From NCBI GenBank assembly GCA_017631885.1, contig JAGBSH010000027.1:1-64000 (forward strand): a stretch of DNA of 64,000 nucleotides, in the 5' to 3' direction. The notes under the pieces were generated by a model, which searched no databases, was not told where the DNA came from, and saw nothing but the letters and a program-made list of their open reading frames with translations. The translations under genes and the position numbers were made by a program. Origin of the DNA: Fibrobacteraceae bacterium (GTDB taxonomy: Bacteria; Fibrobacterota; Fibrobacteria; Fibrobacterales; Fibrobacteraceae). Shown piece after piece: positions 1 through 64,000 of this stretch; positions within the stretch are counted from its first letter, which is position 1; each line of letters begins with the position of its first letter.

Positions 1-130
1 CAAAACTTGTTTTGGATTACTTCGCTACGCTCGTAATGACAAAAAACAAGATGGCCGCGCGTCTTAAAAGACTCCTCGCCATGACAAGCCGTACTGTTTC
101 GCTACGACAATCCGTACTGCCCTGGCAGAG
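1..130. repeat. interspersed short-repeat cluster
   Basis: Non-coding patchwork made of short repeat units. Positions about 13-42 match the reverse complement of the element inside hsdS at 45481-45514 (a 'gtcattgcgag...gcaatcc' type unit). Positions 75-96 recur inverted at 15710-15731 with one mismatch, and 106-120 recur inverted and exactly at 15709-15723. Such units are usually intergenic and multicopy. It lies just downstream of the stop of the FISUMP lipoprotein gene. The open frame at 12-320 across it looks non-genic. Confidence 0.6.
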
Positions 131-189
131 GAAATGTTGGCTGCCTGCTTACGCAAGGCAGCGTCCCGCGGGAGCAACGCTCCTAGAGG

Positions 190-1776
190 TTAATTGGAGC
201 CCCGGAGGCAACGAACCGATTTCGCGTCGTCCCTATCGTAGCCGATCAGTTCCGCGCGCTCGCGATTGGAACCCATGCCCAAGTAGTAAGCGTCGCCCTC
301 ATCCTCATCGTCCTTTGTAGCACTCCAGAAATTCGCGCCCTTACCCGCGTGGTCGAAAAAACTGCCGCGGTGGCCCGCTGGGAGAGCACTAAAACCATAT
401 TTGTCTATTCCATTACCGAAAGCCTGTCCAAATTCATCTTCATCATCCAACCAACCTGTTGTGGATTTGAGCATTTTACCTGCAGTCTCTTCTCCACCAA
501 CATTTGATATCAAAGTTTCAAATTCCTCTTTTGTTGGTAAATGCCAGCCCTCTGGGCAAGCATTCAATGCCGCTTCCCAAGTATATAAACGGCCATACTT
601 TTCACAATTTGCAAGGTCATCATCATAGCAATAAGAATTTTCTGTTTCATAATTCAAATTCTCTGCCATCCAAGTTTGACGTCCAATTTGAATAGTCTTA
701 TATACCTTGCCATCTCGTGTGTCTATCAACTCCATATCAACTCCAGCATCAAGCAAATCTTTACCTTCAGCCATTTGCCAATTTCCGTTTTTACAAACAT
801 AATACATTTGATAGTTTACACTCAATTCATTATTATTCTGCTTCACTTCGCCTTCATTTTCTGCATTACATGCCCCAAGTCCGTAATTTGTCCACCAAAA
901 TACTCCTATATATTTTTCAAATGCAGGTATTTCTGTAGAAATTCCCCATTGAGCAATATTTTCTGTATAACGTGCTTTATGTTCTTCTAATGTATAAAAT
1001 GAAACCCCATCGGCTATTTTTGTTTGAATTTCAATATCATTCCAAACGCCATCTGTTTCTATATCTAAGGAATAATTTGCTAAAAGTTCTGAAAGTCCTG
1101 CTTCTCCTTCTTGATTTCCATCAGAAACAAAAAAATCATTCTGCATTAAAATCGATATTGCGAGCAACGCAGCATTAGCATTTTCTGTTCCAAAAATATT
1201 TAACTCTTCTGCGTCATTAAATTCTTCTTCTATTCCAAATGATTTTAACACTTCTTGCTCTGCTTGCTTTTTAGCTTTAGAGAAAGGCGTATCTTCTTGA
1301 GTTACTAAATAAAGAGTTCTTTCATAAGCTAAATGAGTAAGCAAATTGATATTAACATTATCGCGTTCTTTAATGTTACTAAACGCATTTAAAGTGATTG
1401 GAGCATTTGATTTGCCTCCCGTGATTTCATTAAAGAAATACCCATTAGCTTCTATCAAAACATATTGAGAAATTAAGCTTTTTATGTCTAACTTAAAGTC
1501 TCCCGCATCGCTTATAATTTTCCCTTTGAAACTTTTTCCTGTTTGCGCAAAAGTTTCTCCATCTAATTCCTGCACTGTCACAGTTGACCCCTTTATAAAA
1601 GGTCCTTTTTGAGACACCCCTGTAATTGTTTTATCTTTTAGAGCAACTATGGTTTCGTCTTCTGTACTGCCTCCAGCGCTACTGTCACTTGAACAAGCAA
1701 CACATAGAATTAACGATAAGCAAAGAAAACAAATGGTTTCCAATGCAAAAAATTTATTTTGAAGAATCTTGTTCAT
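190..1776 (-). CDS. FISUMP-domain lipoprotein
   Basis: A 528-residue surface lipoprotein. The N-terminus has a charged start and a hydrophobic stretch ending in CVAC-SS, which fits lipoprotein processing although cysteine at -3 of the lipobox is unusual. The first 300 residues form a region with no enzyme motif that I recognise. From about residue 345 follows a FISUMP domain: IDTRDGKVYKTIQIG, then QTWMAENLNY, YGRLYTWEAA, CPEGWHLPTKEEF, and a C-terminal SVRCLRG. This domain is a hallmark of Fibrobacter secreted proteins; its biochemical role is unknown to me. The start overlaps the stop of the upstream TIGR02147 gene by 23 bases, so the two are probably co-transcribed and translationally coupled. 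Base composition changes inside the gene: roughly the last 230 coding bases (190-420) are much richer in G+C than the rest. Confidence 0.85.
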   Translation of the reverse strand: MNKILQNKFFALETICFLCLSLILCVACSSDSSAGGSTEDETIVALKDKTITGVSQKGPFIKGSTVTVQELDGETFAQTGKSFKGKIISDAGDFKLDIKSLISQYVLIEANGYFFNEITGGKSNAPITLNAFSNIKERDNVNINLLTHLAYERTLYLVTQEDTPFSKAKKQAEQEVLKSFGIEEEFNDAEELNIFGTENANAALLAISILMQNDFFVSDGNQEGEAGLSELLANYSLDIETDGVWNDIEIQTKIADGVSFYTLEEHKARYTENIAQWGISTEIPAFEKYIGVFWWTNYGLGACNAENEGEVKQNNNELSVNYQMYYVCKNGNWQMAEGKDLLDAGVDMELIDTRDGKVYKTIQIGRQTWMAENLNYETENSYCYDDDLANCEKYGRLYTWEAALNACPEGWHLPTKEEFETLISNVGGEETAGKMLKSTTGWLDDEDEFGQAFGNGIDKYGFSALPAGHRGSFFDHAGKGANFWSATKDDEDEGDAYYLGMGSNRERAELIGYDRDDAKSVRCLRGSN

Positions 1777-2629
1777 AATCTTCCTCTTGTATTTTGTTTG
1801 AAACTTTTTTCATTTGAGTTAAAGGGAAAAATTGGAAATTTAAGCGATACACTTCATCTGTCGCGTTATCCTCTGTTGCAATAGCAATAATACGGCGTCG
1901 AAAATTTCTTATTTCTTCTACAATCTGTTCGTATGCTTTTGAAGTTACCCCAATAGTCAACCCACTAATACTACGATCTTTAGAATTTGGTTCATCTAAA
2001 GCATTCAAAGCCATATTCAACATTTCTTTTTGTAATTTTTTTACGGCAAAAGAAACAGCTTCTACATTTCCTATACGAACAGATCTATCTGTTTGGTGAT
2101 AATTTCCTTTTTCATCTTTTGTTAAAAAACCAGCTTGCAACAAAAATTTTAATGAATCAGAAACTTCAGCGGCCGTAATTTTTTGCTTGCAAACTTTTGC
2201 TATTTGTTTTGGCAGAGCGCCTTGCATTACTGGAGCTATTTCTCTAATTACAGAATGTTTCCAAGTATTGTAATATTCAAATTCATCTTTTCCTAAAACT
2301 TTTACTTTATGAATTTTAGAAAGTTCAACAATTTCGTTGAATATTTTAGTCTTTTTCCTTTCTGTTTCTGCATTAGCATAACCCACTAAAAGGCAAAAAT
2401 ATGTTTTTTCATACCCGACTAATTCTAAAGCTTCGGCAACCTGAATTGCTGATTTAGCAGTTAAATTCTTTTTTCCTTCGCAAACATATTTCAAAAAGAC
2501 TGCAGAAGAAAATTTCGCCTTAAGAGCAAAATCACGCCATGTGAATGCAGAACGATTCTTACGTTCAGCGTAAAAATCTGCAATATAACGACGATAATCT
2601 GTGTACTCTATAATAGGAGGCATTTTCAT
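1754..2629 (-). CDS. TIGR02147 family DNA-binding protein
   Basis: A 291-residue member of the TIGR02147 family, the second large paralogous family described from Fibrobacter succinogenes. The N-terminal pattern (IIEYTDYRRYIADFYAERK, then FTWRDFALKAKFSS and LTAKSAIQVAEALEL) resembles a helix-turn-helix of the Cro/C1 type. The rest is a helical effector-like region with no metal or catalytic motif visible. The start is the first ATG; a second ATG lies two codons on and neither has a strong ribosome-binding site. It is transcribed leftward with the FISUMP lipoprotein gene, which it overlaps. A role as regulator of its neighbour is inferred from the pairing, not shown. Confidence 0.82.
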   Translation of the reverse strand: MKMPPIIEYTDYRRYIADFYAERKNRSAFTWRDFALKAKFSSAVFLKYVCEGKKNLTAKSAIQVAEALELVGYEKTYFCLLVGYANAETERKKTKIFNEIVELSKIHKVKVLGKDEFEYYNTWKHSVIREIAPVMQGALPKQIAKVCKQKITAAEVSDSLKFLLQAGFLTKDEKGNYHQTDRSVRIGNVEAVSFAVKKLQKEMLNMALNALDEPNSKDRSISGLTIGVTSKAYEQIVEEIRNFRRRIIAIATEDNATDEVYRLNFQFFPLTQMKKVSNKIQEEDYEQDSSK

Positions 2630-2834
2630 AATATAACTTTAAATTCTAAAAAAAATATATTTATAGAATACAAATTATCGCTATTTTGCGTAAAAACAAC
2701 TATTTTTGCATTTTAATCTAAAACAATTCTTTAATAGAATACAAATTTCCTTTATTTTTTCTTTCATCAACAATGTGCTAAACTCATCCATTCATATTTT
2801 AAAATTCAAATTACAGAACCTTTAATACCAGCAA

Positions 2835-2869
2835 AAAACAAGAGTAAAATTTCTCTTGTTTTGTTTTTT
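2835..2869 (+). terminator. hairpin with T-run ahead of the SOD gene
   Basis: A 10-bp perfect stem (2835-2844 with 2853-2862), an 8-base loop, then g and six Ts. A-run on the other side makes it potentially bidirectional. It lies about 40 bases before the sodB-like start and in a divergent gap, where a terminator is not expected, so it may be an attenuator in the SOD leader or the end of a short RNA. Confidence 0.5.
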
Positions 2870-2907
2870 ATGCCTTTGATATATTCAACAAAAAAATGAG
2901 GTAAAAT

Positions 2908-3531
2908 ATGAATATTCTTCCAAGAAACGGAATCTTTGAAAAAACAAGTTTGCCCTATAAATTAGAGGGACTCTTGCCAGTGATTTCAAAAGAAACTTTG
3001 CAATACCATTATGGAAAGCATTTAGAAACTTATCTAAATAATTTAAATACTCTACTTGGTGATAGCGAATTCAAAAATGAAAGTCTTGAAACTATTGTTC
3101 AAAATTCTAACGGAGCATTGTTCAATAATGCAAGCCAAGTTTTAAATCACGTTCTTTATTTTACACAGTTTCAAAAACCTAGTGCAGAGAATAAGCCTCA
3201 AGGCTATTTAAAAAAAGCCATTGAAAAGGCATTTAATTCTTTTGAAAATTTCAAAAATATTTTTGAAAAACAAGGAATTTCACTATTTGGAAGCGGATGG
3301 GTTTGGCTATCTTCTGATGATTCTGGTAATCTGATTATTTCTCAAGAAGAAAATGCAAAAAATCCTATCACCAAGAACCTGAATCCAATTCTTACTTTTG
3401 ATGTTTGGGAACACGCTTATTACATTGATTTTCGAAATAATCGAGCGGAACATCTTAAAAGTTTATGGCAAATTATCAACTGGGATTTACTTGAACTTCG
3501 CTATACTGAAAAGCATCGATATCATTTTTAA
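2908..3531 (+). CDS. superoxide dismutase, Fe/Mn family
   Basis: A 207-residue iron/manganese superoxide dismutase that disproportionates superoxide in the cytoplasm. The metal ligands of the family are all recognisable: His in YHYGKHLETY, His in NNASQVLNHVLYF, and Asp and His in FDVWEHAYYIDF. GSGW in the C-terminal domain is also typical. No signal peptide is present. The ATG has a purine-rich GAGG site a few bases upstream. It is a single-gene unit, divergent from the TIGR02147 gene and convergent with pilC. Fe versus Mn preference cannot be settled from these motifs alone, so I give no symbol; sodB would be the usual one. Confidence 0.93.
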   Translation: MNILPRNGIFEKTSLPYKLEGLLPVISKETLQYHYGKHLETYLNNLNTLLGDSEFKNESLETIVQNSNGALFNNASQVLNHVLYFTQFQKPSAENKPQGYLKKAIEKAFNSFENFKNIFEKQGISLFGSGWVWLSSDDSGNLIISQEENAKNPITKNLNPILTFDVWEHAYYIDFRNNRAEHLKSLWQIINWDLLELRYTEKHRYHF

Positions 3532-3587
3532 ATTTTACCAACTCTAATTTTCACGAGCCAATAAAGCAAAGAGAAATTTTTCAAAAA

Positions 3588-3622
3588 AAACTCCTCGCAT
3601 ACTAAAATTATACGAGGAGTTT
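3588..3622 (-). terminator. intrinsic terminator of the pilT-pilC operon
   Basis: A 10-bp perfect stem (3588-3597 with 3613-3622). Read on the minus strand it is followed by a run of eight Ts (complement of the A-run at 3583-3590, partly in the stem), as expected for the end of the leftward pilT-pilC transcript. Confidence 0.75.
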
Positions 3623-3654
3623 ACTGATATTGTTTAAACTTTTAAAATCCGAGA

Positions 3655-3712
3655 AATACCAAGAACTTGCAACGACCGAGTACTAATAGATACGCGAGAA
3701 GCAAAGTGACGA
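3655..3712 (+). other. possible fragment of a 23S rRNA 3' end
   Basis: The stretch around 3676-3706 (gaccgagtactaat, then agatacgcgagaagc) resembles the last bases of bacterial 23S rRNA, where accggtactaatgaaccgtgaggctt is the E. coli form. No further rRNA sequence is visible on either side, so at best this is a short relic of an rRNA operon. A 9-base direct repeat (gaagtattt) follows at about 3709-3728. The match is short and could be chance. Confidence 0.3.
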
Positions 3713-3728
3713 AGTATTTCGAAGTATT

Positions 3729-4931
3729 TTATCCTTGAACCGCGTCGGACATACTGAAAATAGGCATGTACATAGCGATAAGAATAAAACCAACACCACC
3801 GCCAAGGAACACCATAATCAAAGGTTCCATCATGGAAGTCAATGCATCAATAGCAGCATCAACTTCTTCGTCATAGAAGTCAGCTACTTTCAAAAGCATG
3901 CCACCCAAGTTACCTGTTTTTTCACCAACGCCCACCATCTGAATAACCATCGGTGGGAAAATTTTAGCTTCTTTCATTGGTTCAGCGATTGGTTTACCTC
4001 CTGCTATTGATTGCGAAATTTTAAGAATTGCACGTTCAACAGCCATATTACCTGCTGTACGAGCCGTGACCCCTAAAGCATCAATAACAGAAACACCAGC
4101 ATTCAAAAGAGTTCCAAGTGTACGACCAAAACGAGCCACAGCACTCTTTGTCTGCAAGTCACCAAGTTTTGGAACGCGCAAAAGAATCGTATCGAATTGC
4201 AACCGCAAGTGTGGCACTTTCAAAATAGTTCGAATGATAATAATAATTGCTATTACACCAACTACCCAAAATGCCGCATAATCCACAAGCAAATTAGAAA
4301 GGTTCATCACCACCTGTGTAGGGCCTGGAAGTTCACCACCTACTTCTTGGAACATATTGGCAAATGTCGGCACCACAAATGTCAAAAGAGCGACCATCAC
4401 GATAACAGCAACAATAACAACCATCACCGGGTAAGTCATTGCTTTTTTCACTTTACGCACAACGCGTTGGTTGGCTTCTTGATAATCCGCCAAACGAGCC
4501 AAAATACCTTCAAGAATACCGCCCGCTTCACCAGCAGCCACCATGTTACAATACAATTTATCGAAAACTTTCGGGTGTTGTGACATTGCATCTGCCAAAG
4601 TGGAACCGCCATTAATTGAAGCAGCTACTTTGTGCACAACCTCTCGCATTGCAGGGTTTTCCATCTGTTCTTCCAGAATGTTCAGACACTGAAGCATTGG
4701 AAGCCCAGCTGAAGTCATTGCAGAGAACATACGAGTAAAACGGGAAATATCTACAGACTTAATACCAGAACCGATGTTGATTTTAATATCCATCGGTTTC
4801 TTTTTAACAGACTGTACAATAAGGCGCTTACGCCTAAGCAAACCTTCAGCTTCATCTTTACTTCCGGCTTCTAGTTCGCCTTCAAAAACGTTCCCTTGCG
4901 CATTCTGCGCCTTGTACAAAAATACAGCCAT
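3729..4931 (-). CDS. pilC: type IV pilus inner-membrane platform protein PilC
   Basis: A 400-residue protein of the GspF/PilC family, the inner-membrane platform on which the extension and retraction ATPases act. The N-terminal sequence (VFLYKAQNAQGNVFEGELEA) and the two T2SSF repeats are standard: one with FTRMFSAMTSAGLPMLQCL, the second with FGRTLGTLLNAGVSVIDAL. Three hydrophobic segments lie near residues 170-195, 215-235 and 370-395. Length is normal for the family. It begins 3 bases after the pilT stop, so the two are co-transcribed, and a terminator follows at 3588-3622. No pilB or pilin gene lies in the window. Confidence 0.93.
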   Translation of the reverse strand: MAVFLYKAQNAQGNVFEGELEAGSKDEAEGLLRRKRLIVQSVKKKPMDIKINIGSGIKSVDISRFTRMFSAMTSAGLPMLQCLNILEEQMENPAMREVVHKVAASINGGSTLADAMSQHPKVFDKLYCNMVAAGEAGGILEGILARLADYQEANQRVVRKVKKAMTYPVMVVIVAVIVMVALLTFVVPTFANMFQEVGGELPGPTQVVMNLSNLLVDYAAFWVVGVIAIIIIIRTILKVPHLRLQFDTILLRVPKLGDLQTKSAVARFGRTLGTLLNAGVSVIDALGVTARTAGNMAVERAILKISQSIAGGKPIAEPMKEAKIFPPMVIQMVGVGEKTGNLGGMLLKVADFYDEEVDAAIDALTSMMEPLIMVFLGGGVGFILIAMYMPIFSMSDAVQG

Positions 4932-4934
4932 TTG

Positions 4935-6002
4935 CTATAAGCCCTTTTCCATAAGAAGTTTTTCTAGCTGATCTGGGTTTGGAGATTTTGCAATACCATC
5001 AAACCTATCTACTTTGCGTTCTGCAATCAATTCACAAAGACGCATATTCATAGTATTCATACCAAACTTTTGACCAATTTCAATCATCGATTCAATCTGG
5101 TGAACTTTGTCATCACGAATCAATGCTCGAATACCAGGCGTACAGTTCATCACTTCATAGCACATTACACGGCCACCGCCAATTTTAGGAAGCAAGGTCT
5201 GGCAAATTACACCTTGCAAAACAAAGGAGAGCTGTGTACGAATTGTCTGTTGTTCACCTTTAGGGAACGCGTCCACAATACGGTTCACGGTTTGTACAGC
5301 AGAGTTAGTATGGAGTGTAGCAAAAGTCAAGTGACCAGTTTCTGCAATAGTTAATGCAGCACGAATTGTTTCTAAGTCACGCATTTCGCCAATAAGCACA
5401 ACATCAGGGTCTTGACGAAGAGCCATTTTCAACGCCTGAGAGAAACTCATTGTATCGCTCCCCACTTCACGCTGGTTAATCATGCAACCCTGGTGTTTAT
5501 GCAAGAATTCAATAGGGTCTTCTACTGTAAGAATGTGGTCATGGCGTTCTTTATTGATTTTATCAATCATCGCAGCAAGTGTTGTGGACTTACCAGAACC
5601 AGTTGCTCCAGTTACAAGCACAAGACCAGACGGACGAGTGGTAAATTCCCCCATGATAGAAGGCAAACCAAGATCTTTGAACGTTTTAATTTCAAGCGGA
5701 ATGATACGCAAAGCGATAGCTACACAACCACGTTGTAAGTAAGCATTTGCACGAAAACGCGCCAAATTGGCAATACCAAACGAAAAATCGCATTCCTTAG
5801 TCTGTTCAAATGCTTTTTTCTGCATTTCATTCATAAGACTATATGTCATGCGCATAGTTTCATCTGGTTTTAATTTGTCGGTACCGATAGGGGTTAAACG
5901 ACCAGAAAGACGAATCAAGGGAGGGGAGCCAGCAGTAATGTGCAAGTCAGAAGCTCCACGCTTCACCATTTCAGAGAGTAATTCTTGTATATTGTAAGCC
6001 AT
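4935..6002 (-). CDS. pilT: type IV pilus retraction ATPase PilT
   Basis: A 355-residue hexameric secretion-type ATPase that powers pilus retraction. The Walker A motif GATGSGKST is at residues 132-140, followed by the Asp-box region (LTVEDPIEF), Walker B (DVVLIGEMRD) and the His-box (TGHLTFATLHTN). The motif GIRALIRDDKVHQIES matches the AIRNLIRE signature that marks PilT rather than PilB. The N-terminal PAS-like region (ELLSEMVKRGASDLHITAG) is complete. It is the first gene of a leftward pilT-pilC operon and is divergent from the thioredoxin-like gene with fewer than 30 bases between likely starts. Confidence 0.95.
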   Translation of the reverse strand: MAYNIQELLSEMVKRGASDLHITAGSPPLIRLSGRLTPIGTDKLKPDETMRMTYSLMNEMQKKAFEQTKECDFSFGIANLARFRANAYLQRGCVAIALRIIPLEIKTFKDLGLPSIMGEFTTRPSGLVLVTGATGSGKSTTLAAMIDKINKERHDHILTVEDPIEFLHKHQGCMINQREVGSDTMSFSQALKMALRQDPDVVLIGEMRDLETIRAALTIAETGHLTFATLHTNSAVQTVNRIVDAFPKGEQQTIRTQLSFVLQGVICQTLLPKIGGGRVMCYEVMNCTPGIRALIRDDKVHQIESMIEIGQKFGMNTMNMRLCELIAERKVDRFDGIAKSPNPDQLEKLLMEKGL

Positions 6003-6029
6003 AGTGAGAATATATTATTTTTTAAGGAA

Positions 6030-6524
6030 ATGGTTTCTAAAAAATTTACTCTTATCCTATTTCTTTTTGCTTTTTTGTGCATTTCCTGTGATGTTTTGCA
6101 AAAAAGCCCTCGTTCTGTTCCCAATTTAAAGGGAATTTCTGTTAAAGGAGAAGATTTTTCCTTTGAATTTAGTCAGTGTCGTTCTACAATAATAGCCTTT
6201 GGAGCTTCTTTTTGCCCTCCATGTAAAGTAGACCACGAAATATTTACCCAAATTTATGATTCTTTGAAAAGCGATAGCCTTTGCGTTCTCTATGTAAATG
6301 CAGATGAAGATTTGAAAACTATGCAAAATTATGTCCGCAAAATGAAAATTCCCTACCCTTCTTTACACTGGAATTACGAATTAATGAATAATTTGGGAAA
6401 CCCAAACCTTTTACCCACTTACTTTATTGCTGACCAAAATGGAAATATCAAAATTTACGCCAAAGGAATGCTTGGTAAATCAGGGATAACAAAACTTAGG
6501 CAATATCTCCAGGAAACAAAATAA
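6030..6524 (+). CDS. thioredoxin-like lipoprotein
   Basis: A thioredoxin-fold protein with the active-site motif CPPC in FGASFCPPCKVDHEIF and a cis-proline region (LLPTYFIADQNG). The N-terminus (VSKKFTLILFLFAFLCISC) is a lipoprotein signal, so it should sit in the periplasm on a membrane and act in thiol redox chemistry or as an oxidoreductase partner. The ATG at 6030 gives a sensible signal peptide; the frame remains open back to a TTG at 5985, which would overlap pilT. The AAGGA before 6030 is unusually close to the ATG. Its last 29 bases overlap the end of the convergent epmA gene. Confidence 0.82.
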   Translation: MVSKKFTLILFLFAFLCISCDVLQKSPRSVPNLKGISVKGEDFSFEFSQCRSTIIAFGASFCPPCKVDHEIFTQIYDSLKSDSLCVLYVNADEDLKTMQNYVRKMKIPYPSLHWNYELMNNLGNPNLLPTYFIADQNGNIKIYAKGMLGKSGITKLRQYLQETK

Positions 6525-7467
6525 CTTCACGTATATCTTTTTTCGAAAGGGCTAACATCACTAACCTATCAAACCCTAAAGCGACACCAGAACATTCAGG
6601 TAAACCATACTCTAATGCTTCTAAAAAACGCCTGTCTTCTTTAGGTAATTCTTTTCCCATTTTTTTTCGCAAAGCTAAATCTTCTTTAAAACGTTCTGCT
6701 TGTTCTGTTGCATTTGTCAATTCGCAATAACCATTGCAAAGTTCCATACCGCCTAAATAAAGTTCAAATCTATCAGCATACATTTTCCCATCAGAAGCTG
6801 TATGAATTTTAGCTAAAGCCGCTTGAGAGGCTGGATAATCATAAATAAATTCCCCGTTTTCTTTATCAAGAGCTTGTTCTACAATACAGGCCATTACATA
6901 ATCACGCCATTCTTCAATATTAAACACATTTGTTTCAAATAAAGGGATTCCATGCTTTTTACAACATTCTTCCCAATGAAGCGGATTTTCATCAAATGCA
7001 TCTATTCCCGCATATTGTAAAAAAGCATCTGCATAGCGAGTCCTTTTTGCTTTTACAGATAAATTAAGAATTTCTGAACAAAAAGATTCTACTTCTTCCA
7101 TGAGGGTTTCCATAGACATGCCTACGCGATACCACTCAATCATCGTAAATTCAGGATTGTGTTTTGCCCCGGACTCATCTGTCCGAAAAGAACGAGCTAT
7201 CGAATAAACATCTCCAAAACCAGCTGCTAAAAGACGTTTTAAATGAAATTCTGGACTAGTCATCAAATAAAATTTTGGAGAACTTGTCGTTGAAAAATAG
7301 TCTAAATTAGGGTCGGTTCCGCAAGCAAGAGAAAGTACTGGGGTTTCAACCTCTAAAACCTCGCGCTTTGCAAAAAAATCCCGAACGCGAGAAAGTAAAT
7401 CTAGACGTTGTTTCCAGGTATTTCTGTTACATGTTGGGGCAAAACTCATACTTTCTAAATTTTCCAT
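6496..7467 (-). CDS. epmA: elongation factor P-(R)-beta-lysine ligase EpmA
   Basis: A 323-residue class II aminoacyl-tRNA-synthetase-like enzyme (also called GenX, PoxA or YjeA) that attaches beta-lysine to a lysine of elongation factor P. It is the catalytic half of a lysyl-tRNA synthetase without the anticodon-binding OB domain. Motif 2 is seen in YSIARSFRTDESGAKHNPEF and motif 3 in GVALGFDRLVML; VLEVETPVLS is typical of the N-terminus. No efp or epmB gene is present in the window. The 3' end overlaps the thioredoxin-like gene on the other strand by 29 bases. Confidence 0.92.
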   Translation of the reverse strand: MENLESMSFAPTCNRNTWKQRLDLLSRVRDFFAKREVLEVETPVLSLACGTDPNLDYFSTTSSPKFYLMTSPEFHLKRLLAAGFGDVYSIARSFRTDESGAKHNPEFTMIEWYRVGMSMETLMEEVESFCSEILNLSVKAKRTRYADAFLQYAGIDAFDENPLHWEECCKKHGIPLFETNVFNIEEWRDYVMACIVEQALDKENGEFIYDYPASQAALAKIHTASDGKMYADRFELYLGGMELCNGYCELTNATEQAERFKEDLALRKKMGKELPKEDRRFLEALEYGLPECSGVALGFDRLVMLALSKKDIREVILFPGDIA

Positions 7468-7632
7468 TTTCCTAAATCCATCATTTAAACTTTAATCCAA
7501 TTTTAAAAAAATCTTTGCTCTTTAAAAGGATATTCATACAGATATTCCTTTTCTCAATATAATTCCTTATCATATTTTGCTATTTTTTGTCATAGATTTA
7601 TTGATTTTAATTTTATTGAAAGAGAAGGCTTT

Positions 7633-9099
7633 ATGTCAGAAATTCAAAAACCGGTCCGCGTTCGTTTTGCTCCAAGTCCTACAGGGTACCTCCATGTTGG
7701 TGGTGCTCGCACTGCTATTTACAATTACTTTTTTGCAAAAGCAACTGGTGGTACTTTTTACTTACGCATAGAAGACACCGATAGAAAACGCTATAACGAA
7801 GAAGCTCTCAAAGATTTGATGCGCGATTTAAAATGGCTTGGTCTTCAATGGGATGAAGGACCTGGTGTCGAAAAAGATTGTGGGCCATATTTTCAAAGTG
7901 AACGTTTAGATATTTACCATAGAGAAATCAAAAAATTGCTGGATTCTGGCGATGCTTACTATTGTTTTTGCACCGAAGAACGTTTAAACCAAGTCCGTGC
8001 AGAGCAAGAAAAGAGTGGGACCTCTATTACTGGTTATGACAGACATTGTCGTAATATTTCAAGAGAAGAAGCCGAAGCAAGAATTGCTGCTGGAGAAAAA
8101 GCCGTTATTCGATTAAAAGTGCCAGAACAAGGGATTACTTCTTTTGACGATAAAATCCGTGGTCATATTGAATACCAGAACGAATTGTTAGATGATTTAG
8201 TTTTAATTAAAAGAGATGGGTTCCCTACATACCATTTTGCAAGTGTTGTTGATGACCATTTAATGGGAACGACTCACGTGTTACGTGGCGATGAATGGAT
8301 TAGTTCTACTCCAAAACATATGCTACTTTATAAAGCTTTTGGATGGGAGCCTCCTGTATGGTGCCATTTGCCTGTTATTCTTGCTGCCGGTGGTGGAAAA
8401 CTTTCAAAGAGAAAAGGCGCTGCTTCTGTTGGCGACTTTAGAGATTTAGGTTACCTTCCAGAAACTTTGGTGAATTTCCTTGCGTTACTTGGCTGGAACC
8501 CAGGAGATGACCGCGAAATTATGAGCGTTCAAGAAATGATTGATTCTTTTACGCTAGAACGTATTAACCCAAAAGCGGTTGCATTCGATGAAAAGAAACT
8601 CCAATGGATGAACGGCCAACACATTCACCTTTGTGACGATTCTTTTTTGGTTCAAGTTTTAAAAGAAGGTTTGCAAGCTAAAGGCATTGATTTTTCTGCG
8701 TCATCAGAAGAACGTTTGCTTGAAATTGTGAAATTATTAAAACCAAGAACACATTTTTTACAAGACTTGTCAGAAATGGCAGATTACTTTTTCAAAGAAC
8801 CTGAATCCTTTGATGAAAAAGGCCAAAGAAAGCATTGGGGAGAAGGCTCTAGAAAAATTGCTTCTGCTGTTTGCGATGCAATGCGTTCTGTAGAAAATTT
8901 CACAACTCCAGAAATTGAAAAAGCTTTTTTGGATTTAGCCAATACTCGCCAATGTAAACTTGGTGAATTAGTGGGCGCCGTTCGACTTGCTGTTTCTGGT
9001 GTTACTGCAGGGCCAGGTCTTTGGGAATTATTTGAAGTCGTTGGAAAAGAAACTGTTATACAGCGTATTGAAAAAGCATTACCTTTAATGCAAGAATAA
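7633..9099 (+). CDS. gltX: glutamyl-tRNA synthetase
   Basis: A 488-residue class I synthetase charging tRNA-Glu. The HIGH-type signature is in RFAPSPTGYLHVGGART (residues about 11-27) and the KMSKS-type motif appears as KLSKRKG near residue 256. Length matches the discriminating or non-discriminating bacterial GltX family. The ATG at 7633 follows a GAGAAGG site. It heads a plus-strand operon with the BON-repeat protein (2-base gap), the WYL regulator and queA. The upstream gap of 165 bases is AT-rich and probably holds the promoter; I cannot pick one hexamer pair with confidence. Confidence 0.96.
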   Translation: MSEIQKPVRVRFAPSPTGYLHVGGARTAIYNYFFAKATGGTFYLRIEDTDRKRYNEEALKDLMRDLKWLGLQWDEGPGVEKDCGPYFQSERLDIYHREIKKLLDSGDAYYCFCTEERLNQVRAEQEKSGTSITGYDRHCRNISREEAEARIAAGEKAVIRLKVPEQGITSFDDKIRGHIEYQNELLDDLVLIKRDGFPTYHFASVVDDHLMGTTHVLRGDEWISSTPKHMLLYKAFGWEPPVWCHLPVILAAGGGKLSKRKGAASVGDFRDLGYLPETLVNFLALLGWNPGDDREIMSVQEMIDSFTLERINPKAVAFDEKKLQWMNGQHIHLCDDSFLVQVLKEGLQAKGIDFSASSEERLLEIVKLLKPRTHFLQDLSEMADYFFKEPESFDEKGQRKHWGEGSRKIASAVCDAMRSVENFTTPEIEKAFLDLANTRQCKLGELVGAVRLAVSGVTAGPGLWELFEVVGKETVIQRIEKALPLMQE

Positions 9100-9101
9100 A
9101 T

Positions 9102-10361
9102 ATGAAATCAAAGTTTCCGTTTCGCATTACTGAAGAACATCTATTTTGCAGACATTGTTGCAATCTGCAATTGCATGGTATTTATGCAAAGGAAACTTAT
9201 TCTGTTCGTGGCGGGCTTTTACCTAAAATTCCATTACTTTGTATTTGCGATTCTTGTCAAACTTATCACATTGCATTTTCTCAAGAATTCGCTTTTGCGG
9301 TGCAAGATTCATCAAATCAAGAATACGCCAAAATCCCTGGTAAAAATAGGCTAGCTATTGGAAATTGGGTTTACATTAAAGGCAGGCCTCGCCCAGGTAT
9401 TATCAAAAGATTGTTTTCTGACCAACAAAATCAAAAATCATTATCTATTGATTATGGCAACAACGAAACAGAGCAAGTGCAACTTTCTGACACCGATACT
9501 TCACTTAATGAAACAGCTCCAAAAGGTTATAGATTATTGCCAGCACAAAGTGGAGAAACTTTAATCGGAGACTATGTTTACCATGTTATCCGGGATGCTT
9601 TTGGTAAAGCAATTGGTTTAGTACACGATGGAGAAACGGACAAATTAGCTATTCAGTTAGAAGATTCAACTATTTTATTTTTAACGCTTTCTCCTGCATA
9701 CCAGTCTCTACCGAACAAACGTTTAGAAGAGACTATTAAATACAAATTAAAAGATTTACCTTCTAAAATTACAGAAAACATTGTCTTTAAAGCAAAAAGT
9801 GGAATCCTTTACTTAAGTGGAACTGTAGAATCTCTTGCTGAAAGGCGCCAAGTTTTAGATTTATTGAATACAATTACTTCTATGCGAGGCATTTTCAACA
9901 CTTTAACAATCAAACCAAAAGAAAATCAGCCGGACAATATTTTAGAAGACAAACTCTGTAGAATTTTTGAAGATGCTTTACACCCCGATTTAGCGTACTA
10001 CGAAATAAAGGTTAATAATAGAATTGCACAAGTTAGAATTGGTTACTATTCAGAGCAAGCAGTGCATTTTTTTGAAGAACAAATTGAACAACTTCCAGGA
10101 ATTGTTGAACTTTCTCTTTTACCAGAATGTGTTATTTTTCCTTCACAACAAGAACAAAAGAAAATTCAGGAACTGGAAAAAGGAATTCGTGCATCAACAG
10201 ACGCTAACAATAAAATTTATATCCGTTTAGCCAATGACAAAATTTATGTTTTAGGGCGAGTCAAAACTCTTATTCAAAAACATAAAATACATTTCAGTGT
10301 CACGAATCAAGCTTTTCGTTTTCTATCTATCGCAAACCTTCTCCGTGTAACATCTTCCTAG
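9102..10361 (+). CDS. zinc-ribbon and BON-repeat protein of unknown function
   Basis: A 419-residue protein without a family name known to me. The N-terminus has two Cys pairs, CRHCC near residue 17 and CICDSC near residue 47, suggesting a small zinc ribbon. The middle region contains a stretch around residues 90-120 with a KOW/Tudor-like look (IGNWVYIKGRPRPGIIKRLF). From about residue 205 come three tandem segments resembling BON domains, for example LEETIKYKLKDLP followed by GILYLSGTVESLAERRQVLD, and a last one near the C-terminus with IYIRLANDKIYVLGRVKT. No signal peptide or membrane segment is seen, so it is probably cytoplasmic, unlike most BON proteins. It sits 2 bases after gltX and 9 bases before the WYL regulator, in the same operon. 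Confidence 0.7.
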   Translation: MKSKFPFRITEEHLFCRHCCNLQLHGIYAKETYSVRGGLLPKIPLLCICDSCQTYHIAFSQEFAFAVQDSSNQEYAKIPGKNRLAIGNWVYIKGRPRPGIIKRLFSDQQNQKSLSIDYGNNETEQVQLSDTDTSLNETAPKGYRLLPAQSGETLIGDYVYHVIRDAFGKAIGLVHDGETDKLAIQLEDSTILFLTLSPAYQSLPNKRLEETIKYKLKDLPSKITENIVFKAKSGILYLSGTVESLAERRQVLDLLNTITSMRGIFNTLTIKPKENQPDNILEDKLCRIFEDALHPDLAYYEIKVNNRIAQVRIGYYSEQAVHFFEEQIEQLPGIVELSLLPECVIFPSQQEQKKIQELEKGIRASTDANNKIYIRLANDKIYVLGRVKTLIQKHKIHFSVTNQAFRFLSIANLLRVTSS

Positions 10362-10370
10362 GAGTTTAAA

Positions 10371-11354
10371 ATGTCTGTCTCTACCTATGACAAATACAAT
10401 TCTTTAAGAGATTTTCTTAAAACAGGACAGCGTTCTATTGAAGATTGCGTCCTTCACATGGGGCAAAATAAACGCACCATTTACCGAGCACTTAAGGTTT
10501 TAAGAAGCGAACCTGGATTCAGAACCATTCGTGGAAAAGGTGGAACACGCTTTGCTATGGAAGATGCTTCTCTAAATACAAAAATCAGCATCATTCAAAG
10601 TCTAGAAAACATTGCGAAAAAATCTTCTGGTTCGGCTTCAGAAGAACGACTCGTCGCCTCTATCCAACGTCTTATTTCAAACATTCAAAAAAACAACGGC
10701 ACAACTGCTTTAGAAGCATTCCCTACTCACGATGATTTCATTATTGATTTAGGGCCTCAAACAGATTGTAATTTCAACAACGAAGCCTTAAAGAAAAAAA
10801 TTGAAAAATGTCTGCAATCTATTCGGAACCACCAAAAAATTAAAATACAGTACACTCGTACCCAGAATTCTCTTACTGAGACATTTGTTATAAAGCCCGT
10901 TAAACTTATTATGCGCATTGATACTCTTTATTTGTGGGGTGCCCACGAAATAAACGGAGAAGAATCTATGCGTTTGTTTGTATTTAATCAAATTAGTCGT
11001 TTTACTTATTTAAGCGAAACTTTTAAACCTATAAAAGAAAATCCTGCTACTTTGTACCAATATTCTTTTGCTAAATGGATTCCTGATACAAAAGAGTTGC
11101 CTCCGACTCAAATTGTTTTAGAAGCTACAGCTGATTGGAGTGCTCAGATTTTCAAACGTTTTCATTTCCAAAACAATAACGATTTTGCGTCATCTACGCA
11201 AAAGAAAACTAAGTTAGAACTTTACTTGTCCATTACACCAGATTTTAAATCCTGGCTTTTTGGTATGCTCGATGCAGTCAAAATAATCAAGCCATTAAGT
11301 CTAAAACGAGAAGCACAGAAATATTTAGAAGAATCTTTGAAAGCATTGAAATGA
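10371..11354 (+). CDS. WYL-domain transcriptional regulator
   Basis: A 327-residue protein with an N-terminal helix-turn-helix (VLHMGQNKRTIYRALKVL, residues about 27-45) and a central WYL-like ligand-binding domain (KIKIQYTRTQ... KPVKLIMRIDTLYLWGAH). WYL proteins usually bind nucleic acids or nucleotides and act as regulators, often in DNA-damage or defence settings, but here the gene is embedded in a housekeeping operon between the BON-repeat gene and queA. Its stop overlaps the queA start by 4 bases. An AGGAG site precedes the ATG at 10371. Confidence 0.78.
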   Translation: MSVSTYDKYNSLRDFLKTGQRSIEDCVLHMGQNKRTIYRALKVLRSEPGFRTIRGKGGTRFAMEDASLNTKISIIQSLENIAKKSSGSASEERLVASIQRLISNIQKNNGTTALEAFPTHDDFIIDLGPQTDCNFNNEALKKKIEKCLQSIRNHQKIKIQYTRTQNSLTETFVIKPVKLIMRIDTLYLWGAHEINGEESMRLFVFNQISRFTYLSETFKPIKENPATLYQYSFAKWIPDTKELPPTQIVLEATADWSAQIFKRFHFQNNNDFASSTQKKTKLELYLSITPDFKSWLFGMLDAVKIIKPLSLKREAQKYLEESLKALK

Positions 11355-12397
11355 TTTCGACCAACCTTTCTGATTATAATTTTGATTTTCCTAAGGAATT
11401 AATTGCCGACAGAACTGCTGGCAAAGGAAAAACACGTATTCTCCATTGCCCCAAAAATGGTGGCGAACGAAAAATTTTACAAGCAACTGAAATCATTTCG
11501 CTATTTAAACCCGGTGATTGTCTTGTTGTAAACAATACAAAAGTTATTCCTGCAAGACTTTTTGGAAAAACTTTGCACGGCGGTAAAGTGGAAACTTTAC
11601 TGGTACAGCCGCTTATTCCTACAGATTCTGGTAAGGCTCGTTGGGAAGCCTGGGTTAAACCAGGAAAAGCGTTTCCTATCAATCGAGAAGTAGAACTTGC
11701 CGGGATACAAGTTTTTGTAGAAAGTATCAAAGCAGATGGTGCTCGAATTCTTCGTTTTAATGCAACCCCTCAAGAATTAGAACTAGTAATGGAAAAAGAA
11801 GGCCATGTTCCACTGCCTCCTTACATTGGACGTCCTGATGATGATGAAGATAAAAAAGCTTACCAAACGATTTTTGCAAAATATTCAGGCGCCGTTGCTG
11901 CCCCAACTGCAAGCCTTCATTTTAATGAAGAAATGTTAGAAGCATTGAAAAAAAATGACGTTGAAATTGCTGAAGTAACTTTACATGTCGGGCCAGGAAC
12001 TTTTCAAAATATTGCCGTAGAAAATTTTACTGAACACCAAATGCATGGTGAACGCTACATTTTAACCGAAGAAAATGCAAAAAAAATCAACCGAGCTAAA
12101 TCAAATGGCGGGCGAGTGATTACAGTTGGAACTACAAGTACTCGTGTTTTAGAAACTATCGCTGACAAAAACGGTCATCTTTCTGCACAAGAAGGAATTA
12201 CTCACGCTTTTATTTACCCTGGCTATCGTTATAAAATTGTTGATGGTTTGATTACCAATTTCCATTGGCCAAAAAGTTCACTCATTTTATTGGTTTCAGC
12301 TTTTTACGGGCGCGAAAATACTCTCAATGCCTACAACGAAGCAGTAAAAGCAAAAATGAAATTATTCAGTTATGGTGATGGAATGTTTATTATTTAG
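11351..12397 (+). CDS. queA: S-adenosylmethionine:tRNA ribosyltransferase-isomerase
   Basis: A 348-residue enzyme that transfers and isomerises the ribosyl part of S-adenosylmethionine onto preQ1 in tRNA to make epoxyqueuosine. Family signatures are clear: YNFDFPKELIAD at the N-terminus, RLFGKTLHGGKVE, TASLHFNEEML, LHVGPGTFQ and GTTSTRVLE. Length is normal. It is the last gene of the gltX operon, with a 4-base overlap on the WYL regulator. It ends 4 bases from the stop of the convergent hpt gene, with no obvious terminator in between. Confidence 0.95.
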   Translation: MISTNLSDYNFDFPKELIADRTAGKGKTRILHCPKNGGERKILQATEIISLFKPGDCLVVNNTKVIPARLFGKTLHGGKVETLLVQPLIPTDSGKARWEAWVKPGKAFPINREVELAGIQVFVESIKADGARILRFNATPQELELVMEKEGHVPLPPYIGRPDDDEDKKAYQTIFAKYSGAVAAPTASLHFNEEMLEALKKNDVEIAEVTLHVGPGTFQNIAVENFTEHQMHGERYILTEENAKKINRAKSNGGRVITVGTTSTRVLETIADKNGHLSAQEGITHAFIYPGYRYKIVDGLITNFHWPKSSLILLVSAFYGRENTLNAYNEAVKAKMKLFSYGDGMFII

Positions 12398-12401
12398 TAC
12401 T

Positions 12402-12923
12402 TTATTCTGATGGTTCTAAAGTAAAAATGCCGTTTAGCGAACGATAATTTTCAGCATAATCTAAACCATACCCAACCACGAATTTATTTTCAATAGAAAA
12501 TCCGACAAAATCGGCTTCTATATCAGCTTCTCGCCGTGATGGCTTATCTAAAAGAACGCAAGTTTTAACTGTTTTCGCCCCGAGTTTTTTCAGTTGTTCT
12601 ACAAGAGCAAAAAATGTTTTTCCTGTATCCAAAATATCATCAACCAGCAAAATTCTTTTATTTTCTAAACATAGCTTTTCTACCCCCTGAATCACAACAC
12701 TTGATGATTCTGTAGAGTTCCCATAACTTGATGCTTTTATAAAAGAAATATTTGGATTACAAGATAAATTCCGAACAAGATCTGCAACAAAAATAAAGGC
12801 TCCTGTAAGAACACCTAAAACCAAATCATATTCACCAGAAGCATCAACTTCTTTAGCTAATACAATTAAGCGTTTTTCTATTTCTTCTTTTGAAACTAGT
12901 GGTTTTTCAGAAACCTTATACAT
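12402..12923 (-). CDS. hpt: hypoxanthine phosphoribosyltransferase
   Basis: A 173-residue purine-salvage enzyme that converts hypoxanthine or guanine and PRPP to IMP or GMP. The PRPP-binding motif is seen as ILLVDDILDTGKTF near residues 94-107, and VLGVLTGAFIFVADLVR and VGYGLDYAENYRSL are typical of the family. It begins 8 bases after the GH57 stop, so the two are probably one leftward transcript. It is tail-to-tail with queA. Confidence 0.93.
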   Translation of the reverse strand: MYKVSEKPLVSKEEIEKRLIVLAKEVDASGEYDLVLGVLTGAFIFVADLVRNLSCNPNISFIKASSYGNSTESSSVVIQGVEKLCLENKRILLVDDILDTGKTFFALVEQLKKLGAKTVKTCVLLDKPSRREADIEADFVGFSIENKFVVGYGLDYAENYRSLNGIFTLEPSE

Positions 12924-12931
12924 TGTTTACC

Positions 12932-15337
12932 CTATTCAAAATTTAGCCAATCAAACATCGGGCGCAAAACTTTCAGTTCGCCATCTGGCTCTTGACGGAA
13001 TCGCTGGTAAATTTCAAAAGCCTGATTTTCAAGAGCCGTCTTGTTGATATAAAGGTGTAACCAATCCGCCATAGAAATTAAACCTGTAATATAGCGCACT
13101 TCATCAGCATCAGGAACATCAGAAACTGCCTTTATCAAATCTGAAAGTTTGGCATAAAAATAACGCCCGGTGCCGCCAAAAGAAAATTTCATATTCAAAG
13201 AACGAGCTTCTTCAATTAATTCATGGACTTCTTTTAAAACGCTTTCATTTTCTTTTTCTAAATAATTCAATGCTAAATTCTGAATTTTTGCACTTATTTC
13301 TAAGCTTAGCATTTTACGCATTGTATCTGGCAAAGAATGGTCGGGATCTGCAAGACTATCTATTGTCAAATCATTTGAAAGTGTAAAATTTGAAAACGAT
13401 GCTGTTACTTGTTCAATATGTTTTTCATTTAATTCTTTATTCAATCGTTGCAAAGAATCACTCATCAAATCTTTTAAACGAACCACATAAGCCGTTGGAT
13501 AAACTCGGCGTAATTCTTCTGTACTAAGATTTGGATTTTCAACAAAGGGCAATTCTGTTGTTACACCTTCTGCAACTACAATATTGATTCTTCCAAAAGA
13601 GTCCGTAATCAATAAATTCATTGCAACAACAGACTCTCCTAATTCTTCGGCACGATATTCTGTGCGTATAACGGATTGTCTACGGCGAGAGGCCACTTTT
13701 TCGGCAAAGAATCTTGGATTCTGTTGGCCAGCACTTACATCTAAATTCAAATGAAGCATTGCTGCATTTTCAGCCATCAATTTTAATACAATCGGAACTT
13801 CAGGAACAGCATAACGAGTGAAAACCTCTGCGCCATTCATGTGATGTTCGTTTGAAACTGCACGTGCTAAAATGCTAAGTACTTGTTCTTTTATCGGATG
13901 TGAATTAGGTAAGAACATTTTGAAAAGTTCAATAGCTCGCAAAGCATAACGCATATTTTGAACTGGTTCAAGACCTTCAATATCATTAAAGAACCAACCG
14001 CAGCTTGTAAAGCTAAACATGCAATACTTTTGAATCTCCATCAAACGAACTGCAATGATTTTGTGTTCTTTATTAGAAGGGTCTCTCAAAACTTTTGCCA
14101 AATAACTTTCCATTCTTGAAGAGTCTTCTGGACAAACTAATGTTTCTACAAATTCATTTCTAGCGTCCCACGGGTCTCTATCAGAAACTTTTGGAAATTC
14201 GCGTAAAAAGACTTCGTCAGCAAGAGTTTTCAAATGGTTAAAAGCATCACGAAGTGGCCCACGCCATTTCTGATTCCAACCTTCTCTTGCTCCAGTAGAG
14301 CACCCACAATCCCTATACCAACGTCCAACGCCATGAGCACAACTCCATGCACACCCTTCGCCTTGTGCATTCTTTAAACTCACTTCATATTCAGGAGGAA
14401 ATTGTTCTAAGAACCAACCATAATTCACAGGAACCATGTTGTGTTCTTTCGCATAACGATTATAAAGCCAAGCCGCACACATATCACCAAAAGCTTCATG
14501 ATGGCCATAAGATTCGCCATCTGTTCCAATGCTTACTAATTGTGGTTCTGGCCTATTTGCATCCCAAGCATCTTGAATTCGTTTTCCAAAAACACCTGCA
14601 TCGCGTAAAAGATGTTCAAAACCAACAGCACTTGAAAGCCAAGGGTTATAAAAGAAAACATCGAGAAAACCTTCACTAGTTAAATTCCCTTTTTCATCTC
14701 GTGGGAAAATTCTATAAGGTCTTGTAGTATCAATATCTGTATTTTCGCAACCTTGCCATTCAGAACTTCCAATTTTTCTAAAGGATTCGGCTTGTGTTGG
14801 CGAAAGGATGACATAGCGAATTCCTTCATCAATCAAATCTCTGATTGTTGCCATATTGATAGCAGTTTCTGCAAGCCAGATAGCTTCTGGTTTTCTGCCA
14901 AAATGAAATTCAAAATCTTTTATTCCCCAACGAATTTGCGTTTTTCTGTCTTCTGGAGAGGCAAGAGGCAAAATAATATGGTTATAAACCTGAGCTATTG
15001 CATTTCCATGACCATTCAAACGTTCACAACTTTTTCTATCTGCTTCTTGAATTCTACGATAAGTATCCGGAGCATACACACGAAGCCAACCCATAAGCGT
15101 TGGCCCCATATTAAAACTCATGTATTCGTAATTATTGACAATATCTGCAATTTTTCCTGTTGAAGACAAAATACGGCTAGCGGCATTTGGGCTATAACAT
15201 TCACTAGCGATTCTATCATTCCAATCATGAAATGGTCTGGCACTCGGTTGATTTTCTATTACCCCAGTCCAAGGGTTTTCTCTAGGCGGTTGGTAAAAAT
15301 GTCCGTGAATCGTAAAATAAAGAGGATGTTTTTTCAT
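12932..15337 (-). CDS. glycoside hydrolase family 57 protein with DUF3536
   Basis: A roughly 801-residue cytoplasmic GH57-type protein (COG1449 group, annotated as alpha-amylase/alpha-mannosidase-like). The N-terminal GH57 fold shows YFTIHGHFYQPPRENPW, and later EAIWLAETAINMATIRDL, SIGTDGESYGHHEAFGDM and a cysteine-rich CAWSCAHGVGRWYRDCGC. The C-terminal half is the DUF3536 helical part. The frame is open to 15427, but the ATG at 15337 gives the conserved start KKHPLYF and follows a GGGG site, so I chose it. Likely role is alpha-glucan (glycogen) metabolism, inferred from the family; the exact substrate is uncertain. hpt follows 8 bases downstream. Confidence 0.88.
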   Translation of the reverse strand: MKKHPLYFTIHGHFYQPPRENPWTGVIENQPSARPFHDWNDRIASECYSPNAASRILSSTGKIADIVNNYEYMSFNMGPTLMGWLRVYAPDTYRRIQEADRKSCERLNGHGNAIAQVYNHIILPLASPEDRKTQIRWGIKDFEFHFGRKPEAIWLAETAINMATIRDLIDEGIRYVILSPTQAESFRKIGSSEWQGCENTDIDTTRPYRIFPRDEKGNLTSEGFLDVFFYNPWLSSAVGFEHLLRDAGVFGKRIQDAWDANRPEPQLVSIGTDGESYGHHEAFGDMCAAWLYNRYAKEHNMVPVNYGWFLEQFPPEYEVSLKNAQGEGCAWSCAHGVGRWYRDCGCSTGAREGWNQKWRGPLRDAFNHLKTLADEVFLREFPKVSDRDPWDARNEFVETLVCPEDSSRMESYLAKVLRDPSNKEHKIIAVRLMEIQKYCMFSFTSCGWFFNDIEGLEPVQNMRYALRAIELFKMFLPNSHPIKEQVLSILARAVSNEHHMNGAEVFTRYAVPEVPIVLKLMAENAAMLHLNLDVSAGQQNPRFFAEKVASRRRQSVIRTEYRAEELGESVVAMNLLITDSFGRINIVVAEGVTTELPFVENPNLSTEELRRVYPTAYVVRLKDLMSDSLQRLNKELNEKHIEQVTASFSNFTLSNDLTIDSLADPDHSLPDTMRKMLSLEISAKIQNLALNYLEKENESVLKEVHELIEEARSLNMKFSFGGTGRYFYAKLSDLIKAVSDVPDADEVRYITGLISMADWLHLYINKTALENQAFEIYQRFRQEPDGELKVLRPMFDWLNFE

Positions 15338-15776
15338 ACCCCGAATATAGTTTTTCAAATCACAATCAGTAAAACATAAGTAAAAGATATCATTTGAAAA
15401 ACGCTTGTTTTGCCTTTTAAAATTCAAGAATTTTCAGTTATTGTCCAAATGCACTAAATAATGCCAAAGAAATTTATCTGAATTCATAATTCTTGATAAA
15501 AAGACTTTTTGAAAAGTTCCACAAACAATCGCAACGACAACCGCACTTGTGCGAGTTGCCATTACCGAGAGCCGAAAGTTTCTTCAAAACTAAACAAGCG
15601 AGTGTCGCGGCAGATGAGCTTGCTCAATCTGACATGACCGAGCGAAATGAGTTTCTCTAAAACTAAACAAGCGAGTGTCGCGGCAGATGCAAACTTGTCA
15701 TAGCAAACGCAGTACGGATTGTCATGGCGAGAATCTTTGTGCCTCGTGGCCAGCTATCTCACTATTTTTAAGCAAC
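15338..15776. repeat. 439-base gap with interspersed and direct repeats
   Basis: No gene seen. A 40-base unit (agtttcttcaaaac, then taaacaagcgagtgtcgcgg and cagatg) occurs at 15577-15616 and again at 15650-15689 with two mismatches; the last 31 bases are identical. Positions 15709-15731 match, inverted, the repeats at 75-120 at the window start. The part from about 15520 on is more G+C-rich than flanking genes. The gap separates the starts of the GH57 gene and the end of thiE. Confidence 0.75.
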
Positions 15777-16415
15777 TCAGCGGCAACCAAACGAAGAAAT
15801 AATTTTTTTCAGTTCTTGTGCTGCATGCGTTACATTTTTTTCACTGACTATTGCAGAAACGACTGCAAACCCTTGAACTTTAAAAGAAAGAAATTCTGGA
15901 ATTGTTCTAGCATTCATTCCTCCAATTAAAACAATCGGAAGATTTACTTTTTGCTGGATCTTTTTCAGTTCTTCTTTAGAAACCACTTCTGCATCCGTTT
16001 TAGTAGATGTTGAAAACATCGCACCAACGCCTAAATAATCGGCTCCGGCTTTATAGGCGTCTAAAGCCTCTTTAACATTACGAGCAGAAACGCCTACAAT
16101 TTTTTCTTTCCCTAAAAGACGACGGACTTCATTTGTTGGCAAATCACTTTGTCCTATATGCACACCATCGGCATCAATCGCTAAAGCAATATCGACCCTA
16201 TCATTTATAATTAAAGGTACTCCATACGTTTTAGTAATTTGTAGTACTCGTTTCGCTTCTTCATAAAATTCTAAAGATGACGCTTGTTTTTCTCGCAATT
16301 GCACGCAAGTCACACCGCCTAAAATAGCTCGTTCCACACATTCTTCTAAAGTTTTAGAAGTCATTAATTCTCTATCTGTACAAAGATAAAGCGAATAATC
16401 TACTAGACGTTTCAT
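15777..16415 (-). CDS. thiE: thiamine-phosphate synthase
   Basis: A 212-residue TIM-barrel enzyme joining hydroxymethylpyrimidine pyrophosphate to the thiazole phosphate to give thiamine phosphate. Family motifs seen: LYLCTDRELM, VTCVQLREKQASS, PLIINDRVDIALAIDADGVH with IGQSDLP, and LGVGAMFSTSTKTDA. It overlaps the end of thiM by 4 bases and is the second gene under the TPP riboswitch at 17298-17384. No thiC, thiD or thiG is in the window, so the operon looks suited to salvage, at least locally. Confidence 0.95.
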   Translation of the reverse strand: MKRLVDYSLYLCTDRELMTSKTLEECVERAILGGVTCVQLREKQASSLEFYEEAKRVLQITKTYGVPLIINDRVDIALAIDADGVHIGQSDLPTNEVRRLLGKEKIVGVSARNVKEALDAYKAGADYLGVGAMFSTSTKTDAEVVSKEELKKIQQKVNLPIVLIGGMNARTIPEFLSFKVQGFAVVSAIVSEKNVTHAAQELKKIISSFGCR

Positions 16416-17236
16416 TGTATTTTAGCTCTCTCTAAAATCATACTGGAATTTAAATTAGAAATAGCATCAATTAAAGCAATATGAAAATTTCCTGTCCCAA
16501 GATTTTTGGCTTTTTCATACGCTATTTCTCCAGCAATCCCCATTGTAGAAACGCCAGAAACTGCCGCTAATAACATATCATTTGTCACTGAAGCATACGC
16601 TCCTATAATAGCTGTAGACATACAACCGGTTCCTGTAACATTTGCTAAAGCCGCATGGCCATTGGCTATTTTAAAAACTCTACAAGAATCAGAAAGAACA
16701 TCGATTTTCCCTGTAATCGCTACAGCACAATTGTATTTTTTTGCCACATTTTTTGCAATAGATTCTGCGTCATTTAAAGAATCTGCTTCTGAAGCATCAA
16801 CACCTTTAGTATTTGATTTTAATCCCGCAATAAAAGAAATTTCAGAAAGATTCCCACGTAATATAGAGATTTTCACCTCTTTTAAAATTTGTCCTGTAAC
16901 TTCATTTCTATACGCAGAAGCACCTGCCCCAACTGGGTCAAAAATTACAGGTATATTTTTTTCATTCGCTGCTTTACCTGCTAGAATCATAGATTCTACA
17001 GTTCTTGCATTTAATGTTCCGATATTTAAAACCAATGCAGAAGCGATACTTGCAATATCTGCTGCTTCTTCTTTAGCATCAGCCATAATAGGAGAAGCTC
17101 CCATTGCTAACAAAACATTTGCCACATCATTAACTGTTACGTAATTCGTAATGTTATGAACTAATGGTTTTACTTCTCTTACCTTTTCAGATAAAACAGA
17201 AAAATTCGAAATAATTTGTTGATTGAGCATATACAC
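16412..17236 (-). CDS. thiM: hydroxyethylthiazole kinase
   Basis: A 274-residue ribokinase-fold kinase that phosphorylates 4-methyl-5-(2-hydroxyethyl)thiazole for thiamine salvage. Diagnostic sequences are PLVHNITNYVTVNDVANVLL, GASPIMADAKEE, FDPVGAGASAYR, LRGNLSEI and NVTGTGCMSTA. Length is close to the family norm. It is the first gene behind the TPP riboswitch; its Shine-Dalgarno (AGGAG, minus strand, 17236 upstream) lies inside a potential sequestering hairpin. thiE follows with a 4-base overlap. Confidence 0.95.
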   Translation of the reverse strand: MYMLNQQIISNFSVLSEKVREVKPLVHNITNYVTVNDVANVLLAMGASPIMADAKEEAADIASIASALVLNIGTLNARTVESMILAGKAANEKNIPVIFDPVGAGASAYRNEVTGQILKEVKISILRGNLSEISFIAGLKSNTKGVDASEADSLNDAESIAKNVAKKYNCAVAITGKIDVLSDSCRVFKIANGHAALANVTGTGCMSTAIIGAYASVTNDMLLAAVSGVSTMGIAGEIAYEKAKNLGTGNFHIALIDAISNLNSSMILERAKIQ

Positions 17237-17237
17237 T

Positions 17238-17293
17238 CCTGAAGTTAAAAGTTAAGGGTTACAAGCCTAGAAAGAAAGCCCTTACACTTCAGG
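17238..17293 (-). promoter_or_regulatory. hairpin able to mask the thiM ribosome-binding site
   Basis: On the minus strand, cctgaag (17293-17287) can pair with cttcagg (17244-17238), and cccttaac-side bases at 17258-17253 pair with the complement at 17284-17279. The 3' arm runs into the AGGAG of thiM. This is a plausible expression platform for translational control by the adjacent TPP aptamer; no T-run follows, so transcription termination looks less likely. Confidence 0.6.
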
Positions 17294-17297
17294 CAGT

Positions 17298-17384
17298 CCT
17301 TCCTGCGCTGGCATTACCCAGATCAGGTTCACGGGTCAAAGACAGATTAGCCTTACTCTCAGCCGGATTCCTCCAGCTCCCCGG
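17298..17384 (-). promoter_or_regulatory. TPP riboswitch (THI element)
   Basis: The minus strand reads as a canonical thiamine pyrophosphate aptamer: ccggggagctgg, then ggctgagagtaaggc, the core acccgtgaacctgatctggg and taatgccagcgcagga. All conserved core segments (CTGAGA, ACCTGA, GATCTGG, TAATGCCAGCG) are present. It lies 60 bases before the thiM start and should repress thiM-thiE when TPP is abundant. Confidence 0.96.
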
Positions 17385-17458
17385 GCAAAGATTGAATTTT
17401 AAAATTTCAACCTTTGTTTCATATTTAAAAAAAATCCAAATTTTTGGCAAGTCTTAGA

Positions 17459-19534
17459 TTAACTGCGTTTTCGAATGATGTCTCGGATTCTTGCAGCTTC
17501 TTCAAAATCAAGTTTGGCTGCAGCGGCTTTCATTTCAGATTCTAATTCTTCAATAGATTTTTCTTCTGGAATATTTTCTTCTGGTACTTTTACTTTTCCA
17601 AAAACTTCTGCTAAAGGATCTTGAATTTCTAATTGTTCTTCAACTTTTCTTTTTACAGATTTTGGTGTAATACCATATTTTGCATTAAATGCTTTTTGTA
17701 ATTCTCTACGGCGCAAAGTTTCTGTAATAGCTTTTTCCATGCTATCTGTCATATTATCGGCAAACAGCAAAACTTTACCAGAAACATTACGACTTGCGCG
17801 TCCCATTGTCTGAATCAAACTGCGATAATTACGCAAAAAACCTTCTTTATCTGCATCAAGAATGGCAACCAAAGAGACCTCTGGCAAATCTAAACCTTCG
17901 CGCAACAAATTAATCCCAACTAAAACATCAAATTCACCTAAACGAAGTCCACGAATTAAAGAATGCCGTTCAAACGTTTTTATTTCACTATGTAAATAAC
18001 GTGCACGAATCCCTACATCAACCAGATAATCTGTTAAATCTTGAGACATTTTTTTTGTCAAAGTCGTTATTAAAACCCGTTCACCTTTTTCGACAACTGT
18101 TTCTATTTGCTTTAACAAAACATCCATTTGGCCTTCAATAGGAAACACTTCAATTTCAGGGTCTAACAAACCTGTCGGCCGGTTAATCTGTTCCACTACT
18201 GCGCCACCCGTTTTCTTTAATTCATAATCACCTGGAGTCGCACTCACAAAAAGAACTTGCTCTGGATACATCATTTCAAATTCAGCAAAGTTCATCGGCC
18301 GATTATCTAATGCACAAGGGAGTCGAAAACCATATTCAACAAGAGTTGTTTTCCGCGATTTATCGCCTTCTGCCATACCACCTACTTGTGGCACACTCAC
18401 GTGCGACTCATCAATAAGCAAAAGCCAATCATTTCCAAAATAGTCAATTAGAGTAAATGGCCTTGTGCCAGGAGCTCGTTCTTCTATAATTCTTGAATAA
18501 TTTTCTATCCCAGAACAAATCCCTGTTTCACGAATCATTTCCATATCGTAACGAGTTCGGCTAGAAAGCCTTGCCGCTTCAAGGACCTTTCCTTCTTTTT
18601 CAAGTTGTTCTAAACGAATGTTTAATTCGTTTTGCATATTTTGCACAATACGTTTACGGCTATCTTCTCTTGTCACAAAGTGCTTTGCCGGAGCAATGCT
18701 CATTTCTGAAAGTTCTGCTAAAGTTTCTCCTGTGACCAAATGAAATCGAGAAAGCCGTTCAATAGAATCGCCCCACATTTCAATTCGTAAACCAATGTCA
18801 TCATAGCTCGGGTAAACTTCTATTACATCGCCCCGAACCCTGAAAGCACCACGAACCAAAGCGTAATCATTTCGTTCGTACTGGATATGGACTAAAGAGC
18901 GCAAAATATCATCTCTATCGCGTTCTTCGCCTTTTTTCAAACGAACCATTAAATCAAAATATTCCCGCGGGCTCCCAAGACCATAAATACAACTTACAGA
19001 AGCGACAATAATCGTGTCCCGCCTTGTCAATAAATTAGATGTAGCTCGAAGTCTAAGTTTATCAATTTCATCATTAATCGCTGCATCTTTTTCAATAAAT
19101 GTATCAGTGTGTACGATATAAGCTTCTGGTTGATAATAATCGTAATAGCTTACAAAATATTCCACCGCATTATGTGGAAAAAACGCTTTAAATTCTTGAT
19201 AAAGTTGTGCCGCTAAAGTTTTATTATGTGTAAGGATTAAAGTTGGTTTACCCACATTTTGGATAACATTTGCCATGGTGAATGTTTTCCCAGAACCAGT
19301 AACTCCCAAAAGACTTTGGAATTTTTCTTTTCTTTTTAAGAATCCTTCCGTAATTTCTCGAATAGCTTCTGGTTGGTCACCTGCTGGCTTATAATCACAT
19401 TCTAATTTAAATTCCGCTTTTGTAGGTGCTAAAAATTCCGGCAAAATCCCAGGGCGGCTTTGTTCAGGAGGAAGAACTCGTAAAAGTTCCTTCTGATAAG
19501 GGTCTGGAGAAATGGTCTTTCGAGCACGAGCCAT
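17459..19534 (-). CDS. uvrB: excinuclease ABC subunit B
   Basis: A 691-residue UvrB, the damage-verifying helicase-like subunit of nucleotide excision repair. Walker A is [10 protein letters not shown] at residues 77-86, the beta-hairpin is in [15 protein letters not shown], Walker B region in [12 protein letters not shown], and helicase motif VI in QTMGRASRN. The C-terminal UVR domain ([20 protein letters not shown]) that contacts UvrC/UvrA is present. The N-terminus is some 45 residues longer than usual before the conserved [11 protein letters not shown]. It follows the peptide-binding lipoprotein gene by 23 bases and may share its transcript. Confidence 0.96.
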
Positions 19535-19557
19535 ATTAACGAAAAAACTTTAAAATA

Positions 19558-21327
19558 TTATTGCCTTACTTCTTTAGGTTCTAAAGGTAAAGTTTTACCT
19601 TCTTTAATAGCCTTATTTAAAGCATTTGCTTTTTTAGCGTCATAGAACCAATAAACTGGAATAGATTCTTCTCGACCGAATTTATCAAAAACTTTTTCTG
19701 GGGTGCCAAAACGATTCCAATATAACATTCTATGATGTTCAGCTTGCCACATCAAAACATAAGGCACAATTTCTGTTAGCCGGTTATCTAAAGAACGCAA
19801 AATTTCATTTCTTTTTTCTAAGTTAAATTCAGTTTTTTGCAAATTAATTAAGCTATCTACAATAGCATCTTGTAATCCAGAAAGATTATTTGTTCCTTTT
19901 GCATTAGCTGTTGCTGAATGCCATGAAGCCTCAGGATCTCTTAAGCGTCCAGCGCCCCAATTCACCCAATACATATCAAAATCTGCTTCGTCTAAACGTT
20001 TGCGTAAAGTACTCTGTGACATTTGTTCAATATTTACACGAATGCCTGCTTTTTTCAAATCTTCTTGGTATAAAGTTAAATGCCGCATTTCAGAAGAAGA
20101 AGTGATAAAGGTGATTTCAAATGGTTTGCCATTCTTAGAAAGCATTCCTTCTGCATCTGGTACAAAACCAGCTTCTGACAACAACTTTCTTGCCGAATCT
20201 GGTGCATAAGCAAATTCTGGAGCACTAGGATTTTTATTGTTTTCCCACAAATCTGGGTAATAACTATTCAACAAGAAATACTGATTATACATATACTTTT
20301 CGTTCATCATTTCTCGATTCATTAACATTGAAAGCGCTTTACGAACGCGAACATCTTGGAATTTTTCTTTCCGCAAATTAAAGGCCATTCCTTGAAAACC
20401 AATAGGTTCTTTGTTGTATATTTTTTGCTTTACAACATGACCTTTTTGTACGGCATCAAAGTCTGTTTGTTTCATCCAAATGGCAGATGTATAAAGAGCA
20501 TACGCATCAAAATTTTGCTTTTTAAATGCTTCTAATACTTTGGTTTGATCTTCCATAAAACGGAATTTTATTTTTTCAAAATTATACTTGCCACGATTCC
20601 AATTTTTAGCAAAGCCCCACCAATCTTGATTTCTTTCTAATTCTACATAACGATCTTCTCTAAATTCTTTGATTTTATACGGTCCACTCACCACAGGAAA
20701 TTCAAAACGGATATTATTAAAATCTTTACTTTCCCATATATGTTTTGGGAAAGCGGTTAAACCAGCTGCTTCCCAGAAATTTCCCCAATGAGATTCTTTT
20801 GCTACAACGCGAATTGTTAAAGAATCTAAAATTTCTGGTCTTTCAAATCGACTTAATCCCACTTTGAAAATAGGGGTTAAATTTTTAGGAGACATAATTA
20901 CATCATAATAAAACTGCACATCTTCTGCTGTTACAGATTTACCATCGCTCCATTTAGCACGTGAATCTATTTTAAAAGTAAATGTTTTTCCATCTTCTGA
21001 AACTTTCCACTCTGAAGCAAGCACTCCTATTTCTCTATCTTCAACAGAATGTAATGTCACTAATGGTTCAAACATGAGGCTCATTAACTGTGCAGAAAAA
21101 CTATTGTAATCTTCCCACATGTTGAATGACTTTGGCATAGAAGAGCCCCACAATGTAATAGAGCCACATGGTAGAGCTTCTTTAGAAGCTATCGGATCAA
21201 ACTCCCCTGTTCCTTCTGCTAAAGCTTTAGGTTCTAGACAAGATACTTCTTTTATTGATTCGGTTTTCTTTTCATTACACGCATTCACGAAAAACGCTAA
21301 CAATGCAATAGCCAAAATTTTATACAT
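19558..21327 (-). CDS. ABC transporter peptide-binding lipoprotein, family 5
   Basis: A roughly 589-residue periplasmic solute-binding protein of the SBP_bac_5 family (oligopeptide, dipeptide or nickel uptake). The N-terminus MYKILAIALLAFFVNAC is a lipoprotein signal with Cys after NA. Typical internal sequences are LASEWKVSEDGKTFTFKID, KWSDGKSVTAEDVQFYYD, VRKALSMLMNREMM and DMYWVNWGAGRLRDP. The frame opens at 21363, but the ATG at 21327 has AGGAG six bases upstream and starts just after the rnc stop, so I chose it. No permease or ATPase genes are adjacent. Substrate unknown. Confidence 0.9.
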   Translation of the reverse strand: MYKILAIALLAFFVNACNEKKTESIKEVSCLEPKALAEGTGEFDPIASKEALPCGSITLWGSSMPKSFNMWEDYNSFSAQLMSLMFEPLVTLHSVEDREIGVLASEWKVSEDGKTFTFKIDSRAKWSDGKSVTAEDVQFYYDVIMSPKNLTPIFKVGLSRFERPEILDSLTIRVVAKESHWGNFWEAAGLTAFPKHIWESKDFNNIRFEFPVVSGPYKIKEFREDRYVELERNQDWWGFAKNWNRGKYNFEKIKFRFMEDQTKVLEAFKKQNFDAYALYTSAIWMKQTDFDAVQKGHVVKQKIYNKEPIGFQGMAFNLRKEKFQDVRVRKALSMLMNREMMNEKYMYNQYFLLNSYYPDLWENNKNPSAPEFAYAPDSARKLLSEAGFVPDAEGMLSKNGKPFEITFITSSSEMRHLTLYQEDLKKAGIRVNIEQMSQSTLRKRLDEADFDMYWVNWGAGRLRDPEASWHSATANAKGTNNLSGLQDAIVDSLINLQKTEFNLEKRNEILRSLDNRLTEIVPYVLMWQAEHHRMLYWNRFGTPEKVFDKFGREESIPVYWFYDAKKANALNKAIKEGKTLPLEPKEVRQ

Positions 21328-21337
21328 CCAAAGACTC

Positions 21338-22099
21338 CTATTCAGATTTTTTTTCTTGTTCATTCGCTAAATATTGTAAAGCTTGTCTTGCGGCTTCTTG
21401 TTCAGCTTTTTTCTTTGAATTGCCTTTACCGCGACCACAAGGCACTCCTTGCAAATAAACTTCCATTTCAAATATTTTTAAATGTTCCGGCCCAGTTTCT
21501 GACAGAATCCGATACTCAGGAACAGGAAGTGCTAACCCCTGCATGTGTTCAAGAAGTTGGCTTTTATAATTGACAAATTCTGGACCAGAAAGGATTTCTT
21601 CTATCCGCGGGAAATGAAATCGCACTAACAATTTACGAGCTTCTTCAAGACCGCCATCTAAAAAGACTGCTCCAAGAACTGCTTCAAAAGCATCAGAAAG
21701 AATACTTTCTTTAAGACGTCCGCCCATACGAGCTTCGCCTTTTGCTATGCGAACAAAACTCCCTAAATCCCAAGCAAGAGAAGTTTGGGCTAATGCATGC
21801 CCAGAAACAATTGCACTTTTTCGTTTAGAAAGTTCTCCTTCTGAAGATTCTGGATATGTCTTGTACAAATATTCTGTAACAAGCATATTCAACACAGAAT
21901 CCCCTAAAAACTCTAACCTTTCATTATTTTCCCAGTATGGGAGATTTTTTCCACTCAACCAAGAACGATGGATTAAAGCATGAGCTAGCAATGATGGCTC
22001 ACGGAATACATAGCCAATCTTTTGCTCTAATCCTTCGCCCTTTCCATGGCGGCGAAACCAATATTTCAGGATTTTTTTGATTACACTTTTTTTTGTCAA
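21338..22099 (-). CDS. rnc: ribonuclease III
   Basis: A 253-residue double-strand-specific endoribonuclease for rRNA and mRNA processing. The family signature NNERLEFLGDSVLNMLVTEY is intact, with catalytic Glu/Asp residues, and the second acidic cluster appears in SILSDAFEAVLGAVFLDGG. A C-terminal dsRNA-binding domain is seen from about residue 175 (NYKSQLLEHMQG ... GKGNSKKKAEQEAARQALQYL). It is separated from the fab operon by the terminator at 22198-22228 and is followed closely by the peptide-binding lipoprotein gene. Confidence 0.95.
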   Translation of the reverse strand: MTKKSVIKKILKYWFRRHGKGEGLEQKIGYVFREPSLLAHALIHRSWLSGKNLPYWENNERLEFLGDSVLNMLVTEYLYKTYPESSEGELSKRKSAIVSGHALAQTSLAWDLGSFVRIAKGEARMGGRLKESILSDAFEAVLGAVFLDGGLEEARKLLVRFHFPRIEEILSGPEFVNYKSQLLEHMQGLALPVPEYRILSETGPEHLKIFEMEVYLQGVPCGRGKGNSKKKAEQEAARQALQYLANEQEKKSE

Positions 22100-22197
22100 G
22101 AACGCACCTTCTTTATGTTAGGCCGATTATTTTTAAAATAAAAATTTCTCTTTCTTTTGATTTTATAAAGTCTTTTTTTTGTAACGGATTAGGGCAT

Positions 22198-22228
22198 AAA
22201 AAAAGCGCGCCGTTGGCGCGCTTTTTTT
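22198..22228 (-). terminator. intrinsic terminator after acpP
   Basis: A G+C stem gcgcgc (22205-22210 with 22216-22221), 5-base loop, flanked by A7 and T7, so it works in either direction. It lies 12 bases past the acpP stop and ends the fabD-fabG-acpP transcript. Confidence 0.9.
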
Positions 22229-22239
22229 ACGTATATCTA

Positions 22240-22479
22240 TTAGCCTTTTTTGCTTTCGATAAAAGCAACTACGTCAGCTACAGTTACGAATTTTTCAGAT
22301 TCAGAATCCATGATTTCCAAATCAAATTCATCTTCCAAAGCCATCACGAGTTCTACGCGATCCAAAGAGTCTGCGCCAAGATCATTCACAAAAGAAGATT
22401 CTGGCTTAACATCTTCTGCCTTAACACCGAGCTTGTCAACAACAACGTCGGTTACTTTTTTAAGAAGTTCTTCGTTCAT
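22240..22479 (-). CDS. acpP: acyl carrier protein
   Basis: A 79-residue carrier of growing fatty acyl chains. The phosphopantetheine attachment site is the Ser in [12 protein letters not shown]. Overall acidity and length are typical. An in-frame ATG exists at 22491, but the ATG at 22479 has GGAG about seven bases upstream and gives the usual start MNEELLKKV, so I prefer it. It is the last gene of the fabD-fabG-acpP operon, 45 bases after fabG, and a strong terminator follows. Confidence 0.95.
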
Positions 22480-22524
22480 ATTATACTCCATTGAGAGGTT
22501 TAGGTTAAATGTAATAAAAAATTT

Positions 22525-23265
22525 CTAAGCGTTCAACCCACCATCAACGCCTAAAACTTGTCCAGTGATATAACGGGCTTCGTCAGAAGCTAAAAAAGCT
22601 ACGGCACAAGCCACATCAAAAGGTTTGCCCAAATCTTGAACTGGAATTGCTGCTTTATACTTTTCAACGGTTTCTTGAGGTAATTTATCCGTCATAGCTG
22701 TTTGGATAAAACCTGGAGCCACAGCATTCACAGTAATACCCCTAGAAGCAAATTCCATTGCATTTGATTTAGTAATACCAATAAGCCCTGCTTTTGAAGC
22801 AGCATAATTCGCTTGACCTGCTTGTGTGCGAATACCGTTAATACTTGCCATATTAATAATACGACCTTGCCTGCGTCCCATCATGTGGCGAGCTAAAGCT
22901 CTTGTGCAAACAAAAACAGAGCGCAGATTTACGCGAATAACATCATCAAAATCAGGATCTTTCATGCGCATCATAAGACCATCTCTTGTAATGCCAGCAT
23001 TATTAACCAAGATATCTACAGCACCGAATTCTTCGATAATGCCTTTAAATATTTCATTAACTTGTTCAGAATCAGAAACATCTATACCATAACTATTGAC
23101 TTTAACACCATATTCTTTTGCAATAGATTCAGCAATATCTGGGTTTTCTCTTGTAGCAATCAAAGCCACATTTGCACCGCGAGAAGCTAATACTTTAGCG
23201 ACTTCTAAACCAATCCCACGGGAAGCCCCTGTTACAATTGCTGTTTTTCCTTTTAAACAAAACAT
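22525..23265 (-). CDS. fabG: 3-oxoacyl-ACP reductase
   Basis: A 246-residue short-chain dehydrogenase that reduces 3-oxoacyl-ACP with NADPH in fatty acid elongation. The cofactor motif TGASRGIG is at residues 12-19, NNAG near 87, and the catalytic Ser-Tyr-Lys set is seen in MASINGIR and YAASKAG. The C-terminus (ITGQVLGVDGG) is typical. It starts 2 bases after the fabD stop. Confidence 0.95.
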   Translation of the reverse strand: MFCLKGKTAIVTGASRGIGLEVAKVLASRGANVALIATRENPDIAESIAKEYGVKVNSYGIDVSDSEQVNEIFKGIIEEFGAVDILVNNAGITRDGLMMRMKDPDFDDVIRVNLRSVFVCTRALARHMMGRRQGRIINMASINGIRTQAGQANYAASKAGLIGITKSNAMEFASRGITVNAVAPGFIQTAMTDKLPQETVEKYKAAIPVQDLGKPFDVACAVAFLASDEARYITGQVLGVDGGLNA

Positions 23266-23267
23266 AT

Positions 23268-24188
23268 TTATTCCTTTATTGCTTGAAAAGCTTCAAGCGT
23301 TTCAATAGGTGTAACTTTAACATCACGAGTGATTTTGCGCATAAGTCCCATAAGAACTTTTCCAGAACCTATTTCAAAGCCTTCTTGAACACCAAGTTCC
23401 AAAGCTTTGTTCATAGAATCATTCCAACGAACTGGAGATACAAGTTGCTTAACGAGTAAGTCTGCGATTTCTTTTCCACTTTCTACTGGAGTTGCAGTAA
23501 CATTTGCAATAAGCGGTTTTTGCAAGTCTTTAAATTCTGTTTTTGCAATAGCTTCAGCAAGCCCTTCTTTTGCAAAATCCATCAATGGACTATGGAAAGC
23601 TCCAGAAACCGCTAAAGGAATTGCTTTGATACCTTCAGCACCACAAATTTCCACCATTTTTTCAATCCCAGCCACAGAACCAGAAACGACTATCTGACCA
23701 GGACAATTGATATTTGCAGGAACAACCACACCTTCAGCACTAGCCAATTCGCAAAGAGAAAGAACTTTAGCTTCGTCTTGTCCCATAATTGCAGCCATTG
23801 CACCTGGATTTTTTGAACCAGCACTAGCCATTAATTCACCACGGGCTCTAACCAAACGTAAACCATCTGCAAAACTAAATCCGCCAGCAGCACAAATCGC
23901 AGAATATTCTCCAAGAGAATGACCAGCAACAAAATCAAAAGCAAAACCTTCTGACTTCAAAAGTTCCATAACCATCATAGAACAAGTGAATAAAGCTGGC
24001 TGCGTATTTTCTGTACTTTTTAAAACATCTTCTGGACCTTCAGCCATCATTTTAGAAAGAGAAAATCCAAGAGTTTCATCGGCTTCTTGTAAAAGAGATG
24101 CCGCCGGAGAAAAAGATTGAGCCAATGCTTGACCCATTCCGATATATTGAGAACCCTGTCCAGGGAAAAGAAGTATTCGTTTTGACAT
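23268..24188 (-). CDS. fabD: malonyl-CoA:ACP transacylase
   Basis: A roughly 306-residue acyltransferase loading malonate onto ACP. The N-terminal LFPGQGSQYIGMG, the active-site GHSLGEYSA and the late GAFHSPLM with catalytic His are all present. The frame opens at a TTG at 24209, but the ATG at 24188 has GGAG seven bases upstream and yields the standard start MSKRILLFPGQG. It heads the fabD-fabG-acpP operon. No fabH gene lies beside plsX here, unlike many bacteria. Confidence 0.95.
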   Translation of the reverse strand: MSKRILLFPGQGSQYIGMGQALAQSFSPAASLLQEADETLGFSLSKMMAEGPEDVLKSTENTQPALFTCSMMVMELLKSEGFAFDFVAGHSLGEYSAICAAGGFSFADGLRLVRARGELMASAGSKNPGAMAAIMGQDEAKVLSLCELASAEGVVVPANINCPGQIVVSGSVAGIEKMVEICGAEGIKAIPLAVSGAFHSPLMDFAKEGLAEAIAKTEFKDLQKPLIANVTATPVESGKEIADLLVKQLVSPVRWNDSMNKALELGVQEGFEIGSGKVLMGLMRKITRDVKVTPIETLEAFQAIKE

Positions 24189-24302
24189 AGATACTCCAAA
24201 AGTTAACACAACTTTAGCAAATTGACTTCAAAAAAACGCTTTTTTGCTTTAGTAAATACTTTTAAGAAAATATAAATGAACTGACTTTCAAATAATTTCA
24301 AA

Positions 24303-24337
24303 AAAAACGGCCCACTAACAAAAGTGAAGCCGTTTTT
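24303..24337 (-). terminator. intrinsic terminator after plsX
   Basis: Stem aaaaacggc with gccgttttt (24303-24311 with 24329-24337), extended inside by cact/agtg pairing. It is placed 20 bases past the plsX stop and separates it from fabD. Confidence 0.8.
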
Positions 24338-24357
24338 ACTATTTGTGGAAAAATCCA

Positions 24358-25329
24358 TTATTGATTCATTCCACTTAATTTTTCGCCTATTTTCTGAGCC
24401 ACACCATTTTTTGCAAAACGGCAAGCAGCAAGGCAAGCTTGCTTAATAGCTAAAGCATCAGAAATACCGTGAGCAATTAAACCTGTTCCATTCAAACCAA
24501 GTAATAAAGCCCCGCCGGCATTACGATAATCCCAAGTTTCATCAAAACGACGACCAGCAGGAGTATCGATTTTACCAAACAATTCATTATGAAGGATATA
24601 GAAACCTTCAATCATTTTTAGAACCACATTACCAGTATAACCAGAACAGACAAGAACATCTGCTCCACCAAGAAGAACTTCACGACCTTCAATGTTACCA
24701 ATAAAGTTAATTGCTTCTACATTCTTGAGAAGTTGATAAGCTTCTTGAATAACAGCAGGGCCTTTCTTTTCTTCTTCGCCCATATTGAGAAGAGCAACTC
24801 TTGGATTTTCAACTCCAAGATAACATTCTGCAAAAACGGAACCTGCTTTTGCAAAATCTACAAGCACAGGAGCCTTTTCGTCTACGTTTGCACCTGCATC
24901 AACCATGACCATCTGGCCTTTAGCGGTTGGGAGAATGCAACCAATAGGTGGTCTTGCAAAGTTTTCACTTGTTCTGCCAAGAAGCATTAAGCAAGAAGCC
25001 ATCATCGCGCCAGAATTACCAGCACTTACACTTGCTTGAACAAGTCCTTTCTTTTGCAAAGCAACACAAGTCACCAAACCTGAATTTGGTTTCTTACGCA
25101 ATACTTCTACAGGATGTTCATCCATAGCAACAGGTTCCGGAGCATCTACTATTGATATAGCATCTCCTGAGTAACCGAGTTTTTCTAAACCTTGCTTAAC
25201 CACTTCTTGTGGACCACAAAGTACAACATGCAGTTCACCAGCTGCTTCTTGCACGGCACGAACCGCACCATCAATTACTACATCTGGAGCATAATCGCCA
25301 CCAAGTGCGTCTAGTGCTACTTTAATCAT
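24358..25329 (-). CDS. plsX: phosphate acyltransferase PlsX
   Basis: A 323-residue enzyme making acyl-phosphate from acyl-ACP for phospholipid synthesis. Typical motifs are VALDALGGDYAPDVVIDGA at the start, SAGNSGAMMASCLMLLGR, PTAKGQMVMVDAGANVD, NFIGNIEGREV and CSGYTGNVVLKMIEG. It follows rpmF by 43 bases in the conserved DUF177-rpmF-plsX order and is ended by a terminator before the fab operon. Confidence 0.95.
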   Translation of the reverse strand: MIKVALDALGGDYAPDVVIDGAVRAVQEAAGELHVVLCGPQEVVKQGLEKLGYSGDAISIVDAPEPVAMDEHPVEVLRKKPNSGLVTCVALQKKGLVQASVSAGNSGAMMASCLMLLGRTSENFARPPIGCILPTAKGQMVMVDAGANVDEKAPVLVDFAKAGSVFAECYLGVENPRVALLNMGEEEKKGPAVIQEAYQLLKNVEAINFIGNIEGREVLLGGADVLVCSGYTGNVVLKMIEGFYILHNELFGKIDTPAGRRFDETWDYRNAGGALLLGLNGTGLIAHGISDALAIKQACLAACRFAKNGVAQKIGEKLSGMNQ

Positions 25330-25372
25330 AGAATCTCCTTGTTTACAAGGCTATGGGGTTATTAAACGTCTA

Positions 25373-25555
25373 TTAAGCGTCGGCCATGCGGACGACTTCC
25401 ACACCATTGTAATAACCACAAACAGGGCATACACGGTGAGGACGCTTTACGGAACCGCAATGTTCACAAGTAGACATTGCTGGCACTTCCATTTTCCAAT
25501 GAGAACGGCGTTTGTCGCGACGAGCAGTCGAGGTTTTTCTTTTTGGGACGGCCAT
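25373..25555 (-). CDS. rpmF: 50S ribosomal protein L32
   Basis: A 60-residue ribosomal protein. [19 protein letters not shown] is the classic bL32 N-terminus; [20 protein letters not shown] supplies two CxxC pairs for zinc, so this is the zinc-binding form. It lies between the DUF177 gene and plsX, as in many bacteria. Confidence 0.97.
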
Positions 25556-25564
25556 TGTTCACTC

Positions 25565-26122
25565 CTATTCGGCTTTTTCCATTTTGCACTTAAGTGCTTT
25601 CAATTTTTCCCAACGAGGATCTTCTAAAGATTCTGGAGAAGAATCAACAAAAGAAAAATTTTCGTCAGGATTTTTTACCGGATACATTGGCTCTTGCAAT
25701 ATGACAAGTTGCCTAATGCACTCCGAAACATCCACATACTCTTGATTGACTGGAATACGAACTACAAAGACATCCGCATCTTCATCATCAAGTTCCTGAG
25801 AAGCGACTTGTTCTCGTACAACTTCTAGCACCATTTCCGTAGAAAAAGGACGTTCAAAAGTTTCTAGCGTCCGGGCGCAAACCAAGTTTTGGGTACCAGA
25901 TAGCGAACCAGTCAACAGAAACTTACCCTGTTCTTCTGGGCTAACCAAGACCTTTGCCGTTAAATCACCAACAAGGCGAAGTTCTTCAAAGAGCTCCGGT
26001 GCTTCAGAAGATGGCCATTTCACCGCTATTTCGGTAGAATCCGCCAGATTTTTCGCTAAATCGATTCTCAAAGTGCCCCAAATATAGAAATAAAGTCCGT
26101 TTTTAGCAAAAAAAATCTGCAT
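25565..26122 (-). CDS. YceD/DUF177 family protein
   Basis: Up to 185 residues. DUF177 (YceD) proteins are associated with 23S rRNA accumulation and lie before rpmF, as here. Family features seen are the conserved Cys-Arg pair in LVCARTLETFERPF, the acidic stretch in the middle and DVSECIRQLVILQEPMYP near the end. The ATG at 26122 adds an odd N-terminus; a TTG at about 26071 would give the more typical start RIDLAKNL, so the real protein may be about 168 residues. It is the first gene of the DUF177-rpmF-plsX operon, divergent from the glycosyltransferase. Confidence 0.85.
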   Translation of the reverse strand: MQIFFAKNGLYFYIWGTLRIDLAKNLADSTEIAVKWPSSEAPELFEELRLVGDLTAKVLVSPEEQGKFLLTGSLSGTQNLVCARTLETFERPFSTEMVLEVVREQVASQELDDEDADVFVVRIPVNQEYVDVSECIRQLVILQEPMYPVKNPDENFSFVDSSPESLEDPRWEKLKALKCKMEKAE

Positions 26123-26195
26123 CTATCGGAAAAATGACCCTAGAAAACATTTTTCACTGCCAAAAACATCGTTCTTAAAATTAGATTTTGCCGCA

Positions 26196-27332
26196 ATGAT
26201 ACTTATAGATATCTTTACTTATCTCTATTTAGCCCTTTTACTTTTGTCCGCCATCTTCTATGTCGGGCTAGTAATGCGTATGTTTTTTGCAATGGGTAAA
26301 TTAAAACAAGGAAAAGATATCACCCAACCACCGCCTTCAGTCAGTGTCCTTATTTCTGCAAGAAACGAAGAAGCTAATCTTTCTGCTTTACTTGAAAGTT
26401 TACTCAAACAAGATTATCAAGGTAACTGGGATATATGGATTGCAAATGACCGTTCAACCGATAACACTCAAAGCATTCTTGATTCTTACGCTGAAAAATT
26501 CCCCGAAAAATTACACATTCTGACTATCACTGAACTTCCTCCAAATACAAGTCCTAAAAAGAATGCCATTTCTCAAATGGTTGCCCAGTGTTCTAACGAA
26601 CTACTTTTACTAACAGATGCCGATTGCAAACTTCCCCCGACCTGGATATCAGGAATGGTTAAAGAATTTGAACCTGGTATTGATTTTGTAGCTGGCCACT
26701 CTTATTTAGAATTACCTGAAACAGCAAACATCTTGCTTTATATGCAAGCAGTTGAAACTATGTCTTACCGAATAGCCGGCACAGCAGGACTTGCATTGCG
26801 TCTTCCTTTAACAAGTACTGGTAATAATATTGCTTACAGGAAAAGTTTCTTTTTAAATGTCAACGGATTTAAAAACGTAAGCCATATACAAAGTGGCGAT
26901 GACGATTTATTGATGCAAAAAGCCGCATCAAACCCTTACTCTATGCGCTATTGCGTAAACCCAGATACATTTGTAACCACTTTTGGAAAAGAAACATTTA
27001 GAGAACTTTGGGAACAAAGAAAACGCTGGGCTTCTAAAACTATCTATTACACTCCACGAACTTTAAGAGTTCTTGCCGGCATCTTTATTTTCTTCCTTTG
27101 CTTAACATTTTTCCCTTTATTTGTTTTATTAAAATTCAATACTTTCTGGTTTGTTCTTTTAGCCTTTATCTTAAAAATATGTGCTGATTGCTTTTTATTT
27201 AAAAGAGGACTTTCTGTATTTAAGCAAGAATTCCTTTTCAAATGGTTTATACCTGTAGAATTTCTACACGCTCCCTTTACTGTATTTGCAGTTTTATTTG
27301 GGGTTTTAGGCAAATTTAAATGGAAAAATTGA
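26196..27332 (+). CDS. membrane glycosyltransferase, family 2
   Basis: A 378-residue GT2 enzyme. One transmembrane helix starts the protein (residues about 4-30) and two or more hydrophobic segments lie between 295 and 375. The catalytic domain shows VSVLISARNEEANLSALLESL, NDRSTDNTQ, the DxD-type LLLTDADCKL, and the QxxRW-type motif in QRKRWASK. This layout is that of processive or lipid-linked inner-membrane glycosyltransferases. The substrate is unknown. It is followed by topB after 10 bases and may be co-transcribed. Confidence 0.88.
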   Translation: MILIDIFTYLYLALLLLSAIFYVGLVMRMFFAMGKLKQGKDITQPPPSVSVLISARNEEANLSALLESLLKQDYQGNWDIWIANDRSTDNTQSILDSYAEKFPEKLHILTITELPPNTSPKKNAISQMVAQCSNELLLLTDADCKLPPTWISGMVKEFEPGIDFVAGHSYLELPETANILLYMQAVETMSYRIAGTAGLALRLPLTSTGNNIAYRKSFFLNVNGFKNVSHIQSGDDDLLMQKAASNPYSMRYCVNPDTFVTTFGKETFRELWEQRKRWASKTIYYTPRTLRVLAGIFIFFLCLTFFPLFVLLKFNTFWFVLLAFILKICADCFLFKRGLSVFKQEFLFKWFIPVEFLHAPFTVFAVLFGVLGKFKWKN

Positions 27333-27342
27333 GGTTTATAAA

Positions 27343-29802
27343 ATGACTGTCGCTCAAAAATCTCCTGTAACTTTAATTATCGCAGAAAAGCCAAGCGTAG
27401 CCGCTGACTTAGTCAAAGCCCTTGGCGCCAAAAAATTCAAAAAAGAAAAAACTCATTACGCCAGCGATTCAACCATCGTCTCTTGGGCTCTTGGTCATTT
27501 AGTCCGGCTTGCAGACCCTAAAGAAATAGATGACTGTTACAAAAACTGGAACGATATTGATTTATTGCCTATTTTACCATCTCAATTTAAAATCTGCCCT
27601 ATACAAGAAACAAAATCTCAATTAAATGCCTTAGGAAAATTAATCCGCAAAAAAGAAGTTGGAGTAATTATAAATGCTTGCGATGCTGGCCGTGAAGGCG
27701 AATTGATTTTCCATTACATTATCGAACACGAAAAAGGGAAAACCGGTTTAAAAAATAAAGTGTTAAAACGCTTGTGGATGCAGAGTATGACTACTTCTGC
27801 TATTCAAGAAGCTTTTGAAAACCTCCGTTCAAACGAAGAAATGCTTAATTTGCAAGAAGCAGCCATAAGCCGTTCTGAAGCCGATTGGCTTGTCGGCATC
27901 AATGGTTCAAGAGCTTTGACTGCTTATAAAAATACTGCAGGTAGTTTTAGATTAACTCCTTGTGGGCGCGTTCAAACACCAACTCTTGCAATGATTGTTC
28001 AAAGAGAAAAAGAACGACTTGCATTTGAACCAAAAACCTTTTGGACAATTCAAGGTGTTTTTCAGAACAATAAAGAAAATTATCCTGGCAAATGGTTTTT
28101 AAATAAAGGCAAAGAAACTTCGAAACAAATTTTCAACCAAAAAGAAGCTCTTGCTATTTTAAAAAAATGCGAAGGTAAAGAAGGAAGCGTTTCTGAAACT
28201 ACAAAACCTTCTACTCAAAAATGTGGGCCTTTATATGACCTGACATCTCTCCAACGAGAAGCAAACAACCGCTTTGGCTTTTCAGCAAAAACAACCCTCC
28301 AAATTGCCCAAGCGCTTTACGAAAAACATAAATTAACGACTTATCCAAGAACTGATAGTAAATTTTTGCCCGAAGATTATGTTTCTACTGTAAAAAAGAC
28401 TCTTGGTATGTTAAAAGGTTCTCTAGAGCCTTTTGCGGAACAAGTTCTAAAAAATAATTGGGTTAAAAAGAATCCGAAAATTTTTGACAATAAAAAAATC
28501 TCTGATCACCATGCTATTATCCCAACAGGGAACGCGCCCAAATCATTGACTGAAGCAGAACAAAAAATTTATAACATGATTTGTCAGCGTTTTATTGCTG
28601 TCTTTTTCCCGCCTGCACAATACTTGAACACAGAACGGATTACAACAATAGAAGGTGAAACATTCCTAACCGAAGGGAAAATACTTGTTGACCCAGGTTT
28701 CTTAGCTGTTTATGGGAAAGAAGCTAAACAAGAAGGCGATTTACCCAAACTTGCCAGCAATAAAGCAAAAAATATTGAATTAGAATCTATTGAAGACACT
28801 ACCAAACCGCCTGCTCGTTACACAGAAAGTTCTTTACTTTCCATGATGGAAGGGGCCGGAAAACTGATTGAAGACGATGAACTCCGAGATGCCATTAAAG
28901 ACAGAGGTCTTGGAACTCCAGCAACACGCGCAGCAACTATTGAAAAATTAATCTCTGATAAATACGTTGTCCGCGACGCAAAAGAACTTATCCCTACAGC
29001 AAAAGCCTTTGATTTAATCCAATTGTTAAACGCAATGGATATTGAATCCCTGACTTCTCCAGAACTTACAGGCGAATGGGAACACCAATTAGGTATGGTA
29101 GAACAAGGTGCTCTTTCGCGCGATATTTTCATGAAAGGCATTACTGAGCTAACAAGCCAGATTGTAAAAAACATCAAAGACTACGAAGAAGACAACGATA
29201 AAAAAGAAGCCTCTTTCAGCCCCGTAAATGGAATAAAAGTTTTTGAAACCGTTTCTAAATACACAACAGAAGACGGAATTTCTATTAACAAAATGCTAGG
29301 AGGCCGTTTAATGTCTCCTGCAGAAATCAAAGAATTATTAAAAGAAGGCAAGCTCCCGCCTTTAACGGGTTTCCGTTCTAAAAAGGGCGTTGAATTTGCA
29401 GCAGCTGTAATTATTAATGACAAAAAACGGGCAGAACTTATTTTTGAAACTCCAAATACTGAACATAATGGAATTGTTTTAGGTTATGCACCTCAAGATA
29501 AATCGCCAGTGTACGAAACATTAACTGCTTATGTTTCACAAAGTTCTATTGATGGAGATTCTTCTGCATTCCGTTTAAATAAAATCATTCTTGGCAAAGA
29601 AATTTCTGTTGAAAATTTACAGCGTCTATTGCGTGGTGAAAAAACAGAACTCATTCAAGGTTTTCGTTCAGCAAGAACTAAAAAACTTTTTGACGCTTAT
29701 CTCTTTTTAGATGAAAAAGGTGCTATGAAATTTGAATTTCCACCAAGACCAGCATCCAAAAGATTTTTCAAGAGAACCACAAAAAAAGCAACTAAAGAAT
29801 AA
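27343..29802 (+). CDS. topB: type IA DNA topoisomerase, TopB-like
   Basis: An 819-residue topoisomerase III-type enzyme. The TOPRIM domain shows LIIAEKPSVAADLVKALG and NACDAGREGELIFHYI; the catalytic tyrosine is in TTYPRTDS near residue 333. The gate and decatenation domains follow (YDLTSLQREANNRFGFSA and RGLGTPATRAATIEKLI). The C-terminus lacks zinc-finger cysteines and instead carries two copies of the topoisomerase C-terminal repeat (LPPLTGFRSKKG and IQGFRSARTKKLFDAYL), so DNA contacts there are probably basic-patch based. It removes single-strand links between DNA molecules. Confidence 0.93.
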   Translation: MTVAQKSPVTLIIAEKPSVAADLVKALGAKKFKKEKTHYASDSTIVSWALGHLVRLADPKEIDDCYKNWNDIDLLPILPSQFKICPIQETKSQLNALGKLIRKKEVGVIINACDAGREGELIFHYIIEHEKGKTGLKNKVLKRLWMQSMTTSAIQEAFENLRSNEEMLNLQEAAISRSEADWLVGINGSRALTAYKNTAGSFRLTPCGRVQTPTLAMIVQREKERLAFEPKTFWTIQGVFQNNKENYPGKWFLNKGKETSKQIFNQKEALAILKKCEGKEGSVSETTKPSTQKCGPLYDLTSLQREANNRFGFSAKTTLQIAQALYEKHKLTTYPRTDSKFLPEDYVSTVKKTLGMLKGSLEPFAEQVLKNNWVKKNPKIFDNKKISDHHAIIPTGNAPKSLTEAEQKIYNMICQRFIAVFFPPAQYLNTERITTIEGETFLTEGKILVDPGFLAVYGKEAKQEGDLPKLASNKAKNIELESIEDTTKPPARYTESSLLSMMEGAGKLIEDDELRDAIKDRGLGTPATRAATIEKLISDKYVVRDAKELIPTAKAFDLIQLLNAMDIESLTSPELTGEWEHQLGMVEQGALSRDIFMKGITELTSQIVKNIKDYEEDNDKKEASFSPVNGIKVFETVSKYTTEDGISINKMLGGRLMSPAEIKELLKEGKLPPLTGFRSKKGVEFAAAVIINDKKRAELIFETPNTEHNGIVLGYAPQDKSPVYETLTAYVSQSSIDGDSSAFRLNKIILGKEISVENLQRLLRGEKTELIQGFRSARTKKLFDAYLFLDEKGAMKFEFPPRPASKRFFKRTTKKATKE

Positions 29803-29817
29803 AAGTATCTTTTAAAA

Positions 29818-31011
29818 GTGACAAATTTTATCCTTTGTATGCCGTTTAATCAAAGAAAGAATCACACTCTTTTGATTCTTTTCATATTGATTATATTATT
29901 TAATGCCTCAGGTTCTTTTGCCCAAAAGCTTTCTATGGCAGAAGCGAAACATGCTGGTGATTCTATTATCCCAGAAGCTATTTTACCTTTTTGGCAATCA
30001 CTAACCTTAAAAGAAAAAGCGGCTCAAACCCTTATGGTTTATATGCCATCAGCTTCTTACATAAAAAAACACCAATTTGGTGGCGTTCTTATAATGAAGC
30101 CCCATTTAAAAGACACGCTCCATTTAAAAGAAGAATTAAGTTTAGCCAATGAATCTTTAAAAATACCTTTATTAACTGCTATTGACCAAGAAGGCGGTAA
30201 AGTCAATCGTTTACAAGCTATTTCTCCTGAATGGAAAAATCTTCCTTCAGCAAAAGAAATGCGCACAATGACAGACGATTCTGTTTATAATCTTGCAAAA
30301 CAAATTGGAAATGCATTACACCACTATGGAATAAATCTAAATTTAGCTCCTGTTCTTGACCCTCCAAAAGATTCAAAAGACAAGCCTTCTTTTATAGAAG
30401 TAAGCAATCGTTCTTTTGGAGAATTTGAGACTGCCGTTCCTAAAATCCGATCTTTCGTAAAAGGAATGAAAGAATCCAAAGTATTAAGTACATCAAAACA
30501 TTTTCCAGGCTATGATAGTTGGACAAATAGCGACCATCAAATAGCTTTTAGTACGAGTTCAAAAGAAATCATTTTAAGAAATGTTGAACTTTTCAAAGAA
30601 TTCGCTGACGAAATTCCAGTGATTATGCTTTCAAGTGTTCGTTTTGTAAGGTTATCCAATACTCCTGCCGTTTTTAACCCGAAAATTACAGCAATGGCTA
30701 GAGAAATTTCTCCTTATACGGTATTACTAACAGATGATTTGTGGGGAGTTTCTTTACGAGCTTGGATTAGCGGAACAGACAAAGTAAAAGGAAAAAACTA
30801 CCCTTCTAAAGATTTTAAAAAATTAATCCGAACCGTTTTATGGGCAGGAAACGATATGTTTATGATTACCTACCCAGCAAAAGCTGTTGAAATGATTGCT
30901 TATTTAGAATGGCTAGGCAAAAAATACCCAGAATATCGTTTACGCATTGAACAAGCCGCTGCAAGAGTCATTAGGCTAAAATACCTTTCTGGAATTTGGA
31001 AAGAAAACTAA
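29818..31011 (+). CDS. glycoside hydrolase family 3 protein
   Basis: A 397-residue GH3 enzyme resembling beta-N-acetylhexosaminidases (NagZ group). After a hydrophobic signal (LLILFILIILFNASGSFA) come FGGVLIMKP, LLTAIDQEGGKVNRL, STSKHFPGYDSWTNSDHQ with the His/Asp pair, and the nucleophile region VLLTDDLWGVS. It is predicted to be exported and to act on peptidoglycan or other hexosaminides in the periplasm; the precise sugar is inferred. The start is uncertain: GTG at 29818 or ATG at 29839, neither with a strong ribosome-binding site. It follows topB by 15 bases. Confidence 0.85.
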   Translation: MTNFILCMPFNQRKNHTLLILFILIILFNASGSFAQKLSMAEAKHAGDSIIPEAILPFWQSLTLKEKAAQTLMVYMPSASYIKKHQFGGVLIMKPHLKDTLHLKEELSLANESLKIPLLTAIDQEGGKVNRLQAISPEWKNLPSAKEMRTMTDDSVYNLAKQIGNALHHYGINLNLAPVLDPPKDSKDKPSFIEVSNRSFGEFETAVPKIRSFVKGMKESKVLSTSKHFPGYDSWTNSDHQIAFSTSSKEIILRNVELFKEFADEIPVIMLSSVRFVRLSNTPAVFNPKITAMAREISPYTVLLTDDLWGVSLRAWISGTDKVKGKNYPSKDFKKLIRTVLWAGNDMFMITYPAKAVEMIAYLEWLGKKYPEYRLRIEQAAARVIRLKYLSGIWKEN

Positions 31012-31199
31012 CCCTCTAAAAAACCGCTTTTACTGCATTTATTTCGCGAAATTTTGCATAGAAAAGCTTTTGAAATTGTTACTGACCGCGCCTACAGGTT
31101 CAAACGCATGATTTCCATAAAATTCCCTTGACAAAACAGTGTTTTTTTTCTCTATTTGTGGCCTAGAATAACAAGTTTAACCTTTAACGGAGAATCACA

Positions 31200-31295
31200 A
31201 TGCCTTGCGGAAAGAAAAGAAAGCGCAGGAAGATTGCGACCCACAAGCGTAAAAAACGCCGTCGTCGTGACCGTCACAAGAAGAAAATTCGCTAA
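31200..31295 (+). CDS. 31-residue basic ribosomal-type protein, bS22/COX24-like
   Basis: A tiny open frame of 31 codons with a GGAG site nine bases upstream. The product starts MPCGKKRKRRKIATHKRKKR and ends RHKKKIR, almost entirely Lys/Arg. It matches the short AURKAIP1/COX24-domain proteins of Bacteroidota and relatives, and the related small ribosomal subunit protein bS22 of mycobacteria. A strong terminator follows at 31326-31360 and a TTGACA box lies at 31128-31133 upstream, so it appears to be its own small transcript. It is easily missed because of its length. Confidence 0.85.
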   Translation: MPCGKKRKRRKIATHKRKKRRRRDRHKKKIR

Positions 31296-31325
31296 TTTCC
31301 GTTAGCATCTTTTGTGAACCTGAAT

Positions 31326-31360
31326 AAAAGGACATACTTTCAAGTATGTCCTTTTATTTT
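31326..31360 (+). terminator. intrinsic terminator after the 31-residue protein gene
   Basis: A 13-14-bp stem (31326-31339 with 31342-31355) and T-rich tail. It lies 30 bases after the small gene and just before the end of the convergent symporter gene, so it can serve both. Confidence 0.88.
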
Positions 31361-32773
31361 TTATTCTTTCCAATAATCTAAGTTACTATCATCAAGTCCA
31401 ATATCTTTGGCAATAAATTTTGGATATTCTTTTGTTTTGCGCTTACTTTCGTAATCTTTAAGAACTTTAAAAACAATTCCTCCTAAAATAAAGCAAGCAA
31501 AAAGATTTATCAAAGCCATACCACCCATAGTAATATCGGCTAAAGCCCAACACATTTCCATCGGCGCTATTGCTCCTAAAAAAACAACTAACGCACAAGC
31601 TATATGGATAATACTCATTGATGTTTTACCTGGCATTTTCTTTTTATTCAAAAAAGCAATACCATTACGCACATAGTAAAGATTCCCTAACAATGTTGTA
31701 AAAGCAAAAAGAGCCATTGCTACCGTAATAAATACAGGACCGATAGTCCCAAATGTCGTAGCTACAGCATCTTGAACGTAACGTGCACCGGCATTGTCAG
31801 CATTTCCATCTACTCCAGAAACAAGACACATCAGTGCCGTTGCCGAACAAATAAGCAAGGTATCAATATACACGGAAAGCATTTGTACAAGACCTTGTTG
31901 AACTGGATGTTGTACTTGAGCAGAAGCAGCGGCATTTGGCGCTGAACCCACACCAGCTTCGTTAGAATAAAGACCTCGTTTGATTCCATAAACCATACAA
32001 GAGCCTGCAATACCGCCGCCAATTGAAGCAAAATCAAAAGCATCTTCAAAAATCAATACAATCACCGATGGAATGGTTTCAATATGAGTGACAAGCACAA
32101 TTAAAGCAATAAGTACATAAAAAAATCCCATAACAGGCACAAGAATACTTGTAATTTTTACGATTCGTTTTCCTCCTCCAAACAAGCACCACCCCACTAA
32201 AAGAGCCAAAAGCAAGCCTATTATCCAAGGTGTTGTCGAGGGATTATAAAAACTATAGGTTTCAAATGTAGATTGCAAGTTATAAGAACAAAGTAAATTA
32301 AAACCAAATGCATAAGTCAAAATCAAAAACACAACAAAAACAAGTGCCAACTTATGACTACGCAATGCTTTTTCGATATAATAAGCCGGCCCACCATAAC
32401 AAGAATTCGTTTTTTCATCTCTACATTTATAAACCTGAGCAAGAGTACTTTCTATAAAAGCAGAAGCGCCTCCTATTACAGCCAAAAGCCACATCCAGAA
32501 AGCAGCACCCGGGCCTCCTAAACAAATTGCTGTAGAGACCCCAACAATGTTTCCTGTTCCAACTCGAGAAGCCGTAGAGACTAATAAAGCTTCACAAGAA
32601 GAAACGCCTTTCTTTTCTTGCGGTTTTTCTTTTAATGCCCTAAACGAATCAAAGAGCAAACGAATTTGGACAAATCGTGTTCGTACACTAAAGTAAAGTC
32701 CTGCAAAAGAAAGAACCACTAATAAAATTGGGTAATATAAAAAGCTATCAACTGCATTGAGAAAATCCAACAC
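31361..32773 (-). CDS. sodium:alanine symporter, AGCS family
   Basis: About 470 residues with 10-11 membrane helices; imports alanine or glycine with Na+. Family sequences: STASRVGTGNIVGVSTAICLG, GAAFWMWLLAVIGGASAFIE, GGPAYYIEKAL, YSNEAGVGSAPNAAASAQ and TTLLGNLYYVRN. The frame opens at a TTG at 32803, but the GTG at 32773 has AGGTGG five bases upstream and starts the protein at LDFLNAVDSFLYYP, as in relatives; I chose it. It is a single gene, convergent with the small basic protein. Confidence 0.9.
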   Translation of the reverse strand: MLDFLNAVDSFLYYPILLVVLSFAGLYFSVRTRFVQIRLLFDSFRALKEKPQEKKGVSSCEALLVSTASRVGTGNIVGVSTAICLGGPGAAFWMWLLAVIGGASAFIESTLAQVYKCRDEKTNSCYGGPAYYIEKALRSHKLALVFVVFLILTYAFGFNLLCSYNLQSTFETYSFYNPSTTPWIIGLLLALLVGWCLFGGGKRIVKITSILVPVMGFFYVLIALIVLVTHIETIPSVIVLIFEDAFDFASIGGGIAGSCMVYGIKRGLYSNEAGVGSAPNAAASAQVQHPVQQGLVQMLSVYIDTLLICSATALMCLVSGVDGNADNAGARYVQDAVATTFGTIGPVFITVAMALFAFTTLLGNLYYVRNGIAFLNKKKMPGKTSMSIIHIACALVVFLGAIAPMEMCWALADITMGGMALINLFACFILGGIVFKVLKDYESKRKTKEYPKFIAKDIGLDDSNLDYWKE

Positions 32774-33015
32774 TTTTTGCCACCTATAGAATTTATGTTT
32801 CAAAACAAGGTAGCAAAATAAAAAGTTCTTTCATCTTCTCTTTTACAAAAGCAATGCTAAAACAGAATATCTTTTAGCAAAATTTTAACGGACACAAAAA
32901 CAATTTCCTTATTTTCACTATCAAGAAGTCTTGATTTTTAAAACTTTTCTGGAAAAAACAAAAGAGTTTTTCTATTTTTAGCCGTGAAACAAAAGCCTTC
33001 AAGAAAGGAATTTTT

Positions 33016-34125
33016 ATGGCTAAAACCATTTTGCCACTTACTGTTTTACTTGCAACTGCTTGTCTTTTTGCTGCAGATGTTGAAATCAATGGAAATGTCA
33101 AAGCCGATTATGCTTCTTACTTTGATAAAGATTTCAGTCCAACAAATGCAGCCAACCAAGATATTAATCTTGATTTTACAGCTTACATGGACGAAAATTT
33201 TTCTGTGAAAGTTAACACTCGCACAAGAAGTTCTTACTTAAATGACAAGGGCGAACGAGAAAATTCTGAAGTTCGTCATGGCCTTGCAAGAGCAACTGCA
33301 ATAAACGATTCCGAAGGGCGTTACACAGCTTTCTATTTTGATGGGATTCAATTCCGTTGGGAATTTACACCAGGTGCTTCTCTCCTTTTTGGTGACTTGA
33401 CTTACAATGCAGGCGCATTTAACTATTACTATTGGAGAGACACCGAACGCTATGCCGCTATTAAACGAGACGAAACTGTCCGCGGTCTTGGTATGGAACT
33501 TGGCGATGGAAGAATCTACATTGGTGCTTCTGAAAACAACGTTTCTTCTCTTATCGTATATGGTTCTTATCCTTTTGAAATTCTTTCTAAAACAGACCAA
33601 CATTTTGTAATTACACCTAGTGCAGATTGGGCTTTTGGAGATGATATTGATCGTTCTTATACTTATTTCTTTGGAACAGAAATCAGTTATTCCAGAAGTC
33701 TAGATCTTATGAATTACGCTATTTTAGTTTCATGGGGAACTCACCCCTACCAAGGAACTGGCGTACACACATTCCTTGTTGAACCATCATTCTCTTATGA
33801 TTTTTTCAACATCGGCTTAACCTTTTTCCACGCTATTTTAGCTGATGATAATGAACCCGTTGAAAAACAAATTTTCACCGATGAGCAAACTCTTTTTGCC
33901 TTTGAACCTTCTTTTAGTCTTCACAAAAAATTTGCTATTGGACTTGCTTATGAATTCCACAACCCAAGTAATGAAATTGATGACGACGAAGTTCATTTTG
34001 TCGGACCGAACTTCTATTTCTACCCAACTGCTAACGCAGAACTTGTTTTCTGGGGTGGCTATAACAAACGTCATATTGGCGCAAATACGCTTTCATTTGG
34101 TATAAGCGGACAAGTTGATTTCTAA
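33016..34125 (+). CDS. outer-membrane beta-barrel protein
   Basis: A 369-residue exported protein with a clear signal peptide (AKTILPLTVLLATACLFAADV, cleavage probably after FAA). The mature part alternates hydrophobic and polar residues, is rich in Tyr, Phe and Gly, and ends in a C-terminal Phe (GISGQVDF), as outer-membrane barrels do. No catalytic motif. It could be a porin or a structural barrel; I do not recognise a named family. The ATG follows AAGGAA. It stands alone, followed by a perfect terminator at 34145-34176. Confidence 0.75.
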   Translation: MAKTILPLTVLLATACLFAADVEINGNVKADYASYFDKDFSPTNAANQDINLDFTAYMDENFSVKVNTRTRSSYLNDKGERENSEVRHGLARATAINDSEGRYTAFYFDGIQFRWEFTPGASLLFGDLTYNAGAFNYYYWRDTERYAAIKRDETVRGLGMELGDGRIYIGASENNVSSLIVYGSYPFEILSKTDQHFVITPSADWAFGDDIDRSYTYFFGTEISYSRSLDLMNYAILVSWGTHPYQGTGVHTFLVEPSFSYDFFNIGLTFFHAILADDNEPVEKQIFTDEQTLFAFEPSFSLHKKFAIGLAYEFHNPSNEIDDDEVHFVGPNFYFYPTANAELVFWGGYNKRHIGANTLSFGISGQVDF

Positions 34126-34144
34126 TTAAAGATATGATTTATTG

Positions 34145-34177
34145 AGGTTTTCGCTATTAATAGCGAAAACCTTTTTT
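34145..34177 (+). terminator. intrinsic terminator after the barrel gene
   Basis: A 12-bp perfect stem (34145-34156 with 34161-34172), TTAA loop and T-run, 19 bases past the stop. Confidence 0.9.
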
Positions 34178-34219
34178 ATATAAATCTCCCGCCGGCATAG
34201 CCGGCGGGAGATTTATATA
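34177..34219. repeat. 19-bp perfect inverted repeat
   Basis: Arms 34177-34195 and 34201-34219 are perfectly complementary around a 5-base loop, with a cccgccgg core. It sits directly behind another terminator and 13 bases before the metF stop. It could be the metF terminator on the minus strand, but no long T-run follows its minus-strand end, so a repeat of the palindromic-element type is also possible. Confidence 0.8.
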
Positions 34220-34232
34220 GTTCTTTTATTAT

Positions 34233-35117
34233 TTAAAGAGATTTACCAAGCATTGCAGAAACATTTCTAAAAATGCCTTCTGCCACATCTGGTTTATTCA
34301 TAGAATAAACATGAATATTATTAATACCATTAGCATACAAATCTATAATCTGATCAGAAGCATAAATAATACCAGCTTGTTTCATCGCTTCAGAATCACT
34401 CCCGAATTTATCCACTAAAGATTTAAAACGCTGGGGCATAAAGGAGCCTGAAAGTTTTATCGCTCGTTCTACCTGATTCGCATTTGTTATAGGCATAATT
34501 CCAGGAATAACCGGACAAGAAACACCTGCTTCTCGCAATTTATAAAGGAAATTAAAAAACAAATTATTATCAAAAACCATTTGAGTTGTTAAAAAATCCA
34601 CACCAGCATCTACTTTTTCTTTCAAAAATTGAATATCTTCTCGCTGATTAGAACTCTCTGGGTGAACTTCTGGATAGCAAGCTGCTCCTATACAAAAATC
34701 AGCATCACTTTCTTTAAGTTCTCGAACCAATTCTACCGCATGGCGATAATCCCAATGATTTTTATCACCAGCTAAAAGTTCTGGCGTTAAATCACCTCGT
34801 AAAGCCATTACATTTTGAATGCCTGCTTGTTTCATATCTTCTATTCTTGCCTTTACTGTTTCACGACTAGAAGAAACACAAGTTAAATGAGCAAGCATTG
34901 GCACATTAAATTTTTCTTTTAAATTTTTAGCTATTTGCAAAGTATACTGACTTACTCCGCCACCAGCTCCATAAGTCACGCTCATAAAAGATGGCTTAAG
35001 AGCAGCAATCGCTTCAGTTGCATTACAAACGCTTTCATAAGAAGTTTCCTTTTTAGGCGGAAAAACTTCAAATGATAAAGAAATTTTATCCTGTTTTAAA
35101 ATATCAATAATTTTCAT
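34233..35117 (-). CDS. metF: methylenetetrahydrofolate reductase
   Basis: About 294 residues. A flavin-dependent TIM-barrel reductase that makes 5-methyltetrahydrofolate for methionine synthesis. Typical sequences: ISLSFEVFPPKKE, SVTYGAGGG, PMLAHLTC, NVMALRGD, GAACYPEVHPES and DFLTTQMVFDN. The frame opens at 35132, but the next ATG (35117) gives the usual start MKIIDILKQ. It is a single gene on the minus strand; the upstream gap with the lipoprotein terminator is 90 bases. Confidence 0.93.
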   Translation of the reverse strand: MKIIDILKQDKISLSFEVFPPKKETSYESVCNATEAIAALKPSFMSVTYGAGGGVSQYTLQIAKNLKEKFNVPMLAHLTCVSSSRETVKARIEDMKQAGIQNVMALRGDLTPELLAGDKNHWDYRHAVELVRELKESDADFCIGAACYPEVHPESSNQREDIQFLKEKVDAGVDFLTTQMVFDNNLFFNFLYKLREAGVSCPVIPGIMPITNANQVERAIKLSGSFMPQRFKSLVDKFGSDSEAMKQAGIIYASDQIIDLYANGINNIHVYSMNKPDVAEGIFRNVSAMLGKSL

Positions 35118-35209
35118 AATCAACCGACACAACAGTCTTTATGCAAATATTTTCATAAACGCAAATATAGTTATACTTGGAAAGAAAAAAAAGTCTTTTT
35201 ATAAAAAAA

Positions 35210-35236
35210 ACAGTGCAGTTCTACGAACTGCACTGT
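35210..35236 (-). terminator. intrinsic terminator after the lipoprotein gene
   Basis: A 12-bp perfect stem (35210-35221 with 35225-35236) that, read on the minus strand, is followed by eight Ts. It lies 27 bases past the stop of the lipoprotein gene at 35264. Confidence 0.9.
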
Positions 35237-35263
35237 CTACCCGATCCAAACAAACTTCAAAAA

Positions 35264-36313
35264 TTATTGACCGAGATACTTACGGCCTACACCATATTCA
35301 TCTTTATATTCTACGTAATCAGGAACAAAGCCTGCTTCATAAGAGAATACAACGTTGATACCGCACTGGAATTCATTAAGCAATTTACCTTTGCCTTTGA
35401 AATTCTGGCGTTTCTTTTCAACGCGTTCATCACCTTTTTTACCAACAACCACTTCAGCATCGCACCAGCCACCGCTAGAAGACTTTACACTAGCTTCGCG
35501 ACCATCAGTAGAAACTACTTTTAACTTAGCAATATCAAATTCTGTATTGTTACCAGTAGAAGCCCAAATTTGCAATTCACCCTTTAAGCCTGTTCCTGTA
35601 AGAGCAATTGTTGGGAAAGCCATTACATAACCATACTTATCAATGCGATGAGATGCACGTTCACCAATGTTTTCACCAAAAATCAAGAAGTAACCACGAG
35701 TACCAAGACGACTCTTGTTCAAAGCGGCTTTAACTTCTGCATGATTTGGAGCTACTTCTGCAAGTTGGAGCAAACGATATTCAGAAACCACTGGATCTTC
35801 TTCGTCTTTTGCCATTTGCAAGTTTTGAGCAACATAACCATTTTCGGCTTCAGTACGGATAGCCTTGATTTCTGCTTCAGAGCCTGCTACTTTAGAAGCC
35901 ACTTGTGCAGAATCAATAAATGCAAATGCGTTCAAAATGGTATTGTAATCAGTGCCTTCTTGAGAAACCTGAACCTTACCAACATTTGCCAAAACGCGAG
36001 CATATTCTTTTACAACTTCCATATTCTTCACAGAAGCAATGTTCTGGGAAGCTTTATCAAAGTAACCTGGAAGTAAAGTGCTATAAGGGTCTTTCTTAGC
36101 TTCTATTTCAGCGGCACGCACAAGAGCCAATGTGAAGTTATCGTAAAACTCATCGGAAACATTGCCTTTTTTCTTTGCTTCCAAATAAGAGTTAATAGCA
36201 TTACGGAAACGACCTTCGGACAAATGTTCGTCACCGCGCTTTTCGTTTGTACCTTTACAGGCTGTAAATGCCAATGTCATGGCCATAGCAGATACTAGGA
36301 AAAATCGATTCAT
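35264..36313 (-). CDS. lipoprotein with tetratricopeptide-like helical region
   Basis: About 349 residues, function unknown. The N-terminus NRFFLVSAMAMTLAFTAC is a lipoprotein signal. Residues about 25-200 are helical with TPR-like character (GDEHLSEGRFRNAINSYLEAKKKG). The C-terminal part is beta-rich (GYFLIFGENIGERASHRIDKYG and on). The frame opens at 36355 but the ATG at 36313 has AAGGAA upstream and puts the signal peptide at the N-terminus. It is a single gene with its own terminator. A structural or assembly role at the envelope is possible but only inferred. Confidence 0.75.
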   Translation of the reverse strand: MNRFFLVSAMAMTLAFTACKGTNEKRGDEHLSEGRFRNAINSYLEAKKKGNVSDEFYDNFTLALVRAAEIEAKKDPYSTLLPGYFDKASQNIASVKNMEVVKEYARVLANVGKVQVSQEGTDYNTILNAFAFIDSAQVASKVAGSEAEIKAIRTEAENGYVAQNLQMAKDEEDPVVSEYRLLQLAEVAPNHAEVKAALNKSRLGTRGYFLIFGENIGERASHRIDKYGYVMAFPTIALTGTGLKGELQIWASTGNNTEFDIAKLKVVSTDGREASVKSSSGGWCDAEVVVGKKGDERVEKKRQNFKGKGKLLNEFQCGINVVFSYEAGFVPDYVEYKDEYGVGRKYLGQ

Positions 36314-36469
36314 GGATTGATTCCTTTTATTGATTGTGATACCTTTTATCGCCAAAAGCAGTAAAAAAAACTGTTTTTAGCAGACTGACCCTTTGAAATT
36401 TTAATTTAATTAAATATTTTAACATTGCCTTGTAGAAAAGAGTAAATTTTTATTTGGAGAGTAAACTCT

Positions 36470-37876
36470 GTGAATATTTTGGTCATTTCACCAGAAGCCG
36501 GCCTTTCAACCAGTTCATTAGCAACCGCTGTGAACCGTATTACTGATGCCTTTGATGAAGGCGGCATTATGGCTTTGACGTGCTCTCCCTACTATAAACA
36601 GGTTTTTTCTGATTCTCAAGATATGCAATGCATATTCAAAGGCACTGAAAGATTACACTATAAGCCTTTTGAAATTTGGAAAAGCCCTAATTCTAACCAC
36701 ACTTATATCTACAACGAAGAATTTTTTGGCCGCCCTTATGTTTATGGCGAACCCCACTTCCCTTATGCCGATAACCATATTCGCTATTCTTTTTTAGCTT
36801 CAGCAGCATTAGAATTTGCTTCGGTATCTGGTTTTAAGCCAAATGCCATTCTCGGTCATGAATGGGGCGGAGCTCTTGCAGGGCACCTGATACATTCTCT
36901 TTACGCTCAAGAATTTGATAAAACTCCATTTTTCCTTACTGTCCACAATATCAAGTATGACTTTTTAGTTCCAGAATCTGAAATAGGCGTTCTCGGACTC
37001 CCTCGTGCAGACCACAATATGGACGGCTATGAATATTGGGGTAAAGTCAGCTTGTTAAAAGCAGGTATCCTTTATGCCAATATGGTTTTATTGCCATCAT
37101 CTGGTTATCGTGATGCTATTTTAAATACAAATATTGCAGGCGGCATGACTGGATTTTTACAAAGTAATGCAAGTAAAATCAAAGGCATTCAATTTGGTGT
37201 TAGCTATTCTCTGTGGGATTTTAATAAAGGTTCTGGACTTGCAATTCAAGAAGCTAAGCAAAAAGCGAAACTTGAACTGGAACAGCTGGTCTGTGCTAAA
37301 TTTCAAAACAAGCTTTTATTATACGCACACTTGGACAAAGAAGCTGGCGACACTTCAGAAACGCTTTCAACGCTTTTAGCTGATTTAGCATCTCTAAATG
37401 TTTTTGTTCTTGTCGGCATGGATGAATCTCAACCAGAATGGGATTATTACAATTCTATTGCTGCTGAATACCCAAACAATTTCTGCGTACGACGTTTAGG
37501 TAAAACTACAGACTTGCTACAAAAGCATCTTGCTGGTGCAGACATTTTATTTGCTGGTAATTTAAAAGAACCTTCTTCTTCTATTTTATTAAAGGCTCTT
37601 GCTGCTGGCACTATTCCTATTACAGGTAAAGATACTGGTGTTGCCCGTATGCTTTCTTCTTATTCAGAAGATTCAACAAATGATACCGCTAATGCTTTTT
37701 TGGTAGACGACCCGCGTTCTCCTGTAATGGTTCTTCGTAGTCTTAAAAAATGTCACGAAGTTTATAATTCACCTCTTTGGAAACAAGTTGTAGAAAATGC
37801 TTATAGTTTCCGCTATGAATGGGACAGAACCATAGCTCAATATTTACTTACTCTAGGTGAATTTTCTGAGAATTAA
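36470..37876 (+). CDS. divergent glycogen/starch synthase-like glycosyltransferase, GT5
   Basis: A 468-residue two-domain GT-B protein related to glycogen synthase GlgA. The N-terminal domain resembles GlgA (FFGRPYVYGEPHFPYADN, ILGHEWGGALAGHLI, FFLTVHNIKYDF and later GIQFGVSYSLWDF). The ADP-glucose-binding KTGGL motif is missing: the start reads VISPEAGLSTSSLA. In the second domain the E-x7-E region is altered (KEPSSSILLKALAAGTIP). It may be an inactive or re-specialised paralogue. It starts with GTG at 36470, with GGAG upstream. The GTG choice is supported by the conserved NILVISPEAG beginning. Confidence 0.75.
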   Translation: MNILVISPEAGLSTSSLATAVNRITDAFDEGGIMALTCSPYYKQVFSDSQDMQCIFKGTERLHYKPFEIWKSPNSNHTYIYNEEFFGRPYVYGEPHFPYADNHIRYSFLASAALEFASVSGFKPNAILGHEWGGALAGHLIHSLYAQEFDKTPFFLTVHNIKYDFLVPESEIGVLGLPRADHNMDGYEYWGKVSLLKAGILYANMVLLPSSGYRDAILNTNIAGGMTGFLQSNASKIKGIQFGVSYSLWDFNKGSGLAIQEAKQKAKLELEQLVCAKFQNKLLLYAHLDKEAGDTSETLSTLLADLASLNVFVLVGMDESQPEWDYYNSIAAEYPNNFCVRRLGKTTDLLQKHLAGADILFAGNLKEPSSSILLKALAAGTIPITGKDTGVARMLSSYSEDSTNDTANAFLVDDPRSPVMVLRSLKKCHEVYNSPLWKQVVENAYSFRYEWDRTIAQYLLTLGEFSEN

Positions 37877-37888
37877 AAACGTTTAAAA

Positions 37889-37923
37889 TAAATTGAGCGA
37901 GTTTTTTAAACTCGCTCAATTTA
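37889..37923. terminator. bidirectional terminator between convergent genes
   Basis: A 16-bp perfect stem (37889-37904 with 37908-37923) with a short loop, T-rich on both exits, between the stops of the glycogen-synthase-like gene and the LplT-Aas gene. Confidence 0.88.
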
Positions 37924-37941
37924 TTTTAGCTATAGACTATT

Positions 37942-40900
37942 TTAGACAATACCCAATCTTTCCATAACAAGTTTTTTACCTGTCTGGAAATCACTTTTCC
38001 CACTACCTAATTTTGGTAAAACATCTAGTTTTACAACAGCACTAGGTAACATAAGTGGAGGTAAGCCAACTTCACGGAGCATTGTTTTAACTTCGTCTTC
38101 GCTCTTTTCACCAGCAAAAACAAGAACAATCTTTTCACCCTTGCTTCCATCCGGAACAGCAACTGCGAAATGATCAATTTCATCAAACAAAGAGCATTCT
38201 GAAATTTTGAAATCCACAGAACCAAGGCTGACCATTTCTCCGCCTAGTTTTGCAAATCGACTATACCTATCTACAATAGTCAAATAACCATCTTCATCAA
38301 CATGGCCTTTATCGCCTGTTTTATACCAACGTTTTCCATTGATAACAGCAATTGCTTGAGAAGTGCGTTCTGGGTCTTTTAAATACCCCTTCATAATTTG
38401 AGCACCACCAATAAGAATAAGACCATCTTCTCCGACAGATAATTCTTCCATTGTATCAGGGTCAACAATTCTGAATTGCGTTCCTGGCAAAGGAGCTCCG
38501 ACAGTTCCAGGTTTATTACCTTCTAAAACTGTTTTGTAATCGTCCATAAGAACATCTTTTGTATTTACCGCAGCCACAGGAGTTGTTTCTGTACAGCCAA
38601 AGCCTTCAAAAATTTCCAATTTGAATTTTGTACGGTAAAGTTGACGCACATCTTCACGAATTTTTTCTGCACCAGCATAAATACTTCGAATATGTTCAAA
38701 CATCAATGGATGCACAGCACGATTAATACCCCACATTCGTAAGAATGTTCCGGTAGCCACCATAATAGTCACTTTAAATTGAGCGCACATACGAGAAACC
38801 AACTTTGCATCTGTCGGATCCGGGCAAGTTGCAACCGGAACACCACAAACCAAGCAAAGCATGGTGGTAATTGAAAAACCAAATGCATGGAAAAGCGGTA
38901 AAGAACCTAAGAAAACATCTTCAGAACTAGGATTCAAAACACTTTCACATTGCTTGATATTTCCAATCAAGTTTAGGTGAGTTAATTCAACACCCTTTGG
39001 CATTCCTTCAGAACCAGAACTAAAAATAATTGTAGCCACATCATCTAAAGAAACTTTCTTCATGAAACGCCATTCTAAATACCAGGCAGGCAAAAGCATT
39101 ACACGCAAGAAATTTTTCACAAGTTCAATCTTAGGCAAATTGGCTTTCAAATCTTCCATGTAATAGACTTTATACTTGTCTAACAATCTTTCAATAGGAA
39201 CGCCTTTTTGCTTTAATTTATCTACAAAAACTCTTGCCGTAATAATCGTTTTTACATCGGCCACACTACAACAATAATCCATAGTTTCTGGTGTATTGGT
39301 GTAATTCAGATTGTAAACGGTTTTGCCTCGAATTAAGCAAGCCATATTTACAATAATTCCTGGTCCAGAAGGCGGTATAAGAACACCTATTTGCTTTTCA
39401 CCGGCTGTTAATTTTTCAAAAACTTTCGCAAACGCAAACGAACCTGCCGCGAGTGCATACGCTGACAAATGGTTTCCATCTGGGCTATATACAGAAGGAC
39501 CGCTACCCACTCTTTTTGCTGCACGAATCCAAGCAGAAGCCACAGGACGCTGCATACGAATAGAAGAAGTCCAAGCAGTAATAGAAAGTTCTTGAACAGC
39601 TCTTTTCACCATTACCGGAGTTGTATCCAAAGGCAACAATTCTCCAAAAGCAACTGTTACAATACGATCTCCAGAATGAACCAAATCTTTAAAGCCAGCA
39701 TCGGCCATGGAATAACTACTGCCCCACAAACCTTGAACATAGAAAGGCAACAATTTAATCCGAGGAACATCTTTAATTGCTTCAGAGTAATCTAAACGGA
39801 AACGGTTCATGTTTCCCGTTGGTGTCATTGTATTTTCCGGAAACATCACAACGGCTTCACCACGAAGGAGAGCTGCTCTTGCCTCTTGCATTGCTTTACT
39901 TGGATTCGTGATGTCTAAATCAATTGTTTTCATTTGCGAACGCAATAAACGCACATACCATTTTTCAAAAGCAGGCTTTGTAATTACAAAACGCATTGGG
40001 CGAGGACTTGCCATTTGAATTAAAGCCCAATCGATATAAGAAATGTGGTTTCCAACTAAAAGTACAGGACCTTCCCATGGAATATTTTGAACACCTGAAA
40101 CCAAAAATTTATAATGGATAGAAAGAGCTGAACGCATCAATTGGCGAAGTAAAGTATGCGGCAAAGCCCATAAAGCCCAAACGGTACCAGCTAAACAAAC
40201 AACACCTAAAATAAAGAACAAATTAATTCGTTCAATATCAAAAAGCCAAATTGAAAATACTGCTAATATTTCAAAGACAACTATACAAAAACTTTGTACC
40301 CCATTATTTACAGAAAGCACATGGCCTGCAGACCTTGGTTTGGTGTGGTAAAGGAGCATGGCAAACATTGGAATCATATAGATACCACCACAGAAGCCAA
40401 GCAAAGCAAAAGCTATAGCATTATAAGGTCTTGCAATAAACGGGATAAGGAAAATAAGAATGGCTGCGCCACCGGTCCCCATTGGAATAAGCCCCGTTTC
40501 AATAAAGTTTTTGGACATTTTCATTGCAAAAACAATACCAGCCAAAAGACCTACTGCCGTTCCTATAATTGCATAATTTGCAAGAATATCTTGATTAAAC
40601 AAGGAACCAGAACCAAACAAATCTTGGATAACAAAAACCATAAGGAAAATCATTACCCAGAACATTGAAAGTCCAATAATTGATTGGCGAAGTGCTCTAT
40701 TCACCCAGATTTTTGCCATCTTTCTACGAGTAAAAAGCAAATTAAAATAGCGATTCCATGGGAACTTCAATGAAGCATCATAAACACCAACTGATGGCAA
40801 ACGCAAGCAGCAAAATACACCAAACAATTCAAGAGCAAACAAGACTAGACCTACTAGTGGGAGCGTTCCAATTTGTGCGGCAAAGTCTTTTGCTTCTGGA

Positions 40901-41388
40901 TACATAGATTCATACAAAATAGCGATTGTTCCTCCCGACAATACAAGAGCCGAGAAAAACACAATCATAAGAATTCCACTCGCTTTCGCTAAATCCCTTA
41001 CTCCAACCAACTCTTTCATATACCCATTTTTTGCCGGGCTTTGAAACGCTTGTAAAATAAAGAACAACGCAATTCCAGCAAATATTAACGGAAGGTTTGC
41101 CATATAAACACCTAATCCGAAAAGTGCTAAAGCTGGCAAAGAAAGCACGGCAGTCCATTTCAAAACCCGTTCTTTCGGATACTTGTCAGAAAAGTAACCC
41201 GCAGGCGTTATTAAGAGAAGTGATGGCAACAAGAAAAGCAAATGGAGAACATAGAATTGCCACGAACCTGTAGGTAAAAAGCCTACATGACTAAAAACCA
41301 ATTCCATATAACCAACGATAATTGTTGCAATGGCTACTTGAGAAAAAGCCAAACCATAAAAAGAAAAAACGCCTGCAGTTTTTTTCAT
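37942..41388 (-). CDS. LplT-Aas type fusion: lysophospholipid transporter, acyltransferase and acyl-ACP synthetase
   Basis: About 1148 residues with three parts. Residues 1-410 form a 12-helix MFS transporter like LplT (GYFSDKYPKERVLKW). Residues about 440-640 are a PlsC-type acyltransferase with VGNHISYIDWAL (H-x4-D) and FPENTMTPTGN. Residues about 660-1148 are an AMP-forming acyl-activating domain with IIFSSGSEGMPKGVELTHLN, GFGCTETTP and WYKTGDKGHVDEDGYL. Together they flip lysophosphatidylethanolamine inward and re-acylate it. The frame opens at 41466; the ATG at 41388 has AAAGGA six bases upstream and yields MKKTAGVFSFYGLAFSQ. It is a single gene. Confidence 0.9.
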   Translation of the reverse strand: MKKTAGVFSFYGLAFSQVAIATIIVGYMELVFSHVGFLPTGSWQFYVLHLLFLLPSLLLITPAGYFSDKYPKERVLKWTAVLSLPALALFGLGVYMANLPLIFAGIALFFILQAFQSPAKNGYMKELVGVRDLAKASGILMIVFFSALVLSGGTIAILYESMYPEAKDFAAQIGTLPLVGLVLFALELFGVFCCLRLPSVGVYDASLKFPWNRYFNLLFTRRKMAKIWVNRALRQSIIGLSMFWVMIFLMVFVIQDLFGSGSLFNQDILANYAIIGTAVGLLAGIVFAMKMSKNFIETGLIPMGTGGAAILIFLIPFIARPYNAIAFALLGFCGGIYMIPMFAMLLYHTKPRSAGHVLSVNNGVQSFCIVVFEILAVFSIWLFDIERINLFFILGVVCLAGTVWALWALPHTLLRQLMRSALSIHYKFLVSGVQNIPWEGPVLLVGNHISYIDWALIQMASPRPMRFVITKPAFEKWYVRLLRSQMKTIDLDITNPSKAMQEARAALLRGEAVVMFPENTMTPTGNMNRFRLDYSEAIKDVPRIKLLPFYVQGLWGSSYSMADAGFKDLVHSGDRIVTVAFGELLPLDTTPVMVKRAVQELSITAWTSSIRMQRPVASAWIRAAKRVGSGPSVYSPDGNHLSAYALAAGSFAFAKVFEKLTAGEKQIGVLIPPSGPGIIVNMACLIRGKTVYNLNYTNTPETMDYCCSVADVKTIITARVFVDKLKQKGVPIERLLDKYKVYYMEDLKANLPKIELVKNFLRVMLLPAWYLEWRFMKKVSLDDVATIIFSSGSEGMPKGVELTHLNLIGNIKQCESVLNPSSEDVFLGSLPLFHAFGFSITTMLCLVCGVPVATCPDPTDAKLVSRMCAQFKVTIMVATGTFLRMWGINRAVHPLMFEHIRSIYAGAEKIREDVRQLYRTKFKLEIFEGFGCTETTPVAAVNTKDVLMDDYKTVLEGNKPGTVGAPLPGTQFRIVDPDTMEELSVGEDGLILIGGAQIMKGYLKDPERTSQAIAVINGKRWYKTGDKGHVDEDGYLTIVDRYSRFAKLGGEMVSLGSVDFKISECSLFDEIDHFAVAVPDGSKGEKIVLVFAGEKSEDEVKTMLREVGLPPLMLPSAVVKLDVLPKLGSGKSDFQTGKKLVMERLGIV

Positions 41389-41571
41389 TCGCATTCCTTT
41401 GGTAAAGAAGTAGGAAATTAAAACAAATTCTTCTAGAATAACAAAACTAGAAAATCTATAACCCATTCATAATTTAAATTAATTCTCTCACTCTAGTAAT
41501 TAGAATTTTATAGACAAATTAATTAAAACTTTCTTAATGTTAACTTTTATTTACAACACTCGCTCAAAAAA

Positions 41572-41922
41572 TCAGTTTCCCTCAAAAAGCACTTTATCTA
41601 TTCTATTGTTCCAATAAGGTGTTTTTTCTTGTAAAATTTCTATTCCATTTTCATAAATACATAGAAAACATTCTTCATTTATAACATCAAAATCAGAACC
41701 ACCATTAAACACATTTAAATTTCCGTATTCTTCTTTTGTTTTCCAAAGACAAACTTTGCACTGAAATTGTAAAGAAAGTTGCTTGCAATAAGCCACAAGA
41801 ATATTCTCTGACACACGTTCTTCAAGCGTTTCTTTCGCAAAAGCCAAAATTTCAGAAAGCAAAATTTGCTTTACTCCTGTTGGCAAAATTATCCGACCTG
41901 AAATATTGTATTCTGTTAGCAT
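41572..41922 (-). CDS. small protein of unknown function
   Basis: About 116 residues if it starts at the ATG at 41922 (LTEYNISGRIILPTG); the frame is open to 42000, which would overlap hsdM. Contains a Cys-containing centre (YCKQLSLQFQCKVCLW) and an acidic C-terminus. I do not recognise a family. It stands at the left edge of the restriction-modification island, divergent from hsdM, but its A+T content is like the chromosomal genes. No strong ribosome-binding site is visible, so confidence that it is expressed is moderate. Confidence 0.55.
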   Translation of the reverse strand: MLTEYNISGRIILPTGVKQILLSEILAFAKETLEERVSENILVAYCKQLSLQFQCKVCLWKTKEEYGNLNVFNGGSDFDVINEECFLCIYENGIEILQEKTPYWNNRIDKVLFEGN

Positions 41923-41989
41923 GGGATGAAATAAAAAATTTTCATTTTTAATTATATATATTTTTTGTAGGAAAAAATTAGGTTTTGTT

Positions 41990-44440
41990 ATGGCTATCAA
42001 GAAGAACGAACTCTACTCTTCTCTCTGGGAATCTTGTGACAAACTACGCGGCGGCATGGATGCGAGCCAGTACAAGGACTACATTCTGACGCTCCTTTTT
42101 GTGAAATACGTGACCGACAAGTTTAAGGGTCAGAAGTACGCCGATATCAACGTCCCGGCAGGCGGTAGCTTTGACGATCTCGTCGCACTCAAGAACAACA
42201 AGGACATTGGCGAAAAGATGGACAAGGCCATCGCGAAACTCGCCGAAGCGAACAACTTGACAGGCGTTATCGACAACGCAAAGTTCTTCGACAATTCCAA
42301 GTTCGGTAACGGCAAGGACATGGTCGATACCTTGACCGGTCTCGTGTCTATCTTTGAACGCCCGGAATTCAACTTTAGCAACAACAAGGCGGGCGGCGAC
42401 GACATTCTGGGCGATGCCTACGAATACCTAATGCGTAACTTCGCCACCGAAAGCGGCAAGAGCAAGGGGCAGTTCTACACCCCGGCAGAAGTGAGCCGCA
42501 TCTTGGCGAAAGTCATCGGTCTTGGGAAAGTCAAAAACAGAAACACCACCATTTACGACCCTGCGTGTGGTTCGGGCTCACTCCTCATCCGCGCAGCCGA
42601 CGAGGCTCCCTTTGATATTGCCATTTACGGCCAAGAAAAAGAAACCACGACGGCAGGACTTGCAAAAATGAACCTGGTTCTCCACAACAAGGCAAGTGGC
42701 GAAATCAAGTCGGGCAACACGTTCTCGAACCCGCAATATTTGGACAACGGCGCTCTGAAGCGTTTCGACTTTGTCGTCGCGAATCCTCCGTTCTCTCTCA
42801 AGAACTGGACCGACGGCTTGCAGGAATTTGGCCGCTTCGACGGCTATGACGATCGCCCGCCCGAAAAGAACGGCGACTACGCTTGGCTTTTGCACATTCT
42901 CAAATCGCTCAAGCCCACCGGCAAGGCGGCAGTAATTTTGCCCCATGGCGTGCTGTTCCGAGGTAACGCCGAAGAATCCCTCCGCAAAAACATCATCGAC
43001 CGCGGCTACATCAAGGGCATTATCGGGCTCCCCGCGAACCTTTTCTACGGCACGGGCATTCCCGCCTGCATCATCGTGATGGATAAGGAAGACGCTGCCG
43101 AACGCCAGGGGATGGGCGGCGGCATCTTCATGATTGACGCGAGCCACGACTTTGTGAAAGACGGCCCCAAGAACCGCCTGCGCGAACGCGACATTTACAA
43201 GATTGTGCAGACATTCGTGAACCGCATCGAAGACGACCCCAAGTACGCGCGCTTTGTCCCGATGGAAGAAATCAAGGTCAAGAACGGTTACAACCTGAAC
43301 ATCCCGCGTTACATCGACAGCGGCGACGCCGAAGACGAGCAGTCCATCGACGCCCATCTGAACGGCGGCATTCCAGCAAGCGACGTAGATTCCTTAAAAC
43401 GCTACTGGGATATTTTCCCGAGCCTCAAGAACAAACTCTTCAAGAAATTCCGTGCGGGCTATTACCAACTCAAGGTAGAGAAAGACGAAATCCGTGGCGC
43501 AATCTTCAACAACGAAGAATTCAAGGCCTACGCCGAACAGATTGACAATGCCTTTGACGCATGGCTCAAGAAATCTTCCAAGAAGTTGATGAACATCGAC
43601 GGCTCGGTAGATGTGAAGAAGTTTATCATAGAACTTTCGGAATCGCTGATAGACGAATTCCGCCACATTGAACTCGTGGACTTTTACGACGTTTACCAGG
43701 TGCTGCTCGCCTACTGGCAAGAGACCATGAGCGACGACGTTTTCGTGCTCAAGTACGACGGCTACATGGCCGGTGCCGAAATCGTGAAAATCTTCAAGAA
43801 AGAATCCAAGAAGGATGACGGCAAGAAAAAGGCAGAACCCAAGGAAATCGGCTGGGAGGGCAAACTCTTGCCCAAGACCGTCATCGAACGCGTTTACTTT
43901 GCCAAGGAACAGGCCGAAATCGAGCGAGCCGAACAGATTGTTGCCGAAAGCGAATCCAGACTCGAAGAATTCGTGGAAGAAAACAGCGGCGAAGGCGGCG
44001 TACTGGCCGACTACGTGAAGGAAGAAAGCGAAGACCTGGACACAAAGAAAATCGCCGCCAAGTTGAAGGAACTGAAAAAGCAGAAAACGACTGGCGAAGA
44101 ATTCGATGTGCTTGCCAAATACACCGAACTTGCCTCCACCGCGAAAAATCAGGCGGGCATCGTCAAGGAACTGAACAAGGCGCTGGACGAATCCGTCAAG
44201 AACAAGTATGCCGAACTCACCGAAAAAGAAATCAAGGAACTGCTCGTAAAACAGAAGTGGAGCTTTGATATTTTCGAAGGAATCAAGAGCCTCTACGACA
44301 CCACCAGCCACAAGATTGCAACCCGCGTGACCGAACTCGCCGACCGTTACGAAAACACGCTGCCTGACCTCGAAGCAACCGTCGCCGACTACGAAACCAA
44401 AGTCAAGAACCACCTCAAAGAAATGGGATTTGAGGTGTAG
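41990..44440 (+). CDS. hsdM: type I restriction-modification DNA methyltransferase HsdM
   Basis: An 816-residue N6-adenine methyltransferase subunit. The N-terminal HsdM domain (LYSSLWESCDKLRGGMDASQ) is followed by GQFYTPAEVSRIL, the SAM motif YDPACGSGSLLI (residues about 189-200) and the catalytic NPPF near 265. Residues beyond about 600 form a long charged, coiled-coil C-terminal extension, so the protein is longer than the classical 500-residue HsdM. It acts with HsdS and HsdR. G+C content is clearly higher than in the genes to the left, a sign of transfer. The stop lies just before the Fic gene start. RBS AGG is present upstream of the ATG. Confidence 0.95.
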   Translation: MAIKKNELYSSLWESCDKLRGGMDASQYKDYILTLLFVKYVTDKFKGQKYADINVPAGGSFDDLVALKNNKDIGEKMDKAIAKLAEANNLTGVIDNAKFFDNSKFGNGKDMVDTLTGLVSIFERPEFNFSNNKAGGDDILGDAYEYLMRNFATESGKSKGQFYTPAEVSRILAKVIGLGKVKNRNTTIYDPACGSGSLLIRAADEAPFDIAIYGQEKETTTAGLAKMNLVLHNKASGEIKSGNTFSNPQYLDNGALKRFDFVVANPPFSLKNWTDGLQEFGRFDGYDDRPPEKNGDYAWLLHILKSLKPTGKAAVILPHGVLFRGNAEESLRKNIIDRGYIKGIIGLPANLFYGTGIPACIIVMDKEDAAERQGMGGGIFMIDASHDFVKDGPKNRLRERDIYKIVQTFVNRIEDDPKYARFVPMEEIKVKNGYNLNIPRYIDSGDAEDEQSIDAHLNGGIPASDVDSLKRYWDIFPSLKNKLFKKFRAGYYQLKVEKDEIRGAIFNNEEFKAYAEQIDNAFDAWLKKSSKKLMNIDGSVDVKKFIIELSESLIDEFRHIELVDFYDVYQVLLAYWQETMSDDVFVLKYDGYMAGAEIVKIFKKESKKDDGKKKAEPKEIGWEGKLLPKTVIERVYFAKEQAEIERAEQIVAESESRLEEFVEENSGEGGVLADYVKEESEDLDTKKIAAKLKELKKQKTTGEEFDVLAKYTELASTAKNQAGIVKELNKALDESVKNKYAELTEKEIKELLVKQKWSFDIFEGIKSLYDTTSHKIATRVTELADRYENTLPDLEATVADYETKVKNHLKEMGFEV

Positions 44441-44450
44441 AGGCATGACT

Positions 44451-45332
44451 ATGGCTAATGAAAAAATTTCCATTCGCTTCTTTAACGAACGTGAAGTTCG
44501 TGCCGTATGGGACGAAATAAATTCCAAATGGTGGTTTAGTGTACTAGACATTGTTGGAGTATTGAATAGCCAGGATGATTATGAGAAAAATCGAAACTAT
44601 TGGAAATACTTGAAGGCAAAACTGAAAAAAGAAGGCCACCAACTGGGTAGTATCACTACCCAGTTCAAACTTTCCGCTCCAGATGGAAAAAAAAGACTAT
44701 CCAACGTGCTTGACTATGAGCAAGTCATTGAATTAGCGAAGAACTTCCCAAACAACAAATCTGCAACCTTTATCCAGTGGTTTACATATAGCGACGAAAC
44801 AATAGACGGCAAAAGCAAGACAAAGGCGTATGCCCTTTTTGAAAGTTCTCTTTTGGACAGCATCGAAGTTGGAACCATAAGCGGTTTAAAACAAATACAC
44901 GCATACTTATTCGGGGGATTATACGATTTTGCAGGAAAAATTAGAACCGTGAACATATCAAAAAATGGATTTAAATTTGCTACTGCGGAATTTTTACCTC
45001 AAACATTGGAGCACATCCAAAATATGAGTGAAAACACATTCGAACAAATTGCAGACAAGTATGTAGAAATGAATGTTGCCCATCCCTTTAGGGAAGGGAA
45101 TGGTCGTGCAACAAGAATCTGGCTCGACCTTATGCTGAAAAAGAATCTAAAAAAATGCGTGGACTGGAGCAAAATTAACAAAAAAGCGTATCTAGAAACA
45201 ATGACTCAAAGTGTGACGGATAGTTCTCCAATCAAGCAACTTTTGAAAAACGCACTCACGGATAAAATTAACGACCGCGAAATGTTCATGAAAGGAATTG
45301 ACTATTCTTATTACTACGAAGAGGCCGAATGA
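44451..45332 (+). CDS. Bro-N-like / Fic domain fusion protein
   Basis: About 293 residues. The N-terminal 100 residues resemble the Bro-N domain of phage antirepressor-like proteins (IRFFNEREVRAVWDEINSKW, FSVLDIVGVL, VLDYEQVIELAK). The C-terminal Fic domain carries the complete motif HPFREGNGRATR near residue 210, plus LKQIHAYLFGGLYDFAGKIR, so it can probably transfer AMP or another nucleotide monophosphate to a target. I do not see a clear inhibitory S/TxxxE(G/N) helix. The frame overlaps the end of hsdM; the ATG at 44451 has GAGG seven bases upstream. It is more A+T-rich than hsdM and sits between hsdM and hsdS, a common site for accessory toxins. Confidence 0.85.
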   Translation: MANEKISIRFFNEREVRAVWDEINSKWWFSVLDIVGVLNSQDDYEKNRNYWKYLKAKLKKEGHQLGSITTQFKLSAPDGKKRLSNVLDYEQVIELAKNFPNNKSATFIQWFTYSDETIDGKSKTKAYALFESSLLDSIEVGTISGLKQIHAYLFGGLYDFAGKIRTVNISKNGFKFATAEFLPQTLEHIQNMSENTFEQIADKYVEMNVAHPFREGNGRATRIWLDLMLKKNLKKCVDWSKINKKAYLETMTQSVTDSSPIKQLLKNALTDKINDREMFMKGIDYSYYYEEAE

Positions 45333-45428
45333 TGTTTCCAGGGATATGTCACACGGATTTATTCGTAGCTAATGGTGTTCACAGAATCACAATGACTATT
45401 AAATTCGAGTGAAAAAAAGAGCATTTTT

Positions 45429-47459
45429 ATGAAAGAAACGAAATTCAAACAGACTTTGGTTCAGACGAAAGAAGGTTCTCGTCATTGCGAGGAGCATAGC
45501 GACGTGGCAATCCAAGGCGGCTTTAAAATGACTGAAGTCGGGATGATACCGAACGATTGGGAAGTGAAAACGTTGGGTTCTCTGACCGATAAATGCTCTT
45601 ATGGAGTTGGTGCAGAAGCTCGCGTGTATTGTGGCGGTGTAAAATACATTAGAATCACAGATATTGATGACGAATCTCATCGTTTTTCCCCCTCTCCTAT
45701 AACTTCACCATCTTTTTATCAGGAAAAGCATATTGTTCAGAAAAATGATTTGCTTGTTGCTCGTACTGGTGCGAGTGTTGGAAAGTCGTATCTTTATGAT
45801 AAGAATGATGGAACGCTTATTTATGCGGGCTTCCTGATGAAGTTAAATGTCTTTAATGCTGATTCTAAATATGTTTTCTACAATACATTGACAAAATCAT
45901 ATTGGAACTGGGTTGCAAGCGAATCTGCTAGAACAGGACAACCGGGCTTGAATCTTCAGCAAATGAAATTGTATAGCATCCCTCTTCCTCCCACAATCAA
46001 AGAACAACAACGCATAGCAAACGCCCTCTCCGACGTTGACACCCTAATCGCAAACCTTGAAAAACTCATCGCCAAAAAGAAAAACATCAAACAAGGCGCA
46101 ATGCAACAACTCCTCACCGGCAAGAAACGCCTCCCCGGATTCGGATTAGACGAAAGAACGGGCTCAAGCCCTACAGACGAAAAACGAAAGGCGTGTCATT
46201 CTGAGCGAAGCGCAAAGCGCGAAGTCGAAGAATCCAGCGGCTACAAAATGACCGAACTCGGAATGATACCCAGCGATTGGGAAGTGAAACCGATAAAGGA
46301 ATTAGGGTTATTTTTAGGAGGAGGAACTCCAAGCACCAAGAATGAATCTTTTTGGAAAGGAAATATCCCTTGGATTTCATCTGCGGATTTAAATGACGAT
46401 GATATTGAACACATTTCAATGACAAGATTCATTACTCAAGAAGCCGTGAATTTCTCGGCAACGCAGATTTGCCCCCAGGGAACGATTCTCATTATCACCC
46501 GTGTTGGAGTTGGCAAACTAGCTTTGTCTCAACAAAAAGTTTGCACAAGTCAAGATTTTTGCAATCTAATTCCCTCAAAAGAAAATGACTCCAAGTTTCT
46601 TGCATACGCATTACTTCCTGTAATGAAACGAATGTCAAATGAATCGCAGGGCACGTCCATTAAAGGCGTCGCTGTAGATGAAATCAAGAAAGTTCAAATT
46701 ATTGTTCCATCTTCAAAAGCCGAACAAACCGCCATCGCAAACGTCCTCAGCGATATGGACGCAGAAATTGCAACCCTAGAAACCAAACTCGCAAAATACC
46801 GCAAACTCAAAACCGGCATGATGCAACAGCTCCTGACTGGAAAGATTAGGTTGGTCGATGCCAAACCGGAAACGAAATCAGTTGAAAACAATCGTGTTGT
46901 TCCCATCGCATTTAAACGTGCCGTACTTGCTGCAGAAATTGCCCATCGTCTTTGTGCCGAACCAACATTTGGTCATGTAAAGATGGAAAAGATGCTGTTT
47001 CTTGCAGAAAAAATGTGTGAACTAGACATCAATTCATCATATCATCGCGATGCAGCAGGACCATACGACAATAGAGCGTTGCATTCTGTAGACTCTCAAT
47101 TAGAAAAGCAGAAATGGTTTAAATTTATTCGTTCAGACAAAGGAAATCATTATATACCTCTAGAAAAAAGAGGTGGTCATAGCCAATATTTTGAACGGTA
47201 TTACTCGGAATGTCGCTCGGTATTTGACAGCATTATAAGTACATTCAAAACCGCCAAAACAGAGCAATGCGAAATCGTTGCAACGCTCTACAGTGCTTGG
47301 GAAGACTTTTTGAATCAAGGTGCAAATCCGACCGATGACCAAATTGTCACAGAAGTACTGACAAATTGGAATGAATCTAAAAAAAGGATTTCCAAAGAAC
47401 GCTGGATAAAAGCCCTATCATGGATGAAAGAGAACAGTTTTGTTCCTAGGAGAACTTAA
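45429..47459 (+). CDS. hsdS: type I specificity subunit HsdS with C-terminal DUF4065/SocA-like extension
   Basis: A 676-residue frame. Two target-recognition halves each begin with MTE(V/L)GMIP(N/S)DWEVK (45528 and 46248) and end with helical spacers (RIANALSDVDTLIANLEKLI; IANVLSDMDAEIATLETKL, then KLKTGMMQQLLTGKIRLV). HsdS determines the DNA target. Typical HsdS ends after RLV; here about 200 further residues follow with KMEKMLFLAEKMCELD, AAGPYDNRALHSVDSQ and others, resembling DUF4065 (SocA/Panacea) antitoxin-like domains. Short interspersed repeats are translated in frame as RHCEEHSDVAIQ (45481-45514) and CHSERSAKREVEESS (46194-46236). The start is uncertain: ATG 45429 has AAAGAG, but ATG 45528 with AAGGCGG at seven bases fits the family better and would leave the first repeat untranslated. 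Confidence 0.9.
   Translation: MKETKFKQTLVQTKEGSRHCEEHSDVAIQGGFKMTEVGMIPNDWEVKTLGSLTDKCSYGVGAEARVYCGGVKYIRITDIDDESHRFSPSPITSPSFYQEKHIVQKNDLLVARTGASVGKSYLYDKNDGTLIYAGFLMKLNVFNADSKYVFYNTLTKSYWNWVASESARTGQPGLNLQQMKLYSIPLPPTIKEQQRIANALSDVDTLIANLEKLIAKKKNIKQGAMQQLLTGKKRLPGFGLDERTGSSPTDEKRKACHSERSAKREVEESSGYKMTELGMIPSDWEVKPIKELGLFLGGGTPSTKNESFWKGNIPWISSADLNDDDIEHISMTRFITQEAVNFSATQICPQGTILIITRVGVGKLALSQQKVCTSQDFCNLIPSKENDSKFLAYALLPVMKRMSNESQGTSIKGVAVDEIKKVQIIVPSSKAEQTAIANVLSDMDAEIATLETKLAKYRKLKTGMMQQLLTGKIRLVDAKPETKSVENNRVVPIAFKRAVLAAEIAHRLCAEPTFGHVKMEKMLFLAEKMCELDINSSYHRDAAGPYDNRALHSVDSQLEKQKWFKFIRSDKGNHYIPLEKRGGHSQYFERYYSECRSVFDSIISTFKTAKTEQCEIVATLYSAWEDFLNQGANPTDDQIVTEVLTNWNESKKRISKERWIKALSWMKENSFVPRRT
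45481..45514 (+). repeat. interspersed repeat at the hsdS 5' end
   Basis: A 34-base unit (gtcattgcgagg, agcatagcgacg, tggcaatcca) of the same type as positions 13-42 in inverse orientation. It lies directly before the first MTEVGMIP segment and reads in frame with it. Confidence 0.65.
46194..46236 (+). repeat. interspersed repeat inside hsdS
   Basis: A unit starting tgtcattctgagcgaag and ending gaagtcgaagaatcca, of a kind usually found between genes. It lies in frame in the linker between the two halves of HsdS and is followed by agcggctacaaaatgac, parallel to aggcggctttaaaatgac after the first repeat. Confidence 0.6.
46782..46856 (+). repeat. hsdS tail repeat, copy A (in gene)
   Basis: The segment encoding TKLAKYRKLKTGMMQQLLTG and KIRLV near the end of the HsdS core. 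It recurs at 48052-48110 and 49520-49597. Here, the reading frame continues into the DUF4065-like extension rather than stopping after RLV. Confidence 0.85.
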
Positions 47460-47460
47460 A

Positions 47461-48060
47461 ATGAAAACTAAAAAAACATATAAGCACTTTAGAGAGCAAA
47501 TAACAAAACATGATTGTGTTCCAACCTCATTCATCAATGCGTTGATTTACCTTTTCGAACGAGAGGAAATCCCAGCAGAAGTAGTTCGTCGAATTTATGA
47601 ATATACTCTTGATGTTCCCAAATCAGGTGGCACAACAGGATATGCCATTGAATTTTTAGCCAATTGGTTAAGCTCATATAGGAAAGACAATTTCGCTTTA
47701 AGAACCGAGATATGGTCCGGGAGTGATGTATATTTTAAAAAAGAAAACTCCTTTTTGTCGAAAAAAAAGAAAAAAGCTTGTGGACTCTTAAGAGTCCTTT
47801 GGGGTGGATCATGCTGGCATTATATCACAATTTTCTACGAAAAAGACGGATGGGTATACTGTTTTGACCCTTATCGTGGTGAAAAAAGCACGAAAAACTG
47901 GGAATGGTTAGAACCATCAAACGAAAATGAAGGTTGCAATTTAAAAGTTAGTCGTTCTTTCTTTAACAAGAAAGAAGCAAATGGAAAATTTAATACCGGT
48001 GAATGTGCCGGTCGAGAATTTGTTTTGATTGAACGAATCTCTTCAAAAAAAGCAAACTGA
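47461..48060 (+). CDS. C39-like cysteine-peptidase-fold protein
   Basis: A 199-residue protein starting 1 base after the hsdS stop (the frame is open to 47440 but ATG 47461 has AGGAG upstream). A papain/C39-like triad is visible: Cys19 in HDCVPTSFINAL, His120 in GSCWHYITIF and Asp136 in VYCFDPYRGE. No signal peptide, so it is probably cytosolic. Its place directly behind an HsdS carrying an antitoxin-like domain suggests a toxin or effector role; this is inference. The last codons run into the second copy of the hsdS tail, whose sequence supplies its stop codon in another frame. Confidence 0.65.
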   Translation: MKTKKTYKHFREQITKHDCVPTSFINALIYLFEREEIPAEVVRRIYEYTLDVPKSGGTTGYAIEFLANWLSSYRKDNFALRTEIWSGSDVYFKKENSFLSKKKKKACGLLRVLWGGSCWHYITIFYEKDGWVYCFDPYRGEKSTKNWEWLEPSNENEGCNLKVSRSFFNKKEANGKFNTGECAGREFVLIERISSKKAN

Positions 48061-48110
48061 AAACCGGCATGATGCAACAACTCCTCACCGGAAAAATCAG
48101 GTTAGTATAA
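48052..48110 (+). repeat. hsdS tail repeat, copy B (scar)
   Basis: 59 bases matching the end of hsdS (8 mismatches in 56 compared with 46801-46856). One frame reads KLKTGMMQQLLTGKIRLV followed by a TAA stop, the ending expected of an ordinary HsdS. It has no hsdS body in front; the preceding gene runs into it in a different frame. Confidence 0.85.
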
Positions 48111-48153
48111 ATAGAAATTTGAATAACGTATATTCTTTTTAAGAGGTTAAAAA

Positions 48154-49488
48154 ATGATTAAAGAAGAAGATATTTTATATGATGAGCAAGATGAAGAGCA
48201 GGATATTTCTGTTCAAAGAAATATCCGTGCCGATGCTGCAGATGCCCAAGTGGATAGCTTGCATAAACGCTATACAAAGCAAAAATTGGTGGTCCACCCC
48301 CCATATCAGCGAAATTTTGTATGGGATGCAAAAAAGGCCAGCCTTTTGATAGAATCGGTATTGATGAATATTCCAGTGCCGATGATATATTTAGCGGCAA
48401 ATGCAGATGGCAAAACGAATGTCATTGATGGGCAGCAACGTTTAATATCCTTATTTTCATTTATTGACGGAAAATTTCCTGATGGTTCAGTGTTCAAACT
48501 TACTGGATTAAAGGTTCTGACCAAATTAAAAGGTTTGACATATGCTGATCTAGACGAAACTGACCAAGATAAAATAAATGAGTATACTTTAAGAACAGTT
48601 ACATTTACGGCAGATTCGGATCCAGAACTGCAATATGAAATATTCTCTAGATTGAATACGGGATCGGTTGCTTTAAACAATCAGGAGTTGAGAAACTGCG
48701 TTTATCGCGGTTCATTCAATGACTTGATAAAGAAATTAGCTTCAGAAAAGGATTTTTTAACACTTATCGGGTTAAACGCTCCTCATAAGCGAATGCAGGA
48801 TGTTGAATTAGTTCTTCGTTTTGCTTCATTTTACTTCAATGGCTATCAAAATTACAAAGCCCCCATTCGTCAGTTTTTAAACGAAACGATTCGTAAACGA
48901 ATTAATCTTGATGAATTGGATAAGAGTAATCTTGAAAAAGCTTTCAAAAAAGCGGTTGCCAATATACAAACATTACTTGGTTCTAATGCATTCAAACGTT
49001 ATTATAAAGGTGATGATAAAAATAAAAATGGACGATGGGAAAGTTCAAAATTTAATGTGTCGTTATACGATGTCTTAATGGATTCAATGGCTCGCATAGA
49101 CCAAACGGTATTAACTAGGAATCGTGACGCCATATTTGAAGCCTATGTAGACTTACTTTCGTCTAATCAAGAATTTATTGATTCTATTGAACTTTCTACA
49201 TCAAGCAAGCAGGCGGTAGAAAAACGATTCGTAAAATGGAATTATGTTTTAAATGGTGTTATAGGAAATGACAAGCCAGATACAAGATGTTTTTCAAGAG
49301 CGTTTAAGAAAAGTCTGTACGATGTTAATCCAACATGTGCTATTTGCGGTCAACACATTGTTGAACTTGACGATTCTGCCGTTGATCATATTGAACAATA
49401 TTGGCTTGGCGGAAAAACAATTCCAGAGAATGCAAGATTAACGCATCGTTATTGCAATTGGAGTCGTCCGAGGAAAGAAAACAAGTAG
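48154..49488 (+). CDS. DUF262-HNH nuclease, GmrSD-like
   Basis: A 444-residue protein. The N-terminal DUF262 domain shows HPPYQRNFVWD and NVIDGQQRLISLFSF (the DGQQR motif used for nucleotide hydrolysis in the GmrS/ParB-like fold). The C-terminal zinc-type HNH domain (about residues 390-444) shows PTCAICGQHI, AVDHIEQYWLGG and ARLTHRYCNWSR. This architecture is shared with type IV modification-dependent enzymes and other phage-defence nucleases. It is A+T-rich compared with hsdM and hsdR and lies between the second and third copies of the hsdS tail. The target modification is unknown. Confidence 0.87.
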   Translation: MIKEEDILYDEQDEEQDISVQRNIRADAADAQVDSLHKRYTKQKLVVHPPYQRNFVWDAKKASLLIESVLMNIPVPMIYLAANADGKTNVIDGQQRLISLFSFIDGKFPDGSVFKLTGLKVLTKLKGLTYADLDETDQDKINEYTLRTVTFTADSDPELQYEIFSRLNTGSVALNNQELRNCVYRGSFNDLIKKLASEKDFLTLIGLNAPHKRMQDVELVLRFASFYFNGYQNYKAPIRQFLNETIRKRINLDELDKSNLEKAFKKAVANIQTLLGSNAFKRYYKGDDKNKNGRWESSKFNVSLYDVLMDSMARIDQTVLTRNRDAIFEAYVDLLSSNQEFIDSIELSTSSKQAVEKRFVKWNYVLNGVIGNDKPDTRCFSRAFKKSLYDVNPTCAICGQHIVELDDSAVDHIEQYWLGGKTIPENARLTHRYCNWSRPRKENK

Positions 49489-49519
49489 AAAAAAAGCCGA
49501 TGAGTAATTGTAGGTGAAA

Positions 49520-49597
49520 ATCGAACTCGCAAAATACCGCACCCTCAAAACCGGCATGATGCAACAACTCCTCACCGGAAAAATTAGGTTAGTGTAA
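49520..49597 (+). repeat. hsdS tail repeat, copy C (scar)
   Basis: 78 bases matching the end of hsdS, longer than copy B: one frame reads IELAKYRTLKTGMMQQLLTG, then KIRLV and TAA. It lies 31 bases after the DUF262-HNH stop and has no hsdS body in front. Confidence 0.88.
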
Positions 49598-49681
49598 GGA
49601 TGATATGAACGAGATGGTTGGAAATGTAAAATTTCCTTAAGCCCCTTGCCAACTTTTGCGATATTAGGTACATTACATCCC

Positions 49682-49718
49682 AGCGCGTCATTCCCTAGAA
49701 AGGAATGATGCGCTTTTG
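49682..49718 (+). terminator. probable terminator ahead of dinD
   Basis: A 13-bp stem (49682-49694 with 49702-49714) with one weak pair, then tttt. It lies about 85 bases past the third hsdS tail and ends the hsdM-to-DUF262 stretch. Confidence 0.65.
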
Positions 49719-49782
49719 CTTTATTTGGCTTTGCCGTATTGCAAGGGCGTTCCTAGTAAAAACAATAAACGCAGGAGGCCCT

Positions 49783-50622
49783 ATGGCTAAAAAAGAAATT
49801 ATCACTTATTCTCAGCAGACGTTTGAGAATATCAAGCGCACTGACGAAAATGGAACTGAATTCTGGTATGCAAGGGAGTTGCAAAAAGCCCTTGAATATG
49901 CCCAATGGCGCCGTTTTCAAGAGTCGATTGGACGTGCAAAAACTGCTTGTGAGGCCAGCGGATTAGATATTAGGGACCATTTTGCCGACATCGGCAAAAT
50001 GGTTGATCTTGGTTCTGGTTCACAGCGTGAAATCGCCGATATCAAGCTTTCCCGTTACGCTTGTTACCTGATTGTGATGAACGGAGACCCCCGCAAAGAA
50101 GTGATTGCCCTTGGTCAAACATATTTTGCCGTCAAAACCCGGCAGAAGGAAATTTCGGATGCGGCGACTCAGCTTTCGGAAGAAGAAAAGCGCTTGGCCA
50201 TTCGTGACGAGGTGACCATTCGCAACAAATTCCTTACCAGTTCTGCAAAGGCGGCCGGTGTTGAAACGCCTGTGGATTACGCCGTGTTTCAGAATCGTGG
50301 TTACCAGGGACTCTATAACGGCTTGGGAATGAAGGATATTCACAAGCGCAAGGGGCTCAAGAAAAACGAACAGATCTTGGACCACATGGGGGCCACCGAA
50401 CTTGCGGCGAACCTGTTCCGCATCACCCAGACTGACGACAAACTCCGTCGTGAAAATATCAAGGGGAAGGAGCAGGCAAATGAAACCCATTATGCCGTAG
50501 GCAAGAAGGTTCGCCAGACGATTGCGGAACTTGGCGGAACAATGCCAGAAAACCTTCCTACGCCCAAAATCAGTGCCCAAAAGTTGAAACAGGAACGAAA
50601 AAAAGCCATTGCGAAGAAATAA
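49783..50622 (+). CDS. dinD: DNA-damage-inducible protein D
   Basis: About 279 residues related to DinD, an SOS-induced protein of E. coli that inhibits RecA filament activity. The N-terminal Bro-N-like start (FENIKRTDENGTEFWYAREL, ALEYAQWRRFQESIGRAK) and the C-terminal LGMKDIHKRKGL, ILDHMGATELAANLFRI match the family. The frame is open to 49705, but ATG 49783 follows GGAGG and gives MAKKEIITYS. In type I restriction loci DinD-like genes are frequent passengers. No SOS box is obvious upstream. Confidence 0.85.
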   Translation: MAKKEIITYSQQTFENIKRTDENGTEFWYARELQKALEYAQWRRFQESIGRAKTACEASGLDIRDHFADIGKMVDLGSGSQREIADIKLSRYACYLIVMNGDPRKEVIALGQTYFAVKTRQKEISDAATQLSEEEKRLAIRDEVTIRNKFLTSSAKAAGVETPVDYAVFQNRGYQGLYNGLGMKDIHKRKGLKKNEQILDHMGATELAANLFRITQTDDKLRRENIKGKEQANETHYAVGKKVRQTIAELGGTMPENLPTPKISAQKLKQERKKAIAKK

Positions 50623-50667
50623 CAAACAAAGGAGGCCCTATACCTTGCAAATTTTGATAAAATATGT

Positions 50668-50718
50668 ATTTTAGTAAATGTATGTAAAAACAGAAAATTT
50701 ACCTACATTTACTAAAAT
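50668..50718 (+). promoter_or_regulatory. inverted-repeat operator of the AbiE pair
   Basis: Arms 50668-50688 and 50698-50718 are 21 bases long with one mismatch and a 9-base spacer. They end 9 bases before the antitoxin ATG. AbiEi-type antitoxins are known to bind inverted repeats in their own promoter, so this is a strong candidate for autoregulation. Confidence 0.8.
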
Positions 50719-50727
50719 GAGAAAAAG

Positions 50728-51270
50728 ATGACAATCCTATATAAACAATGCCTTGAAAAGTACGGTTCCGACTACCAAATCCAGCAGGAAATCCTTGCCG
50801 GTAGGCTTTTCAAGTTGGAAAAGGGTGTTTACTCCGAAAAAAAATATGAATCCGCAATGGTGGTTGTTTCGGTGAAATATCCCAAAGCGGTGTTTACCAT
50901 GGATTCCGCTTTTTACCATTATAACCTGACAGATACAATTCCCGAAAAATACCATTTGGCTACCGCGAAAAGCACAAGGCAAATCCGGGATTCGCGCGTG
51001 GTGCAGAAATTTGAGAACAGCGGCACACTTTATCTTGGCGCAGAAAATGTGGAGTTCGACGGTGAAACTATTGTTATGTACAATCGTGAAAGGATGCTGC
51101 TGGAACTTCTTCGCAACAAGAACAAGTTGCCTTTTGATTACTACAAAGAGATACTGGGGAATTACAGACGCATTCTTTACGAGCTGGATACGCAGCTGAT
51201 TCAGGATTATTTACCACAGTTTCCAAAATCCAATATGATTAGTCAGGCCCTACAACTGGAGGTTTTCTGA
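50728..51270 (+). CDS. AbiEi-like antitoxin/transcription repressor
   Basis: A 180-residue protein with an N-terminal winged-helix-like region (YQIQQEILAGRLFKLEKGVY) and the C-terminal domain of AbiEi-type proteins (RERMLLELLRNKNKLPFDYYKEIL). It is the cognate partner of the nucleotidyltransferase encoded next and is expected to repress the operon by binding the inverted repeats just upstream. Its stop overlaps the toxin start by one base (TGATG). Purine-rich GAGAAAAAG precedes the ATG. Confidence 0.83.
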   Translation: MTILYKQCLEKYGSDYQIQQEILAGRLFKLEKGVYSEKKYESAMVVVSVKYPKAVFTMDSAFYHYNLTDTIPEKYHLATAKSTRQIRDSRVVQKFENSGTLYLGAENVEFDGETIVMYNRERMLLELLRNKNKLPFDYYKEILGNYRRILYELDTQLIQDYLPQFPKSNMISQALQLEVF

Positions 51271-52067
51271 TGAATCTTCAAGAAGCTGTTCAGGTTGAGA
51301 TAGAAAGAGGCCTTTCGGATTTGAACGCAAGGGCGAAGGTCTGCCAAGACATTGTGCTGAAGTCCATTGCTTTAGGTGGGCTGAACAGGAACATCACCGT
51401 CAAAGGTGGTGTTGTAATGCGGGCGAAAACGGGGAACATCCGTAGGGCGACTCAGGACTTGGATATTGATTTCATTCGCTATTCCTTATCGGACGATTCC
51501 ATTGATGACTTTATCGCAAAAATGAATACGATTCAAGGCCTTTCCGTTAAGCGAACCGGAAAAATCGAGGAACTAAAACAGCAGGATTACAAAGGGAAGC
51601 GCGTTTACGTAGAGATTTCTGACGATTCGGGCTTCAAGATAAAAAGCAAGATTGATTTCGGCGTTCACAATAAACTGGATATTGCTCAAGAAGAGTATTG
51701 CTTTGATATCGCATTTGACGAGAGTGGAGCTAACTTGCTGATAAATTCAAACGAACAGATGCTTGTTGAAAAACTGCGTTCACTCCTGAAATTCGGGACC
51801 AACTCAACCCGGTTCAAGGATGTTTTTGACATTTTCTATTTAAGCCAACATGTTGAATTGCTGAAGTTGAGGCGGTGTATAGACGCCTATATTATTGGCG
51901 ATGTGCAGATGCTTGAAAATAGTGGGCAAGACGTACTGAACCGAATCCGGCGGATATTTTCCAATAAAAACTATTTGAAGCAGATGGATGAATCGGGCAA
52001 AAACTGGCTGGCTGTACCCATAAATGAGGTTGTGGAAGGAATTCTTGCTTTTTTTGAACGTCTCTGA
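51270..52067 (+). CDS. AbiEii-like nucleotidyltransferase toxin
   Basis: A 265-residue nucleotidyltransferase of the AbiEii/AbiGii family. The core motif KGGVVMRAKTGNIRRATQDL ends with the metal-binding DLDIDF, as in this toxin group, which modifies RNA (tRNA in studied members) to stop growth during phage attack. It overlaps the antitoxin gene by one base, the usual bicistronic order of antitoxin then toxin. It lies between dinD and hsdR inside the restriction island, so it likely serves as an abortive-infection add-on. Confidence 0.88.
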   Translation: MNLQEAVQVEIERGLSDLNARAKVCQDIVLKSIALGGLNRNITVKGGVVMRAKTGNIRRATQDLDIDFIRYSLSDDSIDDFIAKMNTIQGLSVKRTGKIEELKQQDYKGKRVYVEISDDSGFKIKSKIDFGVHNKLDIAQEEYCFDIAFDESGANLLINSNEQMLVEKLRSLLKFGTNSTRFKDVFDIFYLSQHVELLKLRRCIDAYIIGDVQMLENSGQDVLNRIRRIFSNKNYLKQMDESGKNWLAVPINEVVEGILAFFERL

Positions 52068-52114
52068 TTAAATGATAAGATTATATTTATACAGAACTCG
52101 TTCAAGGATCTGCA

Positions 52115-55100
52115 ATGCCCGAACCGAATATCAACATTCCCGAACGCAAGACGCAGGCGAAAGTAATCAAGTTCTTCAAAGAAGAATTGCATTACGATTA
52201 TCTGGGCAATCTGTGTGAGGTAGCGAACAAGAATATTCGCGATGATGACTTGTTTGCGTTTTTGGTGGATAAGCAGCACTATTCGGAAATGGTTGCACGC
52301 AAAGCCATCGCCGATTTGCAACATGCGTCGGGCGACTTGCAGCAGGGTTTATATTCTGCAAACAAGACAGTTTACAATTTGCTGAAGTATTCGCACCCTG
52401 TTTCTGATGCGGATGGCGAAAATGTCAGCGTCTATTACATTGATTTTGAAAATCCGACCAACAACCATTTTGCCATTGCCGAAGAGGTGACCGTTAGTAG
52501 TTCTTTCGGTTCCAAGCGCCCAGACCTTGTTGTTTATATAAACGGCATTGCTGTTGCTGTTATTGAACTCAAAAAAAGTTCTGTTTCCGTTGCCGACGGC
52601 ATTCGCCAAAACCTGACCAACCAAAAGCCGGAATTTATTGAATCGTTCTTTACCACGATTCAATATTGCTTGGCGGCAAACGAAAGCGAAGGTGTCCGCT
52701 ACGGGACTATCGCCACGCCAGAGAAGAAGTATTTGACCTGGAAGCAAGAGGCGTTCCGCGAACGCTTGCAGGAACTGGACGACAACGATTTGATTATCGA
52801 TGATAAGAGTTCGTCGTTTGACGGCATTCTTTTTGAAAGTCTTTATTCGCTGTTCAACAAGGTCCGTTTTCTTGACCTGATTCACAACTTTATCATTTTT
52901 GATAATGGTGTAAAGAAGGTCTGCCGCTACAATCAGTATTATGCGATTCACCGCACGTACAACAGGATTACCGAGCAAAAGAAGGGCGGCATTGTCTGGC
53001 ACACGCAGGGTTCTGGAAAATCTCTCACGATGGTCTGGCTTGCCAAGCGCCTGCTGCTGAACAATCCGAGCCGTAGGATTTTGATTGTCACTGACCGCGA
53101 CGAACTAGATGACCAGATAGAACAGTTGTTCAAGGGTGTGGAAGAAAAGATTATTCGCACCAAGAGCGGTCGCGATTTGTTGGACCGTTTGAATTCTACC
53201 GAAGGTTCTATCATTTGTTCGCTGGTTCACAAGTTCGGATGTCGTGGCGGTGAAGTTACTGACGGTGATTATGAAAAGTTCTTGAGAGAAATCAAGGATT
53301 CGCTGCCACCGAACTTTAGCGTGAAAGGTGATTTCGTTGTTTTTGTGGATGAATGCCACCGCACGCAATCGGGTAAGTTGCACAAGGCGATGACTGCTTT
53401 GATGCCTAAGGCGATTTTCGTGGGCTTTACTGGTACACCGCTTTTGAAGAAAGACAAGAAGACGAGTCTGGAAGTTTTCGGAAGCTACATTCATACATAC
53501 AAATTCGACGAAGGTGTGCGCGATCACGTGATTCTTGACTTACGTTACGAAGGCCGTGATGTTCCACAAGATCTCCGTTCTCGCGAAAAGATTGATGAAT
53601 GGTTTGACTTGAAAACTCGTGGCATGACGCCTGTCGCTAAAGCGAAACTGAAAGCCCGTTGGGCGAATATGCGTACAGTTTATTCGTCTTACGACCGTCT
53701 GAAAGCGATTGCGAACGATATCATCCTTGATTTTGCAAAGGACGCTCGTTTGGCGGAAGGTCGCGGAAACGCTATCCTTGTCGCGGATTCCATTTTTACT
53801 GCTTGCCGCTTCTACGAAATTTTTCAGGCATTGGGTTTTAAGAAATGCGCTATCATATCTTCTTATACACCGAATCCGGGCGACCTGCGTACCGATACGG
53901 TGAGCCTTGATGAAGACACGGAAACTTTCAGGAAATACCAGATTTACCTGAAGATGGTCGGAGTCGAAGAGGGTGATGATACATCACGTATTGACAAAAA
54001 AGTAGAGGCTTTTGAAAAAGAAGCCAAGCGAAAATTCGTTTATGAACCTGCCAATATGAAGCTTCTCATTGTGGTGGATAAGCTTTTGACGGGTTTTGAT
54101 GCCCCGCCTTGCACGTACTTGTATATTGATAAAAAGATGCAGGACCATGGTTTGTTCCAGGCGATTTGCCGCGTGAACCGTTTAGATGACGAGACGAAGC
54201 CCTTCGGTATCATCATCGACTATAAGGAACTTTTTGACAATGTGACCGACAGTATGAACAAATACACATCGGGTGCATTCGAAGGTTACGACGACAGCGA
54301 TGTCGATGGCTTGATTAAGGACCGTGCGACGGAAGCCGAAAAATATTTCAACAAGATTCTTGAAGAAATCGAGACGCTTTGTGAAGACGTGAAGCCACCT
54401 AAAGATGAATCGGATTATATTCATTTCTTCTGTGGCGAAAATATCAGTTGGCGAAACAATCCGGAAGAATTTGAGGCACTTGCCCGCCTGCGAGAACGAT
54501 TCTATTCGTTAGCGAGCAGTTTGGCGCGTGCGTTTGCCGAATTGAAATCGCAGATTTTGTCGTTGCCCTATACCGAAGTCGAATGGAACGAAAAAGAAAA
54601 GCGTACCAATGATTACGTGAATTTGCGCCAGGTGATTATGCAAGCAAGTGGCGATTTTATCGATTTGAAGGCTTGCGAACCCGACATGCGACACCTTATC
54701 GACAATTACATTGCCGCCGGCGATTCGACAAAGATTATTGAATTTGACGACACGACTTTGCTAGATATCATTGAACTTTGCAAGTTTGATTTGATGGCTG
54801 GCAAGAAGAAGGTTCGCGAAAGCGCTGCCGAAAAAATCGAAAACAATATCCGCCGCAAAATCGTTGACCAGATAAATGTCAACCCTGCGTACTACAACAA
54901 AATGTCAGAAATTCTTGACCAGTTAATTGAAGAACGCAAGAATGGTCTGATTGAATACAAGAAGTTGTTGGAACGCTATATTGAACTTGCCAAGAAGGTG
55001 AATTCATCGGCCGCAAGTGAAGATTATCCAACCTCTGTCAAGGGAAGTGCCGCGAAGCGCGCGATTTACGATAACTGCGGAAATGATGAGGACATGACGA

Positions 55101-55258
55101 ATAGAATTTACGACGCCGTCATGAGTAGCATGCAGGCCGATTTCCGCAACAGCCCGGTGAAAATCAACAAGATTAAGCGCGCTCTTTCCGAGGTCTTGGA
55201 CGATGATGCGGAAGTTGACCGCATCTATGAACTCATTAGCAAGCAGAGCGAGTTCTGA
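52115..55258 (+). CDS. hsdR: type I restriction endonuclease subunit HsdR
   Basis: A 1047-residue motor and nuclease subunit. The N-terminal PD-(D/E)xK nuclease is seen as RPDLVVYINGIAVAVIELKK (residues about 135-155). The SF2 motor has Walker A in WHTQGSGKSLTMVWLA (about 295), DECH in VFVDECHRTQSGK (about 412), motif III-like VGFTGTPLLK, and GFDAPP with CRVNRLDD. A helical C-terminal domain follows. The ATG at 52115 is preceded by AAGGATCTG. High G+C like hsdM. The AbiE pair and other accessory genes separate it from hsdM and hsdS. Confidence 0.95.
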   Translation: MPEPNINIPERKTQAKVIKFFKEELHYDYLGNLCEVANKNIRDDDLFAFLVDKQHYSEMVARKAIADLQHASGDLQQGLYSANKTVYNLLKYSHPVSDADGENVSVYYIDFENPTNNHFAIAEEVTVSSSFGSKRPDLVVYINGIAVAVIELKKSSVSVADGIRQNLTNQKPEFIESFFTTIQYCLAANESEGVRYGTIATPEKKYLTWKQEAFRERLQELDDNDLIIDDKSSSFDGILFESLYSLFNKVRFLDLIHNFIIFDNGVKKVCRYNQYYAIHRTYNRITEQKKGGIVWHTQGSGKSLTMVWLAKRLLLNNPSRRILIVTDRDELDDQIEQLFKGVEEKIIRTKSGRDLLDRLNSTEGSIICSLVHKFGCRGGEVTDGDYEKFLREIKDSLPPNFSVKGDFVVFVDECHRTQSGKLHKAMTALMPKAIFVGFTGTPLLKKDKKTSLEVFGSYIHTYKFDEGVRDHVILDLRYEGRDVPQDLRSREKIDEWFDLKTRGMTPVAKAKLKARWANMRTVYSSYDRLKAIANDIILDFAKDARLAEGRGNAILVADSIFTACRFYEIFQALGFKKCAIISSYTPNPGDLRTDTVSLDEDTETFRKYQIYLKMVGVEEGDDTSRIDKKVEAFEKEAKRKFVYEPANMKLLIVVDKLLTGFDAPPCTYLYIDKKMQDHGLFQAICRVNRLDDETKPFGIIIDYKELFDNVTDSMNKYTSGAFEGYDDSDVDGLIKDRATEAEKYFNKILEEIETLCEDVKPPKDESDYIHFFCGENISWRNNPEEFEALARLRERFYSLASSLARAFAELKSQILSLPYTEVEWNEKEKRTNDYVNLRQVIMQASGDFIDLKACEPDMRHLIDNYIAAGDSTKIIEFDDTTLLDIIELCKFDLMAGKKKVRESAAEKIENNIRRKIVDQINVNPAYYNKMSEILDQLIEERKNGLIEYKKLLERYIELAKKVNSSAASEDYPTSVKGSAAKRAIYDNCGNDEDMTNRIYDAVMSSMQADFRNSPVKINKIKRALSEVLDDDAEVDRIYELISKQSEF

Positions 55259-55959
55259 TGCGGATACAAGTATCTGGAATCAAACTTGATGTCCAAAAAA
55301 AGAATATCAAGAACATACACCTCTCGGTGATGCCGCCCGATGGCGCTGTGCGAATTTCTGCACCGCTCAACCTTTCTGATGAATCCATCAAGATTTTTGT
55401 ACGTACCAAGGTAGCCTGGATTAAACGCCAACAAGAAAAATTTGCAAATCAGGCGCGCTTGAGCGAACGCGAATATGTTTCTGGCGAATCCATTTTTATT
55501 TTCGGTCGTCAGTATTATTTGCGTGTAGAACACGACCGTGCAAATGGATTTGTAATAGACGGGCAAAATCTGATTCTGACTGTTCGCGAAGCAAGCACCG
55601 CGCAACAGCGTGAAAATTACGTGAACGAAAAACTCCGTGAAATGCTTGTCACCGAAATTGAAAAACGCTTACCCTCATGGGAAAAGAAAACGCACCTAAA
55701 GTGCAACGGCTGGCAAACAAAAATCATGCAAAACAAGTGGGGCAGTTGCACCCCCGCAGGGAAACTCTGGTTCAACCTGCATTTGGCACATACGCCCATC
55801 CGCTGCTTGGATTACGTGATACTGCACGAACTCTTGCACCTGAAAGTCCGCCACCACAACAAAGATTACATTGCCCTGCTCGACAAGTATATGCCCTTCT
55901 GGCAAGAAGTCCGCAAGGAACTCAATGATTTTATACTGTTACCGATGAAAAAAGGATAA
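55258..55959 (+). CDS. YgjP/SprT-like zinc metallopeptidase (DUF45)
   Basis: A 233-residue protein with the zinc motif HELLHLKVRHHN near residue 190 and the family features KNIKNIHLSVMPPDGAVRI, WIKRQQEKF and MQNKWGSCTPAG. Members are frequent next to type I restriction genes, possibly as proteases acting on the complex. The start overlaps the hsdR stop by one base (TGATG), so the two are translated together. Same G+C as hsdR. Confidence 0.88.
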   Translation: MRIQVSGIKLDVQKKNIKNIHLSVMPPDGAVRISAPLNLSDESIKIFVRTKVAWIKRQQEKFANQARLSEREYVSGESIFIFGRQYYLRVEHDRANGFVIDGQNLILTVREASTAQQRENYVNEKLREMLVTEIEKRLPSWEKKTHLKCNGWQTKIMQNKWGSCTPAGKLWFNLHLAHTPIRCLDYVILHELLHLKVRHHNKDYIALLDKYMPFWQEVRKELNDFILLPMKKG

Positions 55960-55971
55960 CATAAATCAGCA

Positions 55972-56443
55972 ATTATCTTTGATGAAATCCAGCTCCAGCC
56001 CAAGGTGCGTCAGGCGTTAAATACCTTGTTCAAAATGGACGCCACGATTACATTGAAACAGGTTCACTCATATCCATCAAAAAAAATATCCAAGAAATAG
56101 TCATACCATCCGAAGAGCACAAGATTAACGTCTATCCTATGGATTACGAGGAATTCATGTGGGCTATTGGTAAGGAGCCTGCGATAATACGCGAAATTTA
56201 CAAAGCGAAAACAGCACGCATTATTACGAGATTGACTTTCTGCTTTCACTGGGCAATAAGGTGATTCCCTTCGAGATTCAGTCTTCAGCAACACGGAACT
56301 ACGAATCCATCAATCGATTTACAGAAAAGTATTCAAAAAATTTATCCCACCACTATCTTTTCTCACAAAATGATGTGAATCAGATAGGTTCTTTACAACT
56401 CAAGCCACTGTACATGCTTCCATGGACGATTGAGGAAATATAA
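55972..56443 (+). pseudogene. remnant of an AAA_14/DUF4143 ATPase gene
   Basis: Three pieces in different frames match AAA ATPases with a DUF4143 tail: IIFDEIQLQPKVRQA (Walker B region, from 55972), then KYLVQNGRHDYIETGSLISI and NVYPMDYEEFMWAIGK in another frame, then YEIDFLLSLGNKVIPFEIQS and NYESINRFTEKYSK ending in a stop at 56443. One missing base after caggcg at about 56016 explains the first frame change. A larger internal loss near 56205-56222 joins the last two pieces. The start and Walker A region are gone. Confidence 0.85.
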
Positions 56444-56459
56444 GTGGTTTAATCAACCG

Positions 56460-59400
56460 CTATTTCCCAAATTCTACCCTAAGCAATGGCACCCAAATTT
56501 CTTGTTCTAAATCATCTTGCCATCGGCAAACTTGCAGAAGTTTTGCCTTTTTGGGACTATAAGAATATTTCTGAAGATTCTCAAGATAATCACTTACAAA
56601 ATTATTAGAAAATGCTGCAATGAGTCGTCCATTGTATTTTGTATTATATGATTGAAACTCCTGATTAAAACCTATTTCAATCACAGTACCTAGTGGAAGT
56701 TTTTCAAATTTTTGTTGCAAATATCTTGTTCTATTCTTGTTCTTATCATTAATAAGAATATGCCCTAACTTCAAATCACCAAGTCCCGTTTCAATATGGA
56801 TCTTTTTGGGAATACTACATTCCCTTAACCGACCTTTTTTCGCAAAATTTTTTATCCAAGATTTTGGAAGATTGGTTTCTACTCCTAACACAGTCAATGT
56901 TTTTTTTGCACGAGTGGCTGCAACATAGAGCAAACGGAGTTGTTCTTGAGTTTCCGGTTTCCAATTTCCAAGATTTAAAACAACATGATCCCATTCAAGT
57001 CCTTTAGAACTATGCATCGTGCCAACATTTATTTGTTGTTTTTTATCGTTCAAATATTGCACAAATCCACCTAAAGTAACTTCGTCTTCACAATCTACGA
57101 AATCACTTACAACGGAATCTAAAAATTTGAAAGAACTTTCCTCTCTATGCTGTTCCTTATATCGTTCTGCCATCTGTTTGAACTGTTCTATAGTCCATGG
57201 TCTTTTAACAATTTCCTGATCCGTTTCAACAATTTGCTTGAAGCCAATAATTTCTCGAATGGATTCAACAGAACATTTTTCCTTATCCAATCCTTTTATA
57301 ATGCGGCAGTTCTCTCCTAGTTCTTCTAGCTTCGCAGCTGCAAGGAAAGATTCTGCATTTTTTGGACTTAAAATGCAAGCAGATTCCTTCACATCCTTTT
57401 TTTTGTCCAACAATATTTGAGCCGCAGCAAAAGCACCTCTTGACACATCATGTTCTTCGTAAAAATCAAGTTCACCTCTATCAAGATTGATGACCGTCTG
57501 TCGTTTACCACTTTTTACCCGATAATCCAAGTAACTCAAAATCTCTTCATTCCCACGCACAATTTTTGCCGCAGAACGGTAATTGTTAGTGAGATAAAAT
57601 TCCTTCGTATTTGGAAATTCCGTAGCAAATTTTCTGAAATATTCTGAAGAACTCCCTCGGAATTCAAAAATACTTTGATCATCATCGCCCACCGCAATAA
57701 TCCTTGGTGGCTTATCTCCATAATTGTATATAGCCTTGAGCATCTTATATTCTGAACTAGAAAGATCCTGAAACTCATCAACGAGAACAACACCAGGCGC
57801 TCCTATGCCTACATCTTCGCCAGACATAATGACTTCTGCGGCTTTATCAATAATATCTTCGCTATTGTTTTCTTTTCCCCTTCGCTTAAAATCTTTTTTA
57901 GAACCTTGTATTCCGAGAATTGAAAAGGCAAGAGCATGAAACGTCGTGATAGTAACTCCGTGAGCAAGACCTAAGGCTAAAGCATTTAGGCGTTTACGAA
58001 TTTCACGGCACGCCGAACGAGTAAATGTCAACACAAGCAACGAATTAGGTTGCGTTTCTTCTAGCCACAACAATGAAGCAGCCTTATGTACTAACATGTG
58101 CGTTTTTCCAGAACCTGGACCAGCCCCAACTAAAATGTGTCGTGCGCTACTTTTTATAATGGCTTTTTGTTCTTTATTTACAGCCCCAATACGTTCTCGA
58201 AGATTGATAGAGACGGCTCCCCTTTCTTCAGGAGTCATCACGTATTTCTGTCGAAAACTCTGTATATCTAATGTAAAGTAATCATTTAACAGATCCTGCG
58301 CAGCCTGCTTATTATACAGCATGGTTTCGGCATATTTACCTACAATATGAATAGCCTCAGCTTTATTTTCGTAGAAATCATGTAATTTTTTAAAATCACT
58401 TTCACGAAACACCCTAGAACTATTTTCTTGACTTATATCTAAAACAAGTCCAGTATAAAATACCATCAAACCATTTTCTAAATGAATCGCACCGATCAAA
58501 TGCAGGAAAAGTAATGCAAATTCAAACTGCGCTTGTCTAGCAAGATCTTCAATATCCTTCTCTCCATAAATTCTTAAAATAAGATTATCTATGGAAAACC
58601 AAATAAAATCATCGGCTAATTCACCATTCTTATTTGATTCTTCTTTTTGGAAGGATTGTTCCTTTTGTAAGACAAGTAAAGTATCAATAATTTTTTCAAA
58701 GCATTCCCAATTACTTTGTAGATTTTTTCGGACTAATTCAGGTTCCTTAAGAAATTCAATTCGGTATAGTTGATGCCCCGCTTCAATAAGGTGAATTTCG
58801 GCAATGCTTTCATGAGCCCAATAACGCAATATTCCTCGCATAATCTGCAAGCATTTTCTAGATTCAGTTCCCGATTCTGTGATTCCTCTAGCAGCATTGA
58901 CTTTTGTGAGATTCAATAAAAAATTTTCATCCACACTATGCCCTTCACAGTTCTTTAACAGGACTTCTTGCAAATCTTTTGCTCGAGCCAACATACGCTT
59001 GCTGTTAAATGTACCTAATCGCTGTATTTTAGCACTCCAGTCATTATGTTGATCTAGAAGGTGCTTACTACGTAATAATCGAAGGGCTTCGTTAGCATCT
59101 TTGCGTTCAATACCCAAATTAACCGTAATATCATCCAAAGCACATTCAGGGTTCTTTGTTCTCCTTTTAGTAATAATGTGCCGCATTATTCTATATGCAA
59201 TGTTCTCTATCGTATTTAACTTATCAATATTTGGAGAATCAAGAACGCTACGCACCTGGGAAACAGATTCTATTGTAATAGAAGAACCAAAAACTTGCGT
59301 CTGATTTCGGTTTCGTTTTAGAAATCCTTGATCTTCTAATAGCATAATGGCATGTTTCACCTTTGTTCCAAGCTGACCGATATTTTCGGTTTGTTCGGTC

Positions 59401-61385
59401 CAACCGCATTTATCTGCTATTTCAAGAGCCGACATCACAATTCGTTCACGTTTTTCACTTTGTTTTCTTAAAACCCGCCAAACTTCGCCAATTTCCTTCT
59501 CGGCTAATTTGTTTTGTTGTAAAATTTGAAAGTTAGTATCTAAATCTTTTGAGTTATACAATGCAACACAATACGCTTGCATATCAGGATTACGACCTGC
59601 TCGACCTGCTTCCTGCACATAATTTTCAAGGGAACTAGAAATTTCGTAATGAGCAACAAGTTCAACATTATCCTTGTCAACTCCCATTCCAAATGCGGTA
59701 GTTGCCACCATCGTATCAATTTTGCCATCATTTTTTTGGAATTCCTCTTGTACTTCCATTTTTTTATCAGATTCCATCTGTCCATGATAGCAACCACTTT
59801 TAAAACCATATTCATGTAATCCTTCTGCCAATCGTTCCGTAGCTTTGACGGTAGAAGCATAAATAATTTTAGGTCCATTATATTGTTTTAACAAGTCAAT
59901 CAATTCTTTACTACGTTCGTGTTTATCTTTAGAGGCTGAAATTACAGAGTATTCAAGATTTGTACGCACCGCAGTACTAACGAGTTTTACCAAATCAAGA
60001 TTCATTCTTTTTTTAAAGTAACCGCAAATATCATTGACAACATCCTGTTTGGCAGTTGCTGTAAAACAGCTTATTGGTATGTGTGTTTCCAATTTCTTTG
60101 CTTCTTCAAGTTCCTTGATAAAATCAGCAAGGTAAAGATAATCCACACGAAAATCCTGTCCCCAAGAGCTAAAACAATGAGCCTCATCAATGACAAACCG
60201 ATTAATGCGGCGGTATTTCAATAATTTGAATATGGTATTGGAACGAAGTGCTTCAGGAGAAATATAAAGAATGTCTTTTTCATTTTCAAAAATAGCACGA
60301 AAAGCATTTTTGCGCTCTAACGGAGAAATATCTGAATTAATGAATGTGGCTCGATCTATTCCAAAGCGCTTCGTTAGCACATCCACCTGATCCTTCATCA
60401 AGGCAACAATAGGAGAAATCACTACAGTCAAGGCACCTATCTGACTACCTGCAATCAGAGCTGGCAACTGAAAAGTCATTGATTTTCCACCACCAGTAGG
60501 GAACACAGCCAAAAGAGATTCTCCTCGCATAGCCGATTCCACAACCTGCTGTTGCAATGGTATCGTTTCTTCTTCGCTAAACGAACGAAAACCCGGAAAG
60601 CCAAACCATTTCTGTAACTGCTTTGTTGAATTCAATTGTTCAGTGCAATAAGAACACTTAGATTTTCCACAAGGAATAAGGCGGTGGCGATGCAAAATGC
60701 TTTCAAGATGTGGATACTGATAACGAACCCAATGAGGCACAAAATCACTAGGGCCTTCTTCATAAAAAAGAGTTAAAAGAAAGCACCATTCTGCACGATA
60801 AGTGGACCATTCGTTTTCAAAATTCTGATGAAGACAAATGGATTTGTCGTATTGTAAACAAAACCACTTCTGAACCTCTGACCACTTGGAACGAATTTCG
60901 TCAGACGTTGGAACAACAGCTAGCTGGAAAAAAGGAGAAAAACCCGGTTCCTTCTTTAAAAATTGAAACAGTAAATAGCGCAATTGCCATGGATATTCTT
61001 CCCATTTTTTGATGCAATCCTCTAGAAGATTCCTACAAAGTTCAGCATCCTTCAGAGGATTTGAAGGTTCCTCCTCATTCTGCAAATATTCCTTACGTAG
61101 TTTATGATAAGGTTTCTGCGGAAAAAGAAGGGAGGACAACATTAAAGTATCAAGAACCTTAATGCTCGGAAAATCAATGGAAAAATACTGTTTGAGAATA
61201 GGAGCATCATGTCGAAGTACATTATGCCCTACAATAAATGACGCCTTATCAGAAGCAGTTTCCAATTTAGCAGGGTCTTTATCCCGAACCTGTTCTTCAC
61301 CCAGAATATAACCATACTCCCGAACTTTCTGCAGTTTAGGATTGTACTCTAAATCAAAAAATAAAAATCTACTAAAATCAGGCAT
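56460..61385 (-). CDS. exonuclease-RecQ-UvrD fusion helicase
   Basis: A 1641-residue three-part DNA-repair-type protein. Residues 1-170 look like a DEDD 3'-5' exonuclease (FFDLEYN, FIVGHNVLRHDAPIL, PLKDAELC). Residues about 250-750 are a RecQ helicase with a Cys cluster CGKSKCSYC, Walker A VFPTGGGKSMTFQLPAL (near 295), VIDEAHCFSSWGQDFR (near 400) and QEAGRAGRN. Residues about 1070-1530 are a UvrD/PcrA-like helicase with VGAGPGSGKTHM, VDEFQDLSS, GDDDQSIFEFRG, GTMHSSKGLEWDHV and YVAATRAKKTL. All catalytic motifs are present. It lies at the right flank of the restriction island, convergent with the pseudogene. A role in recombination or defence is inferred. A possible defence link is suggested by its position only. 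Confidence 0.9.
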   Translation of the reverse strand: MPDFSRFLFFDLEYNPKLQKVREYGYILGEEQVRDKDPAKLETASDKASFIVGHNVLRHDAPILKQYFSIDFPSIKVLDTLMLSSLLFPQKPYHKLRKEYLQNEEEPSNPLKDAELCRNLLEDCIKKWEEYPWQLRYLLFQFLKKEPGFSPFFQLAVVPTSDEIRSKWSEVQKWFCLQYDKSICLHQNFENEWSTYRAEWCFLLTLFYEEGPSDFVPHWVRYQYPHLESILHRHRLIPCGKSKCSYCTEQLNSTKQLQKWFGFPGFRSFSEEETIPLQQQVVESAMRGESLLAVFPTGGGKSMTFQLPALIAGSQIGALTVVISPIVALMKDQVDVLTKRFGIDRATFINSDISPLERKNAFRAIFENEKDILYISPEALRSNTIFKLLKYRRINRFVIDEAHCFSSWGQDFRVDYLYLADFIKELEEAKKLETHIPISCFTATAKQDVVNDICGYFKKRMNLDLVKLVSTAVRTNLEYSVISASKDKHERSKELIDLLKQYNGPKIIYASTVKATERLAEGLHEYGFKSGCYHGQMESDKKMEVQEEFQKNDGKIDTMVATTAFGMGVDKDNVELVAHYEISSSLENYVQEAGRAGRNPDMQAYCVALYNSKDLDTNFQILQQNKLAEKEIGEVWRVLRKQSEKRERIVMSALEIADKCGWTEQTENIGQLGTKVKHAIMLLEDQGFLKRNRNQTQVFGSSITIESVSQVRSVLDSPNIDKLNTIENIAYRIMRHIITKRRTKNPECALDDITVNLGIERKDANEALRLLRSKHLLDQHNDWSAKIQRLGTFNSKRMLARAKDLQEVLLKNCEGHSVDENFLLNLTKVNAARGITESGTESRKCLQIMRGILRYWAHESIAEIHLIEAGHQLYRIEFLKEPELVRKNLQSNWECFEKIIDTLLVLQKEQSFQKEESNKNGELADDFIWFSIDNLILRIYGEKDIEDLARQAQFEFALLFLHLIGAIHLENGLMVFYTGLVLDISQENSSRVFRESDFKKLHDFYENKAEAIHIVGKYAETMLYNKQAAQDLLNDYFTLDIQSFRQKYVMTPEERGAVSINLRERIGAVNKEQKAIIKSSARHILVGAGPGSGKTHMLVHKAASLLWLEETQPNSLLVLTFTRSACREIRKRLNALALGLAHGVTITTFHALAFSILGIQGSKKDFKRRGKENNSEDIIDKAAEVIMSGEDVGIGAPGVVLVDEFQDLSSSEYKMLKAIYNYGDKPPRIIAVGDDDQSIFEFRGSSSEYFRKFATEFPNTKEFYLTNNYRSAAKIVRGNEEILSYLDYRVKSGKRQTVINLDRGELDFYEEHDVSRGAFAAAQILLDKKKDVKESACILSPKNAESFLAAAKLEELGENCRIIKGLDKEKCSVESIREIIGFKQIVETDQEIVKRPWTIEQFKQMAERYKEQHREESSFKFLDSVVSDFVDCEDEVTLGGFVQYLNDKKQQINVGTMHSSKGLEWDHVVLNLGNWKPETQEQLRLLYVAATRAKKTLTVLGVETNLPKSWIKNFAKKGRLRECSIPKKIHIETGLGDLKLGHILINDKNKNRTRYLQQKFEKLPLGTVIEIGFNQEFQSYNTKYNGRLIAAFSNNFVSDYLENLQKYSYSPKKAKLLQVCRWQDDLEQEIWVPLLRVEFGK

Positions 61386-61873
61386 TTATTGGATAATATA
61401 TATTAGAAACTTTAAATTTCATAATCTCATAAAAAAATAAATAGTATTAGCTATTTTCCCATAAGCCTATCTCACTATATTTATTCCTCTCATAAGGCGT
61501 TTAAATAATAACTTCTATAAAAAAATTAAGCCTATTTCGTACATCAAAGCAAATATGGCTCAAATTTTGGACTATGTTTGTGAAATACACACTATGTAAT
61601 AACACAGAATGGCGAGATGCGCGGATTCATTTTTGATGTGGACTCATACCCCAAAAAAGCAAGATGAATAAAAACTCTTTAAGCTCTTTGCGCAAAATGA
61701 GGGCGAAATTGTTTGTGGGAAAATTTTTCCCAAAAAGAATTTGTTTTATTCCTTGGAGAATAAATTGTATGCTAAATAAAAAAGTTCAATGTAATATTTG
61801 CCTTTGTGAAAGCAAGGTGATGTTTCTACTATACCCTTTGGAATCTAATAAGACTCTAACTATATTTTATACT
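61386..61873. other. 488-base gap, no gene seen
   Basis: Very A+T-rich. It probably holds the promoter of the exonuclease-RecQ-UvrD gene on its left edge. A plus-strand frame at 61664-61897 (77 codons) runs through it, but has no family resemblance, no clear ribosome-binding site and overlaps the end of the barnase-type gene, so I do not call it. No strong hairpin or tRNA is visible. Confidence 0.6.
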
Positions 61874-62629
61874 TTATGGATTAGCTTTAATATTTAATTT
61901 TTCAAAAGTTTTATAATGGTTGTTTGTGTAATAAATCTGGCAACCTTTTGAATAAACTAATCGTTTCATTCCACGATTTTCTCCGAAATAGTCAACATCT
62001 GCTTCCCAATAAATACCAACGGGTAAATTTTGTTCTTTATTTTCAAAAACATCTCCGCCAATCATCACTCCTAAAGTAATCCAAGGATTAAAATTCCACT
62101 TGTTAAAACTTCGGCCAGTTTTACTTTCATAAAGTCGACGTCCCTCCGCTTTATTTACATAATTTGAAGGTAAACTTTCATTATCACAAATATATTGAGC
62201 CACTTCATCTTTTGATATCAATTGTTTTGTAGAATGATTATAAGAAAAACCTACAGAAGAAACCTTTTCTGAAGAGTCTAAAAAACTTTTATTAAAACAA
62301 AAGAAAAAAATTGTTAAAATAGCCAAAAATATGCATGCACAAATTTTATACTGACGATACGAAATTTTCTTTTTCCCGAAATTAGATTTCCCTTGCAAAT
62401 TTTGATTTGTTTTTAAAGGGACTCCTTCAAGACACCCCTTTTCTATTCTAGCACCCTTTTCATTTTTTCCAAATTTGTACACTAAAATCGTATCACCTAC
62501 TTTGGGATTTCGCACTGGCTTTCCTAAAACCGAAATATGAACAAAGTATTTCACGCCGTTCCCTTTAGCAAAACCAAACCCCTTTTTATCATTCCATTCT
62601 ATAATTGTAACTACATTAGTAAATGACAT
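61874..62629 (-). CDS. cold-shock domain / membrane anchor / barnase-type ribonuclease
   Basis: About 251 residues. Residues 6-65 resemble a cold-shock domain with RNP-type motifs KKGFGFAKG and YFVHIS. A single membrane helix (about 96-113, CACIFLAILTIFFFCF) follows a basic stretch, so the C-terminus should face the periplasm. Residues about 140-247 match barnase: ESLPSNYVNKAEGRRLY, IGGDVFENKEQNLP, YWEADVDY, RLVYSKGCQIYYT and NNHYKTFEKL. The barnase catalytic residues align as Lys160, Glu209, Arg223 and His238, so the RNase should be active. The frame opens at 62647; ATG 62629 has GGGAG eight bases upstream. It is 20 bases after the PH-like gene. No barstar is seen in the window. Confidence 0.8.
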   Translation of the reverse strand: MSFTNVVTIIEWNDKKGFGFAKGNGVKYFVHISVLGKPVRNPKVGDTILVYKFGKNEKGARIEKGCLEGVPLKTNQNLQGKSNFGKKKISYRQYKICACIFLAILTIFFFCFNKSFLDSSEKVSSVGFSYNHSTKQLISKDEVAQYICDNESLPSNYVNKAEGRRLYESKTGRSFNKWNFNPWITLGVMIGGDVFENKEQNLPVGIYWEADVDYFGENRGMKRLVYSKGCQIYYTNNHYKTFEKLNIKANP

Positions 62630-62649
62630 TGTATAATACTCCCACAACT

Positions 62650-63900
62650 TTATTTTTCTTTTCGTTGAACTTTCAATAATTTACATTTGTCTGCAGAATA
62701 TATTCCAAGCGCCTCTCCACGACCAATACAATTAGCCACAATGATATTGCCTTTTCGAACTTCTAGAAGTTTATCTGCTTGATTTTCTGGAAAATAAAGT
62801 TCTATTTCAACAATTTTATTATCGATATTTAAAAGATTCAAAGCACCAAGACCTTTAAACTTAACAACATAGTCTCCAAATAAATCTTTTTCAATTGAAC
62901 GAATCGCTCCCACAATTGAAAATCTAGTTCCATCAAAAGCCTTTTCTGCAGCTATTCCATTCTGATTATATGTTTCTACAATTTCTCGAATACTAGCCAA
63001 TTTACCTGTATCTTTTTTCTTATCATCAAAAAAATCTATTCCTACCACTATAACACTTAAAATAGCTATTACCAGATATATCAAAGCAAAAAAACTTGTC
63101 AAAACAGGCGATGTTGGTATTTTTTCTTTAAAATAAGAACCTTCATATATACGAAATAAATCTATTATCACCCATACACACAACACAACTAAAATAAATG
63201 CTGAAAGAATATCATGACTATCACTCAATTTACTAGATATCACATTTAAAATGAATTTTATTGCAGCACACCCCCATAATCCCCATATAAGATCATTTAA
63301 ACCCAACCATCCTAATAATCCTGTAACTAATGTTGCCGCTGTTCTATTAACCTTCGATTTCTCTACTGCAACTGGCTTAACAAAATCCCTTGTTTCTTTT
63401 TCATTTTCTTGTTCTAAATCATCTACAATCGGAACAAAGCCTTGCTCTTTTGCAACCAACCATCTATTGGCTAAATCCGCCATTACCTTAACCCCTTCTT
63501 TTAAACAATTATCTACTACAATTATGCGACTACCTAGATCAATAGAAATTTTTCCTAAAAGAAGTCCTTGCGATGCAGAAATAGCTTGAACTTTATCAAG
63601 TCTAACACTTTGCGAATCAATGGATGACGACAATAAAGCTGCATCCAAAAAAAGAAATCTTTCAGAAGTTAAAACTACAAGCCAAGTATTAAGTCCTGCA
63701 TCTAATTTATTAGAAGTTTCTGTCTGTCGCATAATTCCTGAAACAAGAGCAAAAACTACTTCATTTTCACCAAGATAATTAGCCAAACATTTTAATTCTT
63801 TCTTTGTTCCAAAAGAATCAAAATTGACATTATTCATTTCGCAAATGCCACGCCAATCAGCATTCTTTGTCATAATCTTATAGCGATTATAATTTTTCAT
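62650..63900 (-). CDS. PH-like, membrane and OB-fold protein
   Basis: A 416-residue protein. Residues about 40-150 resemble a bacterial PH domain (ENEVVFALVSGIMRQTE, WLVVLTSERFLFLDAA, VRLDKVQAISAS). Three hydrophobic segments lie around 190-225, 235-255 and 270-300. The C-terminal 110 residues look like the tRNA_anti-like OB-fold (FSIVGAIRSIEKDLFGDYVV, LLEVRKGNIIVANCIGRGEA). Function unknown; it may be a membrane sensor or adaptor. GGAG lies six bases before the ATG at 63900; alternative ATGs follow at codons 10 and 22. It begins 3 bases after the stop of the partial gene to its right and precedes the barnase-type gene in one transcript. Confidence 0.68.
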   Translation of the reverse strand: MKNYNRYKIMTKNADWRGICEMNNVNFDSFGTKKELKCLANYLGENEVVFALVSGIMRQTETSNKLDAGLNTWLVVLTSERFLFLDAALLSSSIDSQSVRLDKVQAISASQGLLLGKISIDLGSRIIVVDNCLKEGVKVMADLANRWLVAKEQGFVPIVDDLEQENEKETRDFVKPVAVEKSKVNRTAATLVTGLLGWLGLNDLIWGLWGCAAIKFILNVISSKLSDSHDILSAFILVVLCVWVIIDLFRIYEGSYFKEKIPTSPVLTSFFALIYLVIAILSVIVVGIDFFDDKKKDTGKLASIREIVETYNQNGIAAEKAFDGTRFSIVGAIRSIEKDLFGDYVVKFKGLGALNLLNIDNKIVEIELYFPENQADKLLEVRKGNIIVANCIGRGEALGIYSADKCKLLKVQRKEK

Positions 63901-63903
63901 ACC

Positions 63904-64000
63904 CTACTCCACTTCCCAACTTAAAACAGGATAACCGTCATTTAAGCCAGAATCATAGACAAAATCTTCGCCTACTAATTCAGCAAAATCTTCTGTTTTC
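63904..64000 (-). CDS. 3' end of a gene running off the window
   Basis: Only the last 31 codons and a TAG stop are visible: they read KTEDFAELVGEDFVYDSGLN, then DGYPVLSWEVE. The ending LNDGYPVLSWE is typical of surface proteins with GLUG or related repeats, where it closes the repeat region. The stop lies 3 bases before the PH-like gene, so the three genes appear to form one leftward operon. Confidence 0.6.
   Translation of the reverse strand, partial: KTEDFAELVGEDFVYDSGLNDGYPVLSWEVE

Follow-up and report, generated by a model that had tools for sequence, protein, structure and literature searches.

Is a ribonuclease of the barnase type, joined through a membrane helix to a cold-shock domain, a genuine protein architecture, and if so, how is the cell's own RNA spared and what is the cold-shock domain for? 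An open reading frame near one end of the window (the whole 64,000-nucleotide stretch of Fibrobacteraceae DNA that was analysed) raises these questions. The gene lies on the minus strand, with its start ATG at 62629, its stop codon at 61874-61876 and the coding part at 61877-62629. An upstream TTG (62647) was rejected as the start, because it overlaps the putative ribosome-binding GGGAG and homologues start at the ATG. The gene and the parts of its product, written as CSD (cold-shock domain), TM (transmembrane helix) and barnase, are as follows.

61874..62629, minus strand: CSD-TM-barnase gene, 251 aa, stop codon included; from the open frame and its translation, the homologous start being kept in relatives
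62639..62643, minus strand: Shine-Dalgarno-like GGGAG, 9 nt 5' of the ATG; from the sequence
62420..62629, minus strand: cold-shock-like OB domain, predicted to be cytoplasmic, residues 1-70, with RNP1 KGFGF (16-20) and RNP2 YFVH (28-31); from fold matches, a weak Pfam CSD match and a dN/dS of about 0.08
62360..62419, minus strand: basic linker, predicted to be cytoplasmic, residues 71-90, net charge about +5 on the N-terminal side of the helix; from the charge count, with low pLDDT at 76-89
62285..62359, minus strand: single membrane helix, residues 91-115; from the helix in the model and a hydropathy of 2.36
62216..62284, minus strand: flexible linker, predicted to be extracytoplasmic, residues 116-138; from pLDDT below 50 at 113-134
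61892..62215, minus strand: barnase-type ribonuclease domain, residues 139-246, with K160, E209, R219, R223, H238 and Y239 and the cysteines C148/C230; from PF00545, the fold, and mapping of the catalytic residues and cysteines

An earlier note on this DNA had proposed that a cold-shock domain, a membrane helix and a barnase are joined in this one protein, with domain search and structure prediction as the check. Pfam, AlphaFold2 and fold comparison bore the proposal out, and both the barnase fold and the cold-shock fold were recovered. Residues 146-245 matched PF00545 at 51.2 bits (cut-off 24; E=1.9e-13), and the PDB sequences of barnase and binase matched the 251-aa protein at about 4e-13. 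The AlphaFold2 model, built on nine homologues, placed five strands within residues 6-67, one helix at 91-115 (Kyte-Doolittle maximum 2.36) and the helices and sheet of the barnase fold at 140-244; confidence was low mainly in both linkers. Its barnase part superposed on 1b20 (Z 12.2, 2.4 A, 103 residues), and Foldseek with the whole model gave a barnase match at E 1.2e-7.

The catalytic residues of barnase had been claimed to be conserved, and this held: in the alignment to barnase, K160, E209, R219, R223, H238 and Y239 correspond to K27, E73, R83, R87, H102 and Y103, all six identical. Equivalents of K27, D54, E73, R83, R87, H102 and Y103 were identical in every aligned Fibrobacteraceae barnase domain, fused or unfused, and that of N58, a guanine-contact residue, was kept in the window protein and in all but one of the aligned family domains. 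The equivalent of R59, which in barnase contacts barstar, is a lysine in the window protein and drifts widely among lipoprotein barnases. Barnase positions 15 and 94, which lie in helix 1 and in the His18-Trp94 contact of barnase, respectively, were both Cys in every fused protein and in most of the lipoproteins, and both non-Cys in the family members L018-L021 and L036; no sequence had a single Cys of the pair. A C148-C230 disulfide is therefore plausible from the sequences, and such a bond, if formed, would indicate an oxidising compartment.

The N-terminal domain is more divergent. Alone, the window protein matched PF00313 at E=0.051 (13.9 bits, under the cut-off of 27); all four family members tested matched it, the best at E 8e-4. 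Because the score is under the curated cut-off, we call the domain cold-shock-like. Folded alone, it reached pLDDT 88 and its Foldseek matches were cold-shock proteins; in the whole model, where the five-stranded OB fold of cold-shock proteins is present, it superposed on CspC (Z 9.7, 1.8 A, 64 residues). KGFGF and FVH align to K13-F17 and F27-H29 of CspB. The CspB aromatics F15, F17, F27 and H29 are kept as F18, F20, F29 and H31, and RNP1 and RNP2 aromatics are mostly retained among the fused proteins; the nucleic-acid-contacting aromatics W8 and F30 are replaced by E11 and I32, so that binding may be weak. Single-stranded nucleic-acid binding by this domain is thus possible. PF00313 matches over the cut-off were absent from nearly all Fibrobacteraceae genomes sampled, including that of the window, and the Fibrobacteraceae may be without ordinary cold-shock proteins. 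The tree of the cold-shock domain was poorly resolved.

Both end domains are under strong purifying selection. Median pairwise dN/dS came to 0.077 in the CSD, 0.099 in the barnase domain and 0.55 across the linker plus TM helix, as calculated from pairs with dS of 0.1-1.5, which are not independent of each other, and with the window protein left out as too distant (dS saturated). The two low values establish that both ends are constrained.

The complete CSD-TM-barnase fusion was found at 22 loci in 21 of the 111 genomes of the Fibrobacteraceae, a family of gut bacteria, and a three-part architecture recurring so often is neither a chance frame nor an assembly artefact. A profile of the fused protein matched 74 of the 111 genomes, nearly always over the barnase part, and none of the remaining Fibrobacterota genomes searched. 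In a scan of the genomes of 84,980 species with short patterns, which reach near relatives best, the fusion appeared in no genus but Fibrobacter, where the cultured F. intestinalis ATCC 43854 is among the carriers; its absence outside Fibrobacterota is based on this single scan and on plasmid, phage and viral collections. Relatives in the plasmid collection matched the barnase part only. A phage origin was rejected, phage records and viral contigs being without relatives.

The majority of unfused Fibrobacteraceae barnases are lipoproteins, in which Ser-rich linkers are frequent, and the second barnase in the genome of the window (L001) is one of them; within 1102-2569 of that locus, its gene is convergent with one whose secreted product looks, by eye, like endonuclease I. 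In the barnase tree, a supported branch (95/99) separated the fused proteins from the lipoproteins, except for L092 and L093, divergent long-branched barnase lipoproteins whose place in the tree is unsure. Both are encoded in Fibrobacter genomes in which the fusion occurs too. Three TM-anchored barnases (L035, L077 and L078) have a lysine-rich tail instead of the CSD and form one clade (100/99) within the fused clade. Because of this nesting, the simplest history would have a single fusion event, followed later by a single loss of the CSD.

Which side of the membrane the enzyme occupies can be read from the charges around the helix. In all fused proteins, the 15 residues before it carry a net +3 to +7 and those after it -1 to +3; by the positive-inside rule, this asymmetry points to a cytoplasmic N terminus and a barnase domain outside. 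The earlier view that the cold-shock domain is inside and the RNase outside is thereby sustained as an N-in/C-out topology. Together with the co-occurring cysteine pair, the charges make the predicted extracytoplasmic placement of the RNase well supported. Sister barnases in the Fibrobacteraceae are lipoproteins or are TM-anchored without a CSD, and the family as a whole looks exported.

The earlier note had also named a search for barstar in the rest of the genome as a check. Profile search of the genome of the window found nothing over the cut-off, and barstar exceeded it in only 1 of the 111 Fibrobacteraceae genomes; the search itself works, because the control genomes of E. coli and B. subtilis match. 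Barstar in a single genome, against 74 with the fused-protein profile, supports the reading that these barnases operate without barstar. The further suggestion that export of the RNase replaces barstar was upheld only in part: export is not peculiar to the fused protein, since the barnases of Fibrobacteraceae as a family look exported and barstar hardly occurs in these genomes. An inhibitor other than barstar is conceivable.

From the computed domains, conservation, selection, distribution and profile-based absence of barstar, we infer the topology, disulfide, enzymatic activity, nucleic-acid binding and physiological role as follows. The protein is probably an RNase anchored in the inner membrane and facing the periplasm, and its cytoplasmic cold-shock domain would touch single-stranded nucleic acid so as to anchor or regulate it. 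The CSD would stay in the cytoplasm, the basic-flanked single helix would serve as a signal anchor, and the barnase part would be delivered to the periplasm, where the C148-C230 disulfide would form. RNA would be cut by the barnase mechanism, with E209 as the general base, H238 as the general acid, and K160, R219 and R223 as phosphate contacts. Barstar would not be needed, because export during synthesis, possibly with a requirement for the disulfide, would spare the cell's own RNA. Inside, the CSD, by touching single-stranded nucleic acid, would anchor, localise or regulate the enzyme. A likely use would be to degrade RNA arriving in the periplasm, either to scavenge nucleotides or to clear it away, alongside the lipoprotein barnase that this genome also encodes.

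The cold-shock domain could instead be part of a mere membrane anchor, for which any cytoplasmic tail of positive charge would suffice; the domain would then be conserved for folding or protein contacts and not for nucleic-acid binding. The clade in which a Lys-rich tail replaces the CSD is consistent with this, and indicates that the RNase can do without the CSD; lipoprotein barnases likewise manage without the CSD-TM part. In addition, seven proteins (L039, L040, L043, L089, L090, L095 and L096) end shortly past the helix with no ectodomain, and a further version, L097, is a deletion remnant. Most of the short CSD-TM proteins have degenerate RNP motifs, with most RNP aromatics lost, so the module may serve something other than nucleic-acid binding. 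However, in the fused proteins the dN/dS of the CSD is as low as that of barnase and the RNP1 and RNP2 aromatics are mostly kept, which makes a plain anchor rather unlikely.

The CSD-TM part also carries an ectodomain other than barnase. L086-L088 consist of an N-terminal CSD, a basic linker, one TM helix and an Excalibur ectodomain, a layout in common with the fused protein, and Excalibur in Fibrobacteraceae was found only on this chassis (4/4 genomes). These cases include a degenerate remnant (L042/L136) in a genome of the genus to which the window belongs. An exchangeable ectodomain, barnase or Excalibur, would suit a one-protein transmembrane RNA device in which the CSD senses or grips single-stranded nucleic acid and controls or positions the RNase across the membrane, an idea that we regard as speculative and unlikely. 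It is quite improbable that the two ectodomains are alternatives of one machine for nucleic-acid uptake or export, with the CSD capturing or releasing ssRNA or ssDNA inside and the ectodomain processing it outside. The shared chassis and the strong selection on CSD and barnase alike would fit such a machine, but a single TM helix forms no channel, an uptake gene conserved beside the loci was not found, and the TM-only clade exists without a CSD.

Genomic context offered little further guidance. In the window, the fusion is preceded by a gene on the same strand that ends 20 nt before its ATG, and the two are likely co-transcribed.

62650..63900, minus strand: upstream gene for a 416-aa protein that has a bPH_3 (bacterial PH) domain and membrane helices and weakly matches OB (tRNA_anti-like)

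Homologues of the bPH_3 gene were present in 16 of the 111 genomes and upstream of the fusion at 3 of the 22 loci in all, lying 2.4-3 kb upstream in G130 and G112, with two NERD genes between in G130. At L127 and L128, a bPH_3 gene stands beside a NERD gene without any barnase. Also in the window, 56460-61385 encodes a 1641-aa protein in which, by eye, RecQ-like and UvrD-like helicase parts follow an N terminus resembling an exonuclease. Neighbours otherwise vary (ilvC near many Fibrobacter loci, glycan and transport genes in F. intestinalis, bPH_3 at three), and no partner or immunity gene common to all fusion loci was found among them. Since neighbours at other loci are unrelated, the fusion gene usually stands alone; the context is variable and gives no pathway. 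It is very improbable that the protein is a toxin or serves in defence, directed at neighbouring cells or phage, with the cell made immune by the compartment or by some unknown inhibitor. Polymorphic systems commonly have barnase domains among their toxin parts (PMC3482391), and the bPH_3 gene at three loci, with nuclease-related NERD genes between in L105, would suit that role, but the 251-aa CSD-TM protein is short and anchored in the inner membrane, has no toxin-trafficking domain or long N-terminal trafficking region of the polymorphic-toxin kind, and has neither an immunity neighbour shared across the loci nor a barstar.

The earlier note knew of no described protein of this layout. For the full combination this stands, as our literature search for a cold-shock domain with barnase or with a membrane-anchored ribonuclease returned nothing relevant; for the CSD-membrane module it does not, since 301 other CSD-Excalibur proteins, nearly all proteobacterial, are in nr (PMC4679880) and CSDs joined to a membrane DUF or to DUF1294 are known, mainly from Proteobacteria (PMC7404187). 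The novelty is thus a barnase on a known module, a combination apparently undescribed.

Compared with these systems, CSD-DUF1294 proteins, one of which (L050) occurs in one Fibrobacteraceae genome, share the N-terminal CSD and a membrane part with the fused protein but end in DUF1294, with several helices and no nuclease. CSD-Excalibur proteins also have the CSD at the N terminus, and those of Fibrobacteraceae agree with the fused protein in the kind of CSD and in having one helix; their ectodomain is the calcium-binding Excalibur domain, whereas that of the fused protein is barnase. To these little-studied membrane-bound CSD proteins the fusion adds an enzyme of well-defined chemistry, and the class becomes testable because topology, binding and cleavage can be assayed on one small protein. 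The lipoprotein barnases of Fibrobacteraceae, such as L001, belong to the same barnase subfamily, mostly have the same Cys pair and occur in the same genomes, but differ in their lipobox, in a linker that is often rich in Ser, and in lacking both a CSD and a retained membrane helix. With barnase and binase of the RNase N1-T1 family (PF00545), the fused protein shares the fold, the equivalents of K27, E73, R83, R87, H102 and Y103, and probably the extracytoplasmic destination. Unlike those freely secreted enzymes, it is anchored by an N-terminal CSD-TM part, has an extra covarying Cys pair and lacks barstar; it would thus be a barnase that in nature does without barstar, the compartment, perhaps with a disulfide, taking the place of the inhibitor.
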